From: Bacteroidota bacterium | GTDB lineage: Bacteria > Bacteroidota > Rhodothermia > Rhodothermales > Bin80 | Assembly (NCBI GenBank): GCA_026709335.1 | Contig: JAPOTE010000029.1 | Span: 1-53,824, forward strand | Length of the DNA: 53,824 nt | Reading direction: 5' to 3' | Part shown: piece by piece, positions 1 through 53,824 of the stretch | Position numbering within the stretch: position 1 is the stretch's first letter | Layout: each line of letters begins with the position of its first letter | The notes under the pieces: generated by a model | Told to the model about the DNA's origin: nothing | Database searches by the model: none | The model's input: only the letters and a program-made list of their open reading frames with translations | Position numbers and translations under genes: made by a program

Positions 1-107
1 AAGCCTGCCAGTTTCTTTGCTTTACTTCGTGTTCCAGGGCATAGACGGTACTCAAGCCCTCGATAGGAACAGTCCTGCTCATTCTTGTTTGAACCCCTTA
101 CAGGCAT
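1..107 (-). CDS. Partial TnpB/OrfB-like transposase N-terminus (runs off left edge)
   Basis: The minus strand opens with an ATG at 107 and stays open for 35 codons to the window edge. The visible peptide contains YRGLEYRLCPGTRSKAKKLA, which resembles the first strand of IS200/IS605-type OrfB/TnpB proteins, where a [EQ]YRL-P-T-x(n)-K-x-L segment precedes a CRFVWN-like block that would lie outside the window. TnpB proteins are RNA-guided nucleases carried by these transposons. The remaining protein, including the RuvC residues, cannot be seen, so neither intactness nor family is proven. A perfect hairpin at 137-166 lies 30 bases upstream of the start, as expected for a subterminal end palindrome of such an element. 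It could instead be an unrelated short reading frame. Confidence 0.45.
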   Translation of the reverse strand, partial: MPVRGSNKNEQDCSYRGLEYRLCPGTRSKAKKLAG

Positions 108-136
108 GGTATCACTGTAGATGATGCTATGATAAG

Positions 137-166
137 CAATAGGCAGGACTGCAATCCTGCCTATTG
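137..166. repeat. Perfect 12-bp hairpin, possible IS200/IS605-type end
   Basis: CAATAGGCAGGA (137-148) is followed by the loop CTGCAA and the exact reverse complement (155-166). No T-tract follows on either strand and no gene converges on it, so a simple terminator is unlikely. Its position just upstream of the TnpB-like start at 107 suggests a transposon-end palindrome. The tetranucleotide target and the opposite end cannot be located here. Confidence 0.5.
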
Positions 167-329
167 TGTCTGTACACTCTCTGCCTACACTAAGGTTCCA
201 AGAACTGCGTAACATCCTATATAATCCCCGAGTGTATCATATCATACCTTGGACTCATAAGAGAATGTCCTTATTGGAAACACTCCAATCATACGTTCCC
301 CTAAGGTTAAAAGCTTTTGAATCAGGGAG

Positions 330-1274
330 ATGATGTCACGCCAGATATCACGTCGGGATCTGCTTAAGATTGGTTCAGGATATTTTTTTCTTGGTACGGG
401 TCGCCGTTCAGCCCAAACCGATTCCGTTTGTCTTGGTGTGATAGCAGATCTGCATCATGGCTTAGCACCACGAGCGATGGAGCGACTGGAGATGTTCATG
501 CAAGCCGTCGCCGAGCGCAAACCTGATGCCATTCTCCAGCTGGGAGATTTCAATTTTGGCACCAAAGATAGTGAGGAGTGTCTGGATCTCTGGAATTCGT
601 TTGCAGGCCCGGGCTACCATGTACTCGGTAACCATGACATGGACTTTGTGTCCAAGGACACCATTGTTCGAAGATGGGGCATGCCAGCTCGCTACTATTC
701 CTTCGATTTCGGTCCCTATCATATGATAGTTCTTGATCGAAACAATCTGAAAACTGATGAAGGTTATACACCTTATGGCGAAGCTAATTTCTATGTGAAC
801 ACCTCCCTACGCGGCTACGCCGATGATGCTCAACTTGCCTGGCTTCGTAATGACCTCGCCAAATCATCCCTTCCGGTAGTGATATTTGTACACCAAGGCC
901 TCGGCCTTCCAACCTCGATGCCTAAAGCCAGTAGCGCTATCGAAGCGGTACTGGAAGAGCATAACAGTAACGTAGTCGATAACAAGGTAGTGGCCTGCTT
1001 TTGTGGTCATCATCATATCGATCGGCATACGCGCAAGAACGACATCCATTATCTGTGGATAAACAGTGCTTCCTATTACTGGGTTGGAGAAGAATATGGG
1101 CGCATGGCACCATACACACATGCACTGTATACGTTTATCACTTTCCACTCTGATGGATTCATGGAAGTCGAGGCTTCCCATGCCGACTGGGTGACCCCTT
1201 CCCCTGCTGACCGTGGTTTCCCTGGGGCTAGCGAACTGACACCGTTCATCTCCGCCCGACTCCTGGAACGCTGA
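330..1274 (+). CDS. Tat-exported calcineurin-like metallophosphoesterase
   Basis: This 314-residue protein starts with a twin-arginine signal (SRRDLLKIGSG, residues 7-17), so it is probably exported folded to the periplasm. The dinuclear-metal phosphoesterase motifs appear in order: D40-L-H42, GD(73), GNHD (100-103), VHQG, and CGHHH near residue 226. These are the calcineurin-like family signatures, acting on phosphomonoesters or phosphodiesters, but the substrate cannot be read from the sequence. The start is either of two adjacent ATG codons (330 or 333), with a purine-rich stretch just upstream. It stands alone on the plus strand, 270 bases before the permease gene, so cotranscription is uncertain. 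No disrupted motif is visible. Confidence 0.85.
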   Translation: MMSRQISRRDLLKIGSGYFFLGTGRRSAQTDSVCLGVIADLHHGLAPRAMERLEMFMQAVAERKPDAILQLGDFNFGTKDSEECLDLWNSFAGPGYHVLGNHDMDFVSKDTIVRRWGMPARYYSFDFGPYHMIVLDRNNLKTDEGYTPYGEANFYVNTSLRGYADDAQLAWLRNDLAKSSLPVVIFVHQGLGLPTSMPKASSAIEAVLEEHNSNVVDNKVVACFCGHHHIDRHTRKNDIHYLWINSASYYWVGEEYGRMAPYTHALYTFITFHSDGFMEVEASHADWVTPSPADRGFPGASELTPFISARLLER

Positions 1275-1380
1275 AGTACGTCATCCGATTTGACGTGCAT
1301 CTATCCTCAGAGCATCATCAGAGAAATTCATCCAGATTTCTTGCCTGTTCTGAAATCCTTGATTTCACTAGTCCTCTGGT

Positions 1381-1399
1381 GTCTTTTCTGAAAAAAGAC
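1381..1399. terminator. Weak hairpin between phosphoesterase and permease genes
   Basis: GTCTTTT, a five-base loop and AAAAGAC form a 7-bp stem 107 bases after the phosphoesterase stop. It is A/T-rich and lacks a trailing T-run, so it is at best a weak terminator. The remaining 1275-1543 interval shows no other clear signal. Confidence 0.2.
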
Positions 1400-1543
1400 G
1401 TAACTTCCGATTAGACATCTGCAGGTCATAAGTGAGAATTTAGTGTACAAAGATTCATGCAGACGTGTGATATTACTGAATTAATGGCTAACGATCTAGA
1501 CTAAACACATTAAATTGCTCGTTCATTTCATCCATAGCCGGTA

Positions 1544-2893
1544 ATGATTCCGCTACTTATTCTTTTGCTGGGAATTATCATCGTGGTCGGTATGATTGTA
1601 GGCTTGCGAATCAATGCTTTTGTCGCACTGATTACCGCAGCAATTGTGATCAGTATCCTTTCTCCGGGAGAATGGTCTATCAAGATTGCACGAGTCGCGA
1701 CCGCCTTCGGTACAACTGCTGGAAGTATTGGGATCGTGATTGCCATGGCAGCGGTGATTGGGGTCACCATGATGAACAGTGGCGCCGCTGACCGTGTAGT
1801 ACAGGCCTTTATTCAATTCCTTGGACGGGAACGAGGAAGCCCTGCACTGGCAGCCAGCGGTTTTGTATTATCTATCCCTGTATTCTTTGATACGGTCTTC
1901 TACCTTTTGATCCCTTTGGCTCGCTCTATGTTTGCGCAGACTAAACGGGATTACCTGAAATACGTAATTGCCATTGCAGCGGGTGCAGCAGCCACTCATG
2001 CACTCGTCCCTCCTACACCAGGTCCATTGGTGATTGCAGGAAATTTGAATATCGACTTGGGGATCATGATTCTAATTGGGGTGCTTGTAGCTTTGCCCGC
2101 AACGATTCTGGGAGTCTTCTATGCAGGCTGGCTCAACAGAAGAATGCCTGTTCCAATGCGTGATGTGCCCGGTATAGAAACGAATACAGAACAACTAATG
2201 GCACTTCCAGGCTTAGGGGTTTCTGTGCTTCCTATTGCCCTTCCTATCCTCTTGATTGCAGGTAAAACGATTTTTCTCCCACTATTGAGCAATGACTCCA
2301 TTCTGGCTCGCTGGATCCTTGTATTTGGCGATGCAAATATCGCTCTGTTGTTGGCAGCCATTGCTTCTACGGGTCTCTATATCTACATGCGTCGACCCTC
2401 TCGCCAGAGCTTAAGTTCAATCATTGAACAATCTTTGATGAGTGGGGGATTGATTATTCTGATCACTGCTGCTGGCGGTACCTTCGGCGCGATGCTCAAA
2501 GAAGCACAAATTGGCCCTGCAATTAGCGACCTGTTCGCAGGAAGCTCCGAGGTGTCCGGAATAGGTATGCTCACGTTAGGTTTTGGAATTGCCAGTCTGC
2601 TCAAGTTTGCCCAAGGCTCATCCACCGTGGCCATGATTACAGCTTCTGCGATGCTTGCGGCAATGATCACTCCAGAAAGCTTGAACTTCAATGTCGTTTA
2701 CTTGGGTACAGCTATTGGTGGCGGCTCCTTGGTTGGATCCTGGATGAATGACAGCGGCTTCTGGATTTATGCCAAAATGAGCGGACTCACAGAAGTTGAA
2801 ACCCTGAAATCATGGTCCGTATTACTTGTCATACTCGGGGGTAGTGCAGGAATTATCTCCGTTCTCTTATCAATTTTTCTACCGCTTTCGTAG
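1544..2893 (+). CDS. gntP: GntP-family gluconate/sugar-acid:H+ symporter
   Basis: A 449-residue, almost wholly hydrophobic protein with 12 or more membrane spans, the usual length for GntP permeases. Diagnostic segments include PPTPGPLVIAGNLNID, the FDTVFYLLIPLARSM block and the C-terminal GSWMNDSGFW region. The family imports gluconate or related hexonic and aldonic acids with protons across the inner membrane. It lies 233 bases upstream of an IlvD/Edd-family dehydratase on the same strand, which fits a sugar-acid role. Specificity (gluconate, ketogluconate or another acid) is not resolvable. A 7-bp hairpin just after the stop (2906-2922) may separate the two transcripts. Confidence 0.85.
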   Translation: MIPLLILLLGIIIVVGMIVGLRINAFVALITAAIVISILSPGEWSIKIARVATAFGTTAGSIGIVIAMAAVIGVTMMNSGAADRVVQAFIQFLGRERGSPALAASGFVLSIPVFFDTVFYLLIPLARSMFAQTKRDYLKYVIAIAAGAAATHALVPPTPGPLVIAGNLNIDLGIMILIGVLVALPATILGVFYAGWLNRRMPVPMRDVPGIETNTEQLMALPGLGVSVLPIALPILLIAGKTIFLPLLSNDSILARWILVFGDANIALLLAAIASTGLYIYMRRPSRQSLSSIIEQSLMSGGLIILITAAGGTFGAMLKEAQIGPAISDLFAGSSEVSGIGMLTLGFGIASLLKFAQGSSTVAMITASAMLAAMITPESLNFNVVYLGTAIGGGSLVGSWMNDSGFWIYAKMSGLTEVETLKSWSVLLVILGGSAGIISVLLSIFLPLS

Positions 2894-2905
2894 TCGCGCA
2901 TAGTG

Positions 2906-2922
2906 TGTGATAGATTATCACA
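2906..2922. terminator. 7-bp palindromic hairpin after the permease gene
   Basis: TGTGATA, a GAT loop and TATCACA begin 13 bases after the GntP stop codon. There is no T-run, so it may be a weak terminator or an operator-like palindrome (TGTGA-N-TCACA resembles Crp-type half-sites). Its function is unproven. Confidence 0.3.
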
Positions 2923-3126
2923 TTCTCCTAAGGCTCGTTGATACAGATAAAACATTAAAAACTTCCCTTCAAAACGGATCAGATAAATATCACGAAACCG
3001 CCGAAATTTTGAGCTCGTACAAATTCTACGTGATTCTATCTTCCCCCATTCTCCGACTACACGTCAGAAAATTGGATATCCATTTATAAAATCTTATGTA
3101 TCAATGAATTGTGAGCGGGTATAATT

Positions 3127-4806
3127 ATGAACCAGTACAGCAAACAGGTAACTCAGAACTCCCTTCAGGGAGGTGCACGCGCCATGCTACATGCAATTGG
3201 CTTGACAGAGGAGGATCTCAATAAGCCACAGGTGGGAATTGCCAGTATGGGCTGGGAAGGCAATCCCTGTAATATGCATCTCAATGATCTGGCAAAAAAC
3301 ATCAAGCTCAGCGTTAATGCCCAAGATTTAGTCGGCCTGATCTATCATACCATTGGTGTCAGTGACGGAATCTCAATGGGATCCTCCGGGATGCGATTTT
3401 CTCTGCCTTCCCGTGATATCATTGCTGAATCCATCGAGACGGTCGCATCCGCTCAGTGGTATGATGCTGTCATTGCAGTTGCGGGTTGCGACAAAAATAT
3501 GCCCGGATCCATCATGGCTCTGGCTCGATTAAATCGCCCCGGGCTCATGGTGTACGGAGGAACCATCAAACCTGGATGTTGGAAAAACCAGCCAATTGAC
3601 ATTGTGTCCGCCTTTGAAGCTGCTGGACAGCGGGCAACAGGTGCGATCACTGATCAGGATTTTCGTGAGATTGCTCGCCATGCCTGCCCCGGCGCTGGCG
3701 CCTGTGGCGGAATGTATACGGCTAATACCATGGCGTCTGCAATAGAAGCCCTCGGTATGAGCCTCCCATTTGACTCATCCTATCCTGCCGTCAGTCAGGA
3801 AAAACAACAGGAAACCAATCAAGTCGGAGGTGCCATCTATCAGCTGCTAGAAAAAGACCTCAAGCCTAGAGATATCCTCACTCGGGAGGCGTTTGAAAAT
3901 GCCCTGCGAATCGTAATTGTTCTCGGAGGATCCACCAATGCTGCTTTGCACCTTATTGCGATGGCCTCCGCCGCAGAAATCCCTCTGACACTAGACGATT
4001 TCCAGTCCATGAGCGAGCGCACTCCTCTACTGGCTGATCTTAAGCCCAGTGGCCGTTTCGTGATGGAGGATCTCTACAACGTGGGAGGTGTACCTGCCGT
4101 GATGAAAATGCTTCTTGAAAATGACCTCCTGCACGGCGACTGTATAACCGTTACGGGGAGTACTATCGAGGAAAATTTATCAGAAGTGGCTGACCTGGAA
4201 ATAGGACAAGAAGTGATCCGCCCTCTGGATCGCCCAATTAAGAGTACAGGACATTTACAAATTCTTTATGGTAACTTGGCCCCTGAAGGCGCTGTCGCTA
4301 AAATTACCGGAAAAGAAGGAGAGCGTTTCGAGGGAATCGCACGAGTATTTGACAGCGAAGAAGAGGCAATGGATGCAATCCTGGGTAATCTCATCAAGGC
4401 CGGAGATGTAATCGTCATACGTTACTGCGGTCCCAAAGGAGGTCCGGGAATGCCGGAAATGCTCCGACCGACCGGTGCAATCATGGGAGCCGGGCTGGGA
4501 ACTGACGTTGCCCTCATCACCGATGGACGCTTTTCTGGCGGCACACATGGATTCGTGGTTGGACACATTACACCTGAAGCACAGATTGGTGGAATGATCG
4601 CACTGATCCAAGATGGAGACCTCATTACGATTGATGCGGCGAATCATGTCCTAACATTAGCAATCAGCGACTCCGAACTCAATGTACGACGCAGCAACTG
4701 GACAGCCCCACCGCTAAAAGCAAATGCAGGTGTTCTATTGAGATATGCAAAAACCGTCTCCTCTGCCAGTCATGGATGTGTCACCGATGCCTTTCCTGAA
4801 ATCTGA
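3127..4806 (+). CDS. ilvD: Dihydroxy-acid dehydratase (IlvD/Edd family)
   Basis: A 559-residue IlvD/Edd-family protein, normal in length. It is strongly like true dihydroxy-acid dehydratases through the segments [35 protein letters not shown] and [18 protein letters not shown]. Three cysteines (C48, C121, C193) match the ligands of a [2Fe-2S] cluster. The usual reaction converts 2,3-dihydroxy-isovalerate or its homologue to the 2-keto acid in branched-chain amino acid synthesis. No other ilv genes are nearby. The neighbour upstream is a GntP permease, so a sugar-acid (gluconate or xylonate) dehydratase role is an alternative. The sequence itself favours IlvD. Confidence 0.85.
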
Positions 4807-4989
4807 TCATAGGTTCTGCGGATACAATACGCCCTACGTATCTTCTGATCAAAGAAACATCCGCATGGACGATCAAGTCTGTAGTCGAGGATCACCTTTG
4901 CGTCACAATGAGAGATTGCCATAAATAAATCTAGAATAATGACACCTACATCTGCCAGGAATCCAAGATAAATTCATCTGCTTTGAACA

Positions 4990-5871
4990 TCATCTCCTGA
5001 CACGATCCCACGGGGGATGTTCGGGGAGTTGCTGATTTAGCTCATGGATGAGATTCTGTTCATATGTGCCCAAGTACTCATTTGCAAAAAACCGTTGCAG
5101 TGCCTCATTCAGAAGCCGCTCCCAAGATGCTTCCTCTTCCCCTGGAAGGATGGGATAAAAACATGCTCCGACACTCTTTGCGGCACGATAATCACTGAAT
5201 GCATCTCCAATCATCAGTATGTGATCGGGGGCATACCGATTTTTTGATGCAGTAGATAGTTGGTGGGATTTGGGCCCCATCTCCTGTCCTGCAATCATGC
5301 TCACATAACCGGAAAGGCCATGCTCCCCCCACTCCCGCTGCAACGCACTTACCGGGGTGCTGGAGGCAACAATCATGTCCGCATGAGCGCTTGCTTTTGC
5401 CAATGTGTCATGCACATGTGGAAAAGGAGGAACTCCATACATCATTTCGGCTACGGCAGAATTCACATCCTTACTCCATTTCAATGCATCTGCTAACTCT
5501 GGATCACGTTTGACTTCTTCTGCGAGCGCTGGATTCCCTAATTTCGGCTTTGAGTGGATCCAGTTTTGCAATCCTTCCAGAGCTGGAACGGTGGCACCCC
5601 GACGTAAGACATCCTGTCGTCTGCGGAGTAAATCCATTACCTTGACCAAGGCAGGAAATCTGTTCATTCCCCGATGAATGGAATAAAGATTTACAAATTC
5701 CCATGACTCACGGGCGAACTTGCTGATTGCCTGTAAACCATAATGTCGAATGGTTACCGGGCAGAAGCATTCCTTATGCTTCACTTCCATTGAATCAAAG
5801 ACGCAGCCGTCAGAATCAATTGCTATAAAAAAGTCCTTTCTTTTTTCTAAATCCGAGAGCGAATAACTCAT
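4990..5871 (-). CDS. HAD-superfamily phosphatase-like hydrolase
   Basis: A protein of about 293 residues with the HAD motifs: DSDGCVFD (nucleophile and acid/base aspartates) near the N-terminus, VASSTP as motif II, a lysine in GPKSHQL as motif III, and MIGDAFSDYRAA as motif IV. A helical cap of roughly 110 residues lies between motifs I and II. HAD enzymes of this type hydrolyse phosphate esters of sugars or related metabolites in the cytoplasm. The ATG at 5871 is preferred over the preceding TTG. It starts 17 bases after the isomerase gene, so both are probably in one operon and act on related phosphorylated sugars. The substrate is unknown. Confidence 0.75.
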   Translation of the reverse strand: MSYSLSDLEKRKDFFIAIDSDGCVFDSMEVKHKECFCPVTIRHYGLQAISKFARESWEFVNLYSIHRGMNRFPALVKVMDLLRRRQDVLRRGATVPALEGLQNWIHSKPKLGNPALAEEVKRDPELADALKWSKDVNSAVAEMMYGVPPFPHVHDTLAKASAHADMIVASSTPVSALQREWGEHGLSGYVSMIAGQEMGPKSHQLSTASKNRYAPDHILMIGDAFSDYRAAKSVGACFYPILPGEEEASWERLLNEALQRFFANEYLGTYEQNLIHELNQQLPEHPPWDRVRR

Positions 5872-5888
5872 CAATTACTAATTGAATA

Positions 5889-6812
5889 CTACCCTTGTTG
5901 AGGAATGAACTGTCGCAGATAGTTTACACTTTGTTGTAATGCAGCCTTACGCGACTCCAGAGATCCCTCGTACGCACGATCTTCAACTTCAACACAGACA
6001 GGACCATCATATCCTACATCTGTGAGTACAGAGAAAAATTTTCGCCAGTTCACATCCCCCAATCCTGGAAGTTTAGGAGTATGAAACGAGTTGGGTGTTG
6101 CCATAATACCAACTTCGTCAAGTCGATCCTGATCAAGTCGAACGTCCTTGGCATGGATATGAAAAAGACGATCCGAAAAAGCCCGAATCGGCTTCAGCTC
6201 ATCCATATGCTGCCAGATCATATGTGATGGATCATAATTGAGACCGATCGCTTCACTTTCAAGATCAGCGAAAAGCCTGTGCCAAATCTCTGGGGTATGC
6301 GCAATGTTCTTTCCCGAAGGCCATTCATCATTCGTAAAGTACATTGGGCAGTTTTCAATTCCGATCCGAATACCCCGCTCTTCAGCGTAGGTGACAAGTG
6401 GTTTCCATACGTTTAGAACCTGAGGCCAATTATCCTCAATGGAACGACTCCAGTCACGACCTATAAACGTATTCACAGTATCCAATCCCAGCAGAGTCGC
6501 CGCATTAATCATATAGCGAATTTGTGCACTCGCAATCGCCGCCTCATCAGCATCTGGAGATAAAGGGTTGGGGTAATAGCCCAGAGCACTGATAGATACT
6601 CCATGCTGAGTAGCCAGCTCCTGAAGTTCACGAGCTTCTTCTGACGTGAGTACCTGAACATCCACATGTGTAACTCCTGCATAACGGCGAGTCGCTTTCC
6701 CTTTTGGCCAACACATCATCTCTACACAATCATAGGATAGGTCTTTCGCAAGAGAAAGCACTTCCTCAAAGGATAGCTCGGGAACAATAGCACTGACGAA
6801 TCCTAACTGCAT
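5889..6812 (-). CDS. Sugar phosphate isomerase/epimerase-like TIM barrel
   Basis: This 307-residue protein belongs to the xylose-isomerase-like AP-endonuclease-2 TIM-barrel superfamily. Typical metal-site segments appear: [10 protein letters not shown] (Glu), [10 protein letters not shown] (Asp/His), [11 protein letters not shown] (His) and [10 protein letters not shown] (Glu). Family members isomerise or epimerise keto-sugars and inositol derivatives. It has no signal peptide and should be cytoplasmic. It is the middle gene of a minus-strand group with the shikimate-dehydrogenase-like gene 71 bases upstream and the HAD gene immediately downstream, so a small sugar or cyclitol pathway is inferred. 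The exact substrate cannot be named. Confidence 0.8.
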
Positions 6813-6883
6813 TCTTCTATGGGTTTTCTTGGTAGATAATAGAGTAAGTCTAACAAATTATCTAAAAATAATGAACTGTTATT

Positions 6884-7816
6884 TCAAGCCCGGTGCGTCA
6901 CACTACAGAAATTCCTGAACCGCTTCGGAGTTATAGGAATATCAAATACGAGTCCGATGACGCTTGACCAGCCTCGCTGAAAATAATGCCACCCATCAGC
7001 GACGACCAATGATCTTGACTGTAACTGCCCCCGGGCCTGATGAAGGAACGGAAGTTCTCCACGATAATTGAGCTCCCATACCACGCCATTGAGTGGAAAA
7101 CGTACAGCATCTGTAACTGGTGACCCCGGCACATCTTTCCCCATTCCTGTTGCGTTGATGACCATTGAGTATGGCGGGAGCTCAGAAATTAACTGATCAC
7201 ACACCAGCGGATCACTTGATTGAATATACTCGACTTCGGTTTGACTTGAACCCGTGCGCACTGCAACTTGAGCACAGTGTTCCAGGTTGTCCGCCCGCTT
7301 TTCAATGATCTTCAGAAATGCGGGGCAATTCGTTGACTGTTGCAGTACATGAACCAGAAGTGCGGTCGTTGCTCCTCCACCTCCAAGTGCCAGAATTCCC
7401 GCTCCTTTGTGCTGATTCCACCAATCTTCTGATAGAATATTCGCCATGGCTAACCCACAGTTTTCAGGATCTACAGCATGTCCGCATAATTTCTCGCCAC
7501 GCTTGTACAATGCGGAAACCTCCCCCGTTAGTCTGGCCTCCTCCGTATACTGATCGATCAATTCACCTGCTGCTCGCACGACGGATAATTTATGGGATGT
7601 AACTAGTGCTCCATATATCTCAGGGTCCTGCTTAATCCGCTGAATTGCTTCACGGTGTGCTCCCAGTGTTCCATCAATCGGTAAATTTACGCCACGAAGA
7701 CAGGCTCCCTGAATCCCGAGAACCTGAGTCCACGCAGAAAAAAGATGTCCAGACATGGAGCCCTCAGTCTGAACTCCTAAAAATTCCATTACCTTTCTGT
7801 ATCCACCCGTAATCAT
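6884..7816 (-). CDS. Divergent shikimate/quinate dehydrogenase-like oxidoreductase
   Basis: A 310-residue protein with the AroE fold order: an N-terminal substrate domain containing YGALVTSHKLS (K76, equivalent to the catalytic lysine), then a Rossmann segment ILALGGGGATTALL around residue 140 for NAD(P). The usual aspartate motif NTDxxG is replaced by HAVDPENCG (D116), and the canonical N-V-T-x-P-x-K has become LVTSHK. It is therefore related to, but probably not, a biosynthetic shikimate dehydrogenase. It may oxidise another polyol or cyclic hydroxyl acid. It leads a minus-strand group with an isomerase/epimerase and a HAD phosphatase. The start ATG at 7816 faces the divergent sulfatase at 7880. 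Confidence 0.65.
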   Translation of the reverse strand: MITGGYRKVMEFLGVQTEGSMSGHLFSAWTQVLGIQGACLRGVNLPIDGTLGAHREAIQRIKQDPEIYGALVTSHKLSVVRAAGELIDQYTEEARLTGEVSALYKRGEKLCGHAVDPENCGLAMANILSEDWWNQHKGAGILALGGGGATTALLVHVLQQSTNCPAFLKIIEKRADNLEHCAQVAVRTGSSQTEVEYIQSSDPLVCDQLISELPPYSMVINATGMGKDVPGSPVTDAVRFPLNGVVWELNYRGELPFLHQARGQLQSRSLVVADGWHYFQRGWSSVIGLVFDIPITPKRFRNFCSVTHRA

Positions 7817-7879
7817 CCAATCAAAACGATTCTACGGGGTTGTCATACATAGAAGCTGAAAATAGATTGTACATCTTTC

Positions 7880-9607
7880 ATGCAGAAAATACACTGCCTC
7901 CCAATTCTTTTCCTCTTGGCCGCATGCACTTCATACAAAGAAACATCCACCCCAGCATATGACACGCTGACGTTGCCAAATCAGCCGAATATTCTATGGA
8001 TCGTGGCAGAAGACTTAAGTCCGGTGATTCCTGCGTATGGAGATTCAACCATTAAAACTACGCACCTTGACAGGATTTTCAACGAGGGAATTCGGTATAC
8101 TCACATGTTTTCTGTCTCAGGCGTCTGTGCCCCCAGCCGCTTTTCCATCGCTACCGGCATCTATACGACTCGTGGAGGTGCTCAGCACATGCGTACATCT
8201 TCACGCCAGGAATATATGGAGCAGATTGGAGTGATTCCTTATGAGGCTACCCCGGATCCTCCAGTACGGATGATGAGCGAAATCCTGCGCGAACATGGCT
8301 ACTATACTACCAATAACAGTAAACAAGATTATCAATTCACGGCTCCCGTCACAGCCTGGGATGAGAATGGTCGCGAGGCTCACTGGCGAAACCGGCCTGA
8401 AAATGCACCTTTTTTCTCAGTGATCAATCTTGGTGTTACACATGAATCACAGATCTGGGCACGAGCAAATGACTCGCTATTGATTCCACATGACACTGAA
8501 GTACCCATTCCACCATATCTGCCAGATACAGACATTGTACGAAAGGACATCCTTCGAATGTACTCCAACATCCTGCTCCTCGATGCACGAATTGGAGAGA
8601 TTCTGACTGAGCTTGAATCGGATAACCTATTGGATCAAACCATTATCATGTTCTATTCGGATCATGGAGGGCCACTGCCACGGCAAAAACGACAGCTCTA
8701 TGATTCAGGGCTTCACGTTCCCTTTGCAATCAGATTTCCAAATCGACAACTTGCCGGATTAACAGATAATCAGTTGATCAGCTTTATTGATCTGGCACCG
8801 ACCGTGTTCTCGTTGGCAGGAGCACTCATCCCGGAATATCTGGACGGACAGGCATTTTTAGGCAACCAGCGCGCCAGTACTGCCAGAGAGTTCATTCATG
8901 CCGCCGCGGATCGGTTTGATACTGAGTACGATACCAGGCGAGCAGTTCGATCACATCAATTCAAGTATATCCGCAACCTCCAGCCGGATCGAGGCTATTA
9001 CCTGCCCGTGACCTATCGAGAACAGATGGCAACCATGCAAGAACTTCTCCGCTTGCGTGATGAAGATAAACTCAATTCATATCAATCTCAATGGTTTAGA
9101 GACTCAAAACCGCTGGAAGAGCTGTTTAATATAGAAACAGATCCTCATGAGTTGTTCAATGTGGCCGAAGATCCGACCTATGCAGAGCAGTTGGTCAAAA
9201 TGCGTACTGAACTGGAAGCATGGATGAGTGATACAAACGACCCCGGCACAATGGATGAGATGGAGTTTGTATCTCTGCTATGGCCAAATCATGTTCAGCC
9301 TCAAACCTCTGCTGTATCCATTGAACTGGTGTCTGAAGCAAACGGAATGAGCATCTCAATGGATCGGCCATTCTCGTATCAAGTCTTCCATACATCAGGC
9401 AATAAAAATTTTCCAAGACTACATTTATCGAGCACGACTGAAGGCGCATCAATTGGATATCAGATTCTTCAACCCGGGGAAGTGGCGGGAAGTCACTGGC
9501 TGTTATATACCACCCCAGTTACACTTCCACCGAATTATACTCTACAGAGCGTAGCCCACAGAATTGGATACGCACAAAGTGCCATTGTCACGGCCACCAG
9601 CCAATAA
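7880..9607 (+). CDS. Lipoprotein sulfatase (formylglycine type)
   Basis: A 575-residue family S1 sulfatase. The signal peptide ends in a lipobox (LLAAC, C16), so it is probably anchored to a membrane facing the periplasm or surface. The catalytic cysteine C83 lies in CAPSR, which needs oxidation to formylglycine. Metal ligands are suggested by AED(44-45) and SDHGG (D261, H262). It would hydrolyse sulfate esters, likely on polysaccharides. It is clearly a paralogue of the sulfatase at 18194-19957: both share the stretches GAxHMRT, YYTTNN-K-DYQF and EAHWRNRP. It is transcribed divergently from the oxidoreductase gene. No anaerobic sulfatase-maturating enzyme or FGE gene is in the window. Confidence 0.85.
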   Translation: MQKIHCLPILFLLAACTSYKETSTPAYDTLTLPNQPNILWIVAEDLSPVIPAYGDSTIKTTHLDRIFNEGIRYTHMFSVSGVCAPSRFSIATGIYTTRGGAQHMRTSSRQEYMEQIGVIPYEATPDPPVRMMSEILREHGYYTTNNSKQDYQFTAPVTAWDENGREAHWRNRPENAPFFSVINLGVTHESQIWARANDSLLIPHDTEVPIPPYLPDTDIVRKDILRMYSNILLLDARIGEILTELESDNLLDQTIIMFYSDHGGPLPRQKRQLYDSGLHVPFAIRFPNRQLAGLTDNQLISFIDLAPTVFSLAGALIPEYLDGQAFLGNQRASTAREFIHAAADRFDTEYDTRRAVRSHQFKYIRNLQPDRGYYLPVTYREQMATMQELLRLRDEDKLNSYQSQWFRDSKPLEELFNIETDPHELFNVAEDPTYAEQLVKMRTELEAWMSDTNDPGTMDEMEFVSLLWPNHVQPQTSAVSIELVSEANGMSISMDRPFSYQVFHTSGNKNFPRLHLSSTTEGASIGYQILQPGEVAGSHWLLYTTPVTLPPNYTLQSVAHRIGYAQSAIVTATSQ

Positions 9608-9775
9608 TCCATCTTCTGAAATGCGGCTACACAGAGATATAGATCCTAGCAGACTTTATAGCTTTACAGTGTGCCGCAAGATCAATCAATTGGATTTATA
9701 TTGTCAGGTGATCAGCTAGTCAACCCGAATATATTTCCGATGCAACCAAAAATTATGTCTCAGAAAGATAGTGTG

Positions 9776-10267
9776 CTAACTTACCACAAGGACTCCTCGC
9801 ATTGCTGCATAATGTCCAGGGTAGGTGCAGATGAAGAGATGCACACCAGGCTCTGAGGGAGCTGTGAAGGTTACCTGAACAGTCTCACCGGGTTGCGCCA
9901 TTGGGGTTGCAGCCAGTATGGCTTCATCCTCCGGAAGATATCCTTTGGCCTCCCCGGCCATGATTGCCTGCATGCCAACGCGATTCGCATCCTCTTCACT
10001 ATTGCTCGTGAGTATGACGACATTATGCACCATCGTAGGAAGAGTGGCAATGTTCTCCAGAATCAGAGTTACTTCCTGTCCGACTGAAACATTGATGGAA
10101 TCAACTTCGAACTTCATCTGCTCTCCGGCAGGGCGAACAATAATTTCGGAACCTGTTAATTCCGTTGACGATTCCGCCACCTCAGAATAAGTAGTATCTC
10201 CACCACCACATGCTACAAATGTCAAGGCAACGAATAAACACAGAACTGAGAATAACAAAGATTTCAT
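9776..10267 (-). CDS. Lipoprotein cupredoxin (azurin/plastocyanin-like)
   Basis: Starting at the ATG at 10267 gives 163 residues with a lipobox (FVAC, C20) and then a blue-copper domain. The type-1 copper ligands are present in the right order: H81 (MVHNVV), then C147, H152 and M156 in FICTYPGHYAAM. This is the azurin-like pattern of His, Cys, His and Met. It should be a membrane-tethered electron carrier on the periplasmic side, possibly donating to a terminal oxidase or multicopper enzyme. An upstream in-frame start at 10300 would add 11 residues before the signal peptide and is less likely. It converges with the sulfatase at 7880-9607. No redox partner is adjacent. Confidence 0.85.
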   Translation of the reverse strand: MKSLLFSVLCLFVALTFVACGGGDTTYSEVAESSTELTGSEIIVRPAGEQMKFEVDSINVSVGQEVTLILENIATLPTMVHNVVILTSNSEEDANRVGMQAIMAGEAKGYLPEDEAILAATPMAQPGETVQVTFTAPSEPGVHLFICTYPGHYAAMRGVLVVS

Positions 10268-10734
10268 TATGATATTAGATAAGATTACAAATTGTATCAA
10301 TTGCTTACCGTTTTCACGGCGATGCCAAATATACGACCTATATTCCGGTGCTTAGATAAAAACAGTGATTTTTTGTAAAATCTCTTTTTCTCTGTACTCA
10401 CTGACAGGTATGCTCTGTTCAAAAATGCCAGGGTAAAACACTAGTATTTGAGAGTGACGTCTTGCGATCCTTTGTCTAGTCCGGATTATGAATTTCTCGA
10501 AAGCGGTCATAATCGATCCCCTCACTGCATCATAATTCAGGTTATCATGGTTTCATATTTGGCGAACTATTGCCGCAAGCGACTATTCTTCTGAAGACTA
10601 CTTGATGCAAGGATCGATCAAGAAATTGTAACCTTTTGTCCTTACCATTGATTGTTGTCATGCAAAAGTATAAAGAGTCTCTTACAAAATCTCTTTTCCG
10701 GACAGGAAAGACCCTCACAGGTATCCTCAGAGCA
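10268..10734. other. Divergent intergenic region with repeat-like segments
   Basis: No convincing gene lies between the cupredoxin and the second sulfatase. About 10374-10420 (AAAATCTCTTTT, then ACAGGTAT-CTC) resembles the repeat copy at 10669-10778, suggesting a second degenerate copy. Promoters for both divergent genes must lie here, but no sigma-factor box is clear enough to call. Confidence 0.4.
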
Positions 10735-10778
10735 ATGTATATGTCCAATCTCGGGAATTTTGCAAGGGGCTCTTTATA
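10669..10778. repeat. Foldable intergenic repeat, copy A
   Basis: About 110 bases bounded by the exact inverted pair TATAAAGAG (10669-10677) and CTCTTTATA (10770-10778). Inside is a second pair, CTTACAAAAT (10681-10690) with ATTTTGCAAG (10757-10766), pairing at 9 of 10 positions, and a local hairpin TTTTCC/GGAAAG (10694-10710). The middle is closely similar to 21589-21676 (copy B). It overlaps the probable start codon and signal-peptide beginning of the sulfatase gene. It may be a mobile intergenic repeat or a structured 5' leader. Confidence 0.5.
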
Positions 10779-12201
10779 TCTCCCGTTATTACTTGTTGTG
10801 GCAAGTTGTTCCACTAAATCGATCACTGCCCCCCCTACTCCTCCAAATGTAGTAATCATGTTCGTAGATGATATGGGCTATGGAGATACAGGTGTGTATG
10901 GTCTGGAGGCCTATGCGACTCCGAATCTTGATCGTATGGCGAGTGAGGGGGTTTATTTTACAGATTTTTATGTAAGTCAGGCTGTCTGTTCTGCATCTCG
11001 AGCCTCACTCTTGACTGGAAACTACGCAAATCGTATCGGAATCCACGGCGCCCTGGGCCCTGGAAATACTCACGGGATTAACAAAAATGAAGTGACCCTC
11101 GGTGAATTATTCAAGGAAAAAGGCTATGCTACCGCGGTATACGGAAAATGGCATCTTGGACATCATCCGGATTTCCTTCCTCTGGAACATGGGTTTGATG
11201 ATTTTTACGGGATTCCCTATTCAAATGACATGTGGCCTTTTCACCCCGAAAACCCTGATGCCTGGGGCGACTTGCCCACGATTGAAAGGGATTCAATTGT
11301 TGGGTATAATACGGATCAAACCCGATTCACCACAGATTTTACGCGACGCAGTACAGAATTCATTCAATCTCAGGTATCTGCCAATCGCCCTTTTTTCCTC
11401 TATATCGCTCACCCCATGCCACATGTGCCTCTGTTTGTCTCCAAAGAACGTAGCGGTTTAAGTGGTGCAGGCCTCTATGGAGATGTGATCCATGAAATTG
11501 ACTGGTCCATAGGAGAAATTCTAAAGACCTTGCAAGAAACAGAGGTAGATGACAATACACTGGTTCTGTTCGCAAGTGACAATGGACCTTGGCTGAGCTA
11601 CGGCAATCACGCTGGTAGCACAGGTGATCTACGTGAAGGAAAGGGAACCGCATGGGAGGGAGGAGTAAGAGTTCCGTTTATAGCTCGCTGGCCAAACGTA
11701 ATCCCCGAAGGGATTACGGTAAATACGCCTGCAATGACCATTGATCTCTTTCCCACATTGGCTCATCTAATTAATGCACCGTTGCCTGAACACCCTATTG
11801 ATGGCCGAAATATCTGGCCACTCATGACAGGAAAGAGTGACATTTCTCCTCAGAAAGCATACTTCTTCTGGTATAAAAGGAATGAATTGCATGCCGTTCG
11901 AAGCGGACGCTGGAAACTTTATTTTCCTCACAGTTATCGAACCATGAAAGGCCAGAGTCCGGGAGCTGATGGGATCCCCGGGAAATATATAAGCAGAGAT
12001 ACAAATCTGGAACTCTATGACCTTGTTGCAGATATTGGAGAATATCAGGATCTATCCAGCGCCTATCCGGAGATAGTTGATCAACTGAGCGCTCTGGCAG
12101 ATAGTATGAGAGAAGTTCTGGGAGACCAGTTGCGCGGGATTGAGGGTTCCCAGATTCGCCAACCCGGACGAGTTGATTCAAGCTCATATACTCACCCTTA
12201 G
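10735..12201 (+). CDS. Lipoprotein arylsulfatase (GALNS-like)
   Basis: A family S1 sulfatase of 488 residues if started at the ATG at 10735, which places MYMSNLGNFARGS before the hydrophobic LYLPLLLVVASC lipobox. An in-frame TTG at 10636 or ATG at 10660 would give an unusually long leader. Motifs: MFVDDMGYGD (metal aspartates), CSASR with the cysteine converted to formylglycine, YGKWHLGH, FASDNGPW and the GGVRVPFIARWP block. The overall pattern resembles arylsulfatase A and N-acetylgalactosamine-6-sulfatase types and differs from the other two sulfatases here. It would desulfate glycans or aryl sulfates outside the cytoplasm. Repeat copy A runs through its start, so translation initiation may depend on that structure. 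Confidence 0.8.
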   Translation: MYMSNLGNFARGSLYLPLLLVVASCSTKSITAPPTPPNVVIMFVDDMGYGDTGVYGLEAYATPNLDRMASEGVYFTDFYVSQAVCSASRASLLTGNYANRIGIHGALGPGNTHGINKNEVTLGELFKEKGYATAVYGKWHLGHHPDFLPLEHGFDDFYGIPYSNDMWPFHPENPDAWGDLPTIERDSIVGYNTDQTRFTTDFTRRSTEFIQSQVSANRPFFLYIAHPMPHVPLFVSKERSGLSGAGLYGDVIHEIDWSIGEILKTLQETEVDDNTLVLFASDNGPWLSYGNHAGSTGDLREGKGTAWEGGVRVPFIARWPNVIPEGITVNTPAMTIDLFPTLAHLINAPLPEHPIDGRNIWPLMTGKSDISPQKAYFFWYKRNELHAVRSGRWKLYFPHSYRTMKGQSPGADGIPGKYISRDTNLELYDLVADIGEYQDLSSAYPEIVDQLSALADSMREVLGDQLRGIEGSQIRQPGRVDSSSYTHP

Positions 12202-12281
12202 TCGAACTTTTTGGTGTCAGCGCTTCCATCAGCCCGATAAGGCACTTCAACCTTAAATGATTTGAAATTGGAAAACTCTAT

Positions 12282-13748
12282 ATGTCAATGAAACGTAAAC
12301 AGGCCTCCGATATTGGTGTGATCGGCCTGGCTGTCATGGGACAGAACCTGGTCTTGAACATAAATGATCGGGGATTTACTGTAACTGTGTACAATCGTAC
12401 GATCTCCACGATGGAACGCTTCCTTGCCGGACCGGCTATGAACCGATCCATTCATGGATCCCATTCACTTCAAGAACTGGTTGCCTCACTCAAGCGGCCT
12501 CGACGAATCATGCTCATGGTCAAGGCAGGTGTGATCGTTGATCAGACGATTTCCAGTTTAATTCCCCTTTTAGAACCCGGTGATATTATTATTGATGGAG
12601 GAAATTCCTATTATCAGGATACGATCCGACGTACAAAAGAAGTAGAAGCAAAAGGATTATTATTCATTGGAACCGGCGTTTCTGGTGGCGAAGAAGGTGC
12701 TCGAACCGGACCGAGCATTATGCCGGGAGGCAGCATTGCAGCGTGGCCTCATGTTCGGCCAATCTTTCAAAGTATCGCCGCAAAAATCGGAGAAGCCCCC
12801 TGCTGTGAATGGCTCGGCCCAAACGGTGCCGGTCATTTTGTCAAAATGGTTCATAATGGAATTGAATATGGTGATATGCAAATTATCGCTGAATCCTACC
12901 ATATCATGAAGAAACTATTAGGGTTTTCCAACCTGGAAATGCAACAGGTCTATGGAAAATGGAATAAGGGAAAGCTTGATTCATATCTGATTCAGATTAC
13001 AAGTGATATTATGGGGCACCAGGAATCGGATGGGCAATTTACTCTGGACAGTATCCTTGATTGTGCAGGCCAAAAAGGCACAGGAAAGTGGACAGTAGCA
13101 AGCGCGCTGGATCAGGGAATTCCACTTACATTGATTGGAGAAGCCGTCTTCTCACGCTTCCTTTCCTCCCTGACTACCGAGCGTTCTCATGCCTCGGAAA
13201 TACTTCCTGGACCTACCTTGGAATTCAATAAAAACCAGATCATCTCTTTGATGCGGGATCTGCATGATGCAGTATATGCAGCAAAAATCGTGTCCTACGC
13301 ACAAGGCTATATGCTTCTTCGCGCAGCGGCTGAAGAATATAACTGGCCTCTGGATTATGGCAACATTGCTTTAATGTGGCGAGGCGGATGCATTATTCGT
13401 TCCGTATTCCTGGGGAAGATCAAGGATGCCTTTGACGTGAATCCGGATCTGGAGAATATCCTGTTGGCACCTTACTTTGTCCAAGCGCTGTCTGATGCTC
13501 AGAAAGCGTGGCGTCGAGTCGTTGCAACGGTGGCTGAATATGGCATTGCGGCCCCGGCCCTTAGCGGGGCACTCTCCTTTTATGACGGATATCGAAATGC
13601 TCAAAGCCCTGCGAATCTTATTCAAGCACAACGGGATTATTTTGGAGCTCATACCTACGAGCGGACGGATAAACCTCGGGGTACATTTTTTCATACGAAC
13701 TGGACTGGCTCCGGAGGGGTTGTAACTGCTGGATCTTATGATGCCTGA
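12282..13748 (+). CDS. gnd: 6-phosphogluconate dehydrogenase, decarboxylating
   Basis: A 488-residue cytoplasmic enzyme of the pentose phosphate pathway that converts 6-phosphogluconate to ribulose 5-phosphate, CO2 and NAD(P)H. Visible motifs: GLAVMGQNLVLN (nucleotide fold), NRT for cofactor, GTGVSGGEEGARTGPSIMPG, the catalytic HFVKMVHNGIEYGDMQ with its lysine, and the C-terminal substrate tail YERTDKPRGTFFHTNWTGSG. The length fits the long GndA type. It overlaps the following nucleoside hydrolase by 11 bases, indicating an operon. Together they would link ribose from nucleosides and the pentose phosphate pool. Confidence 0.95.
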   Translation: MSMKRKQASDIGVIGLAVMGQNLVLNINDRGFTVTVYNRTISTMERFLAGPAMNRSIHGSHSLQELVASLKRPRRIMLMVKAGVIVDQTISSLIPLLEPGDIIIDGGNSYYQDTIRRTKEVEAKGLLFIGTGVSGGEEGARTGPSIMPGGSIAAWPHVRPIFQSIAAKIGEAPCCEWLGPNGAGHFVKMVHNGIEYGDMQIIAESYHIMKKLLGFSNLEMQQVYGKWNKGKLDSYLIQITSDIMGHQESDGQFTLDSILDCAGQKGTGKWTVASALDQGIPLTLIGEAVFSRFLSSLTTERSHASEILPGPTLEFNKNQIISLMRDLHDAVYAAKIVSYAQGYMLLRAAAEEYNWPLDYGNIALMWRGGCIIRSVFLGKIKDAFDVNPDLENILLAPYFVQALSDAQKAWRRVVATVAEYGIAAPALSGALSFYDGYRNAQSPANLIQAQRDYFGAHTYERTDKPRGTFFHTNWTGSGGVVTAGSYDA

Positions 13749-14694
13749 TACACTTTCCAATCGCGTGATCATTGATACCGATGCCGGGCCGGACGACCTT
13801 CTGGCACTTGGATATTTGCTTATCCACCCAACTATTGAGGTTGAAGCAATTACGGTGGCGTATGGTCTTGCCAATCCTGAGCGCGCTGCAACCAATATTG
13901 CCCGTATTATTGCGGCGTTTGCAAAAGGGCATATTCCGGTTTATGTCGGTCACAAGAAACCGTCTATCGGGAATGCTGCCTATCCCCGACGCTGGCGCAC
14001 GCTTTCAAACGAGCTTCCGGGAGTCAGTCTTCCAAAAGCTTTCATTCCCCCCGAAGAGGAGCATGCAGTCTCTTTCCTGCAACGCAGACTATCCCGGGGA
14101 TCTCGTCCAGTTCGGGTGCTGGCACTTGGTGCACTGACAAACCTGACAAATTTGACCCGATCTTCGGCTCCCGCACTGCAGGACTTGGTTATCATGGGTG
14201 GAGCAATCAACGTACCAGGAAATGTACAGGATTCGGACGAATTCGTCTCACCGACGACAAAAGCTGAATGGAATTTCTTTGTAGATCCGCTGGCAGCTTC
14301 AAAGGTATTCTCCTCTGACTTACCCATCACATTGATCCCCCTGGATGCGACAAACCATGTACCCGTGAAAACCCCATTCATTGATCAGTTTACCAAAATG
14401 GCTCGCTGTCCGATTGGGCGTATGACAGCTCAAGTACTAGAGTCCGTGCGCCCACATGCCGAAGAAGGTGTTTTCTATGCCTGGGATCCGCTGGCAGCCG
14501 TTTATCTGGTACACCCGGAGGTCGTAAAGCTGTCCAGATTCCCTGTGATTGTACAGGCTTCCGGTCCAGATGCAGGAACTTCTCGCAAATCCAATATCGG
14601 CTCCGAATTTTCTGTCGCAATGAGTGCAGATGGAAACCTGTTCTTGGAGTGTTATACCTCACCTTTTGAGGTAACCTCCCGAGCATACAGTTGA
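13738..14694 (+). CDS. Inosine-uridine-preferring nucleoside hydrolase family protein
   Basis: A 318-residue protein with the nucleoside hydrolase signature DTDAGPDDLLALGYLL near residue 13, where the aspartate cluster binds calcium and ribose. Further family segments are ALGALTNL, the metal/substrate loop VIMGGAI and EWNFFVDPLAA. It cleaves N-ribosidic bonds of nucleosides to free base and ribose. No signal peptide is evident. The start (13738 or 13741) overlaps the end of gnd, so the two are translationally coupled. Base specificity cannot be decided from the sequence. The 163 bases after it contain no recognised gene. Confidence 0.9.
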   Translation: MMPDTLSNRVIIDTDAGPDDLLALGYLLIHPTIEVEAITVAYGLANPERAATNIARIIAAFAKGHIPVYVGHKKPSIGNAAYPRRWRTLSNELPGVSLPKAFIPPEEEHAVSFLQRRLSRGSRPVRVLALGALTNLTNLTRSSAPALQDLVIMGGAINVPGNVQDSDEFVSPTTKAEWNFFVDPLAASKVFSSDLPITLIPLDATNHVPVKTPFIDQFTKMARCPIGRMTAQVLESVRPHAEEGVFYAWDPLAAVYLVHPEVVKLSRFPVIVQASGPDAGTSRKSNIGSEFSVAMSADGNLFLECYTSPFEVTSRAYS

Positions 14695-14856
14695 AATCCT
14701 ATTCGCGAAATTTCAACATGATTTGAGGGCTAATGCCTCTTGCACATGCAACAAGGAAAGAAACCTTTCAATTCATGGAATCCTACCATGTGATTGTTCT
14801 TTCTTTCGCGACCTCAAAGAGTGATTCCGGCCACTATAGTTTCACCGGAAAAATTA

Positions 14857-15327
14857 TCACCTGCGCCAGAAGATCACTGCCAGAAACGCAATAAAGGCGG
14901 TATAGAGCGTACCTCCTAAACAGACTGATAGGATGAGATACCCGGTGTCTGTCGCTTCCTGCAGCAATGCAAAAAGAACTAGTAAACCATTATGGGTTAA
15001 CGAGACGAGCAGTGTCAATTCTACAACGCGATTGACTGACCTTTCGAAAACCTGACTATTGATGGCGTTCAGGAATCCGATCAGGAATCCAATCAGTGTT
15101 TTGATAAACATATTGATTCCCCATAACCCATAGATTGCATCCAATGCAAAACCGGACACAAATCCTGTCAGAGCTCCTTCGATCTGACCGTGACGTACGG
15201 CAGTCAACATGACATATAGCAATACAACATCCGGGGTGGCCCCCCACAGCCCTATCCGTCCAAAAAAAAGCCACTGGGACGTGACTACAACCACAATACC
15301 AATCAAGATGGGCAATGATTTTCGCAT
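14857..15327 (-). CDS. mreD: Rod shape-determining protein MreD
   Basis: A 156-residue integral membrane protein with about five spans. The sequence pattern (WGATPDVVLLYVMLTAVRHG, then GFVSGFALDAIYGLWGINMF) is characteristic of MreD. The protein works with MreB, MreC and RodA/PBP2 to position lateral wall synthesis. No mreB or mreC lies beside it, which is unusual, since these genes are normally in one cluster. Its start lies 58 bases from the divergent small membrane protein gene. The length is slightly below the usual 160-170. Confidence 0.75.
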   Translation of the reverse strand: MRKSLPILIGIVVVVTSQWLFFGRIGLWGATPDVVLLYVMLTAVRHGQIEGALTGFVSGFALDAIYGLWGINMFIKTLIGFLIGFLNAINSQVFERSVNRVVELTLLVSLTHNGLLVLFALLQEATDTGYLILSVCLGGTLYTAFIAFLAVIFWRR

Positions 15328-15384
15328 ACTACCGGAAACTTAAATGAGCCAAAATGGTGCAAGTGGTCCAGATCCCGTCAATAC

Positions 15385-15663
15385 ATGGCTCGCCCCAGAA
15401 AATCCGCTAAATCCAAACACGGTAAGCGCCGCATTAAAAAGCGCTCTATGATCCTGTCGCCCCATAACTATGTGTTAATCTCTGTAGGTGTACTGGCAAT
15501 CATCATAGGATATGCTGTTATGCGTCTGGAGAATGAGGTAGACGGGTTTCTCTCGCTTTATGTCGCTCCACTGTTGATCCTGGGAGGATACTTAGAAATC
15601 ATTTTTGCAATTCTGTGGCGCGGCTCTATTGATACAGATAATAATTCTCGCTCCGCTGGCTGA
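15385..15663 (+). CDS. Small basic two-helix membrane protein (DUF3098-like)
   Basis: A 92-residue protein with a strongly basic N-terminus (about 12 Lys/Arg in the first 21 residues), then two hydrophobic segments (about residues 29-46 and 59-77) separated by a short loop. This resembles the DUF3098 family of small Bacteroidota inner-membrane proteins of unknown function, but the match is by general pattern only. Its last 38 bases overlap, antisense, the 3' end of the NamZ gene on the other strand, so the two transcripts converge. No function should be assigned. Confidence 0.6.
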   Translation: MARPRKSAKSKHGKRRIKKRSMILSPHNYVLISVGVLAIIIGYAVMRLENEVDGFLSLYVAPLLILGGYLEIIFAILWRGSIDTDNNSRSAG

Positions 15664-16876
15664 AATCTGCAACATCTTCTTGCCATGACGCGATGATCTC
15701 CTCTGGCGTCACCGAGATTAACATTCCGGCTAGCCTGTCGGTACCAGAGAGTTTTCCAAGCCACTCCTTCCTGGTCAGGAATTCATCTGGATCCGATACT
15801 GCATGATAGTATGCATGTAGTATATGAATCCCCGTCTCTACGGGCTGATAGCTCTGACGATCGGTTATCCTGATACCCAGTCCACGGATGGCTTGACCAT
15901 TTAATTTTGGAGCAGAGTCCATGCTGGTCAAGGGTTCTGGTGTAAATTCTGCGACCTCAAAATATACGCCCGGTAGCGATTTTTCGTTGAGTACTGCAGC
16001 AATTGCGTCTCCATCTACTCCAACAGCTCCCACCTGAAGAAAGGGATTCAGGGTTCCTCGACCTTCACTTCCTGAGGTAGCCTCAAAAAAACAAGTTCCA
16101 GGATAGACCAGTGCAGTTTCAAAGTTGGGGATGTTCGGGCTGGTCGGAACCCAAGAATGCCCCGTATCGGGCCATTGCATATCTCGGGCCCACCCTTCCA
16201 TAGAAATGACCTGCAAATCCAAGGAGTCTAAGCCGGGAAGTAATGCCTCTCCTTTGATCATTTTTGCCAGTTCACCCACCGTTAAACCATGTGCAATGGG
16301 AATCGAAAACTGCCCTACAAATGATTGCTGATCCGGTTCCAATACAAAACCAGACACATAGGTTCCGGAGAGAGGGTTTGGCCGATCCAGGACGATAAAC
16401 GGGATTCCAGCCTCGGCAGCCGACTGCATGGACAGTCCCATCGTAGAGATGAACGTGTAAAACCTGGATCCCACATCCTGAATATCAAATACTAAAAGAT
16501 CCAAGCCCGAAAGCATTTCCATGGTTGGTCTCTTGTTTGCGCCATAGAGGCTATAAACCGGCGCACCGGTCAGTTGGTCAACCCCGTCTTTGACCGCCTC
16601 TCCATCCTCAACCGTGCCGCGCAGTCCATGCTCGGGTCCAAAGATAGCACCAAGTGTAACGTTCGGTGCAGCGTGTACCAAATTGATAAGATGCCCTCCT
16701 TCATGGAGTGCGGTGTGATTCACAATCAACCCCACCGTATTTCCTGCCAGTTGCTCAAAGTCTGATTCAACCAAGACTTCTATACCCGTTCGGACGGGCG
16801 TCTTTTGAGCAAAAACGAGGGTATCGTCCAATGAAAAGATCAGCAAACCGAGAATAAATGGGAACCAGTACTTCAT
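15626..16876 (-). CDS. namZ: Exported exo-beta-N-acetylmuramidase (NamZ, DUF1343)
   Basis: A 416-residue DUF1343 protein. A signal peptide of about 23 residues (ending VFA) directs export. Family blocks: [44 protein letters not shown] and DRPNPLSG. Characterised NamZ enzymes remove MurNAc from the non-reducing end of peptidoglycan fragments, so a periplasmic role in wall recycling or in feeding on wall debris is expected. Its ATG overlaps the ndk stop codon (ATGA at 16873-16876), so it is cotranslated with ndk. The 3' end overlaps the convergent small membrane protein gene by 38 bases. Confidence 0.9.
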
Positions 16877-17304
16877 TTGGCATCAAGAGGTATGCCTGAC
16901 GCTCCAAAAAAGTATTCAATTTCTTTCCGGGCATTTTCAGGGGAATCCGAACCGTGGACTATATTCTCACCCTTGTTGTCTGCATAAAGCTTGCGAATCG
17001 TTCCCTCATCAGCATCCTCAGGATCGGTCGCTCCGATCAAAGTTCGAAAATCTTCCACGGCATCATTTTTCTCGAGGACGATTGGCACACAGGGCCCACT
17101 TGTCATAAAATCAACCAGATCGTTAAAAAACGGGCGTTCCCGATGAACATCGTAGAATCCCTCTGCATGTTCCCGTGTAAGTTGCATCATTTGTAATGCG
17201 CAGATCTTAAATCCTGCATCTTCTATCCTTCGCAGAACCTTTCCGATGAAGTTTTTACGTACACAATCAGGCTTTAGAATCGCAAGTGTGCGATGATATG
17301 TCAT
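16873..17304 (-). CDS. ndk: Nucleoside diphosphate kinase
   Basis: Starting at the ATG at 17304 gives 143 residues, the normal size. An in-frame start at 17385 would add 27 residues before the conserved opening [11 protein letters not shown] and is rejected. The active-site phospho-histidine is in [20 protein letters not shown], and the RPFF and GATDP motifs are present. It transfers gamma-phosphate between nucleoside tri- and diphosphates in the cytoplasm. It overlaps namZ by 4 bases at its 3' end. Confidence 0.95.
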
Positions 17305-17399
17305 TGATTTGGATAGTTGAGTTAAACAATTATTGGATCTTGGTATCATACAGTAAAATCTACACCAAGAATGGGGAGTTACCAAATTCTTTCTGAATT

Positions 17400-17615
17400 A
17401 TCCGGCTTGAAACTTGACAGGAAGCTTTTCTCACGGAAACCACCGGTATCGATATACTACCCATGCGGTTTTTACTGATGCTCATCCCTCAGGTTGTGGC
17501 AAGAATCTCATGCCACCTCTCTCTCGGAGCGGGGTTATCTCGAAAGATAAGGTTTTCAATGTCTTCGAGCGGAAAGACCCTAATCTCACCCGACATGACT
17601 GGTCGATTGTCATAT
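17400..17615. other. Non-coding or degraded stretch after the receptor fragment
   Basis: Short open frames exist on both strands but none resembles the missing receptor barrel or another protein I recognise. The sequence looks like a junction where the receptor gene was cut and foreign or decayed DNA follows. Confidence 0.35.
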
Positions 17616-18185
17616 CTAACTTACGGGAATCATTTCCGCCAGAGAAGCACAGCAAAGCCCATCTTTTCCAACACCAAAAGACCTATGAACACTTAATCTT
17701 CGCTTTAAGATTTGTGTTCTACCGGGTATGAGTTGAGTAATGCGCAAAACATCTGATTTTCCCAATAGTGTGGGCAGGTTTTCTATATCCTGCACTGGAA
17801 TTGTCACTCCACTCATTTGTGTGCTCTGCAGTGCTGATTCAGCCATCGCTGTAACTTCCGCCTCCCCCAGAAATAACGCCGACGGATCAAGTGTAATGTT
17901 AAAAACATAGTCTTCGCGGGAGAAGAACATGAATTCCCGTGTACTGTATGCGACATGACTGACGATCACTTTCACACTGCCTCCCCTTAGTGGTAGGCTA
18001 TAATAGCCGTACTGATTCGTAGTCGTTTCCACCTCTTGGGCGATCACATATAGCGTAGCCCCGACGATCAGTTCTCCAGTTTCCGAATCCGTGACGATTC
18101 CACTGACCGTAATCAAACTTTCCTGGGCCGTGGCACCAAATACGCAAAAACATACTGCAAGCAGATCTATTCCAGGTTTCTGCAT
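17616..18185 (-). pseudogene. Truncated TonB-dependent receptor N-terminus
   Basis: The open frame encodes 189 residues: a signal peptide ending in ATAQ, a carboxypeptidase-regulatory-like domain (GIVTDSETGELIVGATLYV, residues ~30-115) and the start of a TonB plug (DIENLPTLLGKSDVLRITQL, then IPG). Intact receptors continue for 600-900 residues from this point, but here homology ends at QLIPG and a stop follows about 35 codons later. It sits 8 bases behind the sulfatase of the same strand, suggesting it was once a polymer-uptake receptor of that operon. The sequence at 17400-17615 shows no continuation that I recognise in any frame. Confidence 0.7.
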
Positions 18186-18193
18186 CCCCCGGA

Positions 18194-19957
18194 CTACCGA
18201 CTGTTCGTGATCAAAAATTCGGCGTCACGGGCCTCACTTTCCTTGTACCCATAACGAATCGCTTTTGCGCGCAGTCGCGTGCTATTTTCTAATCTGAGAG
18301 GTGCAGAAAATAGCATCCAGCGCCCTTCTTCCCCCGCATCATCAACCGTGGTATAGGCAATTGAAGCCCCCTGTGTTCCACTGTACATAATTACATCAAC
18401 AGGGCCATTAAAGATTCCTCCGCTTTGCGCATCATCCAACCCATCCGCTCTAATCGCAGTATGTGGGGTCGCCCGAGGGATCATGATAGGAGGGCTGGTT
18501 ACAGGCTGTTCTCTATCTGGCCACATGGATTCAACCATGTCCAACTCAGACGTGAACCCCCAGTCCCGGCTCTCGGTAATCCAGTCATCGAGAGCCTTTT
18601 GCATGCGCTTCAGCTCGTCTTTGAAGGCAGGATCATAGGCAAGATTGATTACCTCATGAGGATCTGTGACTGTATCGTATAATTCATGAACGGGGCGCTT
18701 TGGACGCATCCATAACATCTGGGCCCCTGTCAGTTGGTTGTTTGCGTGTAACCGGAAGAGCTCCTGCATCGTGGGCATGACATTCGCATAAGCCATCCAA
18801 AGTGCATAGGGTTTTTCCGGACGATAATTGCGGATGTATTTGTATTGGATACCCCGAACCCCTCTCACCAAATCATATTGCTCATCAAAGCGATCTCTGG
18901 CTGCATAGATATAATCATGTGGTGGTTTACTTCCTTCAAACTTTCCGGACAGGGGTCTTCCTTGCATATGAGCAGGAGGCTCAACTCCTGCAATTGAAAG
19001 TACTGTGGGGGCGAGATCAAGGAAGCTCACCAGACTTCCATCGACAGCAGGTGTTTGACCAGGTGTATGAATGATGAGAGGAACATGTAGTCCTGAGTCA
19101 TACAACCAACGTTTATGTCTTGGTAATCCATCCCCATGGTCACTCCAGAAGAAAATAATCGTATTATCCAAAAGCTCATCCTCGCGCAACTGATCAAGAA
19201 TCACACCAGCCTGCGTATCCATGGCTGCAATATTATCATACTGCTGTGCAATATCTCGTCGTACCACTGGCGTATCCGGATAGTACGGTGGCACTGAAAC
19301 TGTTGCCGGATCGGTAGACAGGGGAGAAGGCGGAGCATGTGCTGCTGAAGCCGGTAACCCCATGGCCTCAAATGCCCTGGCTGGATCCGGCCAGATCCGA
19401 CTCTCATGCGTCGTGGTGAAATTAAAGACAGAAAAAAATGGCTGACTCTTATCGGGCCGATTTCTCCAGTGTGCCTCAGAGCTCGATTCATCCCATGCTG
19501 TGATCGGAGTCTCAAACTGATAATCCTCCTTCACATTATTGGTTGTGTAATATCCCGCTGCACGCAGATACTCCGTGAAGGTCTTGACATAATGGGGTGG
19601 GACTACGCTGTACGGGGTCGGTTCAGGCGCGAAGGGAGCGCCGGAGAGTGTCCGCATATGGTGAGCACCCAAACTAACCTGATGCATACCAGTAATGATG
19701 GCTGCACGGCTTGGCGAACACACACCTGCAGTAGTGAATGCATGTGTATAGCGTGTACCAATACTTGCAAGCGAATCCAAGTGTGGTGTTTGGGCAACGG
19801 GATCTCCATAGGATCCAAGACGTGGGCCCATATCTTCGGCGGAGATCCAGACGATATTCGGGGGCTCCGAAAGTATCTCGGGTGGTAACTCCGTCAATTC
19901 CGGCTCAATGCACGCACAGAACCAAAATACCGAGCACCAAATGATGGTTCGCTTCAT
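18194..19957 (-). CDS. Lipoprotein sulfatase, paralogue of the 7880 gene
   Basis: A 587-residue family S1 sulfatase. The N-terminus FWFCAC offers a lipobox-like cysteine (C16), so it is a probable lipoprotein. Catalytic C80 lies in CSPSR, with metal-site residues AED (40-42) and WSDHGDG. It is similar along its whole length to the sulfatase at 7880-9607, indicating duplication. An extra loop rich in Ala and Pro follows the ARAFEAMG segment. Its start overlaps the stop of the cytochrome-LRR gene by 4 bases (ATGA), so they form an operon followed by the receptor fragment. The role would be desulfation of an imported or surface-bound polymer. Confidence 0.85.
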   Translation of the reverse strand: MKRTIIWCSVFWFCACIEPELTELPPEILSEPPNIVWISAEDMGPRLGSYGDPVAQTPHLDSLASIGTRYTHAFTTAGVCSPSRAAIITGMHQVSLGAHHMRTLSGAPFAPEPTPYSVVPPHYVKTFTEYLRAAGYYTTNNVKEDYQFETPITAWDESSSEAHWRNRPDKSQPFFSVFNFTTTHESRIWPDPARAFEAMGLPASAAHAPPSPLSTDPATVSVPPYYPDTPVVRRDIAQQYDNIAAMDTQAGVILDQLREDELLDNTIIFFWSDHGDGLPRHKRWLYDSGLHVPLIIHTPGQTPAVDGSLVSFLDLAPTVLSIAGVEPPAHMQGRPLSGKFEGSKPPHDYIYAARDRFDEQYDLVRGVRGIQYKYIRNYRPEKPYALWMAYANVMPTMQELFRLHANNQLTGAQMLWMRPKRPVHELYDTVTDPHEVINLAYDPAFKDELKRMQKALDDWITESRDWGFTSELDMVESMWPDREQPVTSPPIMIPRATPHTAIRADGLDDAQSGGIFNGPVDVIMYSGTQGASIAYTTVDDAGEEGRWMLFSAPLRLENSTRLRAKAIRYGYKESEARDAEFLITNSR

Positions 19958-21465
19958 GGCCCAGTTGAATCAGACTGTACAGGAGACAGACTTAAACCGG
20001 TATTGATATAAAGTTCAGGGGCAGCAGACTGGAGGCGTGCAATTCCCTCACCGGTGGTTCCAGTCTGCCAGAGATATAAAGATTTGAGAGCAGGAAGATC
20101 TTCAAGATGAACCAGACCGGAATCAGAGACTTCTGTTCCATACAGATTGAGGTATTCCAGATACTCCAAGTCACTCAGGTAAGCCAAACCTGCATCTGTG
20201 ACAGAGGTCTTCTGTAAATGGAGGCGGGTTACATGTGGCAGATCCCCGACTGCCTCTAACAGGTTATCTCCTATCTGCGTTCGTCCAAGATCAAGCCATG
20301 CAATATTAGGTGAAAGACGGCGCAGAGCATCCTTTAACCGATCGTTATCTGTACAGGTCTGTGGATTCACGCAGCGTACCTGTAGATAGGGTTCATGCTC
20401 CGCCAATGGGATGACTGACAGTCCCAAGGTAGCCAGTGCGACCACATCCATGGAATCAGGCGGGGTCGTTTCCAAGGCAAAGATACCGGTTCGAATTTCG
20501 CCGAGTCCCATGTATTCAACAATGGTCTGAGTCGTTGGTGACCATTCTGCGTCCGGCAGGAGCTCATCAAAAGATGCACCGGAATCAATCCACCACCGTA
20601 ATAGCTCGGCCTCGGCTATTGAAATCTGTGGGCTCTCTTCTGGAGGCATTCGATCCCCTGAGCTCGACGGCAACCAGATACGATAGATCAACTCACTCTC
20701 ATGGGACCGGCCTGCGACAATGGATGGACCACTGTCGCCTCCCTCAGTAATAAATTCAGGCTCGTCCAAACGAAGGCCACCCCTTTGAACATTCGCATTA
20801 TGACATGCAACACATCTAGATTCAAGAATCGGAGCAATCAGAGCTGCATAGACTGTAGCCTGAGATGGATTCTCGAGCTGCAATTTTCCGATGTCAGCTT
20901 TCTTGGGAAGTCCTGCAATTTGACGTAGCCCGTCAGGCAGATAACGGGTTAAATAATCTGGACCATGCGTGAGAACTCCTCCTAGGTGTCCAGTAAAAGT
21001 GATCGCCACAAGCATCACGCATAGCGCAATCCCATACATTCGCCGTTCCCAATGTTTGAGCCAACGTTCGGAGAGACCTGGCCAAGCCTTGTACAGATAC
21101 GCTAACGAAGCACACAGTACGACCAACACCCCCATACGCTTATGCCACATCAATTCATTTGCAGCATATCCACCTCCCTGTGCCAGATACAGACCTGCCA
21201 AGACCGCCAAAATCGATGTCCATACCCCGATATACAGCAGTGCAAGAATTCCTGTATCGTAACGCCCCCTTAGCGAGGGAATCCGAGAAAGTAGCTCAAG
21301 CAGAACTGCAACGACCAAAATCCCAATTGGCAGATGAACCACCAAAGGATGAAAACGACCCAGAAACAAGCTAAAATCGCTGGGCCGTCCGTCGCCGGGC
21401 ACCAGCAACAGCATGACTGTCACAAACGCTAAACCCCCACATAACCAAAATAAAGACCGTTTCAT
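19954..21465 (-). CDS. Membrane cytochrome c / leucine-rich-repeat fusion (DUF2231-like)
   Basis: A 503-residue protein with three parts. Residues 1-165 hold about five membrane spans, with the FHPLVVHLPIGIL motif typical of DUF2231-like membrane domains. Residues ~205-310 form a Planctomycete-type cytochrome domain with one heme site (CVACH, C218/C221/H222), RMPPEESP as a possible methionine ligand region, and LLRWWIDSGA. Residues ~385-490 are leucine-rich repeats (LDLGRTQI, LHLQKTSV, LNLYGTEV, LYLWQTG at ~24-residue spacing). It may pass electrons at the inner membrane and bind a partner with the repeats. It is the first gene of the sulfatase operon. Confidence 0.75.
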   Translation of the reverse strand: MKRSLFWLCGGLAFVTVMLLLVPGDGRPSDFSLFLGRFHPLVVHLPIGILVVAVLLELLSRIPSLRGRYDTGILALLYIGVWTSILAVLAGLYLAQGGGYAANELMWHKRMGVLVVLCASLAYLYKAWPGLSERWLKHWERRMYGIALCVMLVAITFTGHLGGVLTHGPDYLTRYLPDGLRQIAGLPKKADIGKLQLENPSQATVYAALIAPILESRCVACHNANVQRGGLRLDEPEFITEGGDSGPSIVAGRSHESELIYRIWLPSSSGDRMPPEESPQISIAEAELLRWWIDSGASFDELLPDAEWSPTTQTIVEYMGLGEIRTGIFALETTPPDSMDVVALATLGLSVIPLAEHEPYLQVRCVNPQTCTDNDRLKDALRRLSPNIAWLDLGRTQIGDNLLEAVGDLPHVTRLHLQKTSVTDAGLAYLSDLEYLEYLNLYGTEVSDSGLVHLEDLPALKSLYLWQTGTTGEGIARLQSAAPELYINTGLSLSPVQSDSTGP

Positions 21466-21953
21466 AGTGTGAATTTAGGGATTTAAATGAAATATGACAA
21501 TTTTTAGGCTATTCCCCATGGGGATCCGATACCTTGTACATGCAATCCTATCATTGAGCAATCACTGAAATGCTTCTTTGAAGAGGTTCTCGCAAAACCT
21601 CTGTTTTCAAACAGAAAAGCTCCCTCAGATGGTTTCAGAGCAATGCATATGCTCAATTTCGAGGGGTTTGCAAAGGTTCTGAATTTAGCACTTTTGCCCT
21701 CATCAGCTGAAAAAAAATCTCTACCACTTACGACTCGTTTTGCCAATAATTCCTCAAAGAGGAACAGGACTTACTGTAACCATAAATTTTATGCACCTTG
21801 AAGGATAGTTTTCGATCTTCTGATTACATGAATTGCGGATTCAATCTGAACATAGATCCTACCTGAGAATATATTCTTTCGGTTCCAGAATTACTCAATC
21901 CCACAACTTTACCTCCGCGTTATTATTCCAAAGCAAATTCCTCGCGTGAATCA
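21466..21953. other. Divergent intergenic region carrying repeat copy B
   Basis: This 488-base gap separates two divergent genes. It contains the repeat at 21589-21676. Beyond that I see only A/T-rich sequence and no reliable gene. Short open frames across the repeat on both strands have no recognisable protein features. Confidence 0.5.
21589..21676. repeat. Foldable intergenic repeat, copy B
   Basis: It aligns with copy A over ~85 bases at roughly three-quarters identity by eye. The shared cores are CAGAGCAATG(T/C)ATATG and TTTGCAA. It keeps the same folding plan with changed bases: an outer pair CTCGCAAAACCTC (21589-21601) with GAGGGGTTTGC (21661-21671), and a local hairpin TTTTC/GAAAA (21604-21618). 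The differences fall mostly outside third-codon positions, which argues against a shared coding sequence. Confidence 0.5.
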
Positions 21954-24203
21954 ATGAGTGACAAAGACGAGCGACATTTAGGTCGTTTCGGAGCAACCAC
22001 ACTTGGTGTGGGGGCAATTGTTGGGGGTGGAATTCTTGCACTTGCTGGCGTTGCCTTCGCCACCGCTGGCCCGGCTGCTATCATTGCCTTTGCTCTCAAC
22101 GGTGGCATTGCATTTCTTACAGCTGTGAGTTTCGCGCGACTGGCCTCGCGCTACCCTGAATCCGGTGGTACATACGCCTATGCGAAGCGAGTCGTCTCGA
22201 TCGAGGTAGCATTTATTGTGGGATGGGTTGTCTGGTTCGCCTCGATCGTAGCCGGCGTTCTCTATGCGCTCGGATTTGCTGTTTTCGCCGTTGAAGGTGC
22301 AATTCGATTGTTTCCAGCTTTCACGGGACAGTGGAGCTGGATCGGGGATGGGCGCGGAGAGATCCTGCTGGCACTCGCCGCGATCGGAGCTTATTCCTGG
22401 ATTCTAGTGGGACGCTCAGCAGGAGGCGGCATTGCGGCCACCGTTGGCAAGGTGATCGTCTTTGTACTGCTCATTATTGGAGGAATCTGGGCGTGGCTAA
22501 ATGGAAATCCATCTGAAACGGTCGGGCGCTTACACCCGTTTGCACCCGGTGGCGCGCTGGGAATTGTACAGGCAATGGGCTATACCTTCATCGCTCTCCA
22601 GGGATTCGATCTGATCGCAGCTGTTGGAGGTGAAGTAAAAGATCCGAAACGGACGTTGCCATTTGCAATGTACACAGCTCTCGGCATCACGCTTGTGATC
22701 TATCTACCCCTTCTATTTGTCATTGCGACGGTGGGAGCTCCATCTGGCGGAGTCTTTGCTGAGGCGCAGGCAAACCCTGAGGGACTCGTTGCCGGGGCCG
22801 TAGACCGCTATCTAGGAACTCCGGGTTATTGGCTCGTGATCGGGGCCGGTATTCTGTCAATGCTCTCCGCCCTGCATGCCAATTTATACGGTGCTTCCCG
22901 TGTAGTCTTTTCCATGGCCCGCGACCGCACACTCCCTCGTCAACTTGGGCAAGTACGCGGACAATCAGGAGCGCCAGCTATAGCGGTGATCTCTACCGGA
23001 GTAATGATGATCATTATTGTGCTTGCAGTGGATAATGTGGCGGCAGCAGGAGCAGCTGCCAGTCTGATATTTCTCATTTCATTTGCTATGGTACACTGTA
23101 CCACGACTCTTACTCTGCGGCGCTCTGGGGAAAATCAGCTTCCGCTTCTACCCATTTTAGGAGCACTGTTTTGCCTGGGATTAGCGATCTTTCAGGCGGT
23201 CGTTGTTCCTGAGGCAGGCCGTGTCGTAGCCCTATGGTTGGGCGTCGGCGTGGTTTTGTACCTGATGGCTCTTGCACCTGGTGCCAGAGTAGCCGATGCA
23301 AGCGCTGAAGCCAGCGATCCGGAATTGGCTCGATCGAGGGGGCGAAATCCTCTTGTTCTTGCCCCCATCGCGAATCCTGCAAGTGCAGCAAGCTTGTCGA
23401 ATGTCGCCTCTACGGTGCGGACTCCGAATGCAGGAAAAGTGGTTCTTCTTTCAGTGCTACGCCCAAATTCAATTTCCGGTGATGCAATCATCCGTGATGC
23501 AAAGGATATTTTGGCCGAGTCTGTCGGTCAGCACCTTGATGGCACTGCGAACCTAGAAACACTGTTTACCGTAGCATCTGATGTGTGGGAAGAAATTGCA
23601 CGCGTCGCAAATGAGCACAGCTGTGAAACCGTGCTTGTCGGCCTACCTCGTATTCAGGAACCCGGGGTGGAAGCCCGACTGGAAGGATTGATCTCCGCTA
23701 TTCATGCAGATGTAGTCATTGTGCGTGCTCCACCGCGATGGCATATTTCCGAAGTATCACGTATTCTAGTGCCTGTCCGGGGCCAGCGTGTACATAGCCC
23801 CCTGCGTGCACGTTTATTGGCCAGCTTGTCTCGTACAACCCCTCCCGACGTGACGTATGTACAGACATTGCCCTCAGATACAAGAGCGGATGCCCAACGA
23901 CGACATCAGCAAGTAATCCAGCGTCTTGCCAGAGACGAGGCCGCAGGGCCATATCAAGTGGAAATTGATTTGGTTGACGATCCTGTCGCTCGCATTGTGG
24001 ACAGAGCTTCAACGAGCGAACTTATTGTGATGGGGATGGAAAGTCGCCTCCGACACAAGCCTTCTATCGGCCCATTCGCTCTAGAGATCGCAAGAAGAAC
24101 AACAGTGCCCCTGATTCTTCTGGGGTGCCGCCACTACGCCGCCTCTCTGGCAACACGAGGATTTGCACAAGCCGTCTCCGTAATTCAGAAGCCCCTTGGT
24201 TAA
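21954..24203 (+). CDS. APC-family amino acid permease fused to two UspA domains
   Basis: A 749-residue protein. Residues ~10-440 are a 12-span APC superfamily transporter (GVGAIVGGGILALAG in the first helix, RYPESGGTYAYAKR, QGFDLIAAVGGEVKDPKR and SMARDRTLPRQLGQV). The C-terminal ~280 residues form two universal-stress-protein-like domains (one ending IVRAPPR, a second containing SELIVMGMESRLRHKPSIGP). Such permease-Usp fusions occur in several phyla, where the Usp part is thought to bind nucleotide and regulate transport. The substrate is probably an amino acid or polyamine. The gene is divergent from the cytochrome-LRR operon. The start ATG at 21954 follows an A/C-rich leader without a clear ribosome site. 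Confidence 0.9.
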   Translation: MSDKDERHLGRFGATTLGVGAIVGGGILALAGVAFATAGPAAIIAFALNGGIAFLTAVSFARLASRYPESGGTYAYAKRVVSIEVAFIVGWVVWFASIVAGVLYALGFAVFAVEGAIRLFPAFTGQWSWIGDGRGEILLALAAIGAYSWILVGRSAGGGIAATVGKVIVFVLLIIGGIWAWLNGNPSETVGRLHPFAPGGALGIVQAMGYTFIALQGFDLIAAVGGEVKDPKRTLPFAMYTALGITLVIYLPLLFVIATVGAPSGGVFAEAQANPEGLVAGAVDRYLGTPGYWLVIGAGILSMLSALHANLYGASRVVFSMARDRTLPRQLGQVRGQSGAPAIAVISTGVMMIIIVLAVDNVAAAGAAASLIFLISFAMVHCTTTLTLRRSGENQLPLLPILGALFCLGLAIFQAVVVPEAGRVVALWLGVGVVLYLMALAPGARVADASAEASDPELARSRGRNPLVLAPIANPASAASLSNVASTVRTPNAGKVVLLSVLRPNSISGDAIIRDAKDILAESVGQHLDGTANLETLFTVASDVWEEIARVANEHSCETVLVGLPRIQEPGVEARLEGLISAIHADVVIVRAPPRWHISEVSRILVPVRGQRVHSPLRARLLASLSRTTPPDVTYVQTLPSDTRADAQRRHQQVIQRLARDEAAGPYQVEIDLVDDPVARIVDRASTSELIVMGMESRLRHKPSIGPFALEIARRTTVPLILLGCRHYAASLATRGFAQAVSVIQKPLG

Positions 24204-24580
24204 ATCCAAACTTTTGACCTCAGTAGGGAAGCATCATATTTCGCCGAGAGAGCTTTTTATAGGCGCCTTTCAACTGCAGATCTTTGTTTTCTTGATTTAC
24301 AAATCTTATCGGCCCAGAGAAAAAACTCAAAATCGGTGATCTACTTGGGGCTATTCATAGACAATATACTTTCCAGCTGCACCGCTTATGCTACTCCCCA
24401 AAGAGGTCACTGTAAAATTTGCTAGCGACAAGAGCCACCAGATTCAAATCTCTATCGAAAAAGGCGGTATATCCGATGCAAGATTGTTCATCCTTACATC
24501 AGGGATTCAACTTGCTGACCTTCGGAACCATAGATCTTATACCCTGTCTAATCGACTCTAAAAGGTTTGCCATTTGCATT
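24204..24580. other. Intergenic region before the ATPase gene
   Basis: The 377-base gap has no recognised gene. An in-frame extension of the ATPase from a TTG at 24419 is possible, but its residues lack domain features, and the ATG at 24581 is preferred. No clear terminator hairpin is seen after the permease. Confidence 0.4.
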
Positions 24581-25720
24581 ATGCCGAAGTCTCAGATTCC
24601 CCCTGCTGCTTCAACCAAGTCAACGCATGACCGCGGCCCCACTCCATATTTTCATGGACGAGGACGAATTCTCCGAGATTTTACCAAACAATTAAAGCTT
24701 GCAGCGGAGGAGAAGGATGGAACAGTTTTCCTGATCCAAGGCGCACCAGGTTCGGGAAAAACTGCCCTGCTTCATGAATGTGAGAAGCTGGCACTGGCGA
24801 ATGGATGGGAAACCACCAAAAAGAAAATATATCCACAGGCTCTTTGGACCCCGAGTGAATTACGCAAATCTCTCGGGCAGAACATCAGGGCTAAATTTTC
24901 GGGGACCGGAGGGGTTATGATTCAGGTGGCTCCAATAGGAGTCAAAGCGGAATGGGCACAAAAGACAACTTTAAGCATACTGGGTAGTGGAAAGAAACCG
25001 TTGCTCCTACAGTTGGATGAAGCTCAAACAATAGGAACGACCAACGCACCCCACACCCCCGAACTGAAGAGCGTTGCGACCAACGTGCTTCAAGCCATTC
25101 ATAATGGTGAGTTAGGTAGACCTGTTGTGCTAATCGCAGCTGGATTAGGGACGACATCGGACGCTTTTGGGGCCTTGGGAATCTCAAGATTCGCAGAGAG
25201 CTGTTTTGTGGAATTAGGAGCCTTAAGCAGGGAATCCGAGCGAGCGGTGATTTACGACTGGCTCACGAAAGAAGGAGGTGCTCAGGGAAATCCGGCTGCA
25301 TGGATCGATGCGATTGTACAGGAAACGCATCAATGGCCCCGGCATGTCCACTCTTATGCAAAACATGCCGCAGAGCACTTGAAAGAAAATGGCGGAATCA
25401 TGACGACGCAGGGACTGAATGCCGTCATAGAATCAGGCCAAGAGGGGCGCAAACAATACTATAAACAACGTGTAAGTAAGTTTTACGGTGATCAGCTACA
25501 GCGCCTCATGAGCTCTATTTCTAACAACCCGCTGGGGGAGCCTATCTCCCGCCTTGCTATAATATCTTCACTGGCACAAACATATGACGACGATAAAGCT
25601 GAGGACCTACTTAAAGACTTTATTGAAAAAGGAATCCTGGAGAAAAGTGGAAAAGGCCTATCCATCCCCATTCCCTCCATGCACGCATGGTTAAAAGAGG
25701 AATATGGTGCGTCAAGTTAA
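24581..25720 (+). CDS. Solitary P-loop AAA/STAND-like ATPase
   Basis: A 379-residue protein. Walker A is GAPGSGKT (54-61), Walker B is LLLQLDEAQT (D146/E147), and a sensor-like segment VVLIAAGLGTT follows, so it is an ORC/AAA_16-AAA_22-like P-loop ATPase. The C-terminus (~300-379) looks like a small winged-helix module (ISRLAIISSL, then LLKDFIEKGILEK). No effector or nuclease domain is attached. It stands alone between a transporter and the PSCyt operon, in a region with an orphan downstream fragment and nested inverted repeats, which suggests an acquired gene. It could be a regulator, a transposition helper-like ATPase or part of a defence module. The function is not known. Confidence 0.65.
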   Translation: MPKSQIPPAASTKSTHDRGPTPYFHGRGRILRDFTKQLKLAAEEKDGTVFLIQGAPGSGKTALLHECEKLALANGWETTKKKIYPQALWTPSELRKSLGQNIRAKFSGTGGVMIQVAPIGVKAEWAQKTTLSILGSGKKPLLLQLDEAQTIGTTNAPHTPELKSVATNVLQAIHNGELGRPVVLIAAGLGTTSDAFGALGISRFAESCFVELGALSRESERAVIYDWLTKEGGAQGNPAAWIDAIVQETHQWPRHVHSYAKHAAEHLKENGGIMTTQGLNAVIESGQEGRKQYYKQRVSKFYGDQLQRLMSSISNNPLGEPISRLAIISSLAQTYDDDKAEDLLKDFIEKGILEKSGKGLSIPIPSMHAWLKEEYGASS

Positions 25721-25930
25721 CTGGCAAAATGGAATGCGGATATGGATCCCGCAATATGAAGTGAACCGATATATATTTCCGCGAGCTTTGCGATTGATCC
25801 GCGGGGGAGCGGTATAAATTTTTTCTATCAAAAACTACTCCGCTTGATATTCAAATCAGTGGATTAAATTTTCAGCTCATGACTACTCTTTGTTGAGGTT
25901 AAGTGAATACCGAAACAAATCCGCTGCTGT
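25721..25930. other. Intergenic region with nested GC-rich inverted repeats
   Basis: Downstream of the ATPase stop are several short stems: TGCGG/CCGCA around 25736-25754, CCGCG/CGCGG around 25779-25805, and AGCGG/CCGCT around 25809-25846. They could be overlapping terminator or structured-RNA signals. No T-run of classical form follows any of them. Confidence 0.35.
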
Positions 25931-26074
25931 CTACAAATCTCCATCGTCTTGATCATTTAGCAATTTCTCAAATGCCTCTTTAAATTTGGCATAACTCTGC
26001 TCCTTGTTACATAAATCATACCTACGGTTCCGCCCAAAATGAATACCTCCGGCTCGGATATAAAAAATACGCAA
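25931..26074 (-). CDS. Orphan 47-codon ORF directly after a DUF1501 stop
   Basis: Immediately after the TGA of the DUF1501 gene, the same reading frame continues from a TTG for 47 codons to a TAG. The peptide (IRAGGIHFGRNRRYDL, then SYAKFKEAFEKLL and an acidic tail) has the composition of a real protein end, but I do not recognise it. It could be the 3' relic of a gene cut by rearrangement, a read-through extension, or chance. No ribosome site is clear. Confidence 0.25.
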   Translation of the reverse strand: MRIFYIRAGGIHFGRNRRYDLCNKEQSYAKFKEAFEKLLNDQDDGDL

Positions 26075-27517
26075 TCAGGCCAACACCTTGTGCACAACGT
26101 GACCATGTACATCTGTTAAGCGAAAATCTCTGCCCTGAAAAGGATAGGTTAGTCGCTCATGATCAAACCCAAGCAAGTGCAGAATCGTAGCCTGAAGGTC
26201 ATGAACATGTACGCGGCCACTCACCGCACTATATCCAATCTCATCGGTTTCACCATGAGTAATCCCCCCCTGGATACCACCACCGGCCATCCACATTGTA
26301 TAGACATCACTGTGATGATCTCTTCCCACATAGGGGTTATCTGAGCCTGATCGGTTCTCCAACATCGGAGTTCGCCCAAACTCCCCGCCCCAAATCACTA
26401 AGGTTTCTTCCAGAAGACCCCTTTGATCAATATCCGTCAGAAGTGCCGTTACCGGACGATCCGTTTCTCTACATCGATGCAGAAATCCTCCATCCAGAGA
26501 CTCGCTCTCTCCCGCCCCATGTGAGTCCCAACCCCAGTGAAACAACTGAACAAAACGGACCCCACGCTCTACAAGTCGCCGTGCGAGAAGGCAATTATTA
26601 CTGAATGCTGTTTCACCAGGTTCTGTCCCATACAACTCGTGAATATAGCTTGGTTCACGACTGATATCCATTGCTTCCGGGACAGATGTCTGCATTCGGA
26701 ATGCCATTTCGTATTGTGAGATCCGTGTCAAGATTTCTGGATCCCCAACCTCCTCATGTTGCTGCTGATTGATGGAATTGATTGCATCAATCGTCTTGCG
26801 CCTAAGACTGCGCGGAACCCCATCCGGATCTCCCAAAAATAGAACTGGATCTCCTTTCGTTCTGCATTGAACTCCCTGATACACGGTCGGAAGGAAGCCA
26901 CTTCCATATACGCTGGCCCCGGCATCTGGCGCGACTCCACCGGAAAGCAAAACGACAAAAGCAGGAAGGTTTTCATTTTCACTGCCAAGCCCATAGGTTA
27001 CCCATGAACCCATACTGGGGCGGCCAAGTCGTGGACTTCCGGAGTGAACCAAAAGCTGCGCCGGAGCATGGTTGAATTCATCCGTATGCATCGCTTTAAG
27101 AAATGCGATCTTGTCGACTACTCGCCCAAGGTGCGGCAAATGATTTGAAATCCATGCCCCGGACTCTCCATGCTGCTGAAACGAGGCTTGCGGGCCCAGC
27201 ATCTTCGGGATCCCGCGAATAAATGCAAATCTCTTCCCTTCCAGAAGAGATTCCGGGCAATCCTGTCCATCCAGTCGAGCCAAATCCGGCTTGTAGTCAA
27301 ACAGCTCAAGCTGAGAGGGGCCTCCAGCCATGTGCAAAAAAATCACCCGTTTTGCCTTCGGTGCGAAATGTGGCCCGGGAGCAGATGGTGCAACCGCAGA
27401 GGCGGTCCCGAGCGATGCAAACGCCATTGCCCCGAGGCCTGCACCTGCAGATTTCAGAAAATGACGGCGTGTAATATGCCCCAAATAGGTATGACGGGCT
27501 TCGTTGATAAGGCTCAT
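26075..27517 (-). CDS. Tat-exported DUF1501 protein (pair 3)
   Basis: A 480-residue DUF1501 protein, structurally related to sulfatases and alkaline phosphatases. The N-terminal twin-arginine signal is TRRHFLKSAGAGLG (residues 17-30). Family blocks: FLHMAGGPSQLELFDYKP, HDFNHAPAQ-like [23 protein letters not shown] and YVGRDHHSDVYTMWMAGGG. The C-terminus ends in the shared motif [14 protein letters not shown]. It is the last gene of a six-gene minus-strand block, 43 bases behind its partner cytochrome-type gene. The family's substrate is unknown, though genomic pairing with DUF1549/DUF1553 is general in Planctomycetes and relatives. It carries no extra domain. Confidence 0.9.
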   Translation of the reverse strand: MSLINEARHTYLGHITRRHFLKSAGAGLGAMAFASLGTASAVAPSAPGPHFAPKAKRVIFLHMAGGPSQLELFDYKPDLARLDGQDCPESLLEGKRFAFIRGIPKMLGPQASFQQHGESGAWISNHLPHLGRVVDKIAFLKAMHTDEFNHAPAQLLVHSGSPRLGRPSMGSWVTYGLGSENENLPAFVVLLSGGVAPDAGASVYGSGFLPTVYQGVQCRTKGDPVLFLGDPDGVPRSLRRKTIDAINSINQQQHEEVGDPEILTRISQYEMAFRMQTSVPEAMDISREPSYIHELYGTEPGETAFSNNCLLARRLVERGVRFVQLFHWGWDSHGAGESESLDGGFLHRCRETDRPVTALLTDIDQRGLLEETLVIWGGEFGRTPMLENRSGSDNPYVGRDHHSDVYTMWMAGGGIQGGITHGETDEIGYSAVSGRVHVHDLQATILHLLGFDHERLTYPFQGRDFRLTDVHGHVVHKVLA

Positions 27518-27560
27518 TCGATCTAGTTTACTTCAGTGAACAGCGTTGCACCGACCATGG

Positions 27561-30032
27561 CTACTCTTTCATTAGGAATTGATCCAGATTGAGAATTGCG
27601 TTAGCGACAATAGTTAGGGCTGCCAAGTCAATAGATCCCGACTCACCGGTCAAGCTTGCGGAATCCTCATGATTCTCGGTATAATGGGCAAATGCATCCG
27701 TATACAAGGTACTCAATACGTCCATATCTTCGGGGGCAGGAGATGTCCCCATGGCATAGGTATAACCTGCTGCAATTGAATCCTCCGCACGAAGCATGCG
27801 CTTCGCCAATGCCTGAGCTGCCTCAACAAACACAGGATCATTTAGCGTTACCAATGCCTGCAAAGGTGTATTAGTTCGAATTCTCCTTGACATGCATACT
27901 TCTCGACTTGGACTGTCAAAGGTTGCCATGGAAGGATACGGGACAGTTCGCCTCCAATAGGTATACACCGCACGTCTGTATCGATTATCTCCTTCACTGG
28001 TCTGCCACTGTCGGCTATCGTAGGGGTTCTTCCAAAGCCCTTCCGGCTGGGGAGGCATAACACTTGGCCCGTACATCTTTGAACTCAGCAGGCCACTCAC
28101 CTGAAGTGCCTGATCCCGAACCTTTTCGGCGTTGAGCCGAAAACGAGGCCCTCGAGCCAAGTTTCGATTGTGTGGATCCATTCGGATGGCTTCTTCCGTT
28201 ACATGTGATGACTGGCGATACGTAGCTGAAAGGACAACAGAACGCAAAAACGACTTCATACTCCAGTCATGATCTTCCATGAAACTGACGGCCAAATAAT
28301 CCAAAAGATCTGCATTTGAGCGCTCCAGTCCTTGTGTTCCAAAATCTTCCAAAGATTCCACTATGCCGGTTCCAAAAATCTGCTCCCAAAACCGGTTTGC
28401 AGTAACCCGTGCCGTCAGCGGGTTCTCATCACTGACTAGCCACTGTGCCATCCCCAGACGATTTCGTGGTGCACCTTCAGGCATGGCAGGTAACACATCC
28501 GGGGTGTCAGGAGCCACGCGATCTCCTTTCAGAAGGAAACTGCCCCGCTCCAGTACATGAGTCCGACGCTGGAATGGCAACTCCTGCATGATCGGCGTAT
28601 GAATTGGATTCAAAGCATGCATGGCACGTTCCTTTTCTCTTTTCTCAGATCGCAGACGCGTGATCACAGGATCATCACTCAAATTGGCATATACATGATC
28701 GAGCGTCCAGATCTGTGCATCTCCGCGATCTTTTTCCGGCGTAGCCACAACTCGTTTGACTTCGTTCTGCTTCATCAACGGTACGCGTCCAATCACTTCC
28801 GGCTGATTGAGTGTCGTTTCCCAGGTGCGACGCAGAGCTACCAGCGAATCTGAGCGAATCTGAGCAAGAATTGCATCTTCCAATTTCGTAATCTCACTCA
28901 TCAATACGGATCCCTCTGTAGATTTCTCCTCCTCAAAGAAGGGAAGTGTGGGATATTCGCTGTCCAGATCACGATCTGCAGTGCTGTTGAAAAAAGCAAA
29001 AAATTCGAAGTACTCCCGATGCGTGAACGGATCGTAAGGATGCCCATGGCACTGAACACAGGAAAAGGTAGTCCCCTGCCAAACCTCCCAGGTCGTATTG
29101 ACGCGATCAACGACAGCCGCAACACGAAATTCTTCATCGTCCGTACCGCCTTCTGTGTTCGTCATGGTATTGCGATGGAAGGCTGTCGCAATGAGTTGAC
29201 TCTCGGTTGCACCCGGAAGCAGGTCCCCTGCCAATTGCTCAATTGTAAACTGATCGAATGGCATGTCCTCGTTAAATGCCCGAATTACCCAATCTCGATA
29301 GCGCCAAATGGTTCGGCCGAGATCTTTTTCATATCCCTGAGAATCGGCATATCGTGCAAGATCCAGCCACATAGATGCCCAACGCTCTCCATAAGTCGGA
29401 AGGCTGAGGAGCAAATCTACATAGTCTTCATACGATAGGTCCTCTGCGATACAGATTTGATTTACGTCTGCAGGTGAAGGAGGCAGGCCAGTCAGATCCA
29501 GAGAAACTCTTCGAATAAGTACGGGGCAGTCAGCTTCGGACTGTGGAGACCAATCCATCTCATCCAACCTCGCAAGAACAAAATAATCCAGAGAATCACG
29601 AATCCAATCAGGATTGGAGACCTTCGGCAATGGAGGACGCTCGGGAGTTACGTAAGCCCAGTGATCCTCCCAGGGAGCTCCCTGCTCAATCCAGCTGCGA
29701 AAGGTCTGGATTTCTTCCGGGGTAAGAGCCGAATCATCCTTCGGCATACGAAGGTCTGGATCAGTATGGGCAATGCGCCTCAAGAGCTCACTTTCCGCGG
29801 GCTCAAACGGCACAATGGCCTTCTCACCGGACTCAGCGGTCATCAGAGCCTCATGCCGAAAAAGTAAACTCAAATCCCCCTGCCGCCGAATTCCTCCATG
29901 ACAGTTGACACACCGATCGTTCAGAACCGGACGAATCTGTTCGTTGAAACTGATTTCCGGGGCACGCTTGCAACCTCCCAATAAAATTCCAGCTGTGGCC
30001 AATACAGTGAACCCAATCCAGTAGCGACTCAT
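27561..30032 (-). CDS. PSCyt1/DUF1549/DUF1553 lipoprotein cytochrome (pair 3, no LamG)
   Basis: An 823-residue lipoprotein (lipobox GGC, C21). The order is: PSCyt1 cytochrome domain with CVNCH (C41/C44/H45) and [13 protein letters not shown]1549 ([13 protein letters not shown], then [10 protein letters not shown]); a second CxxCH ([12 protein letters not shown]) in the middle; and DUF1553 ([31 protein letters not shown]). It is probably a periplasmic or outer-surface heme protein of unknown reaction, tied to its DUF1501 partner downstream. Unlike the other two paralogues it lacks the LamG insert and is about 230 residues shorter. Its start overlaps the preceding DUF1501 stop by four bases. 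Confidence 0.9.
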
Positions 30033-31444
30033 GCGATGAGCGGTTTAATGAGCGTTCCATGTACATCCGTGAGGCGAAACCGACGCCCCTGAAACTTGAA
30101 GGTAAGCCTCTCGTGATCAATTCCAAGAAGATGCAACAAGGTTGCCTGTAGATCATGTACATGAACAGGATTCCGAACGATATTATATCCTAGTTCATCG
30201 GTCTCACCGTAGCTGAGCCCTGGGCGTACTCCTCCACCAGCCATCCACAATGGGAAGCATCGTGGATGATGATCTCGGCCATAATCCGTATCTGTCAGGC
30301 GTCCCTGGCAATAGTTGGTGCGTCCAAATTCTCCGCCCCAGATCACCAATGTATCTTCCAGCATCCCCCGCTGTTTCAGGTCCTGCACCAGAGCGGCCGA
30401 TGGCTGATCCGTTTCCCTTGACTGGACTTGAATTCCGGACGGCAGTCCTCCATGGTGATCCCACCCTTGATGAAAGAGCTGGATAAAGCGAACTCCCCGT
30501 TCAGCCAATCGCCTGGCCAGCAGGCAATTTGCTGCAAACGTGCCTGGATCTCGCGCATCCTCCCCGTAAAGATCAAAGATATATTCCGGTTCATCGGACA
30601 GATCCATCACTTCCGGCACAGAAGTCTGCATTCTGTAGGCCATTTCGTACTGCGCAATCCGGGATTCAATGTCTTCCCAACCGGGTTGACCCGCTTTGAG
30701 TGTATGCAATTCCCGAAGGCGATCAAGCTGCATCCGCCGCTGGGCAGATGATATCCCATCCGGATCTCTTAAATACAGCACTGGATCTCGCCCACTCCGG
30801 AATTGTACCCCTTGGTGCTGAGATGCCAAAAATCCATTCCCCCAAAGCCTTGCATACAATGGCTGTCCTGACTTGTCCTTGGTAATCAGAACGCAGAATG
30901 CAGGAAGGTCCTCATTTTCGGTCCCGAGTCCATAGCTCAGCCAGGATCCAAAGGATGGACGACCTGCGATCTGCGATCCTGTAAGAAAAAAGGTGATGGC
31001 AGGATCATGATTAATAGCTTCGGTATGCATGGATTTGACAATGCACAGTTCATCAGCAATTTTTGCCGTATAGGGCATCAATTCACTGATCCAGGCACCA
31101 CTTTCTCCATGCTGGGCAAAAGAAAAATGCGACCGGGCCAGAGGCAGAGAATTCTGAAATCCTGTCATGCCCGTCAATCGCTGACCCTTCCGAACCGATT
31201 CAGGCAATTCCTCCCCGTGCATCTCATTGACCTTGGGTTTGTAGTCAAACAACTCAAACTGCGAAGGTCCCCCGCTCTGGAATAGATAAATAATACGCTT
31301 TGCCTTGGGGATCATCTTCTGGTCCGCTGCCATGGCCGGATTGACCAGAGAAGATAGTGCCAGTCCCCCGAGCCCCATGCCAAGTTGTGCAAGAAACTCC
31401 CTGCGAGTCTTCAAAGGGCTATAATTGCAACAGTCATGCATCAA
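30029..31444 (-). CDS. Tat-exported DUF1501 protein (pair 2)
   Basis: A 471-residue DUF1501 paralogue with a twin-arginine signal ([17 protein letters not shown], residues 13-29) and an apparent AMAA cleavage site. Conserved blocks: [27 protein letters not shown]-like [27 protein letters not shown] and [19 protein letters not shown]. It overlaps its upstream cytochrome partner's stop by ATGA at 31441-31444 and the downstream pair by four bases, so strict translational coupling is expected. It is closer in sequence to pair 1 than to pair 3 (GRTNYCQG against GRTNYSQG). Confidence 0.9.
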
Positions 31445-34400
31445 TACTTGTGGACGGATTCATCAAAAGATAGCAGTGCATTTGCAACCATCGTATGCGC
31501 GGCCCAGTGTACAGGATCAAGCTCTGTTTGCCGGGAAGATTCTCCAACATCCAATAATTTTTCTGCCGCTTGCGGGTTCTCACGAAAAATCTCTAGTTGC
31601 TCTTTGTACAGCGCTGTGATCGTAACCGATTCGAGTGAGCTTGGACTGCGTCCAGTCAACAGTCGGAATCCGAATTCAATCTGCTGTTCGAGTGCATCCT
31701 TTTCCAGCATGCGGGCGGCAAGATGCCGAGATGCTTCCAAATATTGAGGGTCATTCAGCAGAACCAGAGCCTGCATGGGAGTCGTGGTACGTTGACGACG
31801 TAAAATACACTGCGCACGAGTCGGCATATCGAAGGTGATCAGTGAAGGCGGGGGTGAGGTACGTTTGAAGAATGTATAAAGCGTCCGGCGATAGAGATCA
31901 ATACCCGATCCCTGCTCGTAACGAACCCCGGATTTTTCTTCCCATAGACCTTCCGGTTGATAGGGCTTGACCGGAGGGCCGCCAACGGTCAAATCCAGCA
32001 ACCCACTGACAGCAAGTGCCTGATCTCGAATCATCTCTGCACTCAGGCGAAGCCGCGGCCCGCGGGCCATCAAGGTATTCTCCGGATCAAGAGCCAAAAG
32101 TTCAGAGGTTGTCTCAGATTGTTGCCTATAGGTGGCGCTAGTAACGATCAGACGCTGCATGGCTTTAATATCCCATCCCGACTCCATAAAGGCTACCGCT
32201 AAATGATCAAATAATTGCGGGAATGATGGTAAGGCTCCCTGCCGCCCAAAATCTTCCGGTGTAGACACGAACCCGGCTCCAAAATAATTCTGCCAATAGC
32301 GGTTCACAGCGACGCGTGCGGTAAGAGGATGTTCAGCGCTAAAAAGCCATTCTGCCAACCCCAGCCGATTTTGAGGCAGATCCATCGGGAATGGAAGAAT
32401 AGCTTCCGGGGTATGCAGCTCGACGGGTTCACCTTTTTCATCATACTGTCCACGGTTGAGAATATAGGCTTGACGGGGCATCTTCATCTCTTCCATGACC
32501 ATGATTTCAGAGATATCTTCAACGAGTTCATTCTCCTCTTCACGCAGGCTTTGAAGAATTGCAGAGGCTCGTTGCCAGGGAATGACCTCATGCTCGAGAT
32601 ACCACTCAAAAAGATCTTCTTGATCCGGGGGTACATCCCGAGCGCCCGCCAGACGAGCAACTTCAAATCCATACAACCGCTGGTCATATAGTCTCATTTC
32701 ATCCAGGACGCCACCACGCAATCCGCTGTCCCTGAACCGGTAGGCAACCTGCAACGGCACTTTCAGTGCCTCGTACGTGATCCGCCGAGTCAATCCATCG
32801 CGAACGATCTCGGTCTCAACAGGAAGTCCATTGATATAAAGACGCAGGCCAGAAGCTCGACTAGATCCATCATAACTCATCGCCACGTGCGTCCACTCTC
32901 CAAGTGAAATCGTATCCTTGGTGATGATTCGAAGAGAGTTTTCAGGCCACATATGTGCCAGCTGCGCAATCAGATATCCCTCCTGAAGACCAAACTCCCA
33001 TCCTCGACTACCGGCATCCAAGGCAGCCTGAGTCCGATGGATGATGATTCCTGTCTCCTCACCAGGATTAATCCATACACTGACAGTAAACGGATCTGTT
33101 CGGCGGAATTCCCCCATGTTCTCAAAAGAGAAACCACTTTCACCATCGAAAACTATTGCATTCCCAGCCTGCCCTGGAACCAAATTCGGAGTAAATACGG
33201 CGTTTCCTCTGATTCCCTCTTCACATTGGAGCCGATCCCCATTCAAAGACTCAAAGCTGCATGCAAGAATCGGTTTCGGATTCGTATCAGGGGGGGATGA
33301 GTAATCTCCGAATGCAAAATTTTCTTTGGACACCTCTGCCAAATCAGTCAGTACACGCTCGGCAGCATTGATTTCCTGAGCCAATCGCTCCAATTCTGCC
33401 TGCTGCTGCGGAAGAGGTAAATCCAGTGCAGGAACCGGCACTGCATTCGTAAAATGAGATGTCTGACCGGACTCATCAATATTATTGAAGAAGCTGAACA
33501 GACCAAAATAATTGCGCTGGCTGATCGGATCATACTTATGATCATGGCACCGCGCGCACTCCAGCGTCAATCCCATAAATGCCGCTCCAAACGTATTGAC
33601 GCGGTCTGCTACATATTCGGTTCTGAATTCTTCCTCAATACTGCCTCCCTCATTGGTTTGCCTGTGATTGCGATTGAATGCGGTCGCCAGCCGCTGCTCT
33701 AGCGTGGCATCTGGCAATAGATCACCCGCAAGTTGCCATGTCCCAAATTGATCAAATGGGAGATTGCGATTGTAGGCATCAACAACCCAATCCCGCCACG
33801 GCCATACATGCCGATGTCCATCATTCTGATATCCGTGTGTATCCGCATACCTGGAAATGTCCAGCCAGGAAGATGCCATATGTTCTCCATAGGCCGGTGA
33901 ATTCAGCAATCGGTCAACGACCTTTTCATACGCATGTATGGAGGTATCTGCAAGAAAACTATCCAGTTCCCCCACTGTCGGAGGGAGCCCGGTTAAATCG
34001 AATGTGACTCGCCGAAGGATGGTGTTACGGTCTGCCGCCGCAGAGGGCATCAATCCTTCGCGCTCCAGGCGTGACAGAATAAAGTAGTCGATCTCGTTCA
34101 CGGGCCAGTCCGATTGCTCGACTGAGGGAAATGGGGAAGCTACAGGTGGAAGGAAGCTCCAGTGAGGCTTCCATTCGGCCCCCTGATCAATCCAACGAGC
34201 AATCAACGCAATTTCATTCTCACTCAGTGTCAGATTTGATTCAGGTGGCGGCATTCTCTGTTCGGGAGCTTCGGAACGAATACGTGCATACAGGAGGCTT
34301 TTTCGTGCGCTTCCAGGAACGATTGCATACCCACCAGATGAGAGTTTTGTCTCTTTGGCACCATTTTCTTCATCCAGACGCAGATCCGCCTGCCTCGCAT

Positions 34401-34599
34401 TAGCATCAGGGCCATGGCAGGTGTAGCAACGGTCTGAGAAAATGGGGCGAATATGAAAATTGTAATCTACAACTTCAGGCAACGCCCCCTGATCAGAACG
34501 AAGTGCATTCCCGCAACCCGCGATCATCAGTAGCAGAGCACTAATCAGGATGCATATAAAATTATGCAAGTAGTTCTTTGACCACATGGCCATGTACAT
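31441..34599 (-). CDS. PSCyt1/DUF1549/LamG/DUF1553 lipoprotein cytochrome (pair 2)
   Basis: A protein of about 1052 residues. The signal ends in a lipobox (LMIAGC). PSCyt1 has [11 protein letters not shown]1549 has [12 protein letters not shown] and [10 protein letters not shown], and the central heme-like motif is [11 protein letters not shown]. An insert of about 200 residues with a LamG/concanavalin-like fold follows ([49 protein letters not shown]), then DUF1553 ([34 protein letters not shown]). LamG domains often bind carbohydrate, so the insert may tether the protein to a glycan. Its start (34599, or ATGs at 34593 and 34587) lies inside the 3' end of the upstream DUF1501 gene, a 26-38 base overlap. 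Confidence 0.9.
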
Positions 34600-36022
34600 C
34601 TGTTAGCCTGAATCGGCGCCCTTGATGCCGAAATGTGAGGCGCTCATGTTCAATCCCCAGAAGGTGGAGAACCGTCGCCTGAAAATCGTGCACATGGACG
34701 GGATTTTCGGTGATATTGTAGCCGAGTTCATCCGTGGCTCCGTAGGTAATTCCAGGCTTGATCCCTCCACCTGCCATCCAGATGGTAAAACATCTCGGAT
34801 GATGGTCACGTCCATAGTTTGTTTCCGTAAGTGCGCCTTGTGAATAATTTGTACGTCCAAATTCACCTCCCCAGATCACCAATGTATCATCAAGCAACCC
34901 ACGTTGCTTGAGATCTGTCACCAGAGCTGCGGAGGCCTGATCGGTATCCTTGCACTGGAGGGCAATATCCTGGGGGAGATTTCCATGCTGATCCCATCCC
35001 ATATGGTAGAGCTGGATGAATCGTACATCACGTTCGGCCAGGCGGCGAGCTAGAAGACAGTTGGCAGCATACGTCCCCGGAGTACGGGCGGCCTCTCCAT
35101 AAAGTTCAAATGTAGATTCTGATTCATCAGACAAATCTGTTACTTCCGGCACTGATGTTTGCATTCGATAAGCCATTTCATACTGAGCAATCCGTGACTG
35201 AATTGCAGGATCACCGCTGGTACGATAATGTATTTCGTTCAAGTGGGCCAGATGCCTGAGCATACTGCGCCGATCACCGGGATCCAATCCCGGCGGGTTA
35301 TTGAGATATAGTACGGGCTCTCCACCAGCCCGAAATTTCACCCCCTGATGCAAGGCAGCCAAAAACCCGTTCCCCCAGAGGCGTGAATAGATTGGCTGCG
35401 GACGCTGGAGTCCTCGAGAAAGCAGAACGCAAAACGTTGGAAGATCTTCGTTGGCACTGCCAAGTCCATAACTCAGCCAGGCACCCATACTTGGACGACC
35501 GGGCAACTGCGATCCCGTCTGAAAAAATGTGATGGCTGGATCATGATTGATTGCCTCGGTATACATGGATCGAACGATACACAGATCATCCGCAATTTTG
35601 GATGTATATGGTAGTAGCTCACTGATCCATGCTCTGCTACTGCCATGTTGGGCAAACGGATAGATCGTAGGAGCCAGAGGCAAGGAGTTTTGATATGCAG
35701 TCATCCCGGTCAGGCGCTGTCCCATTCGGATTGACTCTGGAAGATCCTGCCCCCGACGCAGTCGGAGCGCCGGCTTGTAATCAAAGAGTTCCAGTTGAGA
35801 AGGGCCGCCGCTCTGAAACAGATAGATGACCCGACGTGCCTTGGGCGCTAGATGCGGAGAGCTCAAGATGCCCTTCAGCGCCGCCCCTGCTGCCGACTCA
35901 TCTGATCCTGATGTACACCCGATCATGGACGCAAGAGCGGCACCCCCGATACCAAGACTGAGTTTTGAAAAAAAATGCCGCCGATTCATCTGACAGCCGA
36001 TCTCATACAATGGATCTCTCAT
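34562..36022 (-). CDS. DUF1501 protein (pair 1)
   Basis: A 486-residue DUF1501 paralogue. The twin arginine motif is NRRHFFSKLSLGIGG, and a cysteine at LASMIGC suggests it may be a Tat-exported lipoprotein, unlike its two paralogues. The start may be 36022, which overlaps the upstream stop (ATGA), or the internal ATG at 35989 just before the signal. Conserved blocks: [50 protein letters not shown] and [16 protein letters not shown]. It ends [14 protein letters not shown], nearly the same as pair 3. Its 3' end encloses the start of the next cytochrome gene. Confidence 0.9.
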   Translation of the reverse strand: MRDPLYEIGCQMNRRHFFSKLSLGIGGAALASMIGCTSGSDESAAGAALKGILSSPHLAPKARRVIYLFQSGGPSQLELFDYKPALRLRRGQDLPESIRMGQRLTGMTAYQNSLPLAPTIYPFAQHGSSRAWISELLPYTSKIADDLCIVRSMYTEAINHDPAITFFQTGSQLPGRPSMGAWLSYGLGSANEDLPTFCVLLSRGLQRPQPIYSRLWGNGFLAALHQGVKFRAGGEPVLYLNNPPGLDPGDRRSMLRHLAHLNEIHYRTSGDPAIQSRIAQYEMAYRMQTSVPEVTDLSDESESTFELYGEAARTPGTYAANCLLARRLAERDVRFIQLYHMGWDQHGNLPQDIALQCKDTDQASAALVTDLKQRGLLDDTLVIWGGEFGRTNYSQGALTETNYGRDHHPRCFTIWMAGGGIKPGITYGATDELGYNITENPVHVHDFQATVLHLLGIEHERLTFRHQGRRFRLTDVHGHVVKELLA

Positions 36023-39000
36023 CGGTATTGAGCCTCATCCAGATTGATAATTGTACTGGTAACAACCGTCATCGCAGCGAGTTGCACAGGATCGACATCC
36101 GACCATATTGGGCTGACTCCGACGGAGATCAGAGCATGTGCACCGACTGGATCCCCCTGAAATGCCACCATCTGCTCCGCATAAAGATCCATTAATGCAT
36201 TCAATTCCGTCGCTTCAGGTAACCTGGAAGTAAGCCGGCGGAACGCCTCCTCAATCTGCTCCCGTTCATCACCTGTTCTGCCTACCTGAATCTGGAAAGC
36301 CAAAGCACGGGCAGCCTCCACATATTGTGGATCATTCAGGAGGACAAGGGACTGGAGCGGTGTAGCCGTTGATTGACGCTCAACTGTACAGACGGATCGA
36401 TCAGGGGCATCAAAGGTGAGCATGGACGGGGGAGGAATCGTTCGTTTCCAGTATGTATAAAGGCTACGCCGATGAACATCCGGACCTGGACGATAGCGAT
36501 TTTCACCAATCTGATTGGCGAGTGCTTTCCAGAGCCCCGCAGGCTGGTACGGGCGTACGGGTTCACCGCCCACCAATGGGTTCAACAACCCGCTCACCGA
36601 CAGGGCATTGTCTCGCATCATTTCCGCAGAAAGACGTTTCCGCGGCGCACGGGCCAAGAGCAAATTGTCTGGATCATGGAGCTGGTGTATTTGGGTACGG
36701 TGGCTACTTTGGCGATAAGTCGCAGACATGACGATCTGCTTGATGAGAGCCTTCATATCATATCCAGATTCCATAAACGTTACCGCCAGATAATCCAGCA
36801 GTTCTGGGTGGGAAGGTAAAGCGCCCTGATTCCCAAAGTCTTCCGGGGTCTGCACAAGCCCTTCTCCAAAGAGCAGTTGCCAGAAACGATTTACCGCAAC
36901 ACGTGCCGTAAGAGGATTCTTTTCGTGGGTGATCCATTTCGCCAACCCTAAACGATTTCGTGGAAAATCCTCTGGAAAAGAAAGAACTGCTGCGGGAGTG
37001 GATGGTCCAACCGAATCCATTGGTGCATCATAAGCTCCTCGATCCAATATATATGTCATTCGTGGAGTAGCCATCTCCTCCATAATCATTACATCTGGAA
37101 TTCGTTTGAGGCTACGCCGCAGGCTATCCAATGCCAAGTTTGCTGCAAAGAAGTCGCGATCATGATGTACTCGATAATGTATGATTCCCTCGGGCAGTGT
37201 CGATTGATCCGCCAGAAAAGCAACTTCTACATCCGTCAGAGCACGGGCATGCACATACAGTTCATCCAAAGCAGCTCCCTTCATTCCTTCAATTTCATCT
37301 ATAGTTCGATTGCGGGGAGTCCAGTGTCCCGCCAGGAGTCCATTCCCGTTCAAAATACTCTCTCGCTCAAGCGTATCTTCCAAAACCTGAGTCCTGACCA
37401 AGCTGCCATCTACGTAAAGGTGGATTCCGTCCGCCCTCCCGCTCCCGTCGTAGGTTGCCGAAACATGTATCCAGGTATTCGCAGGAATTGAGCGGAGCGA
37501 CTGAACGAAGATCTGATGTTCACCGTCATGAATAAGTCGAAATCCGAGCTTCCCGCCAGTTGTCCTGATCAGGTCATAACCTCCACGCTTCTGTTCACCA
37601 TTGCGCTTGGAGAGCAGTGCGACATCTTTTTCCTGCTCTCTGGCATACACCCATGTGCTCAGGGAAAACCGGTCATACCACTCAAAATCAGCCTCTGCCC
37701 CAAGATCGAGAAAGTTCTCTCCATCAAATAAAATTGCACCTCCTCGTTTCCCAGACATGATCGCTGGAGGAGCAAGAACTTTTTCGAGTCCGGTATTTAT
37801 GTTGCCATCCATACCTTTCAGAGCAGGAGTTCTAAGGCCATACAAAGTGTCCATAGGCAGGAAGGACAGAAGACCTGAATCAATCGTGACTGCAGGATCT
37901 GACAACCATCCGGACGGAGGAGAAATTCGAGGCCAAGATCTAATCAATTGTTCCAGGGAATCAATGTCCGATTCAGTTTGCCTGATAGAAGCCGCCAGTT
38001 CCGGATCCTCGAGCGGAATGGAAGGCTTGGGAGCAAGATCAAAATAACTGATCTGTGCCTGCTCATCGATCCCGTTGAAGAATGCAAACATACTGTAATA
38101 CTCCTCTTGCAGAATCGGATCATACTTATGATCATGACATCTGGCACATTCCATGGTCAGTCCCAGGAATGCAGTTGCGGTCGTATTGGTCCGATCGGCA
38201 ACATATTCCGTCAGATACTCTTCTGCAACGACACCGCCCTCTTGGGTGATGGCGTGATTGCGATTGAATCCTGTCGCCAGACGCTGATCAAATGTAGGAT
38301 CAGGTAATAGATCCCCTGCAATTTGCCAGATCACAAATTCATCATATGGGAGATTATCATTGAATGCACGTACGACCCAGTCTCTCCAGGGCCACATGGT
38401 TCGTGGGCGATCATCCTGATACCCATGCGTATCTGCATAGCGGGAGATGTCCAACCACATGGAAGCCATTCGCTCCCCAAATGCCGGACGCTCAAGAAGT
38501 TCATCTACCACTCGTTCATACGCGCCAGGTCGACTATCCCCCAGAAAACCATCCAGTTCCTCCGGACTCGGCGGTAGCCCTGTCAAATCAAACGTTACGC
38601 GACGGAGTAACTTGGCTGGATGTGCTTCATTTGACGAAGCGAGACCAATGGATTCAATTTTGTGCAGGACAAAGGAATCAATTGGATCTCGAACCCAATC
38701 CTCATTGCGTACCTCAGGGGGTTTGGCTTTCACAGGAGGAATAAACGCCCAATGTGGTTTCCAAGGAGCACCCTGATCAATCCATCGACGGATCAGAGTA
38801 ATTTCCTGTTCGGAGAGAGACAGATTACTCTCGGGCGGAGGCATCCGACGCTTCGGGTCCTGGGTAGAGATGTGTTCTACCAAAACACTTGCATTGGCAT
38901 TGCCTGGAAGAATGATCTGCCGAGAGGAGTCATCCCGGCTTCTCCCATAGGCATTCTCCTGGACATCAAGTCTCAGGCCCGCTTTACGAGTCTGATCATC

Positions 39001-39150
39001 CGGGCCATGGCACTTGTAACAGCGATCGGACAGAACGGGTTTGACGTGCCAATTATAATCCACTGTAGCGGGCAGGCCGGATAGATCAGAAGATGATTGA
39101 GAGCAAGCTGCCAGAAGTAGCAAGATCAAAAGCCAGCTAAATCGAATCAT
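36019..39150 (-). CDS. PSCyt1/DUF1549/LamG/DUF1553 lipoprotein cytochrome (pair 1)
   Basis: About 1043 residues from the ATG at 39150, chosen because MIRFSWLLILLLLAAC then forms a compact lipoprotein signal. A start at 39195 adds 15 residues. The order is CYKCHGPD in PSCyt1, DSFVLHKIESIG and [10 protein letters not shown] in DUF1549, [12 protein letters not shown], a LamG-like insert (FSLSTWVYAREQE, TWIHVSATYDGSGRADG, IHLYVDGSLV, LDELYVHARAL) and DUF1553 ([31 protein letters not shown]). It is the promoter-proximal gene of the six-gene block, so transcription probably starts in 39151-39312. It is closest in architecture to pair 2. Confidence 0.9.
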   Translation of the reverse strand: MIRFSWLLILLLLAACSQSSSDLSGLPATVDYNWHVKPVLSDRCYKCHGPDDQTRKAGLRLDVQENAYGRSRDDSSRQIILPGNANASVLVEHISTQDPKRRMPPPESNLSLSEQEITLIRRWIDQGAPWKPHWAFIPPVKAKPPEVRNEDWVRDPIDSFVLHKIESIGLASSNEAHPAKLLRRVTFDLTGLPPSPEELDGFLGDSRPGAYERVVDELLERPAFGERMASMWLDISRYADTHGYQDDRPRTMWPWRDWVVRAFNDNLPYDEFVIWQIAGDLLPDPTFDQRLATGFNRNHAITQEGGVVAEEYLTEYVADRTNTTATAFLGLTMECARCHDHKYDPILQEEYYSMFAFFNGIDEQAQISYFDLAPKPSIPLEDPELAASIRQTESDIDSLEQLIRSWPRISPPSGWLSDPAVTIDSGLLSFLPMDTLYGLRTPALKGMDGNINTGLEKVLAPPAIMSGKRGGAILFDGENFLDLGAEADFEWYDRFSLSTWVYAREQEKDVALLSKRNGEQKRGGYDLIRTTGGKLGFRLIHDGEHQIFVQSLRSIPANTWIHVSATYDGSGRADGIHLYVDGSLVRTQVLEDTLERESILNGNGLLAGHWTPRNRTIDEIEGMKGAALDELYVHARALTDVEVAFLADQSTLPEGIIHYRVHHDRDFFAANLALDSLRRSLKRIPDVMIMEEMATPRMTYILDRGAYDAPMDSVGPSTPAAVLSFPEDFPRNRLGLAKWITHEKNPLTARVAVNRFWQLLFGEGLVQTPEDFGNQGALPSHPELLDYLAVTFMESGYDMKALIKQIVMSATYRQSSHRTQIHQLHDPDNLLLARAPRKRLSAEMMRDNALSVSGLLNPLVGGEPVRPYQPAGLWKALANQIGENRYRPGPDVHRRSLYTYWKRTIPPPSMLTFDAPDRSVCTVERQSTATPLQSLVLLNDPQYVEAARALAFQIQVGRTGDEREQIEEAFRRLTSRLPEATELNALMDLYAEQMVAFQGDPVGAHALISVGVSPIWSDVDPVQLAAMTVVTSTIINLDEAQYR

Positions 39151-39312
39151 GATCCGGAAGAGACACCATGGCAGAATATACAATATCAATGGCACAATGC
39201 CGGGGAGCCGAAAAAATTAGGGAGAATTTTACAGATAAACATATGCTTATCGCCGGACTCACTGTGACCATCCCACAAGTGCGTGATCTCACCTGATTTT
39301 GTATCAATCATA

Positions 39313-39909
39313 TCAGGATTTTTGATGAACTACCATCTGGCGCGCCACGTATTTGGCAAGGATATCAAACTCAACATTGCAACAAGTTCCCGGCTGCCAA
39401 GAGGATGCATTCGTATGCTGATAAGTATGGGGGATTATAGCAATGGAGATGTGAGATTCGCAGAGATTGGCGATGGTCAAACTAATTCCATCTACCGCAA
39501 TAGACCCGCGTGGAACGACCAGTCCCAAATACTCCTCAGAAATAAAAAATTCGTATAAACGTTCGCCATCTTGTGCAGATGTCCGCGTCACCAAGCAGGT
39601 CGTGTCTACGTGTCCCTGTACTATATGTCCATCCAATCGGGAATTGGCAATCATAGCTCGCTCGATGTTGACCGCTGCACCGGCCGTCAACTGCCCCAGC
39701 GTGGTTTTTGAAATTGTTTCAGGCACTGCCGTGACGGTAAATGCGTCTGGGGCACAGGCGGTCACACTCAAACATGCACCGTTTATAGAAATACTCTGAC
39801 CAACATACAGTTCTGAAGACAACGGAGTGCTGACGCTGAGCTTCCGTCCATAAGAGGTTTCGGTGATACTCTTCAGGTGACCAACCTGCTCTACCAGACC
39901 TGTAAACAT
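39313..39909 (-). CDS. ribE: Riboflavin synthase, alpha subunit
   Basis: 198 residues from the ATG at 39909, at the conserved start MFTGLVEQVGHL. An upstream start at 39945 adds 12 unlike residues. The protein has two tandem lumazine-binding repeats, the first around GQSISINGACLSVT and the second around RGSIAVDGISLTIA, with HIVQGHVDT between them. It dismutates two 6,7-dimethyl-8-ribityllumazine molecules to riboflavin in the cytoplasm. It follows ribD by 80 bases on the same strand, a partial riboflavin operon. No FMN riboswitch is visible upstream. Confidence 0.95.
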   Translation of the reverse strand: MFTGLVEQVGHLKSITETSYGRKLSVSTPLSSELYVGQSISINGACLSVTACAPDAFTVTAVPETISKTTLGQLTAGAAVNIERAMIANSRLDGHIVQGHVDTTCLVTRTSAQDGERLYEFFISEEYLGLVVPRGSIAVDGISLTIANLCESHISIAIIPHTYQHTNASSWQPGTCCNVEFDILAKYVARQMVVHQKS

Positions 39910-39989
39910 ATTGGGAGAAAGCCTAATAACTGGAAAAATAGACAATGAGATGCCCGCTTCCCAAAGAAATCCTCATTCATGACACATTC

Positions 39990-41114
39990 CTATGCCGGAA
40001 CCGGATGTTTATGCCCCGTAAATAACTGATCTTCTCCAATGGATTCCCAAGAATATTCATTGAAGATAAAACAATTCCGTAACTGCTTGACTCCCAGATC
40101 TCCGAAAGCGTGCAAGCCATCACCAATGAGTTTGGGGGCAATCAAGAGCCTGAGTCGGTCAATCAGATCTTGCTGTATGAGTGTTGAAGCCAGCCTTGGG
40201 CCCGCCTCTACCAAAAGCGACTGGATCTGCATCTGCGTTCCAAGCAAACGGATGAGTTCTGACAATATCACACGATTGGATCTCGAAGGAGCAATTATCA
40301 GGCGGACACCTTTGTCGGAGAGTTGATCACAGTATTGAGATGTGGGCCTGTTTGCAACAATAGCAACGGTTTTGGATGCCCACTCATCGGTAAAGACCTT
40401 GAGTGTAGAAGGCAATTCGGCTTGCCCATCAAGTATAATCCGCCACGGCTGGATTCCTGATACATGCCGAACCGTCAAACTTGGATCATCGGTTCGCGCA
40501 GTTCCCGATCCTATCAGAACAGCATCATTCTCGGCTCGCCACACATGAACACATTTTCGTGCAACCTTTCCAGTAATCCACTGACTTTCTCCTTTTGCTG
40601 TTGCAATACAGCCGTCAAGAGTTTGCGCAAGTTTCAAGGTTACAAATGGGATCTGCCTTGTCTGCCAATGAGCAAAAGCCTCATTAAATCGATAGCACCT
40701 TGATTTGAGTACATCAGTCATGACAGAGATATTCGCAGATCTGAGCCAATCGATCCCTCCGGCAGCCACTGGGTTTGGATCTTTCATTCCAATTACAACC
40801 TGCGCAACCCCGGAATCAATGATGCTGTGTGAACAAGGTGGAGTGCGTCCTTGATGATTGCACGGCTCAAGATTAACCACCAGAGTTGATCCTTGAAGTG
40901 CCTGCGCTCCCTGCTGTGAACGAACCTGATTGATGGCTTCCGCCTCTGCATGAAGCCCACCTACTCTTCTGTGCCACCCCTCCCCGAGAAGCTTCCCCTC
41001 GGGGCTTAAAATCACACAGCCAACACGAGGGTTGGGGCTGGTGGCATTGTCTGCATTTGCTGCCAATGAAAGGCATCGTTCCATCCAGTGCGCGGCGGCC
41101 TCATGCGATATCAT
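39990..41114 (-). CDS. ribD: Bifunctional riboflavin deaminase/reductase RibD
   Basis: A 374-residue two-domain enzyme. The N-terminal deaminase carries the zinc motifs HAEAEAI and PCNHQGRTPPC. The C-terminal reductase (~150-370) includes KLAQTLDGCIAT, QWITG and VEAGPRLASTLI. It converts diamino-ribosylamino-pyrimidinone phosphate to the ribitylamino product in riboflavin synthesis. It is cotranscribed with ribE downstream. It is preceded by the amidohydrolase gene 95 bases upstream on the same strand. Confidence 0.95.
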   Translation of the reverse strand: MISHEAAAHWMERCLSLAANADNATSPNPRVGCVILSPEGKLLGEGWHRRVGGLHAEAEAINQVRSQQGAQALQGSTLVVNLEPCNHQGRTPPCSHSIIDSGVAQVVIGMKDPNPVAAGGIDWLRSANISVMTDVLKSRCYRFNEAFAHWQTRQIPFVTLKLAQTLDGCIATAKGESQWITGKVARKCVHVWRAENDAVLIGSGTARTDDPSLTVRHVSGIQPWRIILDGQAELPSTLKVFTDEWASKTVAIVANRPTSQYCDQLSDKGVRLIIAPSRSNRVILSELIRLLGTQMQIQSLLVEAGPRLASTLIQQDLIDRLRLLIAPKLIGDGLHAFGDLGVKQLRNCFIFNEYSWESIGEDQLFTGHKHPVPA

Positions 41115-41209
41115 GGAATCAAATATGGTCTAAAAATCAAAATGACCCCCTTGCCTTCCGGTATCTGATGGAGCGCTCTGACATCAAAATACGCTTGACC
41201 AAAACCGAA

Positions 41210-42919
41210 TCACTGCTCTTTTTCGTACAGAATTGAGCCACCCACAATCGTGTAAAGAACCTCCGTGGAGAGGATTTCTTCGTCTGGAATGGTGAGAATA
41301 TCCTTTGATAGAACCGTAATATCCGCCAGTTTACCAGGTTCAAGTGAACCCTTGATATCTTCTTCAAAGGCAGCGTATGCATTATTGAGTGTATAGGATT
41401 GCAGGGCCTGCTCTCTGGAGAGTCGTTCACTGGGGTAAAAGATGGAACCGTCTGCCAAGGCACGGGTCACTGTTGCATAATAGTTTGCAATCGGATCAAT
41501 AGCTTCTACTGGTGTATCGGTTCCATTCGTGACCACTGCTCCAGTCTGCCATAAGGTCTGCCATCGATATGCACCACTTTCCGCTCTTTCTGCACCCAGA
41601 CGGCGATACACCCATGGAGCATCACTTGTGGCATGAACCCCCTGCACAGATGCAATAACTCCCAAACTGCCAAATCGAGATATATCATCCGGATGAAGAT
41701 GTTGTGCATGCTCAATCCGCCAGCGCAAATCCTGACCTTCAGCCCCGTAAAGTGACTCGTAAATATCTAATACAACACGATTCGCCCGATCTCCAATCGC
41801 ATGGACGTTGAACTGGAACTCATGGAATTTTGCAATTTCTGCGGAGATTCGGACTTCATCTACCGCAGTAGTTTCGAGGCCTCTTGACTCCGGTAGATCC
41901 GAATAGGGTTCAAGCAGCCAGGCACCATGAGATCCTAATGCCCCGTCGATAGAACGCTTCACACTGCGTACGGTCAAATGATTGTCTCCGTAACCAATCA
42001 TCCGGTAGGATGCCAACTTGTCAGATAACTCTGTGCTATTTGCACGGATCATCACATAAAGTCGAACGGGTAGATTGCCTTCGTCCGCGAGTTTTCGAAA
42101 GAAATCTACGATATCAAACCCCACACCCGCATCGTGAAAGGATGTGATTCCATGGGTAAGAGCTTCTTCAGCAGCGAGTTGTGCCATGGTACGCAACTCT
42201 GCATCCAACTCAGCAGGACTCATACTCTCTCTTGCCTTTTCCAGTGCAGCAGCCACAAAATCCTCGGCAGTTTCCCGCAGAAGCCCAGTCAATTCTCCAC
42301 GTAGATCACGTACAAGCTCTCCGCCAGGAGGATTGGGCGTTTCCGGGCTGATCCCCGCAGCATTCATGGCAGCCTCATTTGCAAAGGCGGCATGGCCGCT
42401 TGCATGACGCAGAAAAACAGGATTGTCCGGAGACACTTCACTGAGGCTGTGATGTGTAGGGACACCTTCCACAGTTCCGACTGGAATTGAGTCCCATTTC
42501 TCCTGATGCCATCCACGACCAGTAATCCATTCGCCTGGCTCAGATTCTGACACTACAGAATCAACCATTGCAATGATCTCATCCCAGCTCGCTGCCTTGG
42601 TGAGATCCAGAATCATTTTTGCCTCTCCAAGGCTAAGAAAATGTCCGTGCCCTTCAATCAGACCAGGGATGGTAAATTTACCTTCCAGATCAATCACCCG
42701 GGTCTCCGGACCAATGAAGTCCTTAATTTCTTCGGTAGTTCCCAAGGCAAGAATCGTATCACCACTGATGGCCAGGCTTTCCACTTCTGGCTGGGATGAA
42801 TTGAGAGTTATAATCCTGCCATTGGTCAGAACAAGCCGCGCATATTCTTCACTGGAACAGCCCATAGATGATAGGACAAGGAATACGAGAACACTGCTTT
42901 TCAATAAGGTGTATTTCAT
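41210..42919 (-). CDS. Lipoprotein amidohydrolase, YtcJ-like
   Basis: About 569 residues from the ATG at 42919. The signal peptide ends in a lipobox (LSSMGC). Amidohydrolase-3/YtcJ features: LILTNGRIITLNSS-like NGRIITLNSS, EGHGHFLSLG with the metal-binding HxH, DLTKAASWDEI, SFHDAGVG, FNVHAIGDRANRVVLDIY, WRIEHAQHLHPDDI and NGTDTPVEAIDP. Members hydrolyse amides or cyclic imides. Specificity is unknown. Secretion as a lipoprotein places it at the envelope. It is probably its own transcript, since a 310-base gap lies upstream. Confidence 0.85.
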   Translation of the reverse strand: MKYTLLKSSVLVFLVLSSMGCSSEEYARLVLTNGRIITLNSSQPEVESLAISGDTILALGTTEEIKDFIGPETRVIDLEGKFTIPGLIEGHGHFLSLGEAKMILDLTKAASWDEIIAMVDSVVSESEPGEWITGRGWHQEKWDSIPVGTVEGVPTHHSLSEVSPDNPVFLRHASGHAAFANEAAMNAAGISPETPNPPGGELVRDLRGELTGLLRETAEDFVAAALEKARESMSPAELDAELRTMAQLAAEEALTHGITSFHDAGVGFDIVDFFRKLADEGNLPVRLYVMIRANSTELSDKLASYRMIGYGDNHLTVRSVKRSIDGALGSHGAWLLEPYSDLPESRGLETTAVDEVRISAEIAKFHEFQFNVHAIGDRANRVVLDIYESLYGAEGQDLRWRIEHAQHLHPDDISRFGSLGVIASVQGVHATSDAPWVYRRLGAERAESGAYRWQTLWQTGAVVTNGTDTPVEAIDPIANYYATVTRALADGSIFYPSERLSREQALQSYTLNNAYAAFEEDIKGSLEPGKLADITVLSKDILTIPDEEILSTEVLYTIVGGSILYEKEQ

Positions 42920-43237
42920 GTCGATCACAGAATTACCAAAGTCGTGTTTTAGTTAGGGGATGCCATGGACACATCTATCCATTTCAAAAAATCATCTGAA
43001 TTCAAAAATAAGTTGTGCGGAGATCGTTAAGATACCTGCCGTTAGAGCGAGCTTGATCTGAATCGCTGTCAGTGACCGAGGTGTTCTGATTGATTTTCAC
43101 TTCACATCTCCCCTGTATCAAAATCGCGGATTGCGCTCAATCCTATCGAAATACAGGACAATAGTTGCGTAAAATACTGTAACTTGAGCTATTGATCGGA
43201 GATTCGGTAAGAATTCAGGACATTATCAACAAATAAC
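42920..43237. other. Divergent intergenic region
   Basis: About 318 bases separate the amidohydrolase and cupin starts. I see no gene, repeat or clear structured element here. Promoters for both genes are expected. Confidence 0.4.
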
Positions 43238-43603
43238 ATGAGCAAACAGGCAACACTTCACAGATGGGATGACATACCAGTTGAAGCGGTCAAATCTGGA
43301 CTTGGGCGAAAGATCATTGCAGGCGAAAAAATGATGATTGCACATGTTTTCCTTAAAAAGGACAGCGTAGTGCCGTGGCATTCACACGAGAATGAACAGC
43401 TTACCTATATCCTCGAAGGTACTCTGAAGTTTTGGCTTGGAGAGAATGGAGAACAGGAAATAGTTGTACACGAAGGAGAGGTGTTGGTCATTCCATCTCA
43501 GCTCCCCCATAAGGCAATCGCACTTGAGGATACACTTGATCTAGACATTTTCTGCCCACCTCGCCAGGATTGGCTGGATGGGACGGATGCATACCTGCGT
43601 TAA
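43238..43603 (+). CDS. Small single-domain cupin protein
   Basis: A 121-residue protein with one cupin barrel. Motif 1 is HSHENEQLTYILEGTLKFWLG (metal ligands H, H and E) and motif 2 is PSQLPHKAIAL (histidine). The C-terminal PPRQDWLDG segment recurs in a family of small cupins of unknown substrate. It is cytoplasmic, with no signal peptide. It stands alone on the plus strand, with a hairpin 62 bases downstream and the defence-like island beyond. Confidence 0.85.
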   Translation: MSKQATLHRWDDIPVEAVKSGLGRKIIAGEKMMIAHVFLKKDSVVPWHSHENEQLTYILEGTLKFWLGENGEQEIVVHEGEVLVIPSQLPHKAIALEDTLDLDIFCPPRQDWLDGTDAYLR

Positions 43604-43664
43604 TCTTTCGTGATTGCTCGCGATCGTTTCCCTATCGGGGGGCAACCGTTATTTGCTGGAACTT

Positions 43665-43682
43665 AGCCCAAAAATTTGGGCT
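43665..43682 (+). terminator. Hairpin downstream of the cupin gene
   Basis: AGCCCAA, four bases, then TTGGGCT form a 7-bp stem with a GC-rich base, starting 62 bases after the cupin stop. A loose T-rich stretch follows. It is a plausible terminator for the cupin gene. Confidence 0.4.
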
Positions 43683-43853
43683 ATCTTGGATTTGGGAGTA
43701 CATTCCTTTGTATTTCACAAAAGATCTAAGGCAGTCATAAGCGTCTATTATGAACCTTCCGGCAAACTTCGAAGAATTCTTGTGTGATCTCCGGTATGGA
43801 AAATGGAAGTTACCTCACGATTTACGATCATTAATGCGAGTGTCGCTTGCTTA

Positions 43854-44480
43854 GGAGGCGTCCAAAGCATGTCTAATGCCCTCTTCGTCGCTTGTATATC
43901 CATCCATAGAGCGACTTAATTGTGCTTGCTAATGCTGGGTGCTTTAACACTCCTTTTTGCAGGAGAGAGTCAATTGCAGGTTAGCCATAGAGTTTTGAAT
44001 GGCAATTCCCTGTGCCTCAGAATTTCGCGGAAAAATTTGGTAGGGCTTACTTGAGACGTCAAACAAATATGCCACTCCATATCTGTCAAAGGCATTGTTG
44101 ATGTCACGAGGAAACTGTTCAAGTTGCGTGTTGAGTCGACTAGATTTACTTGATCCCCCGTCGTCCTGATAGTTAGCAATGTACTGCAGTAGATCGAAAA
44201 CTTTGTGAAACGGGGAATCGTCAATTATAGACTGCAGTTGTTCAAACAGCGGACCCCACGTGCCGACAATACTAAGCATACTTTTCTCAAGGCACGAAGC
44301 TATTGCACGACGACACATCTTAGGTCTAGGCTTATTCTCATCCCATCCCCAGTTGCCTCCACCAGAGACAATGTTATAAATGATGTTGAAGACAGCTGTC
44401 CTGGCCTTTTCGGAGAGATACTCCAACTTCATAGATTCTGGCAATGGATCATAACCAAATCGCTGAGAAAACGATTCGGA
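43854..44480 (-). pseudogene. Decayed AbiJ-like (AbiJ_NTD4/HEPN) defence gene
   Basis: The main open frame (43944-44444, first start a TTG) encodes a region like the AbiJ N-terminal domain 4. In-frame sequence upstream reads FSQRFGYDPLPESMKLEYLS but has no ATG before it. Past the stop, a shifted frame reads LQKGVLKHPALASTIKSLYG. A third frame resumes with GYTSDEEGIRHALDAS (43854-43902), as in AbiJ/HEPN C-termini. The second shift coincides with a tandem GGAT duplication near 43896-43908, since removing four bases restores SLYGYTSDEEG. The central HEPN region also appears shortened. The family gives abortive infection against phage. This copy is broken at several points and probably inactive. 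Confidence 0.6.
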
Positions 44481-44735
44481 TTTGCTTGCCCAGCTTAGAT
44501 TGTTAGATTTTAGATTATAGTATGGTTTGTCTACCTTGGATTGGCGGGTTGTACAGAATGTAGGGGGGAGATGTTTATCAGTGGTTTTCCTTCTACGATG
44601 TGGTGCGGCGACTTTTGCTGTTCATCGATATAGAGCCGTGAATTACAGCTTCCAACAGAGATCTATCTGAGGCTTCAGATAGTACAAGATGATCAAATCC
44701 TTGAAGTCAGATTTGACGTATTACTCCACCAACCA

Positions 44736-45662
44736 ATGAGCACCAGGAAGCACAAATCCTCGAGAGAAGACTATCCAGAAAGCTTGAACGAAAACGATGC
44801 GCCTAATGCGGATACGCTCCATTCACTGGAATGCCAGTTTGTGGAGGCCATGAAGCCGCTCAGTCTCTTGGCTCGCCAATTTGAGAAGGAGATCAAACCG
44901 CTAAAGCTTTTTTCTCAACGGATTTACAAGCAACTAGAATCCTTTAGGACGATATCTTTCCAGATAGCAGAGAAGCGGGAGACTCTACAATCGGCACTTT
45001 CCCCATGTGTGGCTGAGATTACAACCCTAGGGACTATATGGAGGATGCACGATCGAGCATATGAAACAGGTTGGATTCTCTGCCCTGATGTATCAGATTT
45101 TGACGGATATCAAAATATCTTGAAAAAATCGGGGGAGGACGATGAAACCTTAGATAGATGTATCTCAGAGTTCTATTCCGTGAATTGGCCCAGAATAGGC
45201 TCCTATTTGAGGTCAGAGTTCTCAACGTATTCACTGGACGAACTCTCGAAGTCAGCATTTTGTACTGCACTTACATTGCATGGAGCAGATAAATACGATC
45301 TAGTCCCTCGAATACTGTTCCCAGAGATTGAGAGGGTGATACGAATAAAATTGTTTGAAAATTCGCAAGGCAAGATCGGAAGCAAGGCTATGATTGAAAA
45401 TTTTGGGAAGAAATATTCTTGGCGGGAGGTGACTACGCGGAGCCCTATAACACACCACATTCTATTCGGTGAACTTATACGCTGGGTGTTTGCGGATTGT
45501 AAAACACGGGGTGCTATTGAGACACATTGCGTACCAAACCGACATGAGGTGATTCATGGACTTGATATTACTCTCACATTCAAGGACAGTGTGAACATGC
45601 TACATCTTTTCGTTTTTCATAATGGGAGTAATGCAATCCGAACCACAAGATATTTCTCCTGA
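44736..45662 (+). CDS. HEPN-like protein with an RX4H motif
   Basis: A 308-residue protein I cannot place in a named family. Near its C-terminus is VPNRHEVIHG: R269 and H274 form the R-x4-H motif typical of HEPN ribonucleases, preceded by the LFPEIERVIR helix often found in such proteins. The N-terminal third is helical and rich in Lys/Glu (residues ~30-90), possibly a coiled coil. HEPN proteins act as toxin or abortive-infection RNases. It is divergent from the decayed AbiJ-like gene and is followed after two bases by a short ORF in the same direction. The RNase role is inferred from one motif plus context. Base composition is more A-rich than in flanking housekeeping genes. Confidence 0.6.
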   Translation: MSTRKHKSSREDYPESLNENDAPNADTLHSLECQFVEAMKPLSLLARQFEKEIKPLKLFSQRIYKQLESFRTISFQIAEKRETLQSALSPCVAEITTLGTIWRMHDRAYETGWILCPDVSDFDGYQNILKKSGEDDETLDRCISEFYSVNWPRIGSYLRSEFSTYSLDELSKSAFCTALTLHGADKYDLVPRILFPEIERVIRIKLFENSQGKIGSKAMIENFGKKYSWREVTTRSPITHHILFGELIRWVFADCKTRGAIETHCVPNRHEVIHGLDITLTFKDSVNMLHLFVFHNGSNAIRTTRYFS

Positions 45663-45667
45663 ACGTG

Positions 45668-45907
45668 ATGAAACGTAGATGCCTGACCACAATACCCCTG
45701 CAGGTACAAGTGCAGAACGCGGAATTAGAGTTGCTGTTTGAGAAAGCAACCAACATTATAGCCAAGTTCATCAAGGAAATGGACGACACACATGAGTTGT
45801 TTGTGAATGCATACGAAGAGCACTGGGCGCGGAAAACCAGTGGAGCAGTGCGCGAGGATTCTCTCACTGCTGTTATATTGTACTCGTTCGCCGAAATACC
45901 ACAATGA
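45668..45907 (+). CDS. Small protein of unknown function, coupled to the HEPN-like gene
   Basis: 79 residues from the ATG at 45668, with a GTG in frame at 45665. It begins 5 bases after the HEPN-like stop and ends in an ATGA overlap with the next short ORF, so the three are probably one transcript. A basic N-terminus is followed by a helical stretch (ELELLFEKATNIIAKFIKEM). I do not recognise it. Its size and coupling are consistent with an antitoxin or accessory protein, but that is inference. Confidence 0.5.
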   Translation: MKRRCLTTIPLQVQVQNAELELLFEKATNIIAKFIKEMDDTHELFVNAYEEHWARKTSGAVREDSLTAVILYSFAEIPQ

Positions 45908-46053
45908 TGTACTTGTATGCAGGTAAAAGCGTGTACGAACTATTATCTCAGGAACTAACCGAATTCAGCGAATCCGAAATACAGCGTAAACTATCCCCTG
46001 AGATACGAATAATGTTTGTCCAGATTCAACAACAAAAACAGGAATGCCTGTAG
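45904..46053 (+). CDS. 49-residue coupled micro-ORF
   Basis: The ATG at 45904 overlaps the preceding TGA by four bases, giving 49 residues that begin MMYLYAGKSVYELLSQEL and end in a Gln-rich tail (QIQQQKQECL). The acidic, amphipathic composition and the exact ATGA junction suggest translation as the third gene of the HEPN-like operon. There is no recognisable family. A second in-frame ATG lies one codon in (45907). Confidence 0.45.
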   Translation: MMYLYAGKSVYELLSQELTEFSESEIQRKLSPEIRIMFVQIQQQKQECL

Positions 46054-46081
46054 CTCATGGAAGAGAGAGCCAAGTACTATC

Positions 46082-46119
46082 AGAGCAAAGGCCATTTTTT
46101 TTGAATTGGCCTTTGCTCT
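46082..46119. repeat. 13-bp perfect inverted repeat with T-rich loop
   Basis: AGAGCAAAGGCCA (46082-46094) pairs exactly with TGGCCTTTGCTCT (46107-46119) around a 12-base loop containing eight consecutive T. It sits 28 bases after the micro-ORF. A classical terminator would have the T-run after the stem, not in the loop, so this may be a bidirectional or unusual terminator, or the edge of a mobile island. Confidence 0.5.
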
Positions 46120-46163
46120 CAACATAAGAGACACAAAAACGGAGTAGGGACTCTGCCAGCCCC

Positions 46164-46457
46164 ATGAAACCCTCCAAGCCAAAGATCAAACGTGATCTAT
46201 CTGAGCTCTATGCAGAGTTCGACGAGGCAATGCATACTCCGAGTGTGAATCTGCGCTATGAAGGAATGACACCAATAGAATTCCTACAACGAACGGCCAG
46301 TATTGAGCAAAATCAAAAATTGAAAAATCAGAGCCTGTGCGCTGAGCAGTTAATAGATGCAGTTAAGTACATAATTACAAAAAAGTACGGCAAGAGCCGA
46401 AGGATCCTAGTTTTGGAAGAGTCTCCCGTGCTTAAATCTTCCCTTATGGGAACATAG
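46164..46457 (+). CDS. Hypothetical 97-residue protein
   Basis: A 97-residue ORF with a Lys-rich start (MKPSKPKIKRDLSELYAEFD), a middle segment MTPIEFLQRTASIEQNQ and a basic C-terminal half (VKYIITKKYGKSRRILVLEE). There is no signal peptide or known domain. It lies between the inverted repeat and tatA, on the same strand as the HEPN-like operon but 110 bases after it. Codon use and composition match the island, not the tatA-gatA block. It could be a small DNA-binding protein. The function is unknown. Confidence 0.45.
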   Translation: MKPSKPKIKRDLSELYAEFDEAMHTPSVNLRYEGMTPIEFLQRTASIEQNQKLKNQSLCAEQLIDAVKYIITKKYGKSRRILVLEESPVLKSSLMGT

Positions 46458-46522
46458 CATGATGGCTGGTGTTTCTAAGCTCATTAACCCTAATTTCGCA
46501 ACTCAATTACTGAGAATACATC

Positions 46523-46795
46523 ATGTTTGGACTTGGACCTTGGGAAATCGCAGTTATCCTACTCCTCGTATTGATAATATTTGGAGCCAAGCGTATTCCG
46601 GAGGTAGCGCGCGGGCTTGGAAAAGGCATTCGGGAATTTAAGTCCGCTACCACTGAAATTAGCCGTGAACTTACGGTTGAAGACAGACCACCCGCGTATC
46701 GGCCTCCTGTGCAGCAGACTCCGCCCAATCATGCCTCCCCGTCTCAGACGCAGCAGCCTGCTCAGCAAGCCAGTACTGCCGAACCTGCCAAATAA
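46523..46795 (+). CDS. tatA: Sec-independent translocase subunit TatA/TatE
   Basis: A 90-residue protein with the TatA opening MFGLGPWEIAVILLLVLIIF, a FGAKRIPEVARGLGKGIREF amphipathic helix, and a Pro/Gln-rich disordered tail typical of the family. TatA oligomers form the pore of the twin-arginine export pathway used by at least the phosphoesterase and DUF1501 proteins seen in this window. It is the first of a plus-strand housekeeping group (gatA follows after 35 bases). tatC is not nearby. Confidence 0.9.
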   Translation: MFGLGPWEIAVILLLVLIIFGAKRIPEVARGLGKGIREFKSATTEISRELTVEDRPPAYRPPVQQTPPNHASPSQTQQPAQQASTAEPAK

Positions 46796-46830
46796 CTCCG
46801 TTTTGGCATTAGCGCGCCCGGGAACTGCAC

Positions 46831-48273
46831 ATGGCTTTGCCGTCGTTTGCTGATTGTAGGAGTGCATTATTTGATCACCGGGTACGCTGTACTGATATTG
46901 CGCAGCAAGCCCTAGGCGTAATTCAGGAAAGAAACTCTGATTTGAATGCGTTCACTCATGTGGATGCCGACTCCGTATATCGTTCTGCAGAAACGATTGA
47001 TCGAGCCTTTGCCCAAGGCAAGAGACTTCCCCTGATGGGACTTGTACTGGGCGTGAAGGATCTACTCAGTACAACGGAATGGCCTGTTACCTGCTCATCT
47101 AAAATATTGAGAGGATACCAACCGCCATTTGAAGCAACCTCCGTAGCCCGTCTACGAAACGCAGGAGCACTCCTCATAGGCCGGACAAACTGCGATGAGT
47201 TTGCCATGGGATCCACCACAGAATATTCTACCTATGGCCCTACACTCAACCCACACAACCACGAATATGTCGCAGGAGGATCTTCCGGAGGATCTGCGGC
47301 AGCAGTTGCCGCAGATATGTGTCATGCTGCACTTGGCACTGATACTGGTGGATCTATTCGCCAGCCCGCAGCTTTCTGCGGGGTTCTCGGGTTAAAGCCA
47401 ACCTATGGACTCGTCAGTCGCTATGGACTGGTCGCATTTGCATCTTCGTTTGATTGTGTTGGCCCATTTGCCAGAGATCCTGAGGTTGCCTCTCTGGTTC
47501 TTGAGCAGATGGCTGGAAGTGACCCAAATGATGCTACATGCCTGGATTATTCGCCTGACTATACAAACACTTTCACGATTCAGTCAATTCGTGGGCTACG
47601 GATTGGGTTACCGAAAGAATATTATGGCGAAGGAATTCAAGATGAGGTAAGGCAACTCGTAAATCAGACTGCCGAAAACCTGAAGTCTGAGGGAGCAGAA
47701 CTGGTATCCATAGCGATGCCACATACCCGTCATGGAATCGCCGCTTACTATATCCTTGCAACTGCAGAAGCATCAAGTAATTTGTCACGATATGATGGGG
47801 TGAAGTACGGACTTCGACTCTCTGGGGATGAAGAGACATCTCTCAGTGAGATGTACATCAATACGCGAAGCCGCGGGTTTGGGTTTGAGGTTAAACGGCG
47901 GATCATGCTCGGCACATATGTCCTCTCGGCAGGCTACTATGATGCGTACTATGCAAAAGCACAGCGTGTACGCTCTTTGATTCAACAAGACTTTAATGAG
48001 GCATGGAAAAAAGTGGATCTGCTCTTAACTCCCGTTACCCCTGCTGCAGGAACACGAGTTGGCAAATGGGGAGGTGATCCACTCCAAATGTATCTTAGTG
48101 ATGCATACACAGTTACAGCAAACTTGGCAGGCACCCCTGGTTTATCTCTTCCCGTAGGAATAACGGCGGATGGATTGCCGGTTGGAGTACAACTGATTGG
48201 AGCTCCACTGAGCGAGTCCCGACTTTTTGCTACGGGAAAAAAAATCATGGAGTTGGCGGGAACCATGCCTTGA
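46831..48273 (+). CDS. gatA: Glutamyl-tRNA(Gln) amidotransferase subunit A
   Basis: A 480-residue amidase-signature enzyme. The Ser-cisSer-Lys triad is visible: K76 (GVKDLL), S151 in AGGSSGGSAAAVAA, and S175 in TDTGGSIRQP, three lower than in well-known GatA numbering. It supplies ammonia from glutamine to convert Glu-tRNA(Gln) to Gln-tRNA(Gln) in the cytoplasm with GatB and GatC, which are not in this window. The tRNA-specific features CTYGPTLNPH-like STYGPTLNPHN and YYDAYYAKAQRVRSLI support GatA over a generic amidase. sucD follows after 27 bases. Confidence 0.93.
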   Translation: MALPSFADCRSALFDHRVRCTDIAQQALGVIQERNSDLNAFTHVDADSVYRSAETIDRAFAQGKRLPLMGLVLGVKDLLSTTEWPVTCSSKILRGYQPPFEATSVARLRNAGALLIGRTNCDEFAMGSTTEYSTYGPTLNPHNHEYVAGGSSGGSAAAVAADMCHAALGTDTGGSIRQPAAFCGVLGLKPTYGLVSRYGLVAFASSFDCVGPFARDPEVASLVLEQMAGSDPNDATCLDYSPDYTNTFTIQSIRGLRIGLPKEYYGEGIQDEVRQLVNQTAENLKSEGAELVSIAMPHTRHGIAAYYILATAEASSNLSRYDGVKYGLRLSGDEETSLSEMYINTRSRGFGFEVKRRIMLGTYVLSAGYYDAYYAKAQRVRSLIQQDFNEAWKKVDLLLTPVTPAAGTRVGKWGGDPLQMYLSDAYTVTANLAGTPGLSLPVGITADGLPVGVQLIGAPLSESRLFATGKKIMELAGTMP

Positions 48274-48300
48274 ACATATTTATACCATAAATACACAGTA

Positions 48301-49170
48301 ATGAGCATCTTAATTGACAACAACACGAGATTGGTGGTTCAGGGATTTACCGGCAAAGAAGGATCATTTCATGCGGAGCAGATGATTGAGTTCGGAACCA
48401 GTGTAGTTGGAGGTGTAACCCCGGGAAAAGGGGGAATGCAACACCTGGGACGCCCGGTATTCAATACGGTTCATGAATCTGTGACTTCGGAGGGTGCAAA
48501 TACTTCGGTAATATTCGTTCCTCCTGCGTTTGCAAAAGATGCAATTATGGAGGCCGTAGATGCAGGCTTAAAGTTAATCGTATGTATCACTGAGGGAATC
48601 CCTGTCAAGGATATGGTTCAGGCATTCCACTATGTAAAGTCTAAAGGCGCCCGCCTCGTTGGCCCAAACTGTCCAGGCTTGTTGACACCTGGCCAGTCCA
48701 AGGTAGGAATTATGCCGGCTATGATCTTTGCCGAAGGACCTGTCGGTGTCATATCTAGGTCTGGCACCTTGACCTATGAGGCCGTTGATCAACTCACACG
48801 TGAAGGATTAGGGCAAAGTACAGCGATCGGAATCGGTGGAGACCCGGTCATCGGTACCCGCTTCGTTGATGCTCTTCAATTATTTGAAGAAGATCCTGAG
48901 ACCGCTGCGATTGTTTTGATTGGAGAGATTGGAGGAACGGATGAAGAAGATGCAGCAGCATACATTAAAGCCCATATGAACAAACCAGTAATTGCATTCA
49001 TTGCAGGAGCAACTGCTCCTCCCGGACGTCGAATGGGGCATGCCGGGGCAATTATTGCAGGCGGCAAAGGTACGGCAGAGGATAAATTTGAAGCGCTGGC
49101 TGACGCTGGAGCCCACATCGTTCGAGACCCCGCACATATTGGGCAAACCGTTCGGAGCACTGGACTTTGA
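48301..49170 (+). CDS. sucD: Succinyl-CoA ligase (ADP-forming) alpha subunit
   Basis: A 289-residue TCA-cycle enzyme subunit. It has a CoA-binding N-terminal fold ([20 protein letters not shown], then [10 protein letters not shown]) and the phosphohistidine loop in [20 protein letters not shown]. It makes ATP or GTP from succinyl-CoA with SucC, which is not adjacent here. The stop overlaps or directly abuts the engB start, so the two are linked in one transcript. Confidence 0.95.
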
Positions 49171-49181
49171 ATGAATGTCGT

Positions 49182-49772
49182 ATGGAGGTTCAGCACATCA
49201 CTTTTATAAAAAGTGCAGAAAGTCTGGGGCAGATGCCTCATGAGGGATTACCAGAGATTGCCTTCATAGGACGTTCAAATGTAGGCAAGAGCGCACTTCT
49301 GAATATGTTGTGTCGGAGAAAATCCTTGGCACGAATCAGTGCTACTCCAGGAAAAACACAGACATTCAACTTTTATCAAATCAATCATCAACTTTATTTC
49401 GTGGACATTCCAGGATATGGCTACGCGAAGGTGAGCAAAAGAGCCAGAGCTCAATGGCGAAGACAGATTGCGGCTTATCTCACACAACGCATCACATTAA
49501 GTGCAGTGCTTCACTTGGTAGACAGCCGCCATCCCCCTACGGATCTGGACCAGGAAGTCATGATACTCCTGCGCGAGACTGATGCCCAACGCTTTCTGGT
49601 CCTCACAAAAGCGGATAAACTGTCAGGAAATAAAATCACGCAAAGTGTTCAAACTGTTCGGAAGACCATGGAAGCGTACGGAATCGAAATACCGGTCATC
49701 GTAACCTCTGCAACTCAGCGGCGCGGACGACAGGAACTACTGGAACGGATTGGAGTCTTTACTGGAAACTGA
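49182..49772 (+). CDS. engB: Ribosome biogenesis GTP-binding protein EngB/YsxC
   Basis: 196 residues from the ATG at 49182. An in-frame TTG at 49167, overlapping the sucD stop, is the alternative. GTPase motifs: G1 GRSNVGKSALLN, G2 around SATPGKTQTFNFY, G3 DIPGYGYAKVSK, G4 TKADKLS and G5 TSATQR. It helps assemble the large ribosomal subunit in the cytoplasm. It is the last gene of the tatA-gatA-sucD-engB group. The region to 49866 shows only a weak AATTCG/CGAATT stem. Confidence 0.93.
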   Translation: MEVQHITFIKSAESLGQMPHEGLPEIAFIGRSNVGKSALLNMLCRRKSLARISATPGKTQTFNFYQINHQLYFVDIPGYGYAKVSKRARAQWRRQIAAYLTQRITLSAVLHLVDSRHPPTDLDQEVMILLRETDAQRFLVLTKADKLSGNKITQSVQTVRKTMEAYGIEIPVIVTSATQRRGRQELLERIGVFTGN

Positions 49773-49865
49773 ATTCAATACGCGAAGGCGAGACCATCTA
49801 GGCAGGAAATCCTCCATGCAGTGAGGCAAATTCGCTTCAAACGAATTCCCATAACTTCCGAAATA

Positions 49866-51593
49866 CTACTGATGAATTAGTGGAACTGTAATCGAAGAGT
49901 TTCCTGAAATTAATCTGCAAAAATATATCCCCGGTGGTATACTTGCAGCATCAAAGACATAGCTGTGGGTCCCGATAACATGAAATGCATCGGCCAAGGT
50001 GGCTACTTCTTGTCCGAGAAGATTAAAAATGGCCAGTTCAAGGTCTTGGGGCTCATTAACTTGAATAGAAATGGTTGCCTGCTCCTGGAACGGATTTGGA
50101 TAGATCGAAGAAATCATAAAGGAGGCCTCAGGAATAACAGTTTCAATCGCGAGTTCTATCGGATCAGTCGGCGTGAGATCTCTGCCCGAAAATCCACTAA
50201 AGTCCGGCCCATAACGTAATGCCCTGAAAATCCCGTTCTGGAGCCGAACTGAGCCGGGGGGACCAAATGGGGGAATCGGATCTCCCTGAGATAAGCGACC
50301 CGTCGAGATTACGGGATTGATATACTCCCATACTAATTGATTCGAGCCAGATGTAAGCTCAAAAATACGGCCAGTCATCCCTTCGGCAATGAGTGTATTT
50401 CCGTTCGGTAGGCGCTGTTGTCCCGAGAGAAAATTACTGTAAAACTCTCCAGGATCCGAGAACATCCAGACAGACTCCGCGTCCTTGAAAGATCCATCAA
50501 TGTCCTGCTCAAACCAGACAGAATTCCCATAGGAATCTTCCATATAGGGAAGTTTGAGTTCATGGACAGTTGAGTATTCCCCTTCTGGCTGGCCCACTCC
50601 ATTTTCAAAAACCAGCAAATTCCCCTCTCCTGGAAGTTTATCAGGAATCCATGTAACGGAGTGAAGGAAGTGCAAGATCTGATTGCTTTCTGTACCTGCA
50701 CCATACATCTGAGGATTTCCCCAACGGTATAACAGTCGGCCACCTAATCCAAAATTCCCACCTGAATCCCTGCTCGCCTCTTCGGTGGTTGTACTGTGAT
50801 CAATTACCCAGATTTCGTTTACAAAGGATGCACTGATTGCAATAATATCCAACTCCTCATTATAGTCTAATGCATTAAAATGGAGCCAATCCCCGCCAAT
50901 AGATGTATTCACATCAATCCTCTCCGGATAATCCGAAATCGGTTCACCAAAGGTTTCAGATAATAACGGGGTATAATCTTGGACCAGATGGTTCCAGGAA
51001 TCCCATTCCCACACAATCTCTATCGTGTCTGGCAGTACAGGCTTAAATTCAACAATTCGCTCACTTAATATCTCCTTGTGATCATCAATCAAATTTGCAG
51101 GATCATATCCTGCAGCTGTAATCTCGTCCATATCACGCCGGTCCCAAACTATTCCAAGCAGGTTTCCATTTGGCAAAGGCACTACATCATGGTGCAGCAT
51201 GTAATCATCGGTCACAAAATCATATCGCCATCGCAGTGATCCATCCCATTCAATAATCTCGACGCGACCGGACAACCCCTGAACATCTGTCCATCCACCG
51301 GGAGCCGCCGAAACTCTGAGCAGGGATCCATCGGACAATAATCGATTGGTACTTCCAAATGAGGCACTGGTCTTCCACTGATGCACGATATGTCCCTCCA
51401 GATCAATCAAGTAGACGGATGGATTAAGGATCGGAGTAATGAGTGTGTACCCTTCAAATGCGCCGAGATCGTTACGCATCAATCCGACCGTACGCTCCTG
51501 AGCCCGTACAGAAAAAAAAGCAGAAAGGAATAATGAAACTACGATACCTGCCCTCAAGGAATTGAGATGCGGGAGAGACAGAAATTTTGTCAT
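49866..51593 (-). CDS. Exported arylsulfotransferase-family protein with T9SS sorting tail
   Basis: A 575-residue protein. A signal peptide (residues 1-31, ending VRAQ) is followed by an arylsulfotransferase-like beta-propeller with LHHDVVPLPNGNLLGIV, DWLHFNALDYNEELDIIAIS and FLHSVTWIPDK/NLLVFENG. The last ~75 residues match a type IX secretion sorting domain (IYPNPFQEQATISIQV, IFNLLGQEVATL, PPGIYFCRL), so it should be exported to the cell surface. The propeller family moves sulfate between phenols, but the arginine of the SR segment seen in the partner gene is missing here. It is the second gene of an operon, 15 bases after its partner. It may bind or modify sulfated polymers. Confidence 0.75.
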   Translation of the reverse strand: MTKFLSLPHLNSLRAGIVVSLFLSAFFSVRAQERTVGLMRNDLGAFEGYTLITPILNPSVYLIDLEGHIVHQWKTSASFGSTNRLLSDGSLLRVSAAPGGWTDVQGLSGRVEIIEWDGSLRWRYDFVTDDYMLHHDVVPLPNGNLLGIVWDRRDMDEITAAGYDPANLIDDHKEILSERIVEFKPVLPDTIEIVWEWDSWNHLVQDYTPLLSETFGEPISDYPERIDVNTSIGGDWLHFNALDYNEELDIIAISASFVNEIWVIDHSTTTEEASRDSGGNFGLGGRLLYRWGNPQMYGAGTESNQILHFLHSVTWIPDKLPGEGNLLVFENGVGQPEGEYSTVHELKLPYMEDSYGNSVWFEQDIDGSFKDAESVWMFSDPGEFYSNFLSGQQRLPNGNTLIAEGMTGRIFELTSGSNQLVWEYINPVISTGRLSQGDPIPPFGPPGSVRLQNGIFRALRYGPDFSGFSGRDLTPTDPIELAIETVIPEASFMISSIYPNPFQEQATISIQVNEPQDLELAIFNLLGQEVATLADAFHVIGTHSYVFDAASIPPGIYFCRLISGNSSITVPLIHQ

Positions 51594-51608
51594 GCTTTCA
51601 ACGAAAAG

Positions 51609-53156
51609 TCATTGATTATTAGATGGGTAGATTGGAAGACGCTCAATACGATGAAACGTAATCCCGCTGGCAGGTGCCTCCTTACGTACCTCGGCTTCGT
51701 ACAACACTTCTTTTGTGTTGTAGTCCACTTCGACCGTTTTTCCGTTGGGACCAAATTGGAAGTTGGCGCCAGGCATGAAAACTACACTCTGCTCATCATC
51801 ATGGTAATCAACATCCGAAACAATTCCTGAATACGTTGAAAAACCTCGTTCACGACCGTACTCCCAAACCTGCTGGATCGTCATTGCCTGGTCATCAATT
51901 CGATATTCAACAGCCCGACTGAACACGGGCTGCCCTTGATAATGCCGATTATCCCCGTTATCAAATACAAAAAGTGTTCCCTGCGGAGTCAATTTGGGTG
52001 CATGCTGATACCATGGCCACGAGAATTCAGGATGATCAACGAATCCCTGCAGAACTTGAGGATCTGTAATTGGAGTACCGCTCGCATCCAGGGGCTGCAA
52101 TAGTTTGGATTTAAGGTCGGTACCATCCCCGGATTGATCCCATCCTCTATGCTGGCCGAGAATCCAGATTACCTCATTGTTTCGGGAGAGCTTAATCGTA
52201 CCCTGAACACGCCCGGAAACGATTATGGCATCTGTTGCCTCGTCATAGGTCAGTCCATTTGAATGAATCCAGTCTCTGGGATTACTACTCAAAATGCGGC
52301 GTCTTTGATCAAGGGATTCTCTGAGATCCCATACCTGGATAATATTACCACTGACCCTGTGAATCTCTATAATATGATCCTCAATGGTCGGGAGGTCATT
52401 CTTGGAGACAGTTGCGAGCAAATTCCCGTTTGGGAGTTCCAGTACATTGTGATGAAACCAATACCCAGGAATAGGCCACTCATTAATCACATTGCCCAGC
52501 ATGTCCATCTCTACAATGCGCCCGCTACTACCATCACCAAAATACAGATTCCCATTGCGAAGACGCTCAACCCCCGCGTCATAAAATAGCTTCCCGAGCA
52601 CCGGGTGTGTAGCCATATTGGCATACCATCGAATATAGCCCTCCTCGTCAAATATAAACGGAATTTGGGGTAGCTGACTGTTTGTATGTCCAAAGTAGCT
52701 CACGAGGTTCATTCCAGGTTTTTGACGACCGGTGTTGACAGAAACGTTGATGCCGGGAAGTTCTGGCAGCAGCTTCTGGGTATCAATAGATCGACTCTCT
52801 TCCCCCATCAGTTGATTACGATTATCATAAAATCGGATGTGCAGAGTATTCGTATGCTCCGGATAGAGTCCGAGGATAGGAAGTGTGAACGAAGTAGCGA
52901 TTTCCTCAAATCGGTGAATGAGCGGCTCTGAGTCGGAGGTTCGGCCTGCAACTTCAATCTCTACTTGGACAGGCACACGGGTTTCCAACTTTAGTTCTGC
53001 TGCGAGTGGAACATACCCCGTCGGGTTCAGAAGCAGAGATTCGGTGGTGATCAATGGTGGTTGAGATGCGGGATCGTCTCCCACATCTGTACTGTCACAG
53101 GCAAGCACCGAACACAGAACTACCGCAATCAGAAAATGCTTCGGAAAGTGTCTCAT
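51609..53156 (-). CDS. Lipoprotein aryl-sulfate sulfotransferase (ASST family)
   Basis: About 515 residues from the ATG at 53156, chosen because MRHFPKHFLIAVVLCSVLAC then forms a lipoprotein signal. A start at 53180 adds 8 residues. The motifs aligning with the E. coli AssT active site are present: WFHHNVLELPNGN, DWIHSNGLTYDE, a following SGR arginine and YQHAPKLTPQG with the putative nucleophilic histidine. AssT transfers sulfate between phenolic esters in the periplasm without PAPS. It is first of the two-gene operon with the T9SS-tagged relative. Activity and acceptor are not proven. Confidence 0.8.
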   Translation of the reverse strand: MRHFPKHFLIAVVLCSVLACDSTDVGDDPASQPPLITTESLLLNPTGYVPLAAELKLETRVPVQVEIEVAGRTSDSEPLIHRFEEIATSFTLPILGLYPEHTNTLHIRFYDNRNQLMGEESRSIDTQKLLPELPGINVSVNTGRQKPGMNLVSYFGHTNSQLPQIPFIFDEEGYIRWYANMATHPVLGKLFYDAGVERLRNGNLYFGDGSSGRIVEMDMLGNVINEWPIPGYWFHHNVLELPNGNLLATVSKNDLPTIEDHIIEIHRVSGNIIQVWDLRESLDQRRRILSSNPRDWIHSNGLTYDEATDAIIVSGRVQGTIKLSRNNEVIWILGQHRGWDQSGDGTDLKSKLLQPLDASGTPITDPQVLQGFVDHPEFSWPWYQHAPKLTPQGTLFVFDNGDNRHYQGQPVFSRAVEYRIDDQAMTIQQVWEYGRERGFSTYSGIVSDVDYHDDEQSVVFMPGANFQFGPNGKTVEVDYNTKEVLYEAEVRKEAPASGITFHRIERLPIYPSNNQ

Positions 53157-53770
53157 GATCTGTTCCACATATTCTCGCACAATCCATGGGATAAAACCGA
53201 TTCATTTGTTTAGCCCATTATAAAATCTATCTACTCCTATTAAAGATACAGATCCTGAATCATACAGCCCTCCAGAAATAATAGAAAACATCATGTAATC
53301 CTGTACACACAAGAACGTGTAGATTTTTGTTTGACCGGATAGAAGTTCATATTCCAGTTGGTGGATTGGGAAACTTGAACTAATCTGCGTTTAGGAGAAG
53401 AGGATAGGTTCCCTCAGAGGGGTATTGAGGAAATAGCCGATTTTGAATGAGGTTTTTGCTATTTATTGTGGCACATAATGTATGTAAAATCGTTAACGTA
53501 GCTAATATGCCTAGGTACATTAATCTATTCGCGCAGCCAGAATCTGCCACATGGCATTATAGATTCGGAAAACTGGAACTTGATAACAGGACAATGACTC
53601 TGAGTTCTTTAAGAAGGGCTCAACCCTTTCAGAACCCTTCAACGCCTGACGGCAACCTGTCGGATTCTGTAATCACAGACGCTCCGACAAACGTCAAGAC
53701 CTAAAGTCATATCAATAGTGATTCCGTTTGGCTACAAAACAAACGAAAGAGGTGGTCGACCCAGAAGGAG
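53157..53770. other. Intergenic region before the tRNA, with a repeat-like segment
   Basis: 614 bases without a convincing gene. A frame of about 85 codons at 53447-53704 begins from a non-ATG codon and shows no recognisable features. The stretch 53414-53460 (CCCTCAGA, then GAGG-TTTTTGC) is reminiscent of the intergenic repeat at 10669 and 21589, but its 5' arm does not pair. Small stems AAGGG/CCCTT (53611-53627) and TGACGGCAACCTGTCGG (53646-53662) are also visible. Confidence 0.4.

Positions 53771-53824
<54 letters not shown>

Follow-up and report, generated by a model that had tools for sequence, protein, structure and literature searches.

A recently inactivated AbiJ_NTD4/PDC-S32 defence gene candidate in a Rhodothermales-type genome

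AbiJ proteins occur in R-M operons; their N-terminal domains (AbiJ-NTDs) have been proposed to interact with components of phages, and their C-terminal HEPN domain to act as a toxin causing cell suicide (PMC3710099). That defence systems are gained, lost and left as pseudogenes is known as a general phenomenon (PMC8791490). The PADLOC family PDC-S32 is itself a phage-defence candidate only, and we found nothing on it in the literature.

We analysed a window of 53,824 nucleotides, which is contig 36 of the genome G000 (2.8 Mb, 97.8% complete), a Rhodothermales-type draft assembly in 125 contigs. A broken AbiJ_NTD4/PDC-S32 gene lies on the minus strand of the window at 43862-44504. The gene is a recent pseudogene, a case of ordinary genome decay in a known kind of defence gene, and the locus can no longer make a complete protein. 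We consider it almost certain that a single-gene defence candidate was shared horizontally within the genus and then inactivated in G000. For the purpose of comparison we used three congeners (G002, G003 and G007) and a genome from another genus of the same family (G011).

Family assignment and homologues

The first segment of the gene, which contains FSQRFGYDPLPESM (43982-44504, minus strand), lies in an open reading frame (44621-43947) that matched the Pfam family AbiJ_NTD4 (PF18863) with 43.1 bits and an E value of 7.5e-11, above the curated cut-off of 34 and across profile positions 2-148 of 152. The same segment matched PDC-S32 (E 1.2e-15), as did a third segment of 25 residues, YTSDEEGIRHAL (about 43862-43897, minus strand; E 7e-5, profile positions 238-253). 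When the region was searched with the G002 protein by tblastn, the main segment scored 202 bits and 100 shuffles gave at most 22.7 bits, indicating that the family match is far from chance. Because the gene is broken, the window copy does not match the whole PDC-S32 profile, and covers only positions 8-141 and 238-253 of 285. An earlier note, made from the letters of this DNA, had proposed an inactivated AbiJ-like defence gene, and this is borne out by the Pfam and PADLOC matches and by the lesions described below; the AbiJ match that it had suggested seeking in the shifted frames was found there.

The homologues in G002 and G011 are intact. The G002 protein has 305 residues and shares 53% amino acid identity with the window copy over 177 aligned residues, and the G011 protein shares 47%. 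Both matched the PDC-S32 profile over nearly its full length, that of G002 at positions 5-279. A profile built from these two proteins detected a copy in G007, where one end of a 4.7-kb contig (C86) carries the intact C-terminal half of the gene. The N-terminal half is unassembled, and the G007 copy may therefore not be whole; we rejected the idea that this half had been lost by a lesion, since the missing part corresponds to the contig end. G003 carries only a small broken remnant with its own separate deletion; this copy is broken independently of that in G000. Scanning of the contig collection with the window fragment as query gave no confirmed relative, and scanning with the two-protein alignment of G002 and G011 gave the G011 record only.

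The C-terminal half of the intact relatives showed no match in Pfam to HEPN, the domain marked by an RX4-6H motif, the structure model of the G011 protein was poor (mean pLDDT 41.9), and no solved structural relative was found by sequence search. The intact protein would consist of an N-terminal sensor-like domain and an AbiJ-type C-terminal half, putatively a HEPN RNase. By analogy with AbiJ proteins (PMC3710099), the intact gene may have acted by abortive infection.

Lesions in the window copy

Flanking the breaks, the G007 copy is almost identical in DNA to the window copy (50 of 50 nt before, and 113 of 116 nt after), and G007 therefore defines the damage. Compared with it, 157 bp are missing from the window between 43982 and 43981, and the frame is shifted at this junction on the minus strand. 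The loss takes the first part of the C-terminal half, in which the well-conserved DAIxDSIHAVESV lies, and the deleted stretch is absent relative to G002 and G011 too. The G011 sequence pointed to a microhomology (CTGCA) at the deletion, which was rejected because it is not seen in the closer G007 copy.

Beyond the deletion, a second segment containing LKHPALASTIKSLYG / IDSLLQKGVLKHPALASTIKSLYG (about 43898-43981, minus strand) was identified in a shifted frame by tblastn with the G002 protein and by blastn to G007. A tandem GGAT at 43898-43907 (plus-strand letters ATCCATCCAT; gene on the minus strand) is an exact 4-nt insertion with respect to all three homologues, as G002, G011 and G007 are without the extra unit, and shifts the frame. 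The first and third segments share one frame and the second lies in another, giving two frames in total. The earlier note had rightly held the tandem GGAT to account for one shift exactly. Its three peptides are all present on the minus strand in the order that it gave, in two frames rather than the three that it had assumed. Its account of the lesions included the GGAT and missed both the 3' truncation and the largest lesion, the 157-bp deletion that separates its first peptide from its second.

Homology to G007 comes to an abrupt stop at position 43862, so that some 36 codons are lost from the end of the gene and unrelated DNA (43604-43861) stands in their place. An in-frame TAA within this unrelated DNA, at 43851-43853, was rejected as a nonsense mutation because the homology to G007 ends before it; IND after the TAA was rejected as a run of family residues, as homology had already ended. 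At the other end of the gene, the codon list of the in-frame upstream stretch (44505-44621, minus strand) showed no ATG, GTG or TTG before the domain, and in the alignment AAA takes the place of the ATG that G002 and G011 have. The start codon was probably lost rather than non-standard. This 5' lesion is the least certain of the lesions, as it is judged from relatives that are ~50% identical.

Decay of the gene is supported by three independent structural lesions, by the intact genes of G002 and G011, and by the separately broken remnant in G003; the draft state of the assembly, the half-assembled G007 copy, the distance of the relatives from which the 5' end was judged and the missing Pfam HEPN match for the C-terminal half call for some caution in this reading. 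Inactivation came about via the 157-bp frameshifting deletion, the 4-bp frameshifting duplication and the loss of the 3' end.

It is very improbable that the gene is intact and only appears broken through an error of assembly or sequencing. The genome is indeed a draft, but several lesions of different kinds lie within 650 nt, the neighbouring genes are long and open, and errors do not typically replace 3' DNA or remove exactly 157 bp. We give even less credence to the possibility that what is left of the NTD4 part still yields a short but working protein. Although its frame is open over 225 codons with a normal codon-position bias, a gene inactivated only a short time ago would be expected to keep an open frame anyway, no ATG, GTG or TTG occurs until inside the domain, and an NTD4-only gene was not seen among the relatives searched.

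A two-copy 4-mer is common on its own (217 in the window, or about four per kb), and the meaning of the GGAT comes from the homologues alone. The further suggestion of the earlier note, a phase-variable gene toggled on and off by slippage in GGAT copy number, is very unlikely: the tandem is real and explains one frameshift exactly, but it holds only ~2.5 copies, and the other damage (157-bp deletion, absent 3' end, no start codon) persists whatever the GGAT count and is irreversible by slippage, so that copy number alone does not decide whether the frame is open.

Transfer, age and neighbourhood

The window remnant and the G007 copy are 98.2% identical in DNA (163/166 nt), whereas the neighbouring core genes (tatA, gatA-like and those that follow) show 70.7% DNA identity between G000 and G007. 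The chance of 98.2% identity under the core divergence is about 1e-20 (P). The gene has therefore passed between species recently, either directly or via a third party, in keeping with its horizontal sharing within the genus. The recent decay proposed in the earlier note agrees with this difference. Window-specific changes fell on the three codon positions in numbers of 24/19/34, and those of the intact G002 gene in numbers of 22/19/35. This G002-like pattern indicates that normal constraint acted on the gene until a short time ago.

The site of the gene is variable: the tatA-gatA pair is kept in 10/10 genomes of the genus, but the window genes on the left side of tatA were not found in the other nine genomes within the ~9 kb searched beside it. 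Left of tatA (window 39313-46522), the neighbours differ between species groups, marking a variable junction. On contig C86 of G007 (1805-4747), the gene copy adjoins a type II R-M pair, a methyltransferase and a TdeIII-type restriction enzyme, which is family context for a possible anti-phage role.

A 308-aa ORF (44736-45662, plus strand) adjoins the remnant in the window. It contains PNRHEVIHG, a HEPN-like RX4H string, and gave no Pfam, NCBIfam or PADLOC match. Its homologue in G009 (73% amino acid and 84% DNA identity) carries an in-frame TAG, and remnants of its 3' end are present in G003 and G004. The following stretch (45665-46522) has short ORFs only, without convincing family matches for the two scanned, and includes an inverted repeat of 16 nt (46082-46119); it is possibly further gene debris.

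G000 and G003 each carry an independently broken AbiJ_NTD4 gene, and the 308-aa HEPN-like gene is damaged in G009, G003 and G004. It is conceivable, if on the doubtful side, that HEPN-type defence genes are inactivated time and again in the genus, and that this reflects their recurrent acquisition by transfer and selection against the cost they impose, as opposed to drift at a single locus.

Comparison with described systems

The locus offers a clear dated case of the gain and loss of a defence gene: the gene crossed species recently, as its near-identity to the G007 copy shows, and several lesions then disrupted it. A further lesson is that a short tandem unit should not be taken for a phase-variation switch.

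Like the AbiJ-NTD4/AbiJ HEPN proteins (PF18863; for example CBY_0614; PMC3710099), the window copy has an NTD4 domain above the Pfam cut-off, and its homologues terminate in the AbiJ-like stretch YGYTSDxxGIRHAL. Unlike them, the window gene is broken by deletion, duplication and 3' truncation; the C-terminal half of its intact relatives gave no HEPN match in Pfam. With respect to the PADLOC candidate PDC-S32, the outer two segments of the window gene fit the profile in the right order, and the intact relatives match it over nearly the whole length; however, the window copy is without ~52 internal codons and without the end. As with the transferred defence-system pseudogenes of PMC8791490, the window gene was probably gained by transfer and then decayed, and it differs from those pseudogenes (R-M, CRISPR/Cas) in gene family alone, being of the AbiJ type.
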